Positions 1 to 44,522 of a stretch of DNA of 44,522 nt are shown piece by piece. The translations under genes were made by a program, and so were the position numbers. The notes below the pieces were generated by a model. The model did no database searches. It saw nothing but the letters and a program-made list of their open reading frames with translations, and was not told the DNA's origin. The DNA comes from a virus: positions 1 through 44,522 of IMG/VR virus record IMGVR_UViG_3300030060_006612. The stretch is one strand, 5' to 3'. How positions within the stretch are numbered: the stretch's first letter is position 1; each line of letters opens with the position of its first letter.

Positions 1-1812
1 GATTTAGCAAAGTATAATATATCTCACAGTTACGTTATTAGTTCTAGTCAACCAAACCAAACACCTAAATTTAAAGGAGCAGGAAACGTACAATTGCCTG
101 CAGCAGGATACCTATATGGTTATCCAAGTAGCCCTGGTTCAGAATTTGGATACAGCCAAGAAGAAGAGAGATACTTTACTCTCATGCCTAGAACTATAGG
201 TCCAGCGCCTTACTCTGAAAAGATAAGAATAGAAACAAATGAGTTAAAAGGAAACCTTCATCCTATTATGAAAAGAGAGGTTAGCTCTGATGATAAAAAC
301 CCTTTAGATTCTAATAAATTAGGTGTTTACTTTTCGCCAACAGATGAAATAGATAATGACATAGCACAAGAATTAGGACCGTTTGAATATGATGATTTTG
401 TAGGAGACCCTAGAGATACGTACTTAAAAAAATATAGTTTGCTAAAAAGAATAAGCGATCACTATTGGAAAAAACACAGTGGTAATCCAGATTTCTTTAT
501 GTTCTTGAAAATGCTCAGATATTTTGATGACTCATTATTTAGAACCGTTAGACAACTTATACCTGCTCGTGCAAAAGGACAAGTAGGATTATTAGTTAAG
601 CCCCACCTATTAGAGAGGCCTAGAATATTAAAATATCCTAGTATGAGTAGAACAGATTATGCTGTTAGAGATTTACCTCAACCACACAGATTTGACCAAG
701 TAGTACTTGAAGGAGAAATAGGCGTGTTTAACTCTATGTCACTTTCTGGATATTCTGCAGGAGAATCTGGTCCGTTTACATACACAGGACTAAAACAAAA
801 ACAGAGCTCTGACAATACCAAAGGAACTAGGATGGGAGGATTTACTCTTTCTCCATCTCACTCTAATGCTGCTATAGCAAAAGGAAACTTTAGACCACAA
901 AATTCTAAAGAGGCAGAAAGAGGTCTAGACAATAGAACTGTTGGTGAATTAGAAGGAGACTACAAATACGATAAATTTGGATATGACTTAAGAGGAGAGG
1001 GAAGCAGGTATATACATACAACAGTAGAGTTTCCAACATCTACAGCCGGTGTTGCAGAAGACGGAGCAAAAGTATGGAATGCGTATTACAGAAGAGATGG
1101 TTGGGGAATGACAATACATACTCCTCCAAATGGATACATTCACCAACACCCAAAACACGGAAAAGTAGGATATAATTATGATAACTTTACAGCTTCATCC
1201 GCAGTAGACGTAACGGATGGACACGTTAGATATGGATTAAACAGAAAAGCAACAACAGAAATATATGTTCCTTTTATCAGTCAATCTAGAAAGTCTTTTG
1301 AAAAATATAAAAATTTATATTACTTTGCATCTGCGTTTAGTCAATCTATAAATAAGGCAATACCAGAAAGACACATAAGAAATTGGGGTAATTCGACAAT
1401 ACTAGGAGGAAATGGATTCCCAGTATACGATGGATCGAGCGTACCTTCTGGTTCTATACCTAGTCATAGTTTAAGCGAATCGGCGGAATATCAAGACTTT
1501 AGGCAAACACCGCTAATGAATCTTTATTTTAACGGTTGTAAACTTGTAGGTTCAGATTTTAATATGGAATCAGCACAAACCATCGATGGAGGACCGGTAA
1601 TAGAGTTCTATGATGTTAGTCCATACAAATATGTAGCAGCAGATGAAAATGCAGACGGTAGATTATTGACTGCTGGAGAAGGTATTGGAGAGACATTAGC
1701 AGAGAGAGAATCTCAAAGACCGGTTGGTAGACAGTTTTCTAGACCTGTTGGACAAAATTTAAGAGGAGCCACACCAACACCAAGAGGTAGAAACTTTAAC
1801 AGAGGAAGTTAA
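1..1812 (+). CDS. Virion structural protein, 5' end outside the window
   Basis: The reading frame is open from base 1, so this is the C-terminal part of a longer protein. A TTG at 94 could be taken as a start, but coding sequence continues upstream without a stop and no ribosome binding site precedes it. At least 603 residues are present. I do not recognise the family. The visible sequence is rich in Gly, Ser, Tyr and Asn, without cysteine clusters or membrane segments, and has a polar tail with two RPVG-type repeats (RPVGRQF, RPVGQNL) and many Arg-Gly pairs. Low hydrophobicity and position before three other structural genes point to a virion component, perhaps tail, baseplate or neck. The gene ends 20 bases before a late-promoter octamer, so it closes the preceding transcription unit. 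Existence of the gene is sure; the role is weak inference. Confidence 0.8.
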   Translation, partial: DLAKYNISHSYVISSSQPNQTPKFKGAGNVQLPAAGYLYGYPSSPGSEFGYSQEEERYFTLMPRTIGPAPYSEKIRIETNELKGNLHPIMKREVSSDDKNPLDSNKLGVYFSPTDEIDNDIAQELGPFEYDDFVGDPRDTYLKKYSLLKRISDHYWKKHSGNPDFFMFLKMLRYFDDSLFRTVRQLIPARAKGQVGLLVKPHLLERPRILKYPSMSRTDYAVRDLPQPHRFDQVVLEGEIGVFNSMSLSGYSAGESGPFTYTGLKQKQSSDNTKGTRMGGFTLSPSHSNAAIAKGNFRPQNSKEAERGLDNRTVGELEGDYKYDKFGYDLRGEGSRYIHTTVEFPTSTAGVAEDGAKVWNAYYRRDGWGMTIHTPPNGYIHQHPKHGKVGYNYDNFTASSAVDVTDGHVRYGLNRKATTEIYVPFISQSRKSFEKYKNLYYFASAFSQSINKAIPERHIRNWGNSTILGGNGFPVYDGSSVPSGSIPSHSLSESAEYQDFRQTPLMNLYFNGCKLVGSDFNMESAQTIDGGPVIEFYDVSPYKYVAADENADGRLLTAGEGIGETLAERESQRPVGRQFSRPVGQNLRGATPTPRGRNFNRGS

Positions 1813-1831
1813 TAAAATTATCTTAAAGATA

Positions 1832-1839
1832 TATTTATA
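1832..1839 (+). promoter_or_regulatory. Late promoter octamer TATTTATA (copy 1)
   Basis: TATTTATA followed by T lies in the 54-base gap between two structural genes, 27 bases before the next ATG. It is one of ten intergenic copies in the window and resembles the T4 late -10 element TATAAATA with the two central bases changed. It would drive the unit 1867-7610. The promoter role is inferred from its recurrence. Confidence 0.6.
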
Positions 1840-1866
1840 TATGAATAAATAGATAGGAGTAAATAC

Positions 1867-2538
1867 ATGGGATACTTAGATAAAACAACAATTACAGTAG
1901 ACGCAATTCTTACTAAAAAAGGTAGAGAGCTTCTTGCAAAAGGATCTGAATTTTTTGAGATTACACAGTTTGCATTAGCTGATGACGAAATAGATTACAA
2001 TCTTTGGGATGTTAATCATTCTCTTGGAAGTAATTATTATGGCCAAGCCATAGAGGCTTTACCATTAGTAGAGGCTGTACCAGATGAAACACAGGTTTGT
2101 AAATATAAACTTGTAACCTTGCCTAAAAATATTGCAAGAATGCCTACAGTTGCCGTTGTCCCATCATCACTAACGCTGACCAGTGCAGGACAAAGCGCAC
2201 TAATATCTCCTACTACAACAAATTTTGCAAATGGTAATGCTACGTATGGATATACTGCTATACTTTCTGATACAGATGTTTGTTATCTTAATGTTGCTCC
2301 TGGAGGAGGAATAGATTCTAGATATAATCCTACTGTTGCAGATTTTTCAGGAGATTCTACTAAATCTATTTCTGTTTCTGGTAAAAGGTTCCAGGTTGTT
2401 GCAAAACCTCAGCCTATAGAAACTAAGACTGCTACTATTACTATAATTGGAAATGAAACTGGTGGTGTGGTAACTGTTACAGTCACAGTTAACAAAGAAA
2501 ATTTAAGTAGTAATGTTTTAGAAAGAGCATTATACTAA
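1867..2538 (+). CDS. Virion structural protein with a C-terminal Ig-like region
   Basis: This 223-residue protein opens with a conserved-looking block (MGYLDKTTITVDAILTKKGR, continuing to about residue 60) that I recall from structural proteins of marine T4-like phages. Residues about 100-215 are short Thr/Ser/Val-rich beta strands ending in an alternating Val-Thr stretch, as in a bacterial Ig-like or BACON-type sandwich used for surface display. There is no signal peptide or membrane segment. The ATG follows a good TAGGAG site and a late-promoter octamer, and a 15-base gap leads to the next structural gene. It is probably tail- or baseplate-associated; the exact position in the particle cannot be seen. 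Confidence 0.7.
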   Translation: MGYLDKTTITVDAILTKKGRELLAKGSEFFEITQFALADDEIDYNLWDVNHSLGSNYYGQAIEALPLVEAVPDETQVCKYKLVTLPKNIARMPTVAVVPSSLTLTSAGQSALISPTTTNFANGNATYGYTAILSDTDVCYLNVAPGGGIDSRYNPTVADFSGDSTKSISVSGKRFQVVAKPQPIETKTATITIIGNETGGVVTVTVTVNKENLSSNVLERALY

Positions 2539-2553
2539 TAGGAGATAAAATAA

Positions 2554-3759
2554 ATGGCTAGATATAGTGATAAAATGAACCGTTCACCTAGAAGAAATCA
2601 GGTGGAAAGAGTAGGTAGAACAAGAGATTTACCAAGAATAAGACAGGTACGAAGAAGACCTACACAACCAGTACTTCAGCCAATATATTCAAGATTTGGT
2701 GGAAACGATATTGTAGATAGTGGCGACACTGATACAGTAACAGCTGCTTTATTTTCAAATCAAGATGGTGTACTAACTGCTGGAGAGTTTCATACCTCAT
2801 CCATACAAAGTCAATCTTCTGGAGAATATTACTTAGACATCTATAGAGAAACACAGGGAGAAAATGCCGACAGAGAGGTTCAGTTTTCGATAGGATATGG
2901 ACACGCAAAAGGTTCAGGTTCTCAAGTTCCACAATATGCAACTGAAGGATTCACTCCTACTAGAGCATTACACTCACAATATACTAATTTACTATTATCT
3001 CCTGGAGACGATAGATTTACCCTAACAAACAGGTCTGGTTCATTACCTTCAGACTTAACTCAATTCCACTTTATCAATGTACAAAGAAGTAGACTAAAGG
3101 AAAGATTAGACCCTGCAAACTGGGAACTACATGTTGGTGGATTTGGTGTTGGTAATGTACCTTCCCAAAACATAGTGCCTTCTCATTCTATAATAAAACT
3201 AATAGATGATTCAACAGTTTCTGATGGAACTATTTCAGAGGCAGGTACTGTATATAAAATTGTTAGTGGTACAATATCTAACGGTTTAACTACTACTAGT
3301 GGAACACCCACTGAATATGGATTATTTTATCCTGATAATGGCGTTCTAATACTTGATACTGAGGGTATAGACGGTGAAATAAACCTTTTCGTTGCTTCTC
3401 AATCTGAAGCTTATTGTGCAACACCTGTTACGATGTCAAATCAAAACACTGTTGCCTTCTACAATGCTTTAAGTGGTTCAGCATATTTTGCAGCTAGAAA
3501 TAAAGAAACAGTACACGCAACACACTACTTTATTAGAGTAAGAAACCAAGATTACAACTTTAGTAATAATCCATCCTTTACTTCTGGATCTCAAGGAACG
3601 TTTACTCATCCATCGTTCTTCAAAGACCCAAAGGTTTATATAACAACGGTTGGAATGTATAATGATAATAATGAACTATTAGCTGTGGCAAAGATGAGTA
3701 AGCCACTATTAAAGTCATATAATAGAGAGGCGTTAATACGAGTAAAGCTAGAGTACTAG
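2554..3759 (+). CDS. Virion structural protein sharing a C-terminal module with the next gene
   Basis: The protein has 401 residues. The first 45 are very Arg/Pro-rich and probably disordered, perhaps an anchor to an acidic partner. The rest is a Ser/Gly/Asn-rich beta protein. The last ~45 residues, beginning near DPKVYITTVGMYND, align with the end of the 1140-residue protein encoded just downstream (DPYITTVGLYNE). This shared terminal module suggests that both proteins dock onto the same structure. The start is the ATG at 2554, eleven bases after a TAGGAG site. No enzyme motif is seen. Structural role is likely from context; tail or baseplate is a guess. Confidence 0.7.
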   Translation: MARYSDKMNRSPRRNQVERVGRTRDLPRIRQVRRRPTQPVLQPIYSRFGGNDIVDSGDTDTVTAALFSNQDGVLTAGEFHTSSIQSQSSGEYYLDIYRETQGENADREVQFSIGYGHAKGSGSQVPQYATEGFTPTRALHSQYTNLLLSPGDDRFTLTNRSGSLPSDLTQFHFINVQRSRLKERLDPANWELHVGGFGVGNVPSQNIVPSHSIIKLIDDSTVSDGTISEAGTVYKIVSGTISNGLTTTSGTPTEYGLFYPDNGVLILDTEGIDGEINLFVASQSEAYCATPVTMSNQNTVAFYNALSGSAYFAARNKETVHATHYFIRVRNQDYNFSNNPSFTSGSQGTFTHPSFFKDPKVYITTVGMYNDNNELLAVAKMSKPLLKSYNREALIRVKLEY

Positions 3760-3776
3760 GATAGGTTAGTGATGGT

Positions 3777-6700
3777 ATGTCAATATTTAAGAAAATTCCT
3801 AAAGACAACATTGTAATATCTCCGTATACTGCTCATAAAAAATATACGTTCTTATTGTCAAATTATTCTGCGGTAAATAACCATATAGAACAAGCAGACG
3901 TTTTTGGTTACGATGCCAAACACCAGCATTCTTTTCTAAAAGATTCAACTGTACCTAGACCAGGTCAAATAGTAAACCATATAATAAAGGGAAATGAATT
4001 TTTATCTGGAAGTGAAGAAACCACAACAAATAATTTTGTCAAAAGGTCAGTTCATGATTCTTTACAACACATGTATTATAGGTCTACTCGAGACTTATCT
4101 AATACTTTTTGTGTAGAACCCACGTTTAATGAATTTAGAGAATTAAACTCTGAAGCCCAGGTAATATCTGTTCCACAAAGACTTTTTGGCGATAAAATAA
4201 TGGAAACGACAGAGTATCAAACCTCTATCATAATAAAGTCGGGTTCATTAGAATTAAGAGATGACGGCGTTGGAAATATATACGACTTAAATGCAGGCGG
4301 TTTTAGTGAACCGCTTGGAGTGTATAGGTCAATGACTGGTAGTCTTGTTTTTCATGTTGGATTTAACGAAAAATATCCTTACCACCAACACCATGTAGGA
4401 GGACACTGTCCAGCATTTAGTGATATATTAGTAGATAAATCTAGATATGCAACTGATACTAGAGGACATACAATGTATTTCAATACTGGAAGCCAATCAA
4501 AGCATGGAACAGGTTTGATGCTTACTGGAGTTAAAGGAGGAAATATATATGACCCATCAGTATACAGTTATTTTAGGGCTAAAAAACACCCTAACATAGA
4601 CTTTAGAAAAGATGAAGATTTTGCTCTTAGTTTTTGGATAAATCTTCCAACATCTCAATCTGACACAACAAACCTGTTTAATTATGTAATGACCACAGGA
4701 CAAGGAGACCACATAGACCATCAAGTTGGCCACCGTTGGAGAAGCAAGTTTCCATTTGATGTTGTTTCATATAACCAAAGAACTAACCCTGTAGACCAAA
4801 TGAGTCTACGATTTTACAATAACTTAAGACCAGCTACGGGTAGTATACGAATAAGAAATAAGGCAACCCACTCTTTTTCTACTGCATCATTCCAGATTCC
4901 AAACCACGTCTTAACTGGTTGGTCTACTTTGTGGAATAGTTGTTCTGCTGCAGGTTCACCTCACCCTAACACGGCAAGTTTTATTCTTGGACACGATATA
5001 AACAATGCTGTCACATTTTCTTTTTCAGGGTCTGCATACACCGGTGGAGGAGGATTAGGACAACTAGGACTACCAAATACGGCAAACACTATATTTATTC
5101 ACACTGGATCTACAACCGCTGCTACATCACTCAACATAGTAAGAGCCATAAATTCATGCTCGCAGCTTTCAACGTATCATAGTAAGATAGGAGCAATGAC
5201 AGCATCTTATGAGATTGGTGGTGCCTTAACGGTGTTCACATATGACCCTACTGGTTCGGCAGGAAACAACTTTATTTTTCAGTCTAGGTCATTTCACCCT
5301 TCAGGACCAAACTCACCAGTAACAACGTCAAATTTCTCAGGAGGGATAGGTACTGGAAACAACCCATTCAAATTTGGACCTTCACAGTCTGCATTTTTTC
5401 AAGTAAAAGATGGAACAGGTACCTCAGTTACATTTACTGTAACCACTGAATCTGGAGACTTTGGTGGACAAGATACTTATCCTACTCTTAGCTTTCATGG
5501 CTCAATAACTTCTTCTGCTATAACGATGGCAAGCGCAGCTGCAGCAAGAGTAAATCAAGGAATACTGTTTGGCTACACGGCTTCTGGAAACCATTTTCCA
5601 TTACTAGTAAGTGCTAGTGCTGAACCAATAACCAATAATGCCAACATGGGAGCCTACGTTCATTTCTCATCATCTTTAAGGGGTAGTGTAAATAATGAGG
5701 TACACCAAGGAAAAACTGTTGGAGATTTCGGTGTTATCAATACAAATAACAACACGTTCAATATATTTGGTTTAGCAAAACTTTCAGGAGGAACAAATAC
5801 GTATAGTTTAGCCTCAATGTTTACTTCTAGTTATATCATAGCTACAACTTTAGGAGATACTCAAGCAGGCCAAAATGCTATGGAGAATAGTGCAATACCT
5901 GTAAGCCAAACAGAAAGCTATGAGAGGCACGTGTTTTATTGGTATAGCGCTTCAAATACTCCTCCACAACTAGGGGCATACACAACACATAGTACAACCG
6001 CAATACCACTAAATGAGGTTACAGACTATTCTTCAGGAAGCCATGATATATTTTCAATAGCTTCAAAATCATTACAGGTAATAGATTCTCACCCATCATT
6101 TAGTTATGCTCCAACATCAGGAGATACAGCGGCTCGAGCAGTAAGAAGATACATTGGATTATATAATGGAGTGGACAATTACGCGCAATCCCTTGACACT
6201 ATACTCGGAACAAATGCCTTTAGACTGTTTAATGATGGTAATCCAGGAAACGCTCCTAATGCATCATCAGTAGTAAGTGGTTCAACAACAGGCGTTCACC
6301 AAAATCCTGGCGTAGGACAATTAGTTGTACCAACAACTGGAACAACTACGGGTAGTATGACAGCACTAAAAACATTTGACTACTCATTATTTTCAGGCGG
6401 AGTAGTAGGATTCCCTGGACAACTTGTTGGTCGTAGAAACGATGGGATAAACCTATTTAGGGTTAGTTCTTCAACGGCCGTTACTGAAAGTTGGAACCAT
6501 GTCGTTTATCAAAAATCTGGTTCTTATTTACAGTTATATGTTAACAATGTAAAAGAGTGCGAAATAATATCTAAAGACGAAGGACAGATGAGAAATAGAG
6601 ATGATATATTCTTTGGCCTTGCAACTAGACAAACACAATCAGGAAGATTTTTACGAAATGACGCTGGAGACATATTCATAAATCGTAGAGGGCATCCACA

Positions 6701-7199
6701 AAGAGAGCTGATAACAGAGTTTATGAGACCTTTATCTGGAGCATTAGATGAAATAAGGATATTTGATAAAAATCTTAATACTGACCAAATTCAATTCCTA
6801 TATAATTGCCCTAACGGTACTCCATACGTAGGAAACGCATTTTATGAGCATGGACTAACAACCATAACTCATCCATCAACCTCTTACGCAGGAATAGCTA
6901 AACACTGTACAATGTCTTTTAGAAATACTTACAAAATACAGGAACATGAATATACTCTACCCATAAAAAGAGGTGAATTTAATTTTACTATGAATCCTAG
7001 CATAATAGAAAAAACTGCTACTGGTTCTAGAGATAGTAAAATAGCTAAATTTGTTACAGAAACGGACTGGGATCCTTATATAACTACAGTAGGTTTATAT
7101 AATGAAGCAGGACAATTATTGGCTATTGGAAAACTTTCAAGAGCGTTAAGAAAAGAAGATGGTTATGATACAACACTAGTTGTTCGTTACGACACATAG
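3777..7199 (+). CDS. Large structural protein with a split LamG-like jelly roll
   Basis: The product has 1140 residues. Around residues 200-300 it has a conserved beginning of a concanavalin/LamG-like domain (FALSFWINLP, near 280). The matching second half appears only near residues 900-1000: ESWNHVVYQKSGSYLQLYVN, then SGALDEIRIFDKNL. These are typical consecutive LamG strands, so about 550 residues of Ser/Thr/Gly-rich repeats appear inserted in the jelly roll. The inserted region contains modules with alternating short strands and NIVRAIN-type helices like those of phage fibre proteins. The C-terminal ~45 residues match the end of the preceding protein. LamG folds often bind glycans, so a role in adsorption or an outer-tail position is plausible. 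The ATG at 3777 has only a weak ribosome binding site. Confidence 0.75.
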   Translation: MSIFKKIPKDNIVISPYTAHKKYTFLLSNYSAVNNHIEQADVFGYDAKHQHSFLKDSTVPRPGQIVNHIIKGNEFLSGSEETTTNNFVKRSVHDSLQHMYYRSTRDLSNTFCVEPTFNEFRELNSEAQVISVPQRLFGDKIMETTEYQTSIIIKSGSLELRDDGVGNIYDLNAGGFSEPLGVYRSMTGSLVFHVGFNEKYPYHQHHVGGHCPAFSDILVDKSRYATDTRGHTMYFNTGSQSKHGTGLMLTGVKGGNIYDPSVYSYFRAKKHPNIDFRKDEDFALSFWINLPTSQSDTTNLFNYVMTTGQGDHIDHQVGHRWRSKFPFDVVSYNQRTNPVDQMSLRFYNNLRPATGSIRIRNKATHSFSTASFQIPNHVLTGWSTLWNSCSAAGSPHPNTASFILGHDINNAVTFSFSGSAYTGGGGLGQLGLPNTANTIFIHTGSTTAATSLNIVRAINSCSQLSTYHSKIGAMTASYEIGGALTVFTYDPTGSAGNNFIFQSRSFHPSGPNSPVTTSNFSGGIGTGNNPFKFGPSQSAFFQVKDGTGTSVTFTVTTESGDFGGQDTYPTLSFHGSITSSAITMASAAAARVNQGILFGYTASGNHFPLLVSASAEPITNNANMGAYVHFSSSLRGSVNNEVHQGKTVGDFGVINTNNNTFNIFGLAKLSGGTNTYSLASMFTSSYIIATTLGDTQAGQNAMENSAIPVSQTESYERHVFYWYSASNTPPQLGAYTTHSTTAIPLNEVTDYSSGSHDIFSIASKSLQVIDSHPSFSYAPTSGDTAARAVRRYIGLYNGVDNYAQSLDTILGTNAFRLFNDGNPGNAPNASSVVSGSTTGVHQNPGVGQLVVPTTGTTTGSMTALKTFDYSLFSGGVVGFPGQLVGRRNDGINLFRVSSSTAVTESWNHVVYQKSGSYLQLYVNNVKECEIISKDEGQMRNRDDIFFGLATRQTQSGRFLRNDAGDIFINRRGHPQRELITEFMRPLSGALDEIRIFDKNLNTDQIQFLYNCPNGTPYVGNAFYEHGLTTITHPSTSYAGIAKHCTMSFRNTYKIQEHEYTLPIKRGEFNFTMNPSIIEKTATGSRDSKIAKFVTETDWDPYITTVGLYNEAGQLLAIGKLSRALRKEDGYDTTLVVRYDT

Positions 7200-7208
7200 A
7201 AAAAATAT

Positions 7209-7610
7209 ATGGCAAGAAAAATAAGTAAGGCTAGAGCAGCCGCAATCAAGCATGGTTATAGAAGTGGGTTTGAACACAAAGTGGCAGACCAACTTTCAGA
7301 AAATAAGGTTAAATTTAAGTATGAGGATACGCAAATAGATTATATAAAACCGGAAACACATCATAAATACACTGTTGATTTCACATTACCAAATGGAATA
7401 TTGGTTGAAACAAAGGGTAGGTGGGTATTAGAAGACCGTAAAAAACATTTATTGATAAAGAGTCAACATCCAGACTTAGACATTAGAATTGTATTTCAAA
7501 ACCCAAAGGGTAAAATAAGAAAGGGCTCAAAAACAACATACGCAGATTGGTGTGATAAGCATGGAATAGTTTGGGCAGACAAACAAATACCAAAAGAATG
7601 GCTTAAATAA
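7209..7610 (+). CDS. T7-type endonuclease I, Holliday-junction resolvase
   Basis: The 133-residue protein matches phage T7 endonuclease I (gp3), which cuts four-way and branched DNA as a dimer. The active-site acids and lysine are visible with the family's spacing: Glu22 in SGFEHKV, Asp57 in YTVDF, then Glu67 and Lys69 in VETKGRW. T7 has the same residues at 20, 55, 65 and 67. Length is close to the T7 enzyme (149). The start lies nine bases after the previous structural gene with only a weak ribosome site, so the resolvase is co-transcribed with late structural genes, which fits a role in removing branches before packaging. T4 uses the unrelated endonuclease VII (gp49) for this, so this may be a replacement. 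Identification is firm. Confidence 0.9.
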   Translation: MARKISKARAAAIKHGYRSGFEHKVADQLSENKVKFKYEDTQIDYIKPETHHKYTVDFTLPNGILVETKGRWVLEDRKKHLLIKSQHPDLDIRIVFQNPKGKIRKGSKTTYADWCDKHGIVWADKQIPKEWLK

Positions 7611-7633
7611 TTTTTCCGATTCAAAAAAATTTA

Positions 7634-7646
7634 TTATATTATAGTA
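7634..7646 (+). promoter_or_regulatory. Class-2 promoter element TTATATTATAGTA ahead of primase
   Basis: This 13-mer is repeated exactly at 39027-39039 ahead of bS21 and has a TATATT or TATTAT core like a sigma-70 -10 box. No clear -35 box is seen. Its last A is the first base of the primase ATG, so transcription would begin at or just inside the start codon. It differs from the late octamer and precedes replication/recombination genes, which suggests early or middle expression. Confidence 0.5.
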
Positions 7647-8563
7647 TGAATAAGTTAAGATTAGTTCAGTTGTTAGAGTCTGTGTTATCAAATGGAAACT
7701 TAAATGATAAGAGTAAAGAAATAACCTTTCATTGTCCTTTTTGTAAACACCACAAAAAGAAGCTAAATATAAACTTGATAAGTGAAAAATGGCATTGCTG
7801 GGTTTGCGGCATTGGTGGCCACAAGATTTCAGGACTATTCAGAAAATTAAAGGTAGAAAAAAGATTTTATGACCTATTAAATAAAATAGTTGGTAGCTCG
7901 ATAAATGTTAACACTTCAAAAAATTATGAGCATCTAGTACTACCTCAAGAATTTATTTCATTATCAAAAACAAACAAAAATAATCCTGAAGTAAAAAACG
8001 CCCTTACTTATTTGAAGAAAAGAAATATAACTTCTCAAGACATATTAAAATATAATATAGGTTATTGCGAAAAAGGAAAGTATGGAGGAATGATAATAAT
8101 TCCAAGTTATGATAAAGATGGATTACTAAACTTTTTTACTGGAAGAAGTTATTATGACGTAAATTTCAAACACTTAAATCCAACGGTATCTAAAGATATT
8201 ATAGGTTTTGAGTTGTTTGTAAATTGGAATGAGCCAATAACCATAGTAGAAGGAGCATTTGATGCAATTGCCGTAAAAAGAAACTGTGTTCCATTGTTTG
8301 GAAAACTAATATTAGATAAATTAAAACTAAAAATATTAGAATCAAATGTAAAAAGGGTAAATATAGCTTTAGATAAAGATGCTTACAAAAATGCTATAAA
8401 GATGGCAGATTATTTTTATTCTAATGGTATAGACGTACACTTTTTAGAATTACCTGAAAAAGACCCTTCAGAATTAGGTTTTCAAAAGGTTAGTAAAATA
8501 ATAAACTTGGTGGAGAAGTTAACGCCTAAAAAATTACTGGAGTATAAGATAAATGCATATTGA
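7646..8563 (+). CDS. DNA primase, zinc finger plus TOPRIM
   Basis: This 305-residue protein is a compact DnaG-type primase that would make RNA primers at the phage replication fork, with the helicase encoded elsewhere. An N-terminal CHC2-like zinc finger is formed by Cys30, Cys33, Cys51 and Cys54 (CPFC and CWVCG). A TOPRIM fold follows, with the catalytic glutamate in IVEGAFDA (Glu202) and the metal-binding pair in ALDKDA (Asp243, Asp245). It is about half the length of bacterial DnaG and lacks the C-terminal helicase-interaction domain, as phage primases often do. The ATG sits directly on the class-2 promoter with no Shine-Dalgarno site. Its end overlaps the next start by 11 bases, so the two are translationally linked. 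Confidence 0.88.
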   Translation: MNKLRLVQLLESVLSNGNLNDKSKEITFHCPFCKHHKKKLNINLISEKWHCWVCGIGGHKISGLFRKLKVEKRFYDLLNKIVGSSINVNTSKNYEHLVLPQEFISLSKTNKNNPEVKNALTYLKKRNITSQDILKYNIGYCEKGKYGGMIIIPSYDKDGLLNFFTGRSYYDVNFKHLNPTVSKDIIGFELFVNWNEPITIVEGAFDAIAVKRNCVPLFGKLILDKLKLKILESNVKRVNIALDKDAYKNAIKMADYFYSNGIDVHFLELPEKDPSELGFQKVSKIINLVEKLTPKKLLEYKINAY

Positions 8564-11500
8564 TGTTGGATTCGAAAGCGTTGACAAAATATTACATATT
8601 GCCGATGTACATATTAGAAACTATAAACGCCACAAAGAGTACAGGCAAGTATTTAGAAAACTATATAAAGAAGCTAAACTTTTACCCAAGAATAGTTTAA
8701 TATATGTTGCTGGTGATATTGTCCATACAAAAACTGATATTAGTCCAGAGCTAGTACAGATAGTTAGTGAATTCTTAAATAAGCTGGCAAATATAAGACC
8801 AACAGTTGTAATTGCTGGAAATCACGACGCAAATCTTAATAATAAGTCTAGATTAGATTCTTTAACGCCTATAATAGAAAACTTATCAAATAAAAACCTT
8901 CACTACCTTAGAGATAGTGGAATATACAGCATGGCAGACGTTGACTTTATTGTCTACTCTATACTAGATGAACCTGAATCTTGGCCAAACGCAAAAGATT
9001 CTAAGTCAAAAAACAGGATAGGAGTATTCCATGGAGCAGTAAACAATTCTAAGACTGACGCAGGATATACCGTTAGAGATGAAAATCTACCGTTAAAAAC
9101 GTTTGATGGTTGCCACATGGTAATGCTTGGAGACATACACAAATATCAGCACCTAAATAAGGCAGAAACTGTAACGTATGCTGGATCCCTTATACAACAA
9201 AACTTTGGTGAATCATTTGAAAATCATGGCTATGTTATTTGGGATATTGCAACTAGAAAGTCAACCTTTTTTAATATTGTAAATGATTACGGATATTATA
9301 CGTTAAGGGTTAAGGATGGTATATTGCCAAATATTGACGATATACCTAAATACCCTAGACTAAGGTTTATTACCGAAAATACAACTCAAGCACAAATAAA
9401 AGAAATGCTTATTGAAATAAGAAAAAAGTGTAGAGTTCATGATTTTGTTGTAATAAAGGGAGATAAACTATCTAACATATCAAATAACTCTAGAGGAAGC
9501 ATAGCCATAACAAAAGACATTAGGGATTCTGAATACCAAAATAAACTTATTGAAGAACACCTAGAAAGAAACTTTCCAATAATAGATGATTCAATACTGA
9601 AAAGGGTTAGAAACATAAACAGAGATTTGAATAAACTTTTGCCTGATATTGAAATAGGTAGAAACATAAGTTGGAAACCTAAGAGATTTGAATTCTCTAA
9701 CATGTTTAGTTATGGAGAAAACAATGTAATAAACTTTGACAGTATAAAGGGAGCAACTGGAATATTTGCGCCTAATCATGCTGGTAAATCGGCTATATTA
9801 GATGCTTTGGCATATTGTATATTCGATAAGTGCTCTAGAACAAAAATGGCGGCCGCTGTAATAAACAATAAAAAGAATAATTTTACTTGTAAACTTAATT
9901 TTGAAATAGATGGCGTTGATTATTTTATAGAAAGAAGAGGAAAAAGAAAAAAAGACGGTGGAGCAAGGGTAGATGTAGACTTTTGGATGGTTGGTGAAGA
10001 TGGAAACCCGATATCCTTAAATGGAGACCAAAGGGTATATACAAATAAAAATATTAGAGGTTATTTAGGAAACTATGATGATTTTGCTTTAACAGCCTTA
10101 TCTGTACAAAACAATAATACAGGATTTATAGATAAGACTCAAACTGAAAAGAAAGATTTACTGGCCCAGTTTTTAGATATTAGTGTATTTGAAGAACTAT
10201 ACCACTACGCAAATGAAGAAATAAAAGATGTACAGGTATTGTTAAAGGACTTTAAGAACACAGACTTTTCTCAAAAACTTCATGAAGAAAACATATTATT
10301 AGAACAGCTAAATAAAAACTATAAAGAAATAGAGAAAGAAAGAGCCGTACTATTAAAAGTTGAAAAATCTGCAAATAAAAAGATTATTGAATATACGTCA
10401 AAACTGATTAGGTTAGACTCAGACGTACCTGAAAGTGTAGAGTCACTAAAAGAATCACTAAAAGAATTAAAATCTCAACTAAAAGAAGAAAATGGTAAGC
10501 TAAAAAAATATGAAAAATATACTGAAGAAAATAAAAAGTTATTTGTAGAATTATCTGAGAAGATAAAGCAGTATGATAAAGTTGTACTGACCGATAATTC
10601 TAAAAGATATAATACCATAGATAAAAAATTACAAAAGGTTATTGGTAATATCGAGTTAATGAAGGTAAAGGTCAAAAACAAACTAGAAACAGTTAATAGA
10701 CTACATGACCATGAATACGATCCAGACTGCGAATACTGTAAAAATAATACCTTTGTAAAAAATGCAGAATCAGCAAAACAAGAACTTCCAAAACTAAAGT
10801 TAGAAACAGATAAATTATTAACTGAAAAGAGTAGTCTAGAATTAGAAAAAAATAACTTAAAATCCTCTGTAAAAAATCTAGAAGAACTATTAACTTTAGA
10901 AAATAAATTGGCCCTTCACGTAAAATACCAGTCTGAAATAAAGGTTAAAAAGGTTACTAGAGAATCAAATATAAATGCAACAGAATTAAACATAAAAAAT
11001 ACTGAATCTTCGATAGATAAATTTTTTGAAAATAAGCGATCAATAGTTTCAAATAATAAAATGAACGAAAGCATATCTAAAAAAGAATTAGAGTTAGACA
11101 ACATAAAGGAAGATTTATCAGAAACAAACGAAAGGCTTCAATCTTCATTCAGTGATATTAGTGTTTGTAAAAAGACCATAGAAAATATATTAGAGTCTAT
11201 AGATAGAGCACACGATTTAGAAGAGAGACTAAAGGCATATGAATATTATCTAAGTGCAATACAGAGAGACGGAGTACCTTATGAGTTAATATCTGAAATA
11301 TTGCCATATGTTGAAGAAGAAGTTAACCTTATATTATCTCAAATAGTAGATTTTTCAATCAAATTCGAGACTGATGGTAGAAATATAAATACATTTATAG
11401 TGTATAGCGATGAAGAAAAATGGGCATTAGAGATGACTTCTGGAATGGAAAAGTTTGTTAGTTCACTAGCAATAAGGGTGGCTTTAATAACAGTTTCAAA

Positions 11501-11708
11501 TTTACCTAGACCAAACTTTTTAGCAATAGATGAAGGGTTTGGTAATCTAGATTCTGCAAACTTAAATTCTATATTTTCTCTATTTGACTACTTAAAATTG
11601 AATTTTGACTTTATGATAGTAATATCTCACATAGACTTAATGAAAGATGCCACAGATAACATATTAGAAATAAGCCAGCGCAAAGGATACAGCCACGTAA
11701 CGTACTAA
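8553..11708 (+). CDS. Fused Mre11-Rad50 (SbcD-SbcC, gp47-gp46) recombination nuclease
   Basis: One uninterrupted 1051-residue frame carries both subunits of the DNA end-processing complex. Residues 1 to about 340 are the Mre11/SbcD/gp47 calcineurin-like nuclease: Asp18 and His20 in ADVH, Asp55 in AGDI, Asn90-His91 in GNHD, His160 in FHGA, and Asp194/His196 in GDIH. From about 370 begins the Rad50/SbcC/gp46 ATPase: Walker A APNHAGKS (406-413), a long coiled coil broken by a zinc-hook CEYC (Cys726, Cys729), signature TSGMEKF (Ser963), Walker B LAIDEG (Asp993, Glu994) and H-loop His1026. Walker A departs slightly from GxNGxGKS, having His in place of the first Gly. In T4 the proteins are two genes that drive recombination-dependent replication and host DNA breakdown. 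Cotranscribed with primase. Confidence 0.92.
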   Translation: MHIDVGFESVDKILHIADVHIRNYKRHKEYRQVFRKLYKEAKLLPKNSLIYVAGDIVHTKTDISPELVQIVSEFLNKLANIRPTVVIAGNHDANLNNKSRLDSLTPIIENLSNKNLHYLRDSGIYSMADVDFIVYSILDEPESWPNAKDSKSKNRIGVFHGAVNNSKTDAGYTVRDENLPLKTFDGCHMVMLGDIHKYQHLNKAETVTYAGSLIQQNFGESFENHGYVIWDIATRKSTFFNIVNDYGYYTLRVKDGILPNIDDIPKYPRLRFITENTTQAQIKEMLIEIRKKCRVHDFVVIKGDKLSNISNNSRGSIAITKDIRDSEYQNKLIEEHLERNFPIIDDSILKRVRNINRDLNKLLPDIEIGRNISWKPKRFEFSNMFSYGENNVINFDSIKGATGIFAPNHAGKSAILDALAYCIFDKCSRTKMAAAVINNKKNNFTCKLNFEIDGVDYFIERRGKRKKDGGARVDVDFWMVGEDGNPISLNGDQRVYTNKNIRGYLGNYDDFALTALSVQNNNTGFIDKTQTEKKDLLAQFLDISVFEELYHYANEEIKDVQVLLKDFKNTDFSQKLHEENILLEQLNKNYKEIEKERAVLLKVEKSANKKIIEYTSKLIRLDSDVPESVESLKESLKELKSQLKEENGKLKKYEKYTEENKKLFVELSEKIKQYDKVVLTDNSKRYNTIDKKLQKVIGNIELMKVKVKNKLETVNRLHDHEYDPDCEYCKNNTFVKNAESAKQELPKLKLETDKLLTEKSSLELEKNNLKSSVKNLEELLTLENKLALHVKYQSEIKVKKVTRESNINATELNIKNTESSIDKFFENKRSIVSNNKMNESISKKELELDNIKEDLSETNERLQSSFSDISVCKKTIENILESIDRAHDLEERLKAYEYYLSAIQRDGVPYELISEILPYVEEEVNLILSQIVDFSIKFETDGRNINTFIVYSDEEKWALEMTSGMEKFVSSLAIRVALITVSNLPRPNFLAIDEGFGNLDSANLNSIFSLFDYLKLNFDFMIVISHIDLMKDATDNILEISQRKGYSHVTY

Positions 11709-11725
11709 ATAACCAACTTAAATGA

Positions 11726-11733
11726 TATTTATA
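11726..11733 (+). promoter_or_regulatory. Late promoter octamer (copy 2) ahead of the long fibre
   Basis: TATTTATAT lies in the 52-base gap after the recombination nuclease, 27 bases before the ATG of the 2526-residue fibre. A TTAGGAG ribosome site sits between. It marks the switch from the DNA-metabolism unit back to late genes. Confidence 0.6.
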
Positions 11734-11760
11734 TATTGATAAGTTAGGAGTTTTTTTTAC

Positions 11761-14700
11761 ATGGCAAGAATTTTAAGATTTGAAGAACCTACAAGTTTTT
11801 CACCAATCAATTATAGAAATCTAGACACTATACCTGTTTTTATATCAGAGCAGGGAGGAAACTCATATGATTATTTTGGGTTCACAAAGGTACCAGAAGA
11901 ATTAACTGCTGGTAGAAACCTTTTATCATTTACTGGAACAAAAAACCTAGTTCCAGGTGCAGAGATAGCAATAGAGGTTTTAGACGCAAATGGCGATTTA
12001 ATACCTGTAAGAACATATGACCATATAGGATTTGGTAATGAAAGGGTATTTTCTATAGAAATAGATGAAAAGATACCTGAAGGCGATGCCGTGATATCGG
12101 TTGTCAGTGTTGCAAAAGGAAGGGTAGCATACAATAATGAATCTCAAAGAGACATATCTAGCCAGCCACCACCAAGATTTAGGAATAGATTTAATATCAG
12201 GTGGCAAAAAAGATTAAATTGTTATCCAAGAAAAACCAATACCTCTGATATAGTCTTTTTTCCAAACCCAGACATAATAATTGAAGAAATAAAAAGGCCT
12301 TATTTTCAATTACACTACAACCCAGATTTAACTAGTTCTTACGCTAACAATATACCTAACACTGGTTCTGAATTTACACTTGTTTCTACAGCGTCTGTAA
12401 TTGAATCTGGTATTCAAAATACGTCAGCCAGCTTGAGATATGAGGTACAAGGAGACAAGTACTTTATATATTGTGACGATAATCCAGACTTTGGAGGATT
12501 TACTGATGACATGGTTGGTGGTACTATTTATTTCCCAAACCCGTTAGGTGTATACCCACGTTCATTTGCTGGTCCATACGCTGCTCCACAATACAATGAT
12601 TTAGAAGATGGAGACGGACAAGGTGAGCTAGAATCTGGTTCTGCTAATGTACAATATAAAAATCAAGGCGCATATAACACATATATAATAGAAAGAATAT
12701 CTCCTTTACAGGTAAGAGTAAACAGCCCTCATACAACATTTCAAGGAATAACTAGAGCCCAACAAAGAGAAGTATTCCATCAAAAATTTTCATACAGTGA
12801 TTTTAGATTAGATTGGGCGCAATCACCTGTATCTAGAAGTAATCCTTTAGCCACTCAAGAACTTGAAGCAAATACTTCTTATGCAAAAATATCATTTAAC
12901 CAGTTAACTCCACTAGTTGGAGATGTTAGCAGAGTAAAGACTTATATAAGAAGCGACCAAACTGTTGGAGATTACTTTTTAGTTGGAGATAATCCGGTAT
13001 ATTGTGTTGAACTGTTAACTCAAACAGCATCACAATATTATGGAGAACCAGCCGGAGATTTTTCTGCGTTTGGCGTAAGTGAATCTTTTGCATCTTATTG
13101 GACGGCGTCAGGCCAAGACTCAGGATTACCTGGTCCAGTAATATTACCATTCAAGACAAATCTTACAACTCTAGTTAATCCAATGCCTGAGGCGCTACAA
13201 GTTGGAGACTCTATAACAACTAATCCAAGCGTGTTAAATGGTACAAATTATTGGGTTGTAGAATCAAAAACTCCAATGCTATTACAAAAGGACCAATACT
13301 ATCAGGTATCTTTTAAGTCGTTTGCCTTTAAGCATACTGGTTCTGTAAATTCTCCTGAGTTAGACATATACATAGATGGATCAGCAGTAACAGATACTGG
13401 AGACATTTTAGGTAAACATATTGGTACAATAGATAGAGTAGCCATAGGAGAACTAATAACTGAAGAAGATTACTACAATCAAAACATATCTGAAGGAGTA
13501 AAGTTCTCCTTCAAGGCAGATGCAACAGAATTTGGCTTTCTTAAGTTTAAGATTAAACATGGTTTATGGTACTTATCAAACATATCCGTAAAACCTTTTG
13601 AAAAATTTGGACATACTCCACACTTTTTTGAAACAATAATTCCAACACCAAAGGCTAATGTTAATACTAAAGATTCTTTAGATTTTAGATTTGAGTTCTA
13701 TAATGCAGACCATAGAAAGTCAACATATGTTGCAGAAATACCTAATGTAGAATTTGATAATGACTATGTATTTACTGCAACCACTGTACATATAACAAAT
13801 GCAGACATAACTAATTTTATAGGTAATAGCCCTGTTGGAGATAATGATTGGGTAAAAACACAATTTACTTCAGCGCTTCATGCAGAATTCTCTCCAGCTC
13901 TTTCTGAAAGTATATACCATAGTGGTTCAGTTGGTATAGGAGATTTTAGTTCTACATTTGTTCAACACCCATTACATATAAAGACTGCACAAGGAAAAGG
14001 AAATACCTCTATTAAATTAGAATCTTTTTCTTCTTCGTACATACACCTAGCATCAGACGTAGGAGGCGCTGGTCCAGGAAGTAGAAGCGCATATGTATTA
14101 TTTGACCAAAATAATGAAGCAACTTCGTCAATAATAGGATATACGGACAAACAAGACTTAGATCCTGGCGGAGCAACAATGCTTGGGGTTACTCAAGGAA
14201 GTTTTACAATACATGAAAGACATGCTAGAGTTTTGGCTCTTGGTGTCGGCGGAACTACACCTCTACAGATTACTACAGGTAAATCATCAGTGTTTGAAAA
14301 TTCAGGTTATGGAGGAGTATTTGTTGGATGGAAGCATGTAACGCCTGGAACATTTGCTTACGAACTAGATGTATCTGGTAGTGAGATTATTAGGAGTGGT
14401 ACGCTATATCTACCAAATGCCCATATAACAACAAGTGCAGGAGTAAATTATTTATTAGGTTCTTTAGGGGCAGCAGGTGAAACAAAAAGGGTTGAGATTG
14501 GAGAACTGACTAAAGACTTGGATTGGCACATACAAGATAACTATATATCTCAATCCAGGATTCCAGGAACAAGTGGAAGAACAGTCTTTATAGGGGATAA
14601 TGAAGATGTAAATAGTACAATTGCACCAAATTCATATATTTTCCAAGTATCACAAAGTGGAACTAGTCCAAGATTAAAGTTTGAAGGTATACCTGCCTCA

Positions 14701-17700
14701 ACAGTAACACACTTATTAGGGGTAGATGCAACTGGAAACGTATTTGTTACAGAGTCTGCTGCAGTTGGTGGAACAAACACTAGTGGAGGTGGTGGAGATG
14801 ATGACGATTGGCACGTACACAGTGATGGTATGCTAACTAGTTCTAGAGATGTACTAATAACTGGATCTGTAACCATGTCTGGTGAATTGCTTGTTGTAGG
14901 CGGACTTCACGTAGGATATTTTCCTGACGGAGATGGAAATTTTTCGGTAAACAGTAATGTAGGAGGTGACGTAAGTACTATTGAAGGTTCATTGTTTGTT
15001 GGAGAGACGTCCACTGGAACAGCCACATCAGTTAAAGCAGGAGCAGAGTCTCTTGTTGTAGGTCAAAACAACCATCTAGGCGTTGCAAATGCAAGGTCCA
15101 TGGTGGTTGGATTTCAAAATTCACAATCAGGCGCAGTCCACGCATCAGTAGTAATGGGTACAGCTAATGAAAACGTTGGTGGTAGCCAAGCAATGATTTT
15201 TGGTTCATCAAATTTCAATAATGGTTCAGGACCTAGCGCGTTGATTGGCCAAGGTATCAAAGCCACGAGTCAAAACTTACAGTTTGGTATGGGATACGGC
15301 CTAGAACTGTCTGGTTCTCAAGGAGGCCAAGTATTTCTTGGAATGTATAATGAGAAAAAACATCACGATGCGCTTTTAACTATTGGTGGTGGGTCTAATG
15401 ATGGAAGCAGGTTAGACATAGCTAAATTCTATAGACCAATAATCCATCACCATGTACCAACCGTAATTACAGGTTCATCACGAGCGCTTGGCCTGAATAT
15501 AAGTCCGTCATATATCTTAGATGTATTTGATCCTGCTCCTGAAACAGATTCTGCTCCAGTAAGAATACAATTTCTAACAAAGAAAAATGCACAAATAATG
15601 ACCTATAATCCTGATGATGGTCTAGTTTATTACCAAGATAAAAATAGCGATATTCCTATTAAATTTGGTGGGGCAGTTTTTGAGCATTTTGCTTTGATTC
15701 CTGCTTCTCCAACAATGCAATTTATATCTGGATCCCTACAACTAATACATAGTACGGCTGTAACTAGTTCAAATCAAGGATACTTTACTGGTTCTGCCAT
15801 AATTGGTGAACTGAGGCAAGACCCTAACGACGACAATAGTTTCTATATATCTAGTTCTCTAAACCAATCAGCAAGTATGTACTTTTCAGGTTCTGGTAGG
15901 GTAGGTTTAGGTACTACAGACCCTCAGGCAGATTTTGAAGTATTTGCTGACGATGTTAGATTCAGAAAAAGAGCAAGCGATGTAGGTATACAAATGAACC
16001 GGGAAGGAAACTTTGAAACGTTTGCTAATGATACAAACGCTGCCTCTACAGGTAGTGAGCTAATATTAAAGTTCAGTAGGGGTAGTCGTGAAGCAAAGAC
16101 TTTTGCCCAGGTTGGAGATATATTAGGAACAATTAGATGGGTTGCTGAGTCAGGTTCAGCAGACACTAGCCAAGTAGATGAAAGGGCAGGAGGAGACGCT
16201 GGTAATATAAGGCTGGAGGCTTCTACTGTTGGCAGTTTGGCAAACCCAGGGGTAACAGGTAAACTTACGTTTAATTTACCAGCAGATCCCAACGCAGCGT
16301 CTCAGAAGCTATATTCAATAGACGGACCAGGACAAAAACACGAATTTACAGGTAGTGTACATATAAGAGACGCCGTTACTCTAGGAGCAGGTGCAACAAA
16401 CCTATCACTAAATAGAGATGGAGCTGCAATTAGATTTGGCGTAGATAATGATACAACACTTACCCATCAACACAATATTGGATTACTGTTAAGTCCTGGG
16501 TTAACTGTTGCTGGAAATATAAGTGCTAGTGGTAATTTATTTATAGAAGGAGCCATATCTGCCTCGTCTATAAACACAACCATAGTATCTTCTTCAATAA
16601 TATACTCTAGTGGTTCAAATATATTTGGTGATGAATCAACAGATACCCACACCTTCTTAGGTCACATAACAGCCTCAGGTAATATAAGTGCAAGTGGATT
16701 TGTAAATACTGATTTACTTCAAGGACAAAATGGTAGTATTACATTTGATGAAGCAAATAATGCTATTGGATTAAAAATAGGTGGTGGAGATTCTTATAGA
16801 TTATTTCACACCACTTTTAGACCTAATGTTGCTGGTACAGATTTAGGCTCATTTGCTTCTGCTAATTATACATGGGATAATCTTTATGTCAATAGTGTTA
16901 GTACAACCCATATAACAGCCTCAGGTAATATAAGTTCAAGTGGAACAGGACACTTTGGCGGTGATTTAACCTTAATTGACGGCGATATTCGTAGTGATAA
17001 CACTATAGACCTTTTAACCCTTGCTAGTGCTGCACAGGGAATAAGACTTGGCTCGCTTGTAATGAGCTCAAGCTACCTTAAAGGAAGCACTGCTCTTGCA
17101 GAAATGAATTCTGGAGCTGCCATGTTTGGTGGTGATGTTGCAGTTGGTCCACACAATAACGGAAACCTCGGAGTAGGTGTACTCAGCCCACCAGAAAAAC
17201 TAACAGTAGAAGGCAATATAAGTGCAAGTGGCGGTTTATTTTTAGGAGGCCACAGTGTTCCTATAATATCTAATACAAACACTGTACCTACTATTAGTTC
17301 TAGTAATGATTTGATAATAGATGTTGACGATGATATTTTTATCCTAAATGATGGAGAAACCTGGGCTAGATTCATAAACCCAGAAAAAAGTTTTCATATA
17401 ACTGGTCAAATAACGGCTTCAGGTAACATACTAAGTTCAGGATCCATAGTACATGGAAATATTAGCGCGAGTGGCAATATATATGCTACAGATTACTTTG
17501 ATGATGGAGTAAATATAAATACTATATACGTTAAGAACTCTCAAACAGCTTCATTCTTGGGTAGCGGAATAATAAGTAGTTCTACGCAGCTACCTAGTGG
17601 AATACTCAGTAGCTCTGCCCAACTGCCTAGCGGAATAGTTAGTGGCTCACAACACGTATTTAGTTCGATATCTGCATCAGGTAATATAAGCAGTTCAGCA

Positions 17701-19341
17701 ACTTCAACTGGTTCATTAGGAAGACTGGAAATAGTGGATGAAATTGCTCGTGTTGGAGACCCTAATACTCGTATATTATTTACTGAAGACGATATAAATA
17801 TCACAGTTGGTGGTACGAATATGATCGACTTTACCGAAGGTGGTACAGATGAAATAACCTTTAATGAAGAAGGAGTTGATCTAGATGTTCGATTCGAGGG
17901 AAATAATGACCAGAATCTATTATTTTTAGATGCAACAAACCCAGGTAGGATTGGTATTGGAACAAATTCACCAGGAGAAAAATTAGAAGTAATAGGTAAT
18001 ATAAGTGCAAGTGGCAATATATATGCTACAGATTACTTTGATGATGGCATAAATATAAATACAATATATGTTCAAAACTCTCAGACAGGCTCATTCTTAA
18101 ATAGTGGAATACTCAGTAGCTCTGCTCAATTACCTAGCGGCATAGTTAGTAGTTCAACTCAAATAAATTCTTTAATCAATGATACCATTGCCGCAACTAT
18201 TGTTAGTGAAATAGATGCTGGTGAAATACCAATTTCAAAACTAGCTGAAAATTCAATAACTATTGCTGGACAAGACACTGGCTTAGGAGAAACCATAACA
18301 CAAGCAGGTATTTTAGCTGGCTCAGGAGTAATCTCTAGTTCGCTGTCATTTGTACAAAACTCTTCTACTAGTTCGTTTGTATTGAATTCACAGACGGGCT
18401 CATTCTTAAATACTGGAATAATAAGTAGTTCTGCCCAACTTCCTAGTGGAATAATTAGTAGTTCCCAACATGTATTTACAGCATTAACCTCTTCAGGAAC
18501 AATAAGTGCAAGCGGAAAAATATACGGATCAAGTTTAGACATAGCTAGAGACACAGATGCAAGTGCTGAGATAGGAAGGGCACATATTGGACACATGGGA
18601 CATACTGACTACGCCGGATTTAGTCATGTAGACCAGAATGCTGCAGGATCTTACGCTCTTTTACATATGGATGTTGGAGATACGTTCTTAAATGCAGCAA
18701 CTGGTCGAGCAATATACTTTAGAATAAATAATAGTAGTACGGTGGGAGCCAGCATAAATAGTTCTGGACTATTTACAGTACTGAACGGTATGAGTATAAC
18801 AGGAGGAGACTTAAACGTAACAAACACTATTAGTGGAAGTGTTGTGTCTGCTTCAAACGCTGTACACACACCAACGCTTAATGGTGAAGGGTCTGATACC
18901 ATGCTGGTTGTTCATGGCCACATAACTGCTTCTGGAAACATAAGCGCAAGTGGATACATCTATGCTGGTGGAGATATACATGCTGTTGGAGATGTAGTAG
19001 CCTCTAGTACTACTCCTTCAGATTACACACTAAAAAGAAACATAGAGGATATACAAAACCCTATAGAAATAATAAAAGAGCTTACAGGTAAATCATTTAA
19101 CTGGAAAAATTCTGGTGAATTTGACTATGGGTTAATAGCGCAAGAGGTTGAAAAGATATTACCTGAACTAGTAAAAGAAAAAGATAACATTTCTGGCGAA
19201 GGTACCAAGAAAGTTGTAAAATACATATCTATGATTCCTATACTTATAGAGTCAATAAAAGAATTAAGTAGTAAGAATGACTCTTTAGAACAAAAGTTAA
19301 ACAAACTTATAGAAGACGTAGATAAAATTAAGAACAAATAA
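11761..19341 (+). CDS. Giant tail fibre / receptor-binding protein with S74 chaperone
   Basis: The product has 2526 residues. Residues 1-750 are non-repetitive and probably attach the fibre. From about 710 come trimeric-fibre modules with GIG and LDVSG elements. Residues ~1090-1230 look like a YadA-type left-handed beta roll (repeats such as SLVVG, SMVVG, SVVMG, AMIFG). Residues ~1580-2410 are dominated by ITASGNISASG repeats, with two near-identical blocks at 17470 and 18010. The last 107 residues are an S74 intramolecular chaperone: Ser2420 and Lys2425 in SDYTLK form the self-cleavage dyad, followed by a C-terminal coiled coil. This domain assembles the trimer and is then released by cutting before Ser2420. 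The gene has its own late promoter and a good TAGGAG site. Confidence 0.88.
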   Translation: MARILRFEEPTSFSPINYRNLDTIPVFISEQGGNSYDYFGFTKVPEELTAGRNLLSFTGTKNLVPGAEIAIEVLDANGDLIPVRTYDHIGFGNERVFSIEIDEKIPEGDAVISVVSVAKGRVAYNNESQRDISSQPPPRFRNRFNIRWQKRLNCYPRKTNTSDIVFFPNPDIIIEEIKRPYFQLHYNPDLTSSYANNIPNTGSEFTLVSTASVIESGIQNTSASLRYEVQGDKYFIYCDDNPDFGGFTDDMVGGTIYFPNPLGVYPRSFAGPYAAPQYNDLEDGDGQGELESGSANVQYKNQGAYNTYIIERISPLQVRVNSPHTTFQGITRAQQREVFHQKFSYSDFRLDWAQSPVSRSNPLATQELEANTSYAKISFNQLTPLVGDVSRVKTYIRSDQTVGDYFLVGDNPVYCVELLTQTASQYYGEPAGDFSAFGVSESFASYWTASGQDSGLPGPVILPFKTNLTTLVNPMPEALQVGDSITTNPSVLNGTNYWVVESKTPMLLQKDQYYQVSFKSFAFKHTGSVNSPELDIYIDGSAVTDTGDILGKHIGTIDRVAIGELITEEDYYNQNISEGVKFSFKADATEFGFLKFKIKHGLWYLSNISVKPFEKFGHTPHFFETIIPTPKANVNTKDSLDFRFEFYNADHRKSTYVAEIPNVEFDNDYVFTATTVHITNADITNFIGNSPVGDNDWVKTQFTSALHAEFSPALSESIYHSGSVGIGDFSSTFVQHPLHIKTAQGKGNTSIKLESFSSSYIHLASDVGGAGPGSRSAYVLFDQNNEATSSIIGYTDKQDLDPGGATMLGVTQGSFTIHERHARVLALGVGGTTPLQITTGKSSVFENSGYGGVFVGWKHVTPGTFAYELDVSGSEIIRSGTLYLPNAHITTSAGVNYLLGSLGAAGETKRVEIGELTKDLDWHIQDNYISQSRIPGTSGRTVFIGDNEDVNSTIAPNSYIFQVSQSGTSPRLKFEGIPASTVTHLLGVDATGNVFVTESAAVGGTNTSGGGGDDDDWHVHSDGMLTSSRDVLITGSVTMSGELLVVGGLHVGYFPDGDGNFSVNSNVGGDVSTIEGSLFVGETSTGTATSVKAGAESLVVGQNNHLGVANARSMVVGFQNSQSGAVHASVVMGTANENVGGSQAMIFGSSNFNNGSGPSALIGQGIKATSQNLQFGMGYGLELSGSQGGQVFLGMYNEKKHHDALLTIGGGSNDGSRLDIAKFYRPIIHHHVPTVITGSSRALGLNISPSYILDVFDPAPETDSAPVRIQFLTKKNAQIMTYNPDDGLVYYQDKNSDIPIKFGGAVFEHFALIPASPTMQFISGSLQLIHSTAVTSSNQGYFTGSAIIGELRQDPNDDNSFYISSSLNQSASMYFSGSGRVGLGTTDPQADFEVFADDVRFRKRASDVGIQMNREGNFETFANDTNAASTGSELILKFSRGSREAKTFAQVGDILGTIRWVAESGSADTSQVDERAGGDAGNIRLEASTVGSLANPGVTGKLTFNLPADPNAASQKLYSIDGPGQKHEFTGSVHIRDAVTLGAGATNLSLNRDGAAIRFGVDNDTTLTHQHNIGLLLSPGLTVAGNISASGNLFIEGAISASSINTTIVSSSIIYSSGSNIFGDESTDTHTFLGHITASGNISASGFVNTDLLQGQNGSITFDEANNAIGLKIGGGDSYRLFHTTFRPNVAGTDLGSFASANYTWDNLYVNSVSTTHITASGNISSSGTGHFGGDLTLIDGDIRSDNTIDLLTLASAAQGIRLGSLVMSSSYLKGSTALAEMNSGAAMFGGDVAVGPHNNGNLGVGVLSPPEKLTVEGNISASGGLFLGGHSVPIISNTNTVPTISSSNDLIIDVDDDIFILNDGETWARFINPEKSFHITGQITASGNILSSGSIVHGNISASGNIYATDYFDDGVNINTIYVKNSQTASFLGSGIISSSTQLPSGILSSSAQLPSGIVSGSQHVFSSISASGNISSSATSTGSLGRLEIVDEIARVGDPNTRILFTEDDINITVGGTNMIDFTEGGTDEITFNEEGVDLDVRFEGNNDQNLLFLDATNPGRIGIGTNSPGEKLEVIGNISASGNIYATDYFDDGININTIYVQNSQTGSFLNSGILSSSAQLPSGIVSSSTQINSLINDTIAATIVSEIDAGEIPISKLAENSITIAGQDTGLGETITQAGILAGSGVISSSLSFVQNSSTSSFVLNSQTGSFLNTGIISSSAQLPSGIISSSQHVFTALTSSGTISASGKIYGSSLDIARDTDASAEIGRAHIGHMGHTDYAGFSHVDQNAAGSYALLHMDVGDTFLNAATGRAIYFRINNSSTVGASINSSGLFTVLNGMSITGGDLNVTNTISGSVVSASNAVHTPTLNGEGSDTMLVVHGHITASGNISASGYIYAGGDIHAVGDVVASSTTPSDYTLKRNIEDIQNPIEIIKELTGKSFNWKNSGEFDYGLIAQEVEKILPELVKEKDNISGEGTKKVVKYISMIPILIESIKELSSKNDSLEQKLNKLIEDVDKIKNK
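17470..17507 (+). repeat. 38-base direct repeat inside the long fibre, copy A
   Basis: The bases encoding SGNIYATDYFDDG recur without change at 18010-18047, 540 bases downstream, and similar coding continues on both sides (SILSSSAQLPSG-type units). It is a recent in-frame module duplication in the fibre shaft and a possible site for slippage or recombination. Confidence 0.8.
18010..18047 (+). repeat. 38-base direct repeat inside the long fibre, copy B
   Basis: Exact second copy of 17470-17507. A weaker third unit of the neighbouring sequence (QTGSFLNTGIISSSAQLPSG) is found near 18390, so the shaft seems to have grown by repeated duplication. Confidence 0.8.
18928..19026 (+). repeat. 99-base fibre junction module, copy A
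   Basis: This block encodes 33 residues ending at the S74 Ser-Asp-Tyr. The same 33 residues are encoded at 21785-21883 in the next S74 fibre. The DNA differs at 14 positions, all synonymous, and the last 27 bases are identical. Confidence 0.85.
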
Positions 19342-19345
19342 ATGA

Positions 19346-19353
19346 TATTTATA
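19346..19353 (+). promoter_or_regulatory. Late promoter octamer (copy 3)
   Basis: TATTTATAT occupies the 13-base gap between the long fibre and the next gene. It ends one base before the apparent ATG at 19355, so with T4-like spacing transcription would begin inside the first codons of that gene. It would serve the unit 19355-25452. Confidence 0.55.
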
Positions 19354-19354
19354 T

Positions 19355-19669
19355 ATGACTATATTTACTTGGAATACTGCAAACTTTAAGTGGAACGAAA
19401 ATCCATATTTATGGAATGAAGTTGTACTTGTTTTAGAAATAGCTGATGGTGATGGAGATACTTCTAGGCAAGGAGTAAAGAAAAAAGTTGAAAAGCTAGA
19501 CCGTAAGAAAAAGAAAAGGCTTATTCATCTTATTATGCGTAGAAAAGGTATAAAAATATACGATAACTCTAAAGTAGTTAAAGAAGATATAGAAATAGAT
19601 ATAAACGACGTTGAGTTAATAATAAAAGAGGTAAAGGCTCAAATAGCCGCGGAGAATATACATGTATAA
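19355..19669 (+). CDS. Small charged protein of the fibre operon, unknown
   Basis: This 104-residue protein is not recognised. It has a short Trp/Asn-rich N-terminus (residues 5-22), then a strongly basic segment near 45-62 (KKKVEKLDRKKKKRL), and an acidic C-terminal half. No cysteine, signal peptide or membrane segment is seen. The ATG begins directly after a late-promoter octamer with no Shine-Dalgarno site, so the true start is uncertain; the next in-frame ATG is near residue 61. The 3' end overlaps the next gene by eight bases, indicating coupled translation. Context suggests a fibre-attachment or assembly partner of the next protein, but that is a guess. Confidence 0.65.
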   Translation: MTIFTWNTANFKWNENPYLWNEVVLVLEIADGDGDTSRQGVKKKVEKLDRKKKKRLIHLIMRRKGIKIYDNSKVVKEDIEIDINDVELIIKEVKAQIAAENIHV

Positions 19670-20234
19670 ATTATATACAGATAAAACTGAAATTTTTGAA
19701 TGCGACATAAATCTAACTGGAGCAAGTTTAACAAATACAAAGGCAAGACTAGTTGTTGAAACAGGAGACTTTAGTATATTATTTAATGGTTCAGTAACGG
19801 CCGACGGAAAATGTAGAGTACCTATAAGAAAATTAAAAGGCTTGATAGATGAATCTAAAAGCGGAAATATAAAATTAGAAGTAATAGCTGAAGACACATA
19901 CTTTATACCATGGGAAAGCGATTTCTCTGTAGAACAATCAAAATCAGTAACTGTTGAGGTTAAATCACAAAACTCTAATAGAACATTGGTTGAATCTTCT
20001 GGCCCAAAGGTAAAGGTTTCAGGAATAAAAGATAATAAAATAACATTATCAGAAAAACAACACGTTGTAAATATACTAAAACTACTCATTAAAGAAAATA
20101 TTAGCATAGAAAATCTTTCTATAAAAAGAAATAAACTAAATAATATAATAGCAGAATATGTAAGAAAAAACCCAGTAAAAAAATCTGGAGAGGTTATAGA
20201 CAAGGTAGTAAAAGTACTGGCAAAAAGAAAATAG
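19662..20234 (+). CDS. Predicted beta-sandwich structural protein, unknown
   Basis: The 190-residue product begins with strands typical of a small beta-sandwich: an INLTGASLTNTKARLVVETG stretch at 15-34 and an acidic, Glu/Val-rich pattern to about 105. Its C-terminal half is a basic helical tail (Lys/Asn/Ile-rich, residues 125-190). I recall similar proteins of unknown function in marine T4-like phages near structural genes. It starts with an ATG overlapping the previous stop by eight bases, after a GGAG site. The overlap and the S74 fibre directly downstream make a role in fibre docking or capsid/tail decoration plausible. Confidence 0.68.
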   Translation: MYKLYTDKTEIFECDINLTGASLTNTKARLVVETGDFSILFNGSVTADGKCRVPIRKLKGLIDESKSGNIKLEVIAEDTYFIPWESDFSVEQSKSVTVEVKSQNSNRTLVESSGPKVKVSGIKDNKITLSEKQHVVNILKLLIKENISIENLSIKRNKLNNIIAEYVRKNPVKKSGEVIDKVVKVLAKRK

Positions 20235-20245
20235 GGGTTATATAA

Positions 20246-22156
20246 ATGGCTGGACCAAACGACTTCACAGGCCTAAATATTCAAGACTCTTATCAAAGGG
20301 TTTTACAAATATCTAGTAGTGGTCAAATAACAGACGGAACCGGTTCTGTTGTCAATTTGAATTCTGACGCAGTGGTCTCTGCTTCACATGCACTAACTGC
20401 TTCTTATGCCATATCTGCTTCTCATGAAATAACTTTTGAATTATCATCATCGTATGCCCAAACTGCATCTGTCGCAGTCTCTGCTTCACATGCACTAACT
20501 GCTTCTTATGCCATATCTGCTTCTCATGCACTAACTGCTTCTTACGCTATATCTGCATCCCATGCACTAACTGCTTCTTACGCTATATCTGCATCCCATG
20601 CAGAAACTGCAGATAGTGTACCTTATTCAGGATTAACAGGCACAGTACCAACATGGAATCAAAACACCACAGGAAACGCAGCAACTGCTACAACAGCTAC
20701 AACTGCTTCAAATGCAACTACAATAGGGCCAATAGCATCTGACGCTGAAAATAGATTTTTAACTTCTGATGGTGATGGTACCCTAACAGCTGAGGCAAAC
20801 CTATCTATTAATGACAGCGGAAACATAGTTCTTTCTGACGGAGAAATAGTTGGTAGTGGTTCTAGAACAGGTTTTCAAACTAGCGGCTTTATCAGTGGTA
20901 GCACAATAATAGCAGAAAACCACATAACAGCCTCTGGCAATATAAGCTCGAGTGGAATTATATATGCAGAACACTTATATTCAAGTGATGATGCAGAAAT
21001 AACAGATGATTTATCTTTAGGTGGTAATTTGAATTTAGCTGACAATTCAAAGATAGTATCTACAAATACAAACTCTACATACATTAAATTAAATAATGAT
21101 GATTATTGGATAATTTTCGCTAACAATGTAGATTCAGCTAGATTTACGTCAGCGGGTGTAGTATTTAATGAGGGAGCAGCTGCTTCTTCAGATTTTAGAG
21201 TAGAAACTGCCAATGACGATCATGCATTTAATATAGATAGTGGACTTAATGCAATTGAATTAGGAAGAGCTGCAACAACTAACGTAACAGCTTCAGGTAA
21301 TATAAGTGCAGCAGGTAATATAAGTTCAAGTGGTTATATTTATGGTTCAAGATATTATATAAATCAAGAACTTGGGCTTACATATCATGCTGCAAGTTCA
21401 ACTTATAGATTATTTAATATAGATGATTCAAATATAGGAATAGGAGCCTATGCAAATCAAAATTCTAGAATAAATCTTTGGGGTGCAGTAACAGCCTCAG
21501 GCAATATAAGTTCAAGTGGTAAAATTATTGCTGATAGCTTTGTTGTGAACACGAATACTAAAGGTATTGACTTTATGGCTTCTAACGGAACTTTATTTAA
21601 TAACATATCTACAAATTCTGCTGATGATTTTATTGTACAGAACCTTAAAAATAGTGAAAATTTAAGATTAAGAGCAGGCCAGTCAGCCAACAAAGGAAAG
21701 GTTCTTATACAACAAGGTGGAACAGCAACAAGTATAGCTGAATTTGGACCAACAGATTCTATACATTTGTCAGGTAGTGTGACAGCATCAGGCAATATCA
21801 GTGCAAGTGGATATATCTATGCTGGTGGAGACATCCACGCGGTCGGAGACGTAGTGGCCTCTAGTACTACTCCTTCAGATTACAGACTAAAGGAAAATAT
21901 TAGACCAATTGAAAGACCACTAGAAAAAATTCTTAATTTAGATGGAAAAGAGTTTGACTGGAAAAAGAGTGGAGACCCTGATTTTGGCCTTATTGCACAA
22001 GACGTAGAAAAAATAATACCTAAATTAGTAAAAGAAAAAAATATATTAGGAGCAGAAGAAACGCAAAAAGTTGTTAACTATATTTCTATAATACCATTAC
22101 TTATAGAATCTATAAAGGAATTAAATGATAAAATAGAGGAGATTAAAAATGGCTAA
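20246..22156 (+). CDS. Second tail fibre with S74 chaperone domain
   Basis: The 636-residue fibre starts with a helical, Ala/Ser-rich region that holds tandem 12-residue units SASHALTASYAI (about residues 45-118). ITASGNISSSG shaft repeats follow, and an S74 chaperone forms the last ~93 residues. Ser544 and Lys549 in SDYRLK form the self-cleavage dyad, and GLIAQDVEKIIP is the usual second chaperone motif. The 33 residues before and at the cleavage site are identical to those of the giant fibre, so both fibres may share chaperone exchange and tip modules. The ATG follows an AGGGG site twelve bases after the previous gene. The stop overlaps the next start by eight bases. Confidence 0.87.
   Translation: MAGPNDFTGLNIQDSYQRVLQISSSGQITDGTGSVVNLNSDAVVSASHALTASYAISASHEITFELSSSYAQTASVAVSASHALTASYAISASHALTASYAISASHALTASYAISASHAETADSVPYSGLTGTVPTWNQNTTGNAATATTATTASNATTIGPIASDAENRFLTSDGDGTLTAEANLSINDSGNIVLSDGEIVGSGSRTGFQTSGFISGSTIIAENHITASGNISSSGIIYAEHLYSSDDAEITDDLSLGGNLNLADNSKIVSTNTNSTYIKLNNDDYWIIFANNVDSARFTSAGVVFNEGAAASSDFRVETANDDHAFNIDSGLNAIELGRAATTNVTASGNISAAGNISSSGYIYGSRYYINQELGLTYHAASSTYRLFNIDDSNIGIGAYANQNSRINLWGAVTASGNISSSGKIIADSFVVNTNTKGIDFMASNGTLFNNISTNSADDFIVQNLKNSENLRLRAGQSANKGKVLIQQGGTATSIAEFGPTDSIHLSGSVTASGNISASGYIYAGGDIHAVGDVVASSTTPSDYRLKENIRPIERPLEKILNLDGKEFDWKKSGDPDFGLIAQDVEKIIPKLVKEKNILGAEETQKVVNYISIIPLLIESIKELNDKIEEIKNG
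20480..20614 (+). repeat. Tandem 36-base coding repeat in the second fibre
   Basis: Three contiguous in-frame units (20480, 20516, 20552) encode SASHALTASYAI, followed by a partial unit from 20588. A further full unit stands apart at 20378-20413. The units differ at a few synonymous positions. The repeats lie within the fibre gene and lack spacers, so they are length-variable protein repeats. Confidence 0.85.
21785..21883 (+). repeat. 99-base fibre junction module, copy B
   Basis: Second copy of the block at 18928-19026: identical at all 33 residues, 14 synonymous base changes, with the last 27 bases unchanged up to the S74 Ser-Asp-Tyr codons. After this point the two chaperones diverge. Confidence 0.85.
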
Positions 22157-23885
22157 CATAAGTTTATCTCAATCTCTATGTAATATATCTAGTTCATTTA
22201 ATGGTTTGCGTGATCTATCGCTAACTGCCCTGTCTACTTTATCTGCTTCTATAGGAAACGTATCGTATTCAGGAGAATTTACAACTGCAATATCTGATTT
22301 TAACCATTTTAATCCTTCAAATACTTACTATCCTGATATTACTCAAACAACGCATAGCTTAAATGCATTTAATGGATACGACCACTATAAGGATTGGATT
22401 TTTCAGACAGGAAGCGCATTCATACAGTCAGACGGAAACGTTCACCTATCACCAGATGTTAAACTAGCAGAAGATACCTTTGGAGATTCAAACAGGGGCC
22501 ACGGTGTAGCAAGACAGCTTTCTCTTGTATTAAGTGGTAGTGGAGAACCAGTGGTAATAGGAGCGTATAGGAATTCAAGTAATCAAGGAAAAGTAGTAGG
22601 TCATGTAATTAAGAATTTTGATAGCGGAGCATACGCAACTAGTGGAGGAGGAACAGGTAGTATACAAAGACTAACAATAGCTGAGACTGCTTTAGGGGTA
22701 ACAAATGTTGGTACAATAACTACCCATGGAATAGAATCAGGTTCAGCATTGATACTTCAAAGAGACCAAAGCTTTGGTGGAAGGACCAAGGGACAATTTA
22801 TCGATAGTGAAGGAAACCTAACCGCTATAACAAATGTTCATACTGCTAAGACTAATAATTCCACAACATATCCAGGCACTAATTTTTCTGAATCAGCGGT
22901 TGCATTTTGTATAATTAGAGGAAATATGGTAACAAAACCGGCAGTTGTTAGAAAACAAGGCTCAACCTTGAATCCTGACGTAGCAAACGAACCCACAAGA
23001 CCCTCAGGTTATAGTGCTTTTACTTGTGGCCAGCATGGTACTTTACTAGCATATAGAAGCGGTTCAGATAATGGAGCAGTTAAAAAATTCTTTTATGTCT
23101 GTTTTCACTCATATGGAGGAAACTACAAATCAAATACCCTATTTTATGCAACACCATCCCAAACAGAATACAATTCAGATACAGGTACATGGGCAACTAT
23201 TGGAAATAGTAATTGGACGTTGATAAACGATGATTGGAAAAGTCAAACCGCCGTTAGGGGTTCTAGCAATGTTGGTGATTTTGTTGGTAAGCACCCTGAA
23301 ACAGGGGATGATTGGATAGTATGGTTTTCTTTAGTAGGACAAGGTACTCCTCCAGACGGTCAGACATATTGTCATAGCGCAAGAATAACTCAAGCAGATT
23401 CTGTGACCATAACAGATTTATCCAGCCAATTAGGACTAAACCATTATACTGGAAGCAGGAGGTATCTAAATACGGTTAGTTCTAATGCTGGTGGTAGATG
23501 CTGGCAACACATGGATATTATATCTAGAAAAGACGTAACTACAGAGTTTGTTCTGCACTTTAATCACCAAGGAACAGGTTCTGCCCAAATAGCTCATTAC
23601 AATTTTGACCTTAGAACAGGAGACCTTTCTTTAATATCACAGCTTACAGGTTCTACTAGATGCATACAAAACGGTTCACCATCACAAGACGGTATTAGAA
23701 TGTCTGTTGGTGGAATGTCTGCACAATACGAACCAATACCTTTAGGACCGTATTGGAACGCTAGAGACTTACACAGAGCTGCACCAGACAAAACCACAAG
23801 GCATTATCTGTATTCATACAATGATATGCAGGTAAATATCAGTAAATCAGGATGGTTTAGAGGACATTATTTAGAATCACATTAG
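22149..23885 (+). CDS. Putative adhesin or fibre-tip protein, unknown fold
   Basis: This 578-residue protein has no domain that I recognise with confidence. After a short helical start (residues 1-35, Ser/Leu-rich) it is a beta-rich, Gly/Ser/Thr/Asn-rich protein with many aromatics. Spaced Trp-containing motifs (DYKDWIF-like, SNWTLINDDWK, DDWIVWFS, GRCWQHMD) are compatible with a beta-propeller or sialidase-like fold. Only a few cysteines are present and there is no membrane segment. It begins with an ATG eight bases inside the end of the S74 fibre gene, after AGAGGAG, so the two are translationally coupled and probably form one adsorption device, with this protein as a distal receptor-binding part. 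The function is inferred from position. Confidence 0.68.
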   Translation: MANISLSQSLCNISSSFNGLRDLSLTALSTLSASIGNVSYSGEFTTAISDFNHFNPSNTYYPDITQTTHSLNAFNGYDHYKDWIFQTGSAFIQSDGNVHLSPDVKLAEDTFGDSNRGHGVARQLSLVLSGSGEPVVIGAYRNSSNQGKVVGHVIKNFDSGAYATSGGGTGSIQRLTIAETALGVTNVGTITTHGIESGSALILQRDQSFGGRTKGQFIDSEGNLTAITNVHTAKTNNSTTYPGTNFSESAVAFCIIRGNMVTKPAVVRKQGSTLNPDVANEPTRPSGYSAFTCGQHGTLLAYRSGSDNGAVKKFFYVCFHSYGGNYKSNTLFYATPSQTEYNSDTGTWATIGNSNWTLINDDWKSQTAVRGSSNVGDFVGKHPETGDDWIVWFSLVGQGTPPDGQTYCHSARITQADSVTITDLSSQLGLNHYTGSRRYLNTVSSNAGGRCWQHMDIISRKDVTTEFVLHFNHQGTGSAQIAHYNFDLRTGDLSLISQLTGSTRCIQNGSPSQDGIRMSVGGMSAQYEPIPLGPYWNARDLHRAAPDKTTRHYLYSYNDMQVNISKSGWFRGHYLESH

Positions 23886-23896
23886 GAGAATTAAAA

Positions 23897-24367
23897 ATGG
23901 CAACATATAATGAATTAAAAGCTGAATATACGGGTAGTAAATTGATTGCCTGGAACGGGGAAAACCTAGTTAGAGAATTTGGAAACTATAAGCTCTATCA
24001 TTGGGACTGTGTATTTAGATATTGTGGAAAAATAACTGCAAAAAATGTAGCAGTTAGCGTAGTAGTAGAAGACGGAGTAGAAAGTGCAGAGCTAGACGAT
24101 AGTGATGCTATACTATTTGACGACGCTCATTCAGGGTTTATGTCTGCTTCGTTTGCTGATTTATCAACAAAGGTTTCTACTGGAACAATAAAAAACTGGA
24201 CCAGAAGAGAATTTCCAGGACCGACAATGGTTGGTTATGTAGAATTTGTAAAACAAGACGATTCATTAGGATATTATCTCTATAATTCTGGTTCAAGTGG
24301 CCTAGAGATAACAGAAGTATCCCCAGCCTCTTCATCTTTTTGGGAAACTGAAGACCCTGAGGAATAA
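23897..24367 (+). CDS. Small fibre-operon protein, unknown
   Basis: The 156-residue acidic protein is not recognised. It shows alternating strands, including VAVSVVVEDGVESAELDD around residues 50-67, a conserved-looking WTRREFPGPTMVGYVEF stretch near 96-112, and an acidic, Ser-rich tail. No catalytic motif, transmembrane helix or signal peptide is visible. It lies between the putative adhesin and two paired beta-sandwich proteins, each separated by a few bases, with a good TAGGAG site. A role as a minor fibre or adhesin component is most likely, but nothing specific can be claimed. Confidence 0.62.
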   Translation: MATYNELKAEYTGSKLIAWNGENLVREFGNYKLYHWDCVFRYCGKITAKNVAVSVVVEDGVESAELDDSDAILFDDAHSGFMSASFADLSTKVSTGTIKNWTRREFPGPTMVGYVEFVKQDDSLGYYLYNSGSSGLEITEVSPASSSFWETEDPEE

Positions 24368-24370
24368 AAT

Positions 24371-24907
24371 ATGCCTGTACAAACTCTAACACCGAATTCA
24401 GTCCTGGATGCTGGAAACTGGGAACCATCTAGTAACAGTGACATAATAGGTAATCTATCTGATGGAGATACTGGAACAACTGTAGTCAATACTTCTGTCA
24501 ACCAAACCCTAATACTAGCTTTTTCCGACCTGACTAGTGACGATATATCTAGTATTTCTCAAATAGTATTAACTATTGGTGTGTATCAATCAGGAAAAGG
24601 TCAGGCAGATTTCACCGCCACGCTAGAATTGAGTGATGGTACAGATGTTATTTCGGCAACATCATTTGAAGTGAGTTCTGCAGGAACATCAAACGAGGTA
24701 ACAGCAACGGCATCCAGTCTTAGCTTATCAGAGGATAATGTAAATGGTATAAGGATAAGATTAGACACTGTGAATGAAACACAAGCCATTTTTACAGATA
24801 TAAAAATAGATGTAACGTATAGTAAGACATCCACTACTGGCCCAGGAGGAAAGGTACAGATTATATACGGAAAGGTTGAAATACAAAATGGAAAGGTAGA
24901 ACTCTAA
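24371..24907 (+). CDS. Predicted beta-sandwich (carbohydrate-binding-like) protein A
   Basis: The 178-residue protein has the look of a jelly-roll or discoidin-like sandwich: hydrophobic alternation through residues 40-155, closing with NGIRIRLDTV and a DIKIDVTYS strand. It ends in a short tail of repeated strands (IIYGKVEIQNGKVEL). The next protein has the same plan, length, NNIQVKF/VNVYHT closing strands and repeat tail (GKLNVSGLLSLNSG), so the two are probably diverged duplicates. The stop and next start share one base (TAATG), implying reinitiation. A glycan-binding or fibre-decorating role is plausible. Family membership is inferred from pattern only. Confidence 0.62.
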   Translation: MPVQTLTPNSVLDAGNWEPSSNSDIIGNLSDGDTGTTVVNTSVNQTLILAFSDLTSDDISSISQIVLTIGVYQSGKGQADFTATLELSDGTDVISATSFEVSSAGTSNEVTATASSLSLSEDNVNGIRIRLDTVNETQAIFTDIKIDVTYSKTSTTGPGGKVQIIYGKVEIQNGKVEL

Positions 24908-25452
24908 TGGCAACACACCAAATCTTATTTGCAGAAGCTGTTGGAGGTTATCCAGATGAAACAAACAGTGGTAACGCGAATGCAATAACAGACAACGCGT
25001 CGCAATTCTATATAGACCTTGGTAAATTCACTAACTATGAGACAATGATAGTTTCTAATACTAGTGCTGGCATGGTACTACTTGACTATGGAACAGTTGA
25101 TGGAATAGAGGTAGTAATAAAAAACGGGTTTGGAGCAGATGAAGCAACACTTCAGCTAGCACTATACCATGGATCTACATCTGTATTTACTAGTAATATT
25201 GAACTTGACCCACCTAATTCAGCTACAACTGTTACTGTAGGAGGACCAACAGAGTTATGGGGAAAGACGTGGATAGCGGAGGATATAAACAACATACAGG
25301 TAAAGTTTCATAGTCCAGTAGAACCAAATGCAGGTATTGCTCTTCAGGGTACTTTTGTTAGTGTTAACGTATACCATACCCCAACAAAAATACCAGGAAA
25401 ATTAAATGTTTCAGGACTACTATCATTAAATAGCGGGATAATAAATTTATAG
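24907..25452 (+). CDS. Predicted beta-sandwich (carbohydrate-binding-like) protein B
   Basis: This 181-residue protein is the likely paralogue of the preceding gene product. It has a similar central sandwich (residues 45-165), a closing NNIQVKFHSPVEPN to SVNVYHT region, and a C-terminal strand tail (PGKLNVSGLLSLNSGIINL). Its first 40 residues, containing FAEAVGGYPDET, have no match in protein A. There is no signal peptide or enzyme motif. It is the last gene of the fibre operon: the 24-base gap downstream carries a late-promoter octamer and the gene class changes to enzymes. Probably a minor virion surface protein. Confidence 0.62.
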   Translation: MATHQILFAEAVGGYPDETNSGNANAITDNASQFYIDLGKFTNYETMIVSNTSAGMVLLDYGTVDGIEVVIKNGFGADEATLQLALYHGSTSVFTSNIELDPPNSATTVTVGGPTELWGKTWIAEDINNIQVKFHSPVEPNAGIALQGTFVSVNVYHTPTKIPGKLNVSGLLSLNSGIINL

Positions 25453-25464
25453 CACTAATTTTTA

Positions 25465-25472
25465 TATTTATA
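25465..25472 (+). promoter_or_regulatory. Late promoter octamer (copy 4) ahead of the kinase/ligase unit
   Basis: TATTTATAT fills most of the 24-base gap and ends four bases before the kinase ATG. There is no Shine-Dalgarno site, so with T4-like spacing the mRNA would be leaderless. Its presence places the kinase and ligase-like genes in the late class, as expected for packaged proteins. Confidence 0.55.
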
Positions 25473-25476
25473 TAAT

Positions 25477-26178
25477 ATGATTAAACTAATTGACATACTA
25501 AACGAAGGTGTATACGACCCAGGAATCTTTAAGGCAATATTCACTGCAGGTGGACCAGGTAGCGGTAAGTCTTATGCTGCAGCAACACTGTTTGGAATGC
25601 CAGAAAAAATGCCCTTTGTATCTGCTGATGGATTAAAATCTGTAAACAGCGATAAGTATTTTGAAACATATCTCAAAATGTCTGGTTTATCTCAAGACAT
25701 TTCAAAAATGACACCAGATGAATATGATAAGGCAATGGAAATAAGAGCTAAGAGTAAGAAGGTTAGAGATGCTGCACTAAAAAATTATATAAATGGTAGG
25801 TTAGGATTACTTATTGATGGTACAGGAAAAAATTATGCAAAAATTGCAAAACAAAAGGGTAGATTACAAGAAGTAGGATATGATTGCTATATGATTTTTG
25901 TAAACACTGACCTTGAAGTAGCATTAGAAAGAAATCAGATGAGAGATAGAAAGTTACCTTCAGAATTGGTGAAGAGCGCATGGCAAGGCGTACAAAATAA
26001 TTTAGGAAAGTTTCAATCATTATTTGGAAGCAGTAATATGTTAGTTGTAGACAATAGTGAATTCAAAGAATTTCCTAAAGTTGTAAAAAATGCAGCTAGA
26101 GAGTTTGTTAGGCGTCCTATACAAAACCATATAGCAAAGTCATGGATAAAAAAAGAATTGGAGCTTAGAAAAAAATGA
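25477..26178 (+). CDS. P-loop kinase (zeta-toxin / polynucleotide-kinase-like)
   Basis: The 233-residue protein carries a Walker A loop AGGPGSGKS at residues 24-32 preceded by a beta strand, and a likely second acidic site LLIDGTG near 110-116. An Arg-rich lid (ERNQMRDRKLP, near 150-160) completes the plan of small nucleoside/polynucleotide kinases and zeta toxins. The substrate cannot be told from sequence. The N-terminus, MIKLIDILNE followed by Gly, resembles a T4 capsid-targeting peptide with a gp21-type cut after Glu10, which would leave the kinase domain intact. Its stop overlaps the next start as ATGA, so it is tightly coupled to the adenylyltransferase-ligase protein. The late promoter directly upstream supports expression with virion genes. 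Confidence 0.75.
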   Translation: MIKLIDILNEGVYDPGIFKAIFTAGGPGSGKSYAAATLFGMPEKMPFVSADGLKSVNSDKYFETYLKMSGLSQDISKMTPDEYDKAMEIRAKSKKVRDAALKNYINGRLGLLIDGTGKNYAKIAKQKGRLQEVGYDCYMIFVNTDLEVALERNQMRDRKLPSELVKSAWQGVQNNLGKFQSLFGSSNMLVVDNSEFKEFPKVVKNAAREFVRRPIQNHIAKSWIKKELELRKK

Positions 26179-28556
26179 GTTTAGGTGATTATTTAGCTGA
26201 GCAAATACTACTAGAAGAAACAGAGATAACCAATATTGTTGCAATATATCCTGGTAGATTTCAACCTATGGGCAAACACCATGCACAAACATATAAGTGG
26301 CTACAGTCAAAGTTCAAAGATGCATATGTAGCAACTAGTGGTAAGGTAGACCTTCCAAAATCTCCATTCTCATTTGCAGAAAAGAAAAAAATAATAAATT
26401 CTCACGGAATAAAAAAGGTAACACAGGTAAAAAACCCATACCAAGCAAAAGAAATATTAAAAAAATATAATCCTAAAAAAACTGCGGCTGTATTTGTATT
26501 TGGCCAAAAAGACGCAGGGAGACTTGGTGGTAAATTTTTCAGGCCATGGGCAGGTAAAGCTGAGGTAGGTTATGAAGAAGGAGCATATTATATAACTGCA
26601 CCTCATATTAGCATGAACGTACCTGGATATGGAGAGATGAGTGGAACAGCAATTAGAAAAGCTCTAGGTGATAAAAAACTAGACGACAAGAAAAAACAAA
26701 AGGTATTTAAGGGAATATTTGGCCATACGAAAAACTATAAAATGATTGTTGGTAAGTTAGAAAAATTAAACGAAGTAATGGAAGATTTTTTTGAAAAGGT
26801 AGGATTAAAAAATATACTAAAAGAGGCCAGTAATACCTTACCAGGAGCAAGAGAGGTAGATGATGGACCAAGGTACTTTTATGGAACTCAAAAATCATAT
26901 AGAGAAGATACAAAAAAGATGGCTTTTAGGTTAGGTATGGATGTTGTAAATTATCTAGTACCAGAAGACGAATTCTTTCAACACGATACTGCATACCCAA
27001 ACGGACCAACTGGTGGTGTATCATACTTCCCAGCAGGTATACCGGCAACAGGTAAAAAAGACGTAACGGCTGGTACCAACTATGTTAAAGATAGGGTTGG
27101 AACTGCCGCTTATAGAAGATGGGCCAAATGGGCAAAGTATCTTGCTCAACAATCAGGATACGAATTTGTAAACTATCTAAGCGCAGATAAATCTATAAAG
27201 CAATCAAAAAAAGAACCTATATCACAAACGCCACAAATGAGTAAAATTAAAAACGCCCTTAAAAAACAAAAATTAGGTAAAAAGGCTAGTTTTCCAAAAG
27301 ATTACCAGGTAAATACTATAGATGAAAACTTAGGGCAATGGCTGGCGAATCAAATATTGCTATCTGAAGGAGGAGCTTATGGCCACATGTCCCATCCATT
27401 TGACGACAGAGGATTAACTTTTGGAGACTTTAAGAGAATAATAGATTTAGCTTTACAAGGAACATTAGATTTAGAACAAGCTGCAACAGAAAAAACTGAT
27501 GGCCAAAACTTATTTATTAGTTGGAACAATAAAATGTTGGCTGCTAGAAACACTGGAGACTTAAAACGTGGCGGAATGGACTATAAAGCAGTAGCAGCAA
27601 AATTTAAGGGTAGGGGTAATATTGAAAAAGCTTTTACTTTTGCAATGAAAGATTTAGAAAAGGCAATAAGTAGTTTATCTCCTAAACAGCAAGAAAAGAT
27701 ATTTAATAAGGGTAATAACTGGGTAAATATGGAAATAATGTACCCTGCATCAGCAAATGTAATCACTTATGACGCACCATATTTACAATTCCATAATGTA
27801 CTACAATATAAAAATGGAAAAGCTATTGGAGCAGTTACTGATGGGGCAAGAATATTGGCAGGTATGATAGCTCAGGTTAATCAAAACACTCAAAAGAACT
27901 TTTCTATAATTGGACCAAAAGTTTTGAAAATGAAAAAACACCAAGATTATGGGGCAAAAAGACCATATTTTATAGCAAAATTAAATAAGCTTATGAAAAA
28001 ATATGGAATGAAGGATAGCGACAGTTTTGGATATTATCATCAAGTTTGGTGGGAAAATTTTGTTGATAAAAAAATGAAGGGACTAGATAACAAGACAAGA
28101 ATGCAATTGGTTAAAAGGTGGGCATTTTTTGATAAGTCATTTAGATTAAACGGTAAAAATATACCTGATGAAAAATTATTAGCAAAGGCAAAAGATTTTG
28201 ATAAATTAAACCACGCAGACCAGGTAAAAAAGAATATGTTACCATTTGAAATTTTATTTTTTGAATTAGGAGCAGAGGTTCTTAAAAATGTAGAAGGATT
28301 TTTAGCTGCAAACCCAGATAAAGCTATACAAGACATGAGAAAACAGGTAGCAAAAGCTATTAGCGACGTTAGAAAAGGTGGAGACCTTAAAAAATTAAAC
28401 AGAATGACTCAACAACTACAAAAAATAGCTTCAATAGGAGGATTTAAGAGAATAGTTCCTAGTGAAGGATTGGTTTTTATATATAAAGGAAATACTTACA
28501 AATTAACAGGAGCGTTTGCACCGGTAAATCAAATAACCGGTATGATGACTTTCTAG
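26175..28556 (+). CDS. NMN-adenylyltransferase-like / ligase-like fusion, possible polyprotein
   Basis: This 793-residue protein combines two nucleotidyl-transfer folds. Residues ~20-195 are a HIGH-type adenylyltransferase: GRFQP (27-31), His35-His36 and SGTAIR (156-161), as in NMNAT/NadM enzymes that make NAD. Residues 218-380 form an unrecognised middle region. Residues ~400-793 hold a covalent nucleotidyltransferase (DNA/RNA ligase) signature: Lys440 in EKTDGQN as candidate adenylation lysine and VNMEI (Glu520) as a motif III-like strand. Short helices ending in gp21-like sites occur at the N-terminus (ILLEE, 11-15) and between the parts (ILKEA, Glu217; ILLSEG, Glu398), which suggests proteolytic separation. 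It is coupled to the kinase gene by an ATGA overlap. Substrates are unknown; NAD or RNA/DNA end repair is inferred. Confidence 0.72.
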   Translation: MSLGDYLAEQILLEETEITNIVAIYPGRFQPMGKHHAQTYKWLQSKFKDAYVATSGKVDLPKSPFSFAEKKKIINSHGIKKVTQVKNPYQAKEILKKYNPKKTAAVFVFGQKDAGRLGGKFFRPWAGKAEVGYEEGAYYITAPHISMNVPGYGEMSGTAIRKALGDKKLDDKKKQKVFKGIFGHTKNYKMIVGKLEKLNEVMEDFFEKVGLKNILKEASNTLPGAREVDDGPRYFYGTQKSYREDTKKMAFRLGMDVVNYLVPEDEFFQHDTAYPNGPTGGVSYFPAGIPATGKKDVTAGTNYVKDRVGTAAYRRWAKWAKYLAQQSGYEFVNYLSADKSIKQSKKEPISQTPQMSKIKNALKKQKLGKKASFPKDYQVNTIDENLGQWLANQILLSEGGAYGHMSHPFDDRGLTFGDFKRIIDLALQGTLDLEQAATEKTDGQNLFISWNNKMLAARNTGDLKRGGMDYKAVAAKFKGRGNIEKAFTFAMKDLEKAISSLSPKQQEKIFNKGNNWVNMEIMYPASANVITYDAPYLQFHNVLQYKNGKAIGAVTDGARILAGMIAQVNQNTQKNFSIIGPKVLKMKKHQDYGAKRPYFIAKLNKLMKKYGMKDSDSFGYYHQVWWENFVDKKMKGLDNKTRMQLVKRWAFFDKSFRLNGKNIPDEKLLAKAKDFDKLNHADQVKKNMLPFEILFFELGAEVLKNVEGFLAANPDKAIQDMRKQVAKAISDVRKGGDLKKLNRMTQQLQKIASIGGFKRIVPSEGLVFIYKGNTYKLTGAFAPVNQITGMMTF

Positions 28557-28567
28557 GAGAAAAGGTT

Positions 28568-29155
28568 ATGAAAAAATATATTCCAGAACACAAGGTTCAA
28601 AGGATGAGAAACTTAGTTACTAAAAATTTTGGTGAAAAAACAAAAATACAAATAGGATACGGTAAAAGCCAAGGAGAGCGTAAGGAAGGAGATATTTGGG
28701 AAGAAAAGGGTAAAACTTGGACCATAAAAAATGGAATAACGCAAACAGTTACCAAATTAGATAACGTTAGAAAAAGTATACTTATGCCATTAGTTTGTCC
28801 AAAGTGCAACGAAAAGGTAATGAAAGGCCAATTAGATAAATTGTTTTGGAAATTATATGGAGAATGTTCAGACTGTAAAATATCATATGAAACAGACCTT
28901 AAAATATCAGGAAAATATAAAGAGTATGAAAAGTCTGAAATGACAAAAAATTTAAGCACATATCTAAAAGATATAAAGATGATGGCAACTGATTTCATAA
29001 ATGAAACAAATAGAAAAGGGTACATTACTGAGACTGGTAAAATAGAGGACTGGTCAAGTCAAGATAAAGAAAAGTTAAGAGACAAAATAAATACTAGAAT
29101 AGATGAAATAGAAAAAGATTTAACTAAAAAATACGATAATATGCATAAAGAATAG
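28568..29155 (+). CDS. Zinc-ribbon protein of unknown function
   Basis: The 195-residue, Lys-rich protein has a four-cysteine zinc ribbon: Cys77 and Cys80 in CPKC, Cys100 and Cys103 in CSDC. Around it are a conserved-looking N-terminal segment with GDIWEEKGKTWTIKNG (residues 41-56) and a long helical C-terminus likely to form a coiled coil. Similar unnamed proteins occur, as I recall, in T4-like phages of marine bacteria. It follows the ligase-like gene by eleven bases with a TAGGAG site and ends the unit. A nucleic-acid-binding or assembly role is possible. No catalytic residues are seen. Confidence 0.68.
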   Translation: MKKYIPEHKVQRMRNLVTKNFGEKTKIQIGYGKSQGERKEGDIWEEKGKTWTIKNGITQTVTKLDNVRKSILMPLVCPKCNEKVMKGQLDKLFWKLYGECSDCKISYETDLKISGKYKEYEKSEMTKNLSTYLKDIKMMATDFINETNRKGYITETGKIEDWSSQDKEKLRDKINTRIDEIEKDLTKKYDNMHKE

Positions 29156-29164
29156 GCCATATTA

Positions 29165-29172
29165 TATTTATA
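29165..29172 (+). promoter_or_regulatory. Late promoter octamer (copy 5) ahead of the lysis-like unit
   Basis: TATTTATAT lies in a 45-base gap, 28 bases before the ATG of the XhlA-like gene, which has its own AAGGAAG ribosome site. It would drive 29201-30759. Confidence 0.58.
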
Positions 29173-29200
29173 TTCAGATATGTAAACAAGGAAGACAAAA

Positions 29201-29455
29201 ATGCCTAGACTAACTAACGAACACCTTCATAGCGAAATAAAACTTGTAAAACAAGAGGTTGAGTATATAAAAGACAACCAAGAAAGAATGCAGGCCGACT
29301 TAACAATGATTAAGAAGACTTTATTGGGCCCAGATGATGGTACAATAGCAAGAGTAAATAAAAACACTGACTTTAGAAATACAACTAGAAAGGTTATATG
29401 GTCTATTTGGGTTGCTCTAATAGGTATAATTGGAAAAATAATATTCTGGGATTAG
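29201..29455 (+). CDS. XhlA-like small membrane protein, candidate lysis accessory
   Basis: The 84-residue product has an N-terminal coiled coil (residues 5-42, heptad-like Leu/Val/Ile spacing) and one C-terminal membrane helix (64-82, VIWSIWVALIGIIGKIIFW). This layout and size match the haemolysin XhlA family, membrane-anchored partners of phage holins. The start is supported by AAGGAAG eleven bases upstream. A second membrane protein with holin features lies at 30358, in the same unit, which strengthens a lysis role. No endolysin is visible nearby. An alternative is a tail- or head-associated membrane protein. The family call is from architecture, not alignment. Confidence 0.6.
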   Translation: MPRLTNEHLHSEIKLVKQEVEYIKDNQERMQADLTMIKKTLLGPDDGTIARVNKNTDFRNTTRKVIWSIWVALIGIIGKIIFWD

Positions 29456-29456
29456 T

Positions 29457-30338
29457 ATGAAACAAGAAAGATTACAAGAAATAATTAAGGAAGAATTAGT
29501 AGATGTTTTGATTGAAAATATAACAAGAAGATTTTCAAAAGCAGTAGAAGCTTATCAAAAGATCCAGTTGCAGCAACAACAACTAAGAAAGAAATTTGTT
29601 GATGAAAAAGACCCAAAAAAGAAAGAGGCATTAAAACAGTCTCTAATAACACTACACAAAAAAGTACAAAAGGCAGAATCAGATTTTAATTCGGCACTTA
29701 AAAGTGAGCCAATTGAAGATGACCTTATGGAAAAAAGCAAGGGTCTATGGGCAAATATACATGCTAAAAGAAAGCGTGGTGAAAAGCCTGCAAGAAAAGG
29801 CAGTAAAGCCTTCAAAAAAGCTAAAAAAGCTGCAAGAGATATAAATGAGGCCGGACAATATAAGGATGTTTCAGATAAATTCAAAGATGCTCTTGACAAT
29901 CTACCAGACAAAAAATTTACCATGAAAAACATACATGACCTAATAAAAAAGACAAAACAAAAAAGACCTGATTCAGCAATGGCATATGCTAAAGATGCAT
30001 TTGGATGGATAGGTGGAGGTAAATGGTTAAAGGAAGGCAAATTAAATGAAGATGTGTTTAAGTCTTTTTTAGGAGATGACCCAGCGTTTAAGTTATATAC
30101 TGCAACAAATACAGATAAAAGAAAATCTGTACAGGCTAGAAAAACAGATAAGACTTGGGACGATGGAGTTCCTGTACTAAAATATATTGCAAGAGCACCA
30201 AAAAAAGATTCACCTTTACCAAAAGGTAAATTTAAGATTATAGAAGATAATAAACATGGTTGGTGGTACTATCAAGTAGGAAATACTTGGTATGGTATAA
30301 GTCAAAAAGACTATGGCACCCCACCATTTGAATACTAA
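29457..30338 (+). CDS. Basic protein with candidate capsid-targeting N-terminus
   Basis: This 293-residue, Lys-rich protein is not assigned. Residues 1-20 form an amphipathic helix (MKQERLQEIIKEELVDVLIE), like a T4 capsid-targeting sequence. A coiled coil follows to about 80, then the motif GLWANIHAKRKRGEKP (97-112), which I recall from many unnamed proteins of T4-like marine phages. A possible cut site INEAG is at Glu131 and another, LKEG, lies in the following domain. The C-terminal ~60 residues (KFKIIEDNKHGWWYYQVGN, YGIS) look like a small SH3-like barrel. It lies one base after the XhlA-like gene. It may be an internal head protein or a lysis-linked protein; the first fits its basic charge better. 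Confidence 0.6.
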   Translation: MKQERLQEIIKEELVDVLIENITRRFSKAVEAYQKIQLQQQQLRKKFVDEKDPKKKEALKQSLITLHKKVQKAESDFNSALKSEPIEDDLMEKSKGLWANIHAKRKRGEKPARKGSKAFKKAKKAARDINEAGQYKDVSDKFKDALDNLPDKKFTMKNIHDLIKKTKQKRPDSAMAYAKDAFGWIGGGKWLKEGKLNEDVFKSFLGDDPAFKLYTATNTDKRKSVQARKTDKTWDDGVPVLKYIARAPKKDSPLPKGKFKIIEDNKHGWWYYQVGNTWYGISQKDYGTPPFEY

Positions 30339-30357
30339 AAATTAAGGAGAAAAAGTT

Positions 30358-30759
30358 ATGAGCATATTAGGAAATTTATTTTCAGGAGGAGCAGGCGAAC
30401 TAGTAGAATCAGTTGGTGGTGTACTTGACAACCTAACAACTTCAAAAGAAGAAAAACTAGAAGCAAAAAGAAAAATGAAACAATTAGTTTCTGATTATGA
30501 AACTAAAATGGAAGCTAACATCACTGATAGATGGAAAGCTGATATGAATAGTGATTCATGGTTATCAAAAAATGTAAGGCCTTTGGTTTTAATATTTCTA
30601 GTTGTATGCACTGTTCTTATGATTTTTATAGACGCAGGATCTATTAAATTTGTTGTTGAAGAAAAATGGACAGACCTTTTACAACTAGTACTTATTACTG
30701 TTATTGGTGCGTATTTTGGTGGTAGAAGTTTCGAAAAGAGAGGAAAGAAACAACAATAA
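30358..30759 (+). CDS. Holin-like protein (GTA-holin 3TM type)
   Basis: The 133-residue protein has an N-terminal amphipathic Gly-rich segment (residues 1-25), a charged helix, and two membrane helices (about 74-93 with RPLVLIFLVVCTVLMIF, and 105-122 LLQLVLITVIGAYFGGRS), ending in a basic tail. This matches the 3TM holin family first described for gene-transfer-agent release, where the third segment is weakly hydrophobic. Such holins permeabilise the inner membrane at the end of infection. It has a strong TAAGGAG site and ends the unit, 27 bases before the terminase start. No endolysin gene is visible in this window, so the muralytic partner must be elsewhere. Confidence 0.7.
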   Translation: MSILGNLFSGGAGELVESVGGVLDNLTTSKEEKLEAKRKMKQLVSDYETKMEANITDRWKADMNSDSWLSKNVRPLVLIFLVVCTVLMIFIDAGSIKFVVEEKWTDLLQLVLITVIGAYFGGRSFEKRGKKQQ

Positions 30760-30775
30760 AATTGTCTTGAAAATA

Positions 30776-30783
30776 TATTTATA
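30776..30783 (+). promoter_or_regulatory. Late promoter octamer (copy 6) ahead of terminase
   Basis: TATTTATAT sits in the 27-base gap and ends three bases before the terminase ATG. There is no Shine-Dalgarno site, so a leaderless terminase mRNA is predicted if this is the -10 element. Confidence 0.58.
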
Positions 30784-30786
30784 TAT

Positions 30787-32373
30787 ATGAAGAAGACTAA
30801 GTCTATTAAATCGATAATTAAGTCTGAATATATTAAGTGTGTAAACGACCCAGTTTACTTCATGAAAAAGTATTGTCAGATACAGCACCCCACAAGAGGT
30901 AGAATACCCTTTAACCTGTATAAGTTTCAAGAGCGTTCATTAGAACAATTCCAACACAATGACTACAATATTATACTTAAGTCAAGACAGTTAGGTATAT
31001 CTACAATATCTGCAGGATATTCTCTTTGGCTTATGTTATTTCATGAAGATAAAAACGTACTTGTAATAGCAACAAAACAGGATGTAGCAAAAAATCTAGT
31101 TACCAAGGTTAGAGAAATGCACATGTATTTACCTAGTTGGTTAAAGGGTACAACTGTTGAAGATAATAAATTATCCTTAAGGTTTAAGAATGGTTCACAA
31201 ATAAAAGCAGTTTCTAGTTCTGGTGATGCAGGTAGATCAGAAGCCTTATCACTTCTAGTAATTGATGAGGCAGCGTTTATTGATAAGATAGAAGAAATAT
31301 GGGCATCAGCTCAGCAAACATTGGCAACAGGTGGTAAATGTATAGCCCTTTCTACTCCAAATGGTGTAGGTAATTGGTTTCATAAGACGTGGGTAAAAGC
31401 AGAAGAGGGAACAAACAACTTTAATACTATTAGACTTCATTGGTCGGTTCATCCAGAAAGAGACAAAATATGGAGAGAAGAGCAAGATGAACTATTAGGT
31501 CCTAAAATGGCTGCTCAAGAATGTGATTGTGACTTTGTTTCTTCTGGTCATAATGTTGTTGATGCAAATATTATAGAATGGTATAGTACAACACATCAAA
31601 TGGACCCGATGGAAAATAGAGGATTTGATGGCAACTATTGGATATGGGAGACTTGTAATTACAGTAAAAATTACATGGTTGTAGCTGACGTTGCTAGAGG
31701 AGATGGTAGCGATTTTTCTACCTTTCATATAATAGATATAGAGACCGTTACCCAAGTAGCTGAATATAGAGGACAGTTGACTCCAAAGGATTTTGGAAAC
31801 ATGCTTGTTACGGTTGCAACAGAATACAACGATGCCTTACTAGTAATTGAAAACGCCAGTGTAGGATTTGGAGCAATACAAAGTGCTATAGATAGAGAAT
31901 ATAAAAATCTATACTATACTTACAAGCAAGACGGCGTTATAGATGCAACAACTCAGTTAACCAAAGGTTATGACTTAAAAGATAAATCACAAATGACTCC
32001 TGGTTTTACTACATCTTCAAAAACTAGGCCACTTTTAATCTCAAAACTTGATATTTATTTAAGAGAAAAAGAGTGTATTATCAGGTCAAAAAGACTTTTA
32101 GAAGAATTAAGGGTTTTTATATGGAATGGTAGTAAGGCTGAAGCTCAGAGAGGCTATAATGACGATTTGGTTATGGCCTTTAGTATTGCTATGTGGGTGA
32201 GAGATACCGCATTAAAATTAAAACAACAAGGAATAGAGTTAGATAGAATGGCTATTAGCAGAATTGGTAAAAATAATCAGCATGGCGTATATACTAACTC
32301 TAATATAGAAAATAATCCTTGGAAACAAAAAACACGCAATGGTCAGGACGAAGACTTGACTTGGCTATTGTAA
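30787..32373 (+). CDS. Terminase large subunit (gp17-like)
   Basis: The 528-residue packaging motor has both canonical parts. The N-terminal ATPase shows Walker A KSRQLGIST (65-73), Walker B LLVIDEAAF with Asp160-Glu161, and coupling motif STPNG (189-193). The C-terminal RNase-H-like nuclease has Asp301 in VVADVARGDGSDF, Glu355 in VIENAS and Asp459/Asp460 in YNDDLV. Length is a little below T4 gp17 (610). It docks on the portal encoded next, moves DNA into the prohead and cuts concatemers. The ATG lies just after a late-promoter octamer and lacks a ribosome site. No small terminase subunit is recognised in the window, and the T4 tail genes 18 and 19, which lie between 17 and 20 in T4, are missing here. 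Confidence 0.94.
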   Translation: MKKTKSIKSIIKSEYIKCVNDPVYFMKKYCQIQHPTRGRIPFNLYKFQERSLEQFQHNDYNIILKSRQLGISTISAGYSLWLMLFHEDKNVLVIATKQDVAKNLVTKVREMHMYLPSWLKGTTVEDNKLSLRFKNGSQIKAVSSSGDAGRSEALSLLVIDEAAFIDKIEEIWASAQQTLATGGKCIALSTPNGVGNWFHKTWVKAEEGTNNFNTIRLHWSVHPERDKIWREEQDELLGPKMAAQECDCDFVSSGHNVVDANIIEWYSTTHQMDPMENRGFDGNYWIWETCNYSKNYMVVADVARGDGSDFSTFHIIDIETVTQVAEYRGQLTPKDFGNMLVTVATEYNDALLVIENASVGFGAIQSAIDREYKNLYYTYKQDGVIDATTQLTKGYDLKDKSQMTPGFTTSSKTRPLLISKLDIYLREKECIIRSKRLLEELRVFIWNGSKAEAQRGYNDDLVMAFSIAMWVRDTALKLKQQGIELDRMAISRIGKNNQHGVYTNSNIENNPWKQKTRNGQDEDLTWLL

Positions 32374-32394
32374 AAGGTTATAGGGGAAAAAATT

Positions 32395-34239
32395 ATGGCA
32401 GATAAAACATTTTTCGGAAGAATGAAAAAATTATTTTCAACTTCTACTGTAGTAAGAAAAGTTGGAGATAAAGGCTTAAGAGTAGTTGATACAGCAAGAT
32501 TGCAGTCTGCTGGAAACTTAGCAACAAATACTCTAATAGACAGATACAATAGACTACACCACTCAAATCTTACAAATTCTGTGTATAATCCAGCACAAGC
32601 ATTTGCCCAGATGAGAAATGAACTATTCACAGATTATGAGGCAATGGATACAGATTCAATAATATCTTCTGCGTTAGATATATATGCAGATGAATCTACT
32701 ATGAAAAATGAGTATGGAGACATACTAGAAATAACAAGCGGTAAAAAAGAAATAAAAGAAATACTACATAATCTATACTATGATGTACTAAACGTTGAAT
32801 TTAATATGTGGCCATGGATTAGAAATATTGTAAAATACGGTGATTTTTACTTAAAATTAGATATTATAGAAAAGGTAGGGGTAACAAATGCTTCTCCAAT
32901 ATCTGCCTATGAAGTTCAAAGAGAAGAAGGAACAGATCCGCAAAGGCCTGAATATGTTAGATTTTTACATGACCCAAGCTTTGCAGGAGGAAATGCTTCT
33001 AATACGCATTCAACAACTAAAACATATTATGAAAATTATGAAGTAGCACACTTTAGAATGTTGAACGATACAAATTGGCTTCCTTATGGAAAATCAATAA
33101 TAGAGTCAGGAAGAAAAACTTGGAAACAATTAACTCTTATGGAAGACGCAATGATGATTCACAGAATCATGCGTGCACCTGAAAAGAGGGTATTTAATAT
33201 AGATATAGGTAATATACCTCCTAATGAAGTCGATAATTACATGCAACAGGTAATAAATAGGATGAAAAAGACTCCATATATTGACCAAACTACAGGTGAT
33301 TACAATCTTAAATTTAATCTACAAAACATGATGGAAGATTTCTATTTACCTACAAGAGGTGGTAATAGTGGAACGAGTATAGATTCTTTAGCAGGCATGG
33401 AATGGACAGGGACTGAAGATATAGAATACTTAAAAAATAGATTATTGGCGTCATTAAGAGTACCAAAGGCGTTTTTAGGTTATGAAGAAGGTGTTGATGG
33501 TAAAGCTACTTTAGCTGCATTAGACGTTAGATTTGCAAGAACCATAGAAAGAATCCAAAGAATAGTTGTTTCAGAACTAACAAAAATAGGGTTGGTTCAT
33601 TTATATTCTCAAGGGTACACAAACGAAGACCTAGTAGATTTCGAATTACAGCTCACCAATCCATCTACTATTTATGAGCAAGAAAAAATAGAATTATGGA
33701 ATTCAAAAATATCATTGGCAAGAGATATTAAAGATAATAAGATGCTATCTGAGGATTGGATATACGATAATATATTTGGAATTGTAAAAGATGACGTTGT
33801 ACTAGAAAGAGAGAAGGTTGTTGAAGATACTATAAATGCATTTAGACATTCAACAATAGAATCAGAAGGAAAAGACCCAGCTAAACAACCAACTGTACAA
33901 GAAGAAATAAAGGATAAGAATAGAAAAAGATTACGATCTGCACACGATACTAGAAAAACTAGAGATGGAGATTCAGATGCAGATGTAGGAAGGCCAGAAG
34001 AAAACAATTACTATGGCACAGATAATGGGGCTAGAGGTAGAGACCCTTTAGGTAAAGAAAAAGTTAAAAGAGATTCAAAAAATAAGGATCGATCGTTAAC
34101 AAATAAGTACAAGAATAAGAGCCCGTTGGCCAGAGAAATAGCAGATTCAATGGATTTATTCAAAAATAAGAAATCAATGTTAAGCGAAAAAGCTAATATG
34201 TTGGACGAGTCTAATTTAATAGACACAGACTTAACATAA
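32395..34239 (+). CDS. Portal vertex protein (gp20-like)
   Basis: The 614-residue protein is a T4-type portal. Conserved blocks are visible: PEKRVFNIDIGNIPPNEVD near 265-283, a DFYLPTRGGNSGTSID stretch near 320-335, and EYLKNRLLASLRVPKAFLGY near 344-363. Twelve copies form the ring at one vertex through which DNA enters and on which the tail neck assembles. The C-terminal ~110 residues are charged and probably disordered, with several Lys/Asp/Arg runs. It starts after an AGGGG site 21 bases beyond the terminase stop and is the last gene before a late-promoter gap, so terminase and portal form a two-gene unit. Confidence 0.93.
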   Translation: MADKTFFGRMKKLFSTSTVVRKVGDKGLRVVDTARLQSAGNLATNTLIDRYNRLHHSNLTNSVYNPAQAFAQMRNELFTDYEAMDTDSIISSALDIYADESTMKNEYGDILEITSGKKEIKEILHNLYYDVLNVEFNMWPWIRNIVKYGDFYLKLDIIEKVGVTNASPISAYEVQREEGTDPQRPEYVRFLHDPSFAGGNASNTHSTTKTYYENYEVAHFRMLNDTNWLPYGKSIIESGRKTWKQLTLMEDAMMIHRIMRAPEKRVFNIDIGNIPPNEVDNYMQQVINRMKKTPYIDQTTGDYNLKFNLQNMMEDFYLPTRGGNSGTSIDSLAGMEWTGTEDIEYLKNRLLASLRVPKAFLGYEEGVDGKATLAALDVRFARTIERIQRIVVSELTKIGLVHLYSQGYTNEDLVDFELQLTNPSTIYEQEKIELWNSKISLARDIKDNKMLSEDWIYDNIFGIVKDDVVLEREKVVEDTINAFRHSTIESEGKDPAKQPTVQEEIKDKNRKRLRSAHDTRKTRDGDSDADVGRPEENNYYGTDNGARGRDPLGKEKVKRDSKNKDRSLTNKYKNKSPLAREIADSMDLFKNKKSMLSEKANMLDESNLIDTDLT

Positions 34240-34253
34240 GGGTTCTACTGATA

Positions 34254-34261
34254 TATTTATA
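34254..34261 (+). promoter_or_regulatory. Late promoter octamer (copy 7) ahead of the prohead unit
   Basis: TATTTATAT lies in the 61-base gap after the portal gene, with 39 bases to the GTG start at 34301. It would drive 34301-38970, the prohead core and protease genes. Confidence 0.6.
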
Positions 34262-34300
34262 TATGAATATAAGGTATTTAATACTTGGGAGAAATTTAAG

Positions 34301-35158
34301 GTGGCAAAAGGTATAAAACATTCAAAAATAAAAAACACTGGCGTCTTATTTGAGATGCTAGTTAGACAAATAACCTCTGACACGTTAAATGGGGTTGCTG
34401 TCTCTCCTGCTCTTAAGATAGTTAAAGAGCATTTTGGAAAAAGCAGCGCACTAAAAAAAGAATTAAACTTATATAATTCCTTAATAAAGGAAAAGTTTGC
34501 AAATATAAAAAGGGCAGAAAGGTTCGTAGATTTAGTTTTGGTAGAAAGGCTAAAAATATCTGAAGGAGAATTGAAAAGAAAAAAATATAATCTAATAAAA
34601 GAGATAGGTAAAAAATACGACCTTAATTCTTTTTTTAGAACAAAGATTTCAAATTACAAAATAAACGCTTCAATATATAAATTATTTGAATCTCACAAGA
34701 ACAAGGGCATAAATAATCCTAAAGTAATATTAGAATGTAGAGATAATATAATAGACCACATATCTTCAGCTCCTAGATCTACCCAAGAAAAAGTATTAAA
34801 AGAATACACAAAACAAGATAAAGAGATAAGACTTTTAAGCTATAAGATATTATTGGAAAAGTTTAATAAGCAATACGGTAAAACTTTAAGTGAAGAGCAA
34901 AAGTCATTACTTAGAAAATATATAACTAGCAATGGAAAAAATACTCTTAATTATATAAGAGAAGAGGCTTCTAAGGGTAGAAAAAATATATTAAAATCTG
35001 TAAATAAAATTGATGATAAGATAACAACCATTAAATTAAAGGAAGTTGCAAATCAATTAAAAAAGGTAGAAAAATCAAAGAGTGTTAGCGATAACCACAT
35101 ATCAACAATAATGAATTTATATGAGTTATTAAAGGAGATTAAAGTTGTCACTAAGTAA
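34301..35158 (+). CDS. Prohead-region protein, helical, unknown
   Basis: The 285-residue, Lys-rich protein is largely helical, with conserved-looking starts KIKNTGVLFEMLVRQITSD (residues 10-28) and LLRKYITSNG (near 203). It starts with GTG after GGGAGAAATTTAAG, an unusual start for this phage. I recall related unnamed proteins beside the portal and protease genes of marine T4-like phages, where T4 keeps core genes 67 and 68. There is no enzymatic motif, cysteine pair or membrane segment. A prohead core or assembly role is inferred from position only. It overlaps the next gene by 14 bases. Confidence 0.65.
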   Translation: MAKGIKHSKIKNTGVLFEMLVRQITSDTLNGVAVSPALKIVKEHFGKSSALKKELNLYNSLIKEKFANIKRAERFVDLVLVERLKISEGELKRKKYNLIKEIGKKYDLNSFFRTKISNYKINASIYKLFESHKNKGINNPKVILECRDNIIDHISSAPRSTQEKVLKEYTKQDKEIRLLSYKILLEKFNKQYGKTLSEEQKSLLRKYITSNGKNTLNYIREEASKGRKNILKSVNKIDDKITTIKLKEVANQLKKVEKSKSVSDNHISTIMNLYELLKEIKVVTK

Positions 35159-35588
35159 AAGATTAAAAGAAATAATTGATGAAATAATCAATGAAGAGGA
35201 ATTAGAAGAAGCTTCTACTACTGCTAATGTTCCAGGATACCAAACTCCATACGCATTTACAGGAAAAGATGAAGAATCTAAAAAGAAAAAAGAAAAAAAT
35301 GCTACAACTAGTACTGGATATAAGATGGTGAAGGAAATATATAACCAAAACTACCCAGCATTTAAGAAGGATGACACAAAAAATTCTAGACAAAAAGTTA
35401 ACGGGGCTATTAAGGAAATAAATAAGAGACTTTTTGAAATAGAAAGAATAATTGGTAGGACGGCTAAACTCAAAAAAGAGGCAGGTGTTTCTACTGATAA
35501 CTATTGGAAACCAACCAAGCCAAGGTTGAAGAAAATAGCTGAGAGATTATTAAAAGTATCACAAAAATTAACAGAGATAGCTTCATAA
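35145..35588 (+). CDS. Small head protein with gp21-like cleavage site, TTG start
   Basis: The 147-residue protein starts at TTG 35145, placed by a clear AAAGGAG site five to ten bases upstream; no in-frame ATG lies near. The first 22 residues are an acidic amphipathic helix ending in LEEA, a strong match to the gp21 cut consensus with cleavage after Glu22. Then comes TANVPGYQTPYAFTG, a conserved-looking motif, and a basic helical C-terminus. This is the plan of T4 internal or core proteins: targeting peptide removed, basic remainder kept with DNA. It overlaps the previous stop by 14 bases. The precise counterpart in T4 cannot be named. Confidence 0.66.
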   Translation: MSLSKRLKEIIDEIINEEELEEASTTANVPGYQTPYAFTGKDEESKKKKEKNATTSTGYKMVKEIYNQNYPAFKKDDTKNSRQKVNGAIKEINKRLFEIERIIGRTAKLKKEAGVSTDNYWKPTKPRLKKIAERLLKVSQKLTEIAS

Positions 35589-35607
35589 AACAAACAGGGG
35601 AAAAATA

Positions 35608-36477
35608 ATGGCAAAATTCGTTAGACAAAGCGTTTATGGTTGGCAACAATTCAGAAACGATATTAAGAAAAAAACACACATGTTTGAAGGTAAAGAATAC
35701 CTAGGATGGGATTTACCTATGCATGAACAAATAAGACTATTTAGAATAGCTGAAGCTAGAATAGTTGAAGTTGCAAACTATGCAAACTTTTCAGATAATA
35801 ATCCAACAGCTACAGCAACGGCTGGTAGAAGTATGCTATTCAAAAGATCGAAAGCAGACGTTACTAGTTCATGGGAGTTTCAATTTGCTGCAGCAACTAA
35901 AGCTGCCTTTGCTCCTTTAACTGGTTCTAACGTAGCTGCTGGTGGTGCAAGAGCAAATTCATTTAGCGGCCACTATATTGATTTAAGCACAGGTTGGACG
36001 CAGCACAATTTTGGAAACAAGAGGTTTAGACTTTCTTATGAGTCTGGTTCTACTGGTCCTTCTGCTGGAACTTCCGACGCTTCTGGAATAATTGCATACG
36101 AGGTAACTGCAGCAATAGACTTAGCAACACAAGGAAATGCAACTTCATTAGGTGCAACAAATCCAACTCACTCATACCACAGTATTCTTAGAGACGCTAT
36201 AAACAATAACTCTATAGCTGGAGGTGCAACTGCTATGAACACTTACTTTTCTGCTAGTGTAGATAGTGGTAGCTCAAACGGTGGTTCAAGATTACTAATT
36301 ATGACTAAACATGCTGGAGCAGTAACAACTGCAGAAACTAGTTTTGCAGCGGCAACAGCTTCTGTAACTAGAGTTCATATTGGTAAAGATATACTTACTG
36401 GACCTAATGGAGAACAATGGTCTACACAAGAATTTGGAGCATCATCTTATACTAATATAAGAAGAACTAAAGCTTAA
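35608..36477 (+). CDS. Virion structural protein, possibly capsid-surface, unknown
   Basis: The 289-residue protein has a helical N-terminus (FVRQSVYGWQQFRNDIKKKT; DLPMHEQIRLFRIAEARIVE) then a Gly/Ser/Ala/Thr-rich beta region from about 75, with many GSS and ASG turns. It ends with HIGKDILTGPNGEQWST and a short tail. There are no enzyme motifs. Codon use is closer to the highly expressed capsid gene than to its neighbours (more GCT, ACT, GGT), and its ribosome site (AGGGG) is strong, so it may be made in quantity, for example as a decoration or neck protein. It sits between core-like genes and the prohead protease. Function unknown. Confidence 0.62.
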   Translation: MAKFVRQSVYGWQQFRNDIKKKTHMFEGKEYLGWDLPMHEQIRLFRIAEARIVEVANYANFSDNNPTATATAGRSMLFKRSKADVTSSWEFQFAAATKAAFAPLTGSNVAAGGARANSFSGHYIDLSTGWTQHNFGNKRFRLSYESGSTGPSAGTSDASGIIAYEVTAAIDLATQGNATSLGATNPTHSYHSILRDAINNNSIAGGATAMNTYFSASVDSGSSNGGSRLLIMTKHAGAVTTAETSFAAATASVTRVHIGKDILTGPNGEQWSTQEFGASSYTNIRRTKA

Positions 36478-36488
36478 GGGAAAACACT

Positions 36489-37160
36489 ATGTCAAAAAAC
36501 TTGCTAATAGATTATACACCCTTTGAGATTTCCCCTCAAATGATAGCCGAGTCAGAAACGCGAAATAACGGACGTGTTATTGTTACTGGCTGTCTTCAAA
36601 GGGCAGATGCAAAAAACCAAAATGGCAGAGTTTATCCTAAAAACATTCTTATGAGAGAAGTAAAAAACTATAAAAATGTTAATATAAAAGAGAGAAGAGC
36701 TCTAGGAGAGTTAGACCATCCAGAGTCAAGTGTTGTTAACCTACAAAATGTTTCTCATAACGTAAAAGACGTTTGGTGGAAAGGAAACGATGTAATGGGA
36801 ACTGTAGAAGTACTAGGTACCCCGGCTGGAAATATACTAAAGGAATTATTAAAGGCAGGTGTAAAACTTGGTATTAGTAGTAGAGGATTAGGTAGTGTAG
36901 AAGAATTATATGAAGATGGAGAATCAGCAGTACAGGTGAAGGATGACTTTGAACTTATATGTTGGGACTTTGTTTCTAACCCTTCTACTCACGGAGCATT
37001 TATGCAACCAACATCTATGAATGAAAGTGTAAATGTTGTAAAAAGTGCAAATAAAAAATATGATAAGATAAATGGCATAATCTCAGACATGCTCTGCGAG
37101 TTAACTGGTAAATGTGAGATACCAGTTTTAGCCACTGAAAACTGTTGCGGAGATAAATAA
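36489..37160 (+). CDS. Prohead core protease (gp21-like, peptidase S77)
   Basis: The 223-residue serine protease matures the T4-type head by cutting scaffold, internal proteins and the capsid protein after Glu in L/I-x-E contexts. Catalytic His77 is in GELDHPES, and the nucleophile is Ser131 (or Ser130) in GISSRGLGS. Surrounding herpesvirus-protease-like strands are conserved: RVYPKNILMREV (47-58) and VKDDFELICWDFVSNPSTHG (near 155-174, carrying the likely acidic member). A possible self-cleavage site MIAES occurs near residue 18-22. The start follows AAGGG. Stop and next ATG share one base (TAATG). The presence of this enzyme makes the candidate cleavage sites in neighbouring proteins meaningful. 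Confidence 0.92.
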   Translation: MSKNLLIDYTPFEISPQMIAESETRNNGRVIVTGCLQRADAKNQNGRVYPKNILMREVKNYKNVNIKERRALGELDHPESSVVNLQNVSHNVKDVWWKGNDVMGTVEVLGTPAGNILKELLKAGVKLGISSRGLGSVEELYEDGESAVQVKDDFELICWDFVSNPSTHGAFMQPTSMNESVNVVKSANKKYDKINGIISDMLCELTGKCEIPVLATENCCGDK

Positions 37161-37435
37161 TGGCAGGTATGGTAACTGACGAATTAAATAAATTTGGACC
37201 ATTTGGTAAATATAACGCGGTAACAAACTTAGGACCATCAACTAGTCAAGACTTTAGTTCAGGTTCTCTAGGTGCTGCAGCATTTATAGTTTCAGGCTCA
37301 AAGAATGGCCACGTAAAATTGGCTAGAGGAGGAACTTTAGGGTTAAACGGATTAGTTGAAGGACAATTATACGAAATAGGAATAGCTCAAGCAACTGTTG
37401 GAGCAACTACCCATTTATTAGTATTACAAAGATAA
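37160..37435 (+). CDS. Small head-region protein, unknown
   Basis: The 91-residue protein is Gly/Ala/Ser-rich: a short N-terminus (DELNKFGPFGKYNAVTNLGP), then beta hairpins that include a GHVKLARGGTLGLNGL turn and a hydrophobic end (ATTHLLVLQR). It starts at the ATG sharing one base with the protease stop, after a CGGAG site inside the protease gene, so translation is coupled. The size and sequence suggest a small decoration or cement protein, such as the T4 Soc role, but there is no direct resemblance. No membrane segment. Confidence 0.6.
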   Translation: MAGMVTDELNKFGPFGKYNAVTNLGPSTSQDFSSGSLGAAAFIVSGSKNGHVKLARGGTLGLNGLVEGQLYEIGIAQATVGATTHLLVLQR

Positions 37436-37447
37436 GGAGATAATAGT

Positions 37448-37972
37448 ATGTCTATAAAATTAAAAAAATTAGTTTCTGAGTCAACACTTACTCCAGAACA
37501 AAAAAGGTCTTTTGTAGAGGCGGTTTCTAAGTTTAATGAATTTGGAAAAGGAATATACAGAGAAAATAGTGTAAAAGAAGTTGTTGAGTCTATTAAAAAA
37601 CTGGCTGCTGGAGCAGGTAATTATATAGTACATGAGACTGAAAACTGGTTTGATGGCGTTACAGTTAAGAGAGACGTTAAAGAGATAAACAATACAGCCG
37701 ACCTATTTGAAAAAACTGCTCTTGAAATGGAAGGATTGCAACAAAGACTTGAATCTTTGTATGAAGACTTAGGAGGTAAGCTTGGTAGATATTATGAATT
37801 ATCGGAAAAACTTGACCCTGTTGGTAAGGAAGATGGTGATATTGATAATGACGGTGATGAAGACGAAACAGACGATTACTTAATGAATAGAAGAAAGGCT
37901 GTTAGCAAAGCTATAGGTGAAACTTCAGGATTTAGCATATCAGATTGGCAAAAAAATCAGGGAATAAAATAA
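37448..37972 (+). CDS. Acidic head-region protein with EF-hand-like calcium loop
   Basis: The 174-residue protein has helical residues 1-120, with coiled-coil tendency near 85-110, followed by a 12-residue Asp-rich loop D-I-D-N-D-G-D-E-D-E-T-D (131-142). This matches a calcium-binding EF-hand/dockerin loop at positions 1, 3, 5, 6 and 12, although position 8 is acidic rather than hydrophobic. A short helix DYLMNRRKAVSKAIGE follows, which I recall from head proteins of marine T4-like phages. The acidic character suits a core/scaffold or internal protein. A good AAGGAG site precedes the ATG. Stop and next start overlap as TAATG. Confidence 0.65.
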   Translation: MSIKLKKLVSESTLTPEQKRSFVEAVSKFNEFGKGIYRENSVKEVVESIKKLAAGAGNYIVHETENWFDGVTVKRDVKEINNTADLFEKTALEMEGLQQRLESLYEDLGGKLGRYYELSEKLDPVGKEDGDIDNDGDEDETDDYLMNRRKAVSKAIGETSGFSISDWQKNQGIK

Positions 37973-38970
37973 TGAAAAAGGCAGATTTTAGAAAATTAGT
38001 AAAGGAAACAATACTTAACGTACTTAAAGAAAAGAAACAAACATTAAATGAAAAGTTTGAATCTAAAACTGCTGCAATGATGTTTAAGAAGCTAAGTGGT
38101 AACGATAAAAAGTTTTTTCAAGGAATGGCAAATAGCTACGATATAGATTGGGCAAACGCCCCTGAATCTGCATGGGGTAAAGGTGCTAATCCTAAATTAG
38201 TAAACTTTTTCTTTGTAAATAAACAAAAGGTTAACCCATTTGCTGGATATAACGATTGGCAAACAACTGTACGCCCAGGACTTATTGGTGTAACTAGAGG
38301 AAAGGAAAAATTACACATCGTAACTGATAGATACAGCGCAACACCAAAAGCTGCCGGTGAAAAACAAGTAAAGGGTGGTTTTAGAGGTAGGTCAGATAGA
38401 GATGCAATGGGATCAGGCATACAGAACCTTAATAACTATAAAAGGTTTGCAGAGGTTGCGGATGAGGTAATCACACTTGACCTTAATCAACTTCCATCTG
38501 CAACACAGATTAAAAAAGATAGAGCTGAAGCTAAGCGTGGCGCAACTGCACTTTTAGATTCAAAAAAGGTATTAGAACAAAATAGAAAAAGATACACAAA
38601 ACTTTTACAAGCAAAGGTATTAGCTAAAGGACCTGACGCACTAAAGAAAATGTTAGATGAAGGTACCAAGTTGGTAGATAAAGTATTTAAGTTTAATACA
38701 GCAATGCTTAAAAAAGGAATGGTTAGTTCAGGTTGGGATTCATACCAAACAGTTTCAAATAAATATGGTAATATGGTTAGTGCATACGAAAACTATGTAA
38801 GAGAGGCCGCAAACTATAAAAAGGCTGCAAAAAAGCTTGTAGATTTAGACGATTGGCAAAAGAATTACGTAGCATCTAAGGCCGGAGAGGTTCAAGGATA
38901 TTTAACTGAGTTAAAAAAGGCATCTGAAAAAGTAATGGATAAAAACAACTTCAGAAAAATATACAACTAA
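37972..38970 (+). CDS. Basic internal-head-protein candidate
   Basis: An upstream TTG at 37945 is open in this frame, but the ATG at 37972, sharing one base with the previous stop, is the better start and gives 332 residues. The N-terminus is an amphipathic helix, MKKADFRKLVKETILNVLKE, with gp21-like sites at LKEK (Glu20) and LNEK (Glu27). The rest is strongly basic and helical with few acidic clusters and no enzyme motif that I can name. T4 internal proteins have this plan: targeting peptide removed, basic body packed with DNA and injected. It ends its unit. A role in host takeover after injection is possible but unsupported by motif. Confidence 0.63.
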   Translation: MKKADFRKLVKETILNVLKEKKQTLNEKFESKTAAMMFKKLSGNDKKFFQGMANSYDIDWANAPESAWGKGANPKLVNFFFVNKQKVNPFAGYNDWQTTVRPGLIGVTRGKEKLHIVTDRYSATPKAAGEKQVKGGFRGRSDRDAMGSGIQNLNNYKRFAEVADEVITLDLNQLPSATQIKKDRAEAKRGATALLDSKKVLEQNRKRYTKLLQAKVLAKGPDALKKMLDEGTKLVDKVFKFNTAMLKKGMVSSGWDSYQTVSNKYGNMVSAYENYVREAANYKKAAKKLVDLDDWQKNYVASKAGEVQGYLTELKKASEKVMDKNNFRKIYN

Positions 38971-39026
38971 ATAATAAATAAAGTGAAAATAAATGGCGTA
39001 TAATTTTTATATGTCATTTTTTTTGT

Positions 39027-39039
39027 TTATATTATAGTA
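39027..39039 (+). promoter_or_regulatory. Class-2 promoter element TTATATTATAGTA ahead of bS21
   Basis: Exact copy of the 13-mer at 7634-7646, 26 bases before the bS21 ATG, in a 95-base gap rich in T and A. No TTGACA-like -35 box is obvious. The intervening leader has no Shine-Dalgarno site. It gives bS21 its own expression timing inside the head-gene region. Confidence 0.55.
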
Positions 39040-39065
39040 AATTAACGTTAAACTAAAAAAAGATT

Positions 39066-39392
39066 ATGAGAAAAGATTTTAGAAAACCAAAGAAAGGAAA
39101 CTTCAAGAGATACAGAAGAGAACAATTCTTTGTTCCAGGAAATGGATTAGCAGTAAAAGTACCCGATAGTAATCCAGGTACTTTAGAAAAAGCATTAAGG
39201 TATTTGAAGAGACAGTTAAAGGACGATAATACCATGATGAGATTAAAGGAAAAGAGATACTACGAAAAACCTTCATTAAAGCGTAGTAGGATAAAAAACG
39301 AAGCCATTAGAAACCAACAGTACCAGGAAAGAATATCTAAAAGGTATGGTAAAACTTGTTGGACGGCTATAATAAATGGCGAGGCGCAATAA
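39066..39392 (+). CDS. rpsU: Phage-encoded ribosomal protein bS21
   Basis: The 108-residue protein contains a full bS21 core at residues ~27-90: a helix GTLEKALRYLKRQ (38-50), then KEKRYYEKPSLKRSR (61-75), the family's hallmark, and a basic C-terminal helix. It is longer than bacterial bS21 (about 70) by a basic 26-residue N-terminus and a short C-terminal tail. bS21 binds the 30S subunit near the anti-Shine-Dalgarno region; phage copies, known from aquatic phages, may replace the host protein and shift translation towards phage mRNAs. It stands alone, with its own class-2 promoter and terminator, between the head core and scaffold genes. Its ATG has no Shine-Dalgarno site. Confidence 0.85.
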   Translation: MRKDFRKPKKGNFKRYRREQFFVPGNGLAVKVPDSNPGTLEKALRYLKRQLKDDNTMMRLKEKRYYEKPSLKRSRIKNEAIRNQQYQERISKRYGKTCWTAIINGEAQ

Positions 39393-39413
39393 AAACTTAC
39401 TTTTTCAATAATT

Positions 39414-39440
39414 AGGGAACATTTTTTGTTCCCTTTTTTA
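39414..39440 (+). terminator. Rho-independent terminator after bS21
   Basis: A perfect 7-bp stem AGGGAAC/GTTCCCT (39414-39420 with 39428-39434) with a 7-base T-rich loop is followed directly by a T tract. It lies 22 bases after the bS21 stop and isolates this gene from the scaffold-capsid operon. Confidence 0.9.
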
Positions 39441-39460
39441 TTTTTTGGTATATCTGTATA

Positions 39461-39468
39461 TATTTATA
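39461..39468 (+). promoter_or_regulatory. Late promoter octamer (copy 8) ahead of scaffold-capsid operon
   Basis: TATTTATAT just downstream of the bS21 terminator and 118 bases before the scaffold ATG. It gives the longest leader of the late units here, and drives the most strongly expressed genes. Confidence 0.6.
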
Positions 39469-39520
39469 TCTACAAGACTATGGTCGAAAAATACCTTATC
39501 CCTATATAAGAGTAAAAGAC

Positions 39521-39556
39521 CTATTAAGAAATCTATTAAGGTTCATAATAACCTTA
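39521..39556 (+). promoter_or_regulatory. Leader repeats and hairpin of the scaffold-capsid mRNA
   Basis: Within the leader, CTATTAAG occurs twice (39521-39528, 39533-39540). A perfect 7-bp hairpin TAAGGTT/AACCTTA (39537-39543 with 39550-39556, six-base loop) ends about 17 bases before the AAGGAG ribosome site. No T tract follows, so it is not a terminator. It may affect mRNA stability or translation; function unproven. Confidence 0.45.
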
Positions 39557-39586
39557 TTTCCAAAAACAATTTTAAGGAGAAACATT

Positions 39587-40669
39587 ATGGCAAAATCAAA
39601 TTTGCTAAAAGAAGCAATTGCTGACGCTAAGGCTGTTAGAGAAACTGCTATAGCAAACGCTAAAATCGCTCTTGAAGAAGCTTTCACTCCTAGACTTCAA
39701 TCTATGTTATCTAATAAGATAGAGGAAGAAATGGAAGAAGACGAAGATGATAAAGTAGAAGAACAATCTGATTCATCAAACATCGGTGCAGGAGACAATA
39801 AAGTCGACGTTGCTGATGGAAATGACGAAGAAAAATCTGAAACTGAAACAACTTCTGCAGCTTATGGTTCTGAGGATTCAAATACTACTGTTGTTGATAA
39901 ACTAACAGAAGCAGAAGATGACGAAGACCCTGAAGAAATGATGAAAGAAGAAGAAGATGAGGACCACTCTGAAATGGCATACAAAGAAGAAGATGACCTA
40001 GAAGAGGCAGACCTTGATTTAGAAGCAATCATTAGAGAACTTGAAGAAGACGATGACGAAGAAAAAACTGAGGGTGAAGATGATGAAGACCACTCTGAAA
40101 TGAAAGACATGGAAGAGGGTGAAGATGATGAAGACCACTCTGAAATGAAAGACATGGAAGAGAAAGAAGAAGTTGAAGAAACTGAAGAAACTGAAGAAGA
40201 GGAAGTTGACCTTGACGAAATCATTCAATCTTTGAAAGAAGAAGAAGATGATGAGACAAAAGAGGAAGATGACCCTGAAGAAATGATGAAAAAAGAAGTT
40301 GCTGAATTATCTACAAGACTAAAAGAAGCTTATGGTACTATCAAATCTTTGAAAGGAACTATAAACGAAGTTAACTTGTTAAACGCAAAACTTTTATTTT
40401 CTAACAAATTATTCAAGTCTCACAACTTAACTGAAGGTCAGAAAATGAAAATCATCGAAACTTTTGACAGAGCTCAGTCTACAAGAGAAGTTAAATTAGT
40501 TTATTCTACTTTAGCAGAATCTTTAAGCGCAGGCGCTAGCAGGAAATCTACTATTAAAGAAGGTTTCGCTTCAAAAGCTACAAGATCTACAAAACCATCA
40601 CCAAAAGCGGTGATCGTTGAAGCAGATCAATTTACAAACAGAATGAAAAAATTGGCAGGATTACAATAA
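39587..40669 (+). CDS. Prohead scaffold core protein (gp22-like)
   Basis: The 360-residue protein has the hallmarks of T4-type scaffold: an N-terminal helix MAKSNLLKEAIADAKAVRE with a gp21-like site (LKE/A, Glu9), a segment ALEEAFTPRLQSMLSNKI (28-45) that I recall from marine gp22 homologues, a very acidic, low-complexity centre (about 45-245), and a helical C-terminus ending in NRMKKLAGLQ. Scaffold forms the prohead core and is degraded by gp21. It is longer than T4 gp22 (269) because of expanded Glu/Asp repeats, including an exact-frame 45-base duplication at 40070-40159. Codon use favours ATC/ATT over ATA, unlike most of the window. A strong AAGGAG site precedes the ATG. Confidence 0.88.
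   Translation: MAKSNLLKEAIADAKAVRETAIANAKIALEEAFTPRLQSMLSNKIEEEMEEDEDDKVEEQSDSSNIGAGDNKVDVADGNDEEKSETETTSAAYGSEDSNTTVVDKLTEAEDDEDPEEMMKEEEDEDHSEMAYKEEDDLEEADLDLEAIIRELEEDDDEEKTEGEDDEDHSEMKDMEEGEDDEDHSEMKDMEEKEEVEETEETEEEEVDLDEIIQSLKEEEDDETKEEDDPEEMMKKEVAELSTRLKEAYGTIKSLKGTINEVNLLNAKLLFSNKLFKSHNLTEGQKMKIIETFDRAQSTREVKLVYSTLAESLSAGASRKSTIKEGFASKATRSTKPSPKAVIVEADQFTNRMKKLAGLQ
40070..40159 (+). repeat. 45-base tandem duplication in the scaffold gene
   Basis: Two adjacent 45-base copies (40070-40114, 40115-40159) encode EGEDDEDHSEMKDME twice and are identical as far as I can read. A diverged third match, EDEDHSEM, lies near 39955-39978. The repeat lengthens the acidic scaffold without changing frame and is prone to copy-number change. 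Confidence 0.88.
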
Positions 40670-40699
40670 TCCCTGCAAAAATTGAAAGGAGAAATTAAA

Positions 40700-42340
40700 A
40701 TGGCAAATATTTCAAATTTATTGAATGATGCTGGTAACGCTTACGAAAGCCGATTGAATGAAACAAGAGGTTTAGTATCTAAGTGGGAAAAGACTGGTCT
40801 TCTAGAAGGAATTGGACAAGAATACGACAAAAGTGGTATGGCTGTTCTTCTAGAAAATCAAGCTCGTCAGTTAATTGATGAGGCTTCTAACACTTCAAGC
40901 GGTACTGCAAGTAAAGAACAGTGGTCAGGTGTTGCGCTTCCATTAGTACGTAGAGTATTTGGTGAAATCGCTGCAAAAGACTTCGTATCTGTTCAACCAA
41001 TGAATCTTCCATCAGGTCTAGTATTTTTCTTAGACTTTAAATATGGTACTGATTCAGACTCTAATGTTGGTGGCGCATTCGCTGGTGACATTATGGGTAA
41101 CACTTCAGCTTCTAACCAAGACCCACAAGGTGGTTTATATGGTAACTCACCTGCAGGAGGTGGTAGAGCTGGATACACTAGTAAAACTAGAACAGCAAAC
41201 TCAACTAACATTGTATCATCATCTGCAACATGGCAAGACGTAGGCTTTAGCGCTGTACTTTCTGCATCTGTAGCTGGCGGTAGAATTGTTAAAGTTTCTT
41301 TACCAAAATCAGAATTAACTGATGGTACTTTCTCAATAGATACTGACTCTATTAGAGGTGCATACGTTACTGGATCTGGTATAACTGCTGCTCAAAACTT
41401 AAATGCTTATCACACTTATGATGCAACGACTACTTCAGCATCTTTCTTCGTTACTCAGTCGTCTTTAGCTGGTACACTTAAAGCTGGTGGACAAACTTTC
41501 CACTACCAAGGTGCAACTACTCAAGACCTAAGAAACGACTTTGAGATGGTTGGTTCTAACGTTGACGCTGCATTATCAACTCAAGATATAGGTATTCCTC
41601 AGATTGATGTTGACTTAAGAAGTGAAGCTATTGTTGCTAAAACAAGAAAGCTAAAAGCTGCATGGTCTCCTGAGTTCGCTCAAGACTTAAATGCTTACCA
41701 CAGTATTGATGCTGAAGCTGAATTAACTTCTATGTTATCTGAGTACATTTCAATGGAAATTGACTTAGAAATCTTAGATATGTTAATTGCTAACGCTAAC
41801 ACTACTGATTACTGGTCAGCTACTCTTGGTGAAGTATACGATGGTACAAGCGCATTCTTAAGCCCAACGGCTGCAGAAGCTTATACTCAGTTTACTTGGT
41901 TCCAAACTTTAGGTACAAAAGTTCAGAAAGTTTCTAATAAGATACACCAAAAAACTCTTAGAGGTGGTGCTAACTTCTTAGTTACTTCTCCAGAAGTTGC
42001 AACTATTCTAGAATCTATTCCAGGATACGCTGCAGATACTGATGGTTCTGCTGCATCATTTGCAATGGGTGTACAAAAAGTTGGAGCATTGAACTCTAGA
42101 TTTACTGTTTACAAAAATCCTTACATGAAAGAAAACACTATCTTGTTAGGATTTAGAGGTTCTCAATTCTTGGAAACTGGAGCGGTTTACGCACCATACA
42201 TTCCGTTAATTATGACTCCTCTAGTGTACGATCCAACTAACTTTACTCCACGTAAAGGTGTAATGACTCGTTACGCTAAGAAAATGGTAAGACCAGAATT
42301 CTATGGTAAAATCCAAATTGCTGGATTAAATAGAATCTAA
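40700..42340 (+). CDS. Major capsid protein (gp23-like)
   Basis: The frame is open from an ATG at 40682, but the AAAGGAG site at 40685-40691 lies inside that extension and serves the ATG at 40700, giving 546 residues. The N-terminus resembles T4-type gp23 (LSKWEKTGLLEG-like block near 28-42). The gp21 site is QLIDE/ASNT, cleavage after Glu61, close to T4's Glu65. The body has the HK97-type fold, with conserved-looking pieces GAKDFVSVQPMNLPSGLVF-like near 95 and the C-terminal RYAKKMVRPEFYG. Codon use is adapted (ATT/ATC, AAC, GAC, TTC), as expected for the most abundant protein. A strong terminator follows. Identification is firm. Confidence 0.94.
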   Translation: MANISNLLNDAGNAYESRLNETRGLVSKWEKTGLLEGIGQEYDKSGMAVLLENQARQLIDEASNTSSGTASKEQWSGVALPLVRRVFGEIAAKDFVSVQPMNLPSGLVFFLDFKYGTDSDSNVGGAFAGDIMGNTSASNQDPQGGLYGNSPAGGGRAGYTSKTRTANSTNIVSSSATWQDVGFSAVLSASVAGGRIVKVSLPKSELTDGTFSIDTDSIRGAYVTGSGITAAQNLNAYHTYDATTTSASFFVTQSSLAGTLKAGGQTFHYQGATTQDLRNDFEMVGSNVDAALSTQDIGIPQIDVDLRSEAIVAKTRKLKAAWSPEFAQDLNAYHSIDAEAELTSMLSEYISMEIDLEILDMLIANANTTDYWSATLGEVYDGTSAFLSPTAAEAYTQFTWFQTLGTKVQKVSNKIHQKTLRGGANFLVTSPEVATILESIPGYAADTDGSAASFAMGVQKVGALNSRFTVYKNPYMKENTILLGFRGSQFLETGAVYAPYIPLIMTPLVYDPTNFTPRKGVMTRYAKKMVRPEFYGKIQIAGLNRI

Positions 42341-42365
42341 TATACTATTTAGTATTCATTATTAA

Positions 42366-42397
42366 AAGAGAGGCTAAGAAATTAGCCTCTTTTTTTA
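42366..42397 (+). terminator. Rho-independent terminator after major capsid gene
   Basis: A 9-bp stem AGAGGCTAA/TTAGCCTCT (42369-42377 with 42382-42390), GAAA loop and run of T's, 28 bases after the capsid stop. It is the strongest terminator in the window and limits read-through into phoH. Confidence 0.93.
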
Positions 42398-42405
42398 TGC
42401 CCTGA

Positions 42406-42413
42406 TATTTATA
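42406..42413 (+). promoter_or_regulatory. Late promoter octamer (copy 9) ahead of phoH
   Basis: TATTTATA followed by G, the only copy without T at the ninth place. It lies just after the capsid terminator and 27 bases before the phoH ATG, which has a TGGAGG ribosome site. Confidence 0.55.
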
Positions 42414-42440
42414 GTAAATAAGATATAATGGAGGTTTATT

Positions 42441-43115
42441 ATGGCAAAAGACTTTACAAACGGTCAAAAGAATAATAAGAAAGGTTATAGATTCTTACTT
42501 TCACTAAATGAAGAGCAAAAATTAGCCAAGGCAAAAATATTAGAAAACGATGTATCAATAATATTAGGAAAGGCAGGTAGTGGTAAAACGCTATTGGCTT
42601 GTCAAATAGCTCTTCACGGAATATTAGAAAAAAGATACAAAAAGATTATTATTACTAGACCAACAATTAGTAAGGAAGACCTTGGACATTTACCTGGAAA
42701 TATGGAAGAAAAAATGTCTCCATGGGTAGCACCAATATATGGTAACATGTATCAACTGCTAAGAAAGGAAAGGGTAGAGCAAATGATAAGTAAAGGGCAA
42801 ATAGAAATTGTACCTGTAAGTTATATGAGAGGTAGAACATTCTTAGATTCTTGTGTAATAGTTGATGAGTGTCAAAACCTTGACCATGAACAGACACTGA
42901 TGATTCTACAAAGGATAGGGTTAAATAGTAAAATGATGTTTTGTGGAGATACTGACCAAGTAGACTTAAAAAGAAATGGTGAAAGCGGCTTGGGTTTTTT
43001 AAGAAATGTAAAAGAAGTTAAAGGTTTACATACAATAGAATTACTTTCAAATCATAGGCACCCAATACTAGAAGACATATTAAACTACTATAAAAACCAT
43101 AAATTTAACAATTAG
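42441..43115 (+). CDS. phoH: PhoH-like P-loop ATPase
   Basis: The 224-residue protein is a PhoH-family ATPase: Walker A GKAGSGKT (43-50), ITRPTISKEDLGHLPG (71-86), a family signature, Walker B VIVDECQN (139-146; Cys where most homologues have Ala), and GDTDQVD (169-175). PhoH proteins are common in marine phages; their role is debated (RNA helicase or nuclease-linked ATPase, phosphate-stress link). It has its own late promoter and a good TGGAGG site and ends before another late promoter, so it forms a single-gene late unit between capsid and fibre genes. This expression class is unusual for a supposed metabolic gene. Confidence 0.9.
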   Translation: MAKDFTNGQKNNKKGYRFLLSLNEEQKLAKAKILENDVSIILGKAGSGKTLLACQIALHGILEKRYKKIIITRPTISKEDLGHLPGNMEEKMSPWVAPIYGNMYQLLRKERVEQMISKGQIEIVPVSYMRGRTFLDSCVIVDECQNLDHEQTLMILQRIGLNSKMMFCGDTDQVDLKRNGESGLGFLRNVKEVKGLHTIELLSNHRHPILEDILNYYKNHKFNN

Positions 43116-43121
43116 TAATGA

Positions 43122-43129
43122 TATTTATA
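43122..43129 (+). promoter_or_regulatory. Late promoter octamer (copy 10) ahead of the last fibre unit
   Basis: TATTTATAT seven bases after the phoH stop and 33 bases before the ATG at 43163. It would drive the two fibre-related genes at the end of the window. Confidence 0.58.
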
Positions 43130-43162
43130 TAAAATAACTAACCAAAATTACAGGGAATACCT

Positions 43163-43546
43163 ATGCCAGCAGGAAATTTTACTTTTACTATAGAGCAGGG
43201 AGCAACAACAGATTTTGAAATTATATGGACAGATTCTAACGGAGATAGAGTTGATTTGTCTACATATTCTGCAAGAATGCATATACGCTCGGATTATGGA
43301 AGTACTGGAACGTTATACGCAAGTTTATCGAGCACATTGGATTCAGACGGTACAGGGTTAAATCTGTTAGGGTCAAATAGCCAAAACCCACTTTCTTCAG
43401 GAAGCATAGGGTTGGTAATATCAGCAGCCTCATCATCTAATTTTACATTTAATGAAGCCAAATATGATTTAGAAATGGTTTCTGGTAGTTATGTAACCAG
43501 ACTATTACAGGGTAAAGTTAAAGTAAGTAAAGAAGTGACAGTTTAA
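43163..43546 (+). CDS. Small beta-sandwich fibre-base protein (BppU-N-like)
   Basis: The 127-residue protein reads as one small beta sandwich: FTFTIEQGATTDFEIIWTDSN at the start, a central SARMHIRS strand, and YDLEMVSGSYVTRLLQGKVKV at the end. This pattern, with YDLE and a terminal GKVKVSKEVT strand, is common in phage proteins that attach receptor-binding fibres, like the BppU N-terminal domain. It precedes a fibre gene by two bases, supporting a base or adaptor role. An AGGGAA site precedes the ATG. Assignment is by pattern, not alignment. Confidence 0.66.
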   Translation: MPAGNFTFTIEQGATTDFEIIWTDSNGDRVDLSTYSARMHIRSDYGSTGTLYASLSSTLDSDGTGLNLLGSNSQNPLSSGSIGLVISAASSSNFTFNEAKYDLEMVSGSYVTRLLQGKVKVSKEVTV

Positions 43547-43548
43547 TT

Positions 43549-44481
43549 ATGCCTACTACCGTAAACACATCCACTAATACGGTAACCATCTCAGAAGAAA
43601 AAAGTTCTGTACTAGTTACCAATAATAATACTGGAACGTCTGTTGATGTTACTGGTCTGGACTCTCCTACAATTACTGTAGCTACAGCCGGTCCTAAAGG
43701 CGATAAAGGTGAGCCTGGTTCGGTATCTGATTATTCTGGTACATTATCAGGAGACCATATAAATCTATCAGGTAACATGACAGCCTCTGGAGTCCATACT
43801 ACAGGCAACATAAGCGCAAGTGGAGATATACGTGGAGAGTCATTAACTACCGACCAATACATTTATCATGCTGGTGATCCTAACACTTATCTTAATTTTA
43901 CAGATGATAGACTTAGATTTAATATTGGCGGTATATCATATTTAGACTTAAATGATAATACTGGTCCGCCACGAGAGATTAAATTCAATAATGGTGGTAA
44001 TAATGTAGATTTAACAATTAAAGGCAGTTCAGATTCAGAGTTATTCTTTACTGATGCATCTACAAATAGAGTTGGTATTGGAACAAGCTCCCCGTCATTT
44101 AAGTTAGATGTGGACGGCGATATACGTGTAACAGGAGGACTTATTGTTGATAGCAATTACAACAATTCTTCAATACACGCAACAAATATACTTCTTACAA
44201 ATGCTGTAAAATACACAGATGCCGGAGGAGACGCTAGATATGCATTACACTTTGATAGTGACGTTGTAGTACTAACCAATAGAACGTCGAACGGCATAGT
44301 ACAAATTAAAGCAAATACTTCTACTGCAGGTAGCGGAGGAGAAACTACAGTTGCTCAATTTGAAGATGATAGAATGACATGCTTTGCAGCTAATATAGAC
44401 TTTACAAATTTACCAACATCAGATCCAGGTGTAGCAGGAAGGTTATGGAGAGATGGAAACGACGTTAAAATATCAACATAA
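43549..44481 (+). CDS. Short tail fibre with collagen-like segment, no S74 domain
   Basis: The 310-residue fibre begins with a Thr/Val-rich region, then a short collagen-like stretch (GPKGDKGEPG, near residues 49-58) that can form a triple helix, and shaft repeats TASGVHTTGNISASG. A RVGIGTSSPSFKLDVDG module follows, shared in type with the giant fibre. A DPNTYLNFTDDRLRFNIGG block resembles DPNTRILFTEDDINITVGG of the giant fibre, so the genes share ancestry. It ends RLWRDGNDVKIST, a common phage fibre tip, without an S74 chaperone. It starts two bases after the previous gene with only a weak ribosome site. Forty AT-rich bases follow to the window end. Confidence 0.8.
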   Translation: MPTTVNTSTNTVTISEEKSSVLVTNNNTGTSVDVTGLDSPTITVATAGPKGDKGEPGSVSDYSGTLSGDHINLSGNMTASGVHTTGNISASGDIRGESLTTDQYIYHAGDPNTYLNFTDDRLRFNIGGISYLDLNDNTGPPREIKFNNGGNNVDLTIKGSSDSELFFTDASTNRVGIGTSSPSFKLDVDGDIRVTGGLIVDSNYNNSSIHATNILLTNAVKYTDAGGDARYALHFDSDVVVLTNRTSNGIVQIKANTSTAGSGGETTVAQFEDDRMTCFAANIDFTNLPTSDPGVAGRLWRDGNDVKIST

Positions 44482-44522
44482 TAATAGTATTAAAAAATAT
44501 TAAAAACCACTATTCTATTGAC

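What the first reader, a model, noticed from the sequence alone, without database searches (positions are those of the whole stretch)
26175..28556. Adenylyltransferase and ligase folds joined in one protein with embedded prohead-protease-like sites
Seen: GRFQP, HH and SGTAIR motifs of NMN-type adenylyltransferases in the first 200 residues; KTDG and VNMEI of covalent ligases after residue 430; an unknown middle part. Each part is preceded by a helix ending in L-x-E before Ala/Gly/Thr (Glu15, Glu217, Glu398). The segments GDYLAEQILLEE and GQWLANQILLSE look like copies of one another. Inference: a polyprotein targeted to the prohead and cut by gp21 into separate enzymes. An adenylyltransferase that makes NAD joined to a ligase could mean an NAD-linked repair or capping enzyme. 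I know of no described phage polyprotein of this type.
Basis: partly seen in the sequence, partly recalled or inferred. Interest (0 to 1): 0.8.

Follow-up and report, generated by a model that had tools for sequence, protein, structure and literature searches.

The report
Phage polyprotein cut at head-protease sites
A marine T4-like phage gene appears to encode several enzymes strung together (an adenylyltransferase-like unit, an unknown unit and an RNA-ligase-like unit) separated by the short signals at which the phage's own head-maturation protease cuts, which suggests that the phage packs a ready-made enzyme kit in its head as one chain and separates it there; the cutting and packing have not been tested.

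Summary
ORF 26175-28556 (793 aa) has an NMNAT/PPAT-like domain, an unknown domain and a covalent nucleotidyltransferase with ligase motifs, whose model matches RNA ligases best. Hundreds of marine viral contigs carry the family. [LI]xE, the T4 gp21 motif, occurs seven times here, always in linkers and never in the 688 domain residues. Glu14, Glu217 and Glu398 are 96-100% conserved beside a variable residue. The window's major capsid protein has the same site (LIDE|ASNT; junction 2 is LKE|ASNT). Relatives reach at least 2,428 aa in one frame, adding the kinase that is a separate neighbouring gene here and, in single cases, a CCA-adding enzyme or a zinc protease. Module breakpoints fall at [LIVMF]xE in 58% of cases against 17% expected, and not in tail-fibre controls. 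Where modules are separate genes, the new gene starts with its own leader and LxE site. The polyprotein reading is well supported comparatively; cleavage, packaging and injection are untested. RNA (tRNA) repair is the likeliest function; NAD capping has no support. It is a new variant of the polyvalent-protein and capsid-targeting theme.

The parts
26175..28556 (+). 793-aa modular ORF (putative virion polyprotein)
   Evidence: full-length relatives at 59-82% identity in many IMG/VR contigs
26175..26216 (+). N-terminal leader (capsid-targeting-like helix), site LLE|E after Glu14
   Evidence: E14 72/75, [LIV] at -2 in 98%, -1 variable; leader copied at junction 3
26232..26759 (+). NT module, adenylyl/cytidylyltransferase-like domain (residues 20-195)
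   Evidence: profile hits to PPAT (3e-5) and NMNAT (7e-4) structures; Pfam CTP_transf_like below cut-off here, above cut-off in several relatives
26760..26825 (+). spacer between NT and MID with sites LNE|V (Glu200) and LKE|ASNT (Glu217)
   Evidence: E200 59/59, E217 74/74; [LIVM]xE before the middle module in 133/133; gene boundary here in L098
26856..27209 (+). MID module, conserved domain of unknown function (residues 228-345)
   Evidence: no Pfam, PHROG or PDB match; AF2 model poor (pLDDT 59)
27327..27368 (+). internal leader copy NLGQWLANQILLSE, preceded by IDE|N (Glu384) and ending LSE|GG (Glu398)
   Evidence: E398 75/76; [LIVM]xE before the ligase module in 154/162; free-standing homologue in L003/L085 starts with its own leader ending LILE|GG
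27372..28553 (+). LIG module, covalent nucleotidyltransferase / RNA-ligase-like domain (residues 400-793; K440, D442, G443, E520, E764, G765, K776)
   Evidence: invariant motifs; AF2 pLDDT 72; Foldseek to Rnl3 and T4 Rnl1 and viral RNA ligases
25477..26178 (+). upstream kinase gene (AAA_33/Zeta_toxin, polynucleotide-kinase-like), leader MIKLIDILNE|GVYDPG; overlaps the ORF start by 4 bases; fused in the same ORF in relatives
36489..37160 (+). prohead protease (head maturation protease), the presumed cutter
   Evidence: phrog_207 E = 2e-54
40700..42340 (+). major capsid protein gp23-like; predicted maturation site LIDE|ASNT after Glu61
   Evidence: E61 62/62, I/V at -2 in all, A/S/N/T at +1 in all

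Best explanation
The ORF is a virion polyprotein of a T4-like phage. Its N-terminal leader recruits the whole chain into the prohead core, as capsid-targeting sequences do in T4 (inferred). The phage's gp21-like protease (gene present) then cuts after [L/I]-x-E in the linkers at about Glu14, Glu200/217 and Glu384/398 (sites shown; cutting inferred). This frees an adenylyltransferase-like enzyme, a protein of unknown function and an RNA-ligase-like enzyme, which stay in the head with the DNA and are injected with it (inferred). The likeliest job is repair of RNA, above all tRNA cleaved by host defences, together with the adjacent kinase (inferred from domain partners; held at about 0.4 on its own).
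For: Conserved Glu columns preceded two residues earlier by [LIV] and beside a freely varying residue occur only at 14, 217 and 398; Glu200 also has [LIV] there but a conserved Asn at -1. [LI]xE is enriched in linkers and nearly absent from domains. Same site in the major capsid protein and in leaders of the kinase and of ORF 35145. Leader duplicated at junction 3. L098 splits at the NT/MID junction and the second gene begins with its own leader ending FLKE|S. Ligase module alone in L003/L085 with its own leader ending LILE|GG. Kinase fused upstream in many relatives, with xE|G before it and an xE site after it, followed by at least six different modules. Module breakpoints lie at [LIVMF]xE in 91/157 against 26 expected; xD, xK, xQ/N and tail-fibre controls negative. 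gp21 cuts after L/I-x-E and internal proteins carry capsid-targeting leaders (PMC9026906). Fold evidence. RNA theme: CCA-adding enzyme, kinase and ligase in one ORF of L086. The Atu_ph07 relative of the kinase (CDS 53 by count) lies in CDS 31-76, a cluster where 29 proteins were detected in virions (PMC6102473).
Against: No proteomics of this phage or a close relative was available; cleavage and packaging are not shown. In the giant phage SPN3US the known cuts remove terminal propeptides and none separates folded enzymes (PMC10052503). The motif is short and common (11-26% of Glu in other window proteins). Relatives are not independent. The ligase-domain profile finds no solved ligase by sequence, and the TM-scores of the fold hits are low (about 0.2) with a partly uncertain model. 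The adenylyltransferase HxGH motif is altered to GxHH, so activity could be changed or lost.
Confidence: 0.7

Rival explanations
1. It is an ordinary multidomain fusion enzyme that works uncut in the infected cell. The linkers are flexible joints and the LxE helices are only helix ends or docking elements.
For: Gene fusions of kinase, ligase and nucleotidyltransferase occur in phages; the linkers are helical in the models and the LxE motif is short.
Against: Near-invariant Glu with a variable neighbour in otherwise drifting linkers, the same site in the capsid protein, gene splits exactly at the sites, and breakpoint enrichment absent from control proteins.
Confidence: 0.15
2. It is packaged and only the N-terminal leader is removed; the inner sites are relics of past gene fusions, and the chain acts as a single polyvalent protein after injection.
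For: Polyvalent proteins are thought to be injected as large multidomain chains, some of them uncut (PMC5512222); the internal leader copy looks like a fused former N-terminus.
Against: Relic sites should decay, yet Glu217 and Glu398 are 99-100% conserved while residues around them vary.
Confidence: 0.13
3. Function alternative, compatible with the polyprotein: the kit restores NAD to resist NAD-depleting defences, the NT unit being a true NMN adenylyltransferase.
For: Profile similarity to NMNAT structures; several phages carry NAD-synthesis enzymes, discussed as a counter-strategy (PMC9503650); Flavobacterium phage immuto gp183, upstream of the head genes, is annotated NMNAT/NadR.
Against: The best profile hits are to PPAT, the HxGH motif is altered, and the recurrent partners are RNA-end enzymes.
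Confidence: 0.2

Closest known systems
T4 capsid-targeting sequences and gp21-processed internal proteins (IPI-III, Alt)
   Same: Short N-terminal leader ending in L/I-x-E; gp21-like protease and gp23-like capsid in the same phage; cargo presumed to be packed in the head.
   Different: T4 internal proteins carry one protein each; here leader-and-site units recur inside one chain between different enzymes.
Polyvalent proteins of phages and conjugative elements (Iyer et al. 2017, PMC5512222)
   Same: Large multidomain chains with disparate enzymes, modular shuffling, presumed injection at infection; the polyprotein analogy was drawn there.
   Different: There release is attributed to embedded peptidase domains; here the sites match the phage's own head protease. 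The domain set (kinase, CCA-adding enzyme, adenylyltransferase, RNA-ligase fold) and the lineage (T4-like) differ.
phiKZ/SPN3US head protein processing
   Same: Head and ejected proteins cut after x-x-E by a gp21-related protease, some at several sites.
   Different: Known cuts in SPN3US remove terminal propeptides rather than separate folded enzymes.
T4 Pnkp-Rnl1 tRNA repair
   Same: Kinase plus RNA-ligase fold acting on cleaved RNA is the closest functional model (own knowledge; reviewed in PMC7824862).
   Different: T4's enzymes are separate and not known to carry leaders; here they carry head-protease sites, and the ligase module has about 240 residues between motifs III and IV.

Membership tests
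gp21-type prohead protease substrate | L/I-x-E at the cut position | tested here: met
   specificity from PMC9026906
gp21-type prohead protease substrate | protease and a capsid protein with the same site in the genome | tested here: met
gp21-type prohead protease substrate | cleavage in the particle | not testable with these tools
   needs virion proteomics or an in vitro assay
polyvalent protein | two or more disparate domains in one chain, shuffled between relatives | tested here: met
polyvalent protein | embedded peptidase or other hub domain (MPTase, ArdC-N, ART, MuF) | tested here: not met
   none in this ORF; a Zn_protease (PF05618) in relative L159
polyvalent protein | injected with DNA | not testable with these tools
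   no data; the kinase relative of Atu_ph07 lies in a virion-protein gene cluster
covalent nucleotidyltransferase (ligase) superfamily | motif I KxDG and motifs III, IV, V | tested here: met
   K440/D442/G443, E520, E764/G765, K776 conserved; motif assignment by eye
RNA ligase | fold match to RNA ligases | tested here: met
   (Foldseek prob 0.99, E 1e-3, but low TM)
RNA ligase | sequence-profile match to a known RNA-ligase family | tested here: not met
NMN adenylyltransferase | HxGH motif | tested here: not met
   GKHH in the family; L002 keeps HRGH
NMN adenylyltransferase | SxTxxR motif and nucleotidylyltransferase profile | tested here: met
   Pfam score below its cut-off in this member
NMN adenylyltransferase | NMN specificity | not testable with these tools
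   PPAT and NMNAT hits are mixed

The most novel reading that the evidence does not exclude
Marine T4-like phages assemble their injected enzymes as modular polyproteins, several units in one frame, and let the head-maturation protease separate them inside the capsid, so that new enzymes join the injected kit simply by insertion of a unit with its LxE site; in this lineage the kit is a ready-made RNA-repair set (kinase, ligase, nucleotidyltransferases) that acts before any phage gene is expressed.
Probability: 0.35. Interest if true: 0.9.

Novelty: new variant of a known kind. Interest (0 to 1): 0.74.

Why it matters
It would show a phage using the eukaryotic-virus trick of a protease-processed polyprotein, with the capsid as the processing chamber, and it gives a sequence rule (leader plus [LI]xE) for finding injected phage enzymes across large metagenomic families whose members are mostly annotated as hypothetical. 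If the RNA-repair reading is right, it is a pre-emptive answer to tRNA-cleaving defences.

Tried and rejected
Whole-protein Pfam, PHROG and NCBIfam scans gave only weak hits. Ligase and middle-module profiles against PDB sequences found nothing. The middle module folded poorly, so no fold search was run on it. A scan with the distant relative L002 found nothing. DUF6267 of HTVC008M, which contains KWDG, did not align with the ligase module. The unfiltered breakpoint test was diluted by tail-fibre proteins, so it was split into family and control sets. Chance similarity of the two leaders was tested and rejected. NAD capping was considered and dropped for lack of evidence.

Full report
What is there. 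The window is a 44.5-kb virus fragment with T4-like head genes: terminase, portal and a prohead protease (phrog_207, E = 2e-54), and a gp23-like capsid protein. The closest cultured relatives by terminase and capsid are phage Mel-JY01 (host given as Microcystis elabens), Flavobacterium phage immuto and Rhodothermus phage RM378, so a Bacteroidota host is plausible but not shown.

The family. An IMG/VR scan found 201 relatives; a scan with the Mel-JY01 protein found 304. The fetched window-like relatives whose contigs cover the gene have the same three units, apart from L021, whose frame is broken. The first unit matches PPAT and NMNAT structures by profile (3e-5, 7e-4). The third has invariant KxDG, Glu520, Glu764-Gly765 and Lys776; its AlphaFold model (pLDDT 72) matches Palaeococcus RNA ligase and T4 Rnl1 best among solved structures (E 1e-3 to 5e-3, low TM), and among predicted viral structures several cytidyltransferase-like phage proteins followed by RNA ligases. 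About 240 residues separate motifs III and IV, so the domain carries a large insert. The middle unit has no known relative and no reliable model.

The sites. Across 59 nonredundant members the conserved Glu columns with [LIV] two residues before and a freely varying residue between are 14, 217 and 398; Glu200 is also conserved, with a near-fixed Asn. [LI]xE makes up 7 of 13 linker Glu and 0 of 23 domain Glu in the window protein, and 355/664 against 50/1604 in the family. In the more distant relatives the ligase unit has 14/1144, the first unit 30/353, and the rest of the chains 553/1950. The capsid protein of the same window has LIDE|ASNT, with its Glu 62/62 conserved; junction 2 reads LKE|ASNT. 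T4 gp21 cuts after L/I-x-E, and T4 internal proteins carry capsid-targeting leaders (PMC9026906).

The leader copy. Residues 385-398 repeat the N-terminal leader (z = 6.4), and a family-derived leader pattern occurs nowhere else in 740,000 aa of ORFs from these loci (the pattern was drawn from the family, so this shows specificity, not significance). This fits a ligase gene that once had its own leader and was fused.

Natural splits and swaps. In L098 the chain is two genes, divided at the first-to-middle junction, and the second gene starts with a leader ending FLKE|S. The ligase unit stands alone in L003/L085 with a leader ending LILE|GG. The kinase, a separate gene upstream in the window (4-base overlap), is fused in the same frame in many relatives, preceded by xE|G and followed after another xE site by at least six kinds of unit. 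L086 (2,428 aa, open at its 5' end) adds a CCA tRNA nucleotidyltransferase and an HD domain; L159 a zinc protease; L098 has a PAP2 phosphatase in its first gene. Breakpoints between differently built relatives lie within 5 residues of [LIVMF]xE in 91 of 157 cases against 16.6% expected; other motifs and tail-fibre proteins show nothing comparable. These breakpoints come from related proteins, so the p value overstates independence.

How it probably works. Shown: units, sites, protease gene, matching capsid site, shuffling at sites. Inferred: the leader draws the chain into the prohead, the protease cuts it in the head, the units leave with the DNA. The function is inferred from partners: polynucleotide-kinase-like kinase (phrog_505, E = 3e-7), RNA-ligase fold and, in one relative, a CCA-adding enzyme, which together suit repair of tRNA cut by host defences, a known theme in large phages (PMC7824862, PMC9503650). 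An NAD role for the first unit remains open.

Against what is known. Polyvalent proteins (PMC5512222) are the nearest kind and the polyprotein analogy was made there, but with embedded peptidases. In SPN3US the known head-protease cuts remove terminal propeptides (PMC10052503). Literature searches found no description of separate enzymes divided by prohead-protease sites; the library holds only open-licence papers, so absence there is weak evidence. A supporting hint: Atu_ph07 CDS 53, which holds the kinase behind an internal VTE|GVND site, lies in a gene cluster in which 29 proteins were found in virions (PMC6102473), though whether CDS 53 was among them could not be read.

Verdict. Observation confirmed with a correction of one residue; polyprotein reading well supported but untested; NAD-capping idea not supported; new variant of a known kind.

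Noticed in passing
window 35145-35588: Short ORF with a conserved LEE|ASTT-type site after a variable acidic leader; in L052 an extra unit is inserted between two LxE sites.
   Followed up: partly
window 29457-30338: ORF with several [LI]xE in its first 20 residues; in L054 a relative carries extra N-terminal material with LxE boundaries.
   Followed up: partly
window 34301-35158: 285-aa ORF in which 14 of 23 Glu are in [LI]xE, the highest share of the window proteins counted.
   Followed up: no
L086 1-7287: 2,428-aa open frame with kinase, CCA tRNA nucleotidyltransferase, HD, adenylyltransferase-like, middle and ligase units.
   Followed up: partly
L250 67-2790 (Flavobacterium phage immuto gp183): 907-aa protein upstream of the head genes with an NMNAT-like unit, a stretch resembling a pol-beta nucleotidyltransferase (by eye) and two HExxH motifs.
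   Followed up: no
L247 3245-4477 (HTVC008M): DUF6267 protein two genes upstream of the kinase contains KWDG and may be another covalent nucleotidyltransferase.
   Followed up: partly
L021 3075-5471: The family gene is broken into a 71-aa and a 691-aa frame, by mutation or sequencing error.
   Followed up: no
window 26253-26282: The HxGH motif of the adenylyltransferase unit reads GKHH in the family, while distant L002 keeps HRGH.
   Followed up: partly
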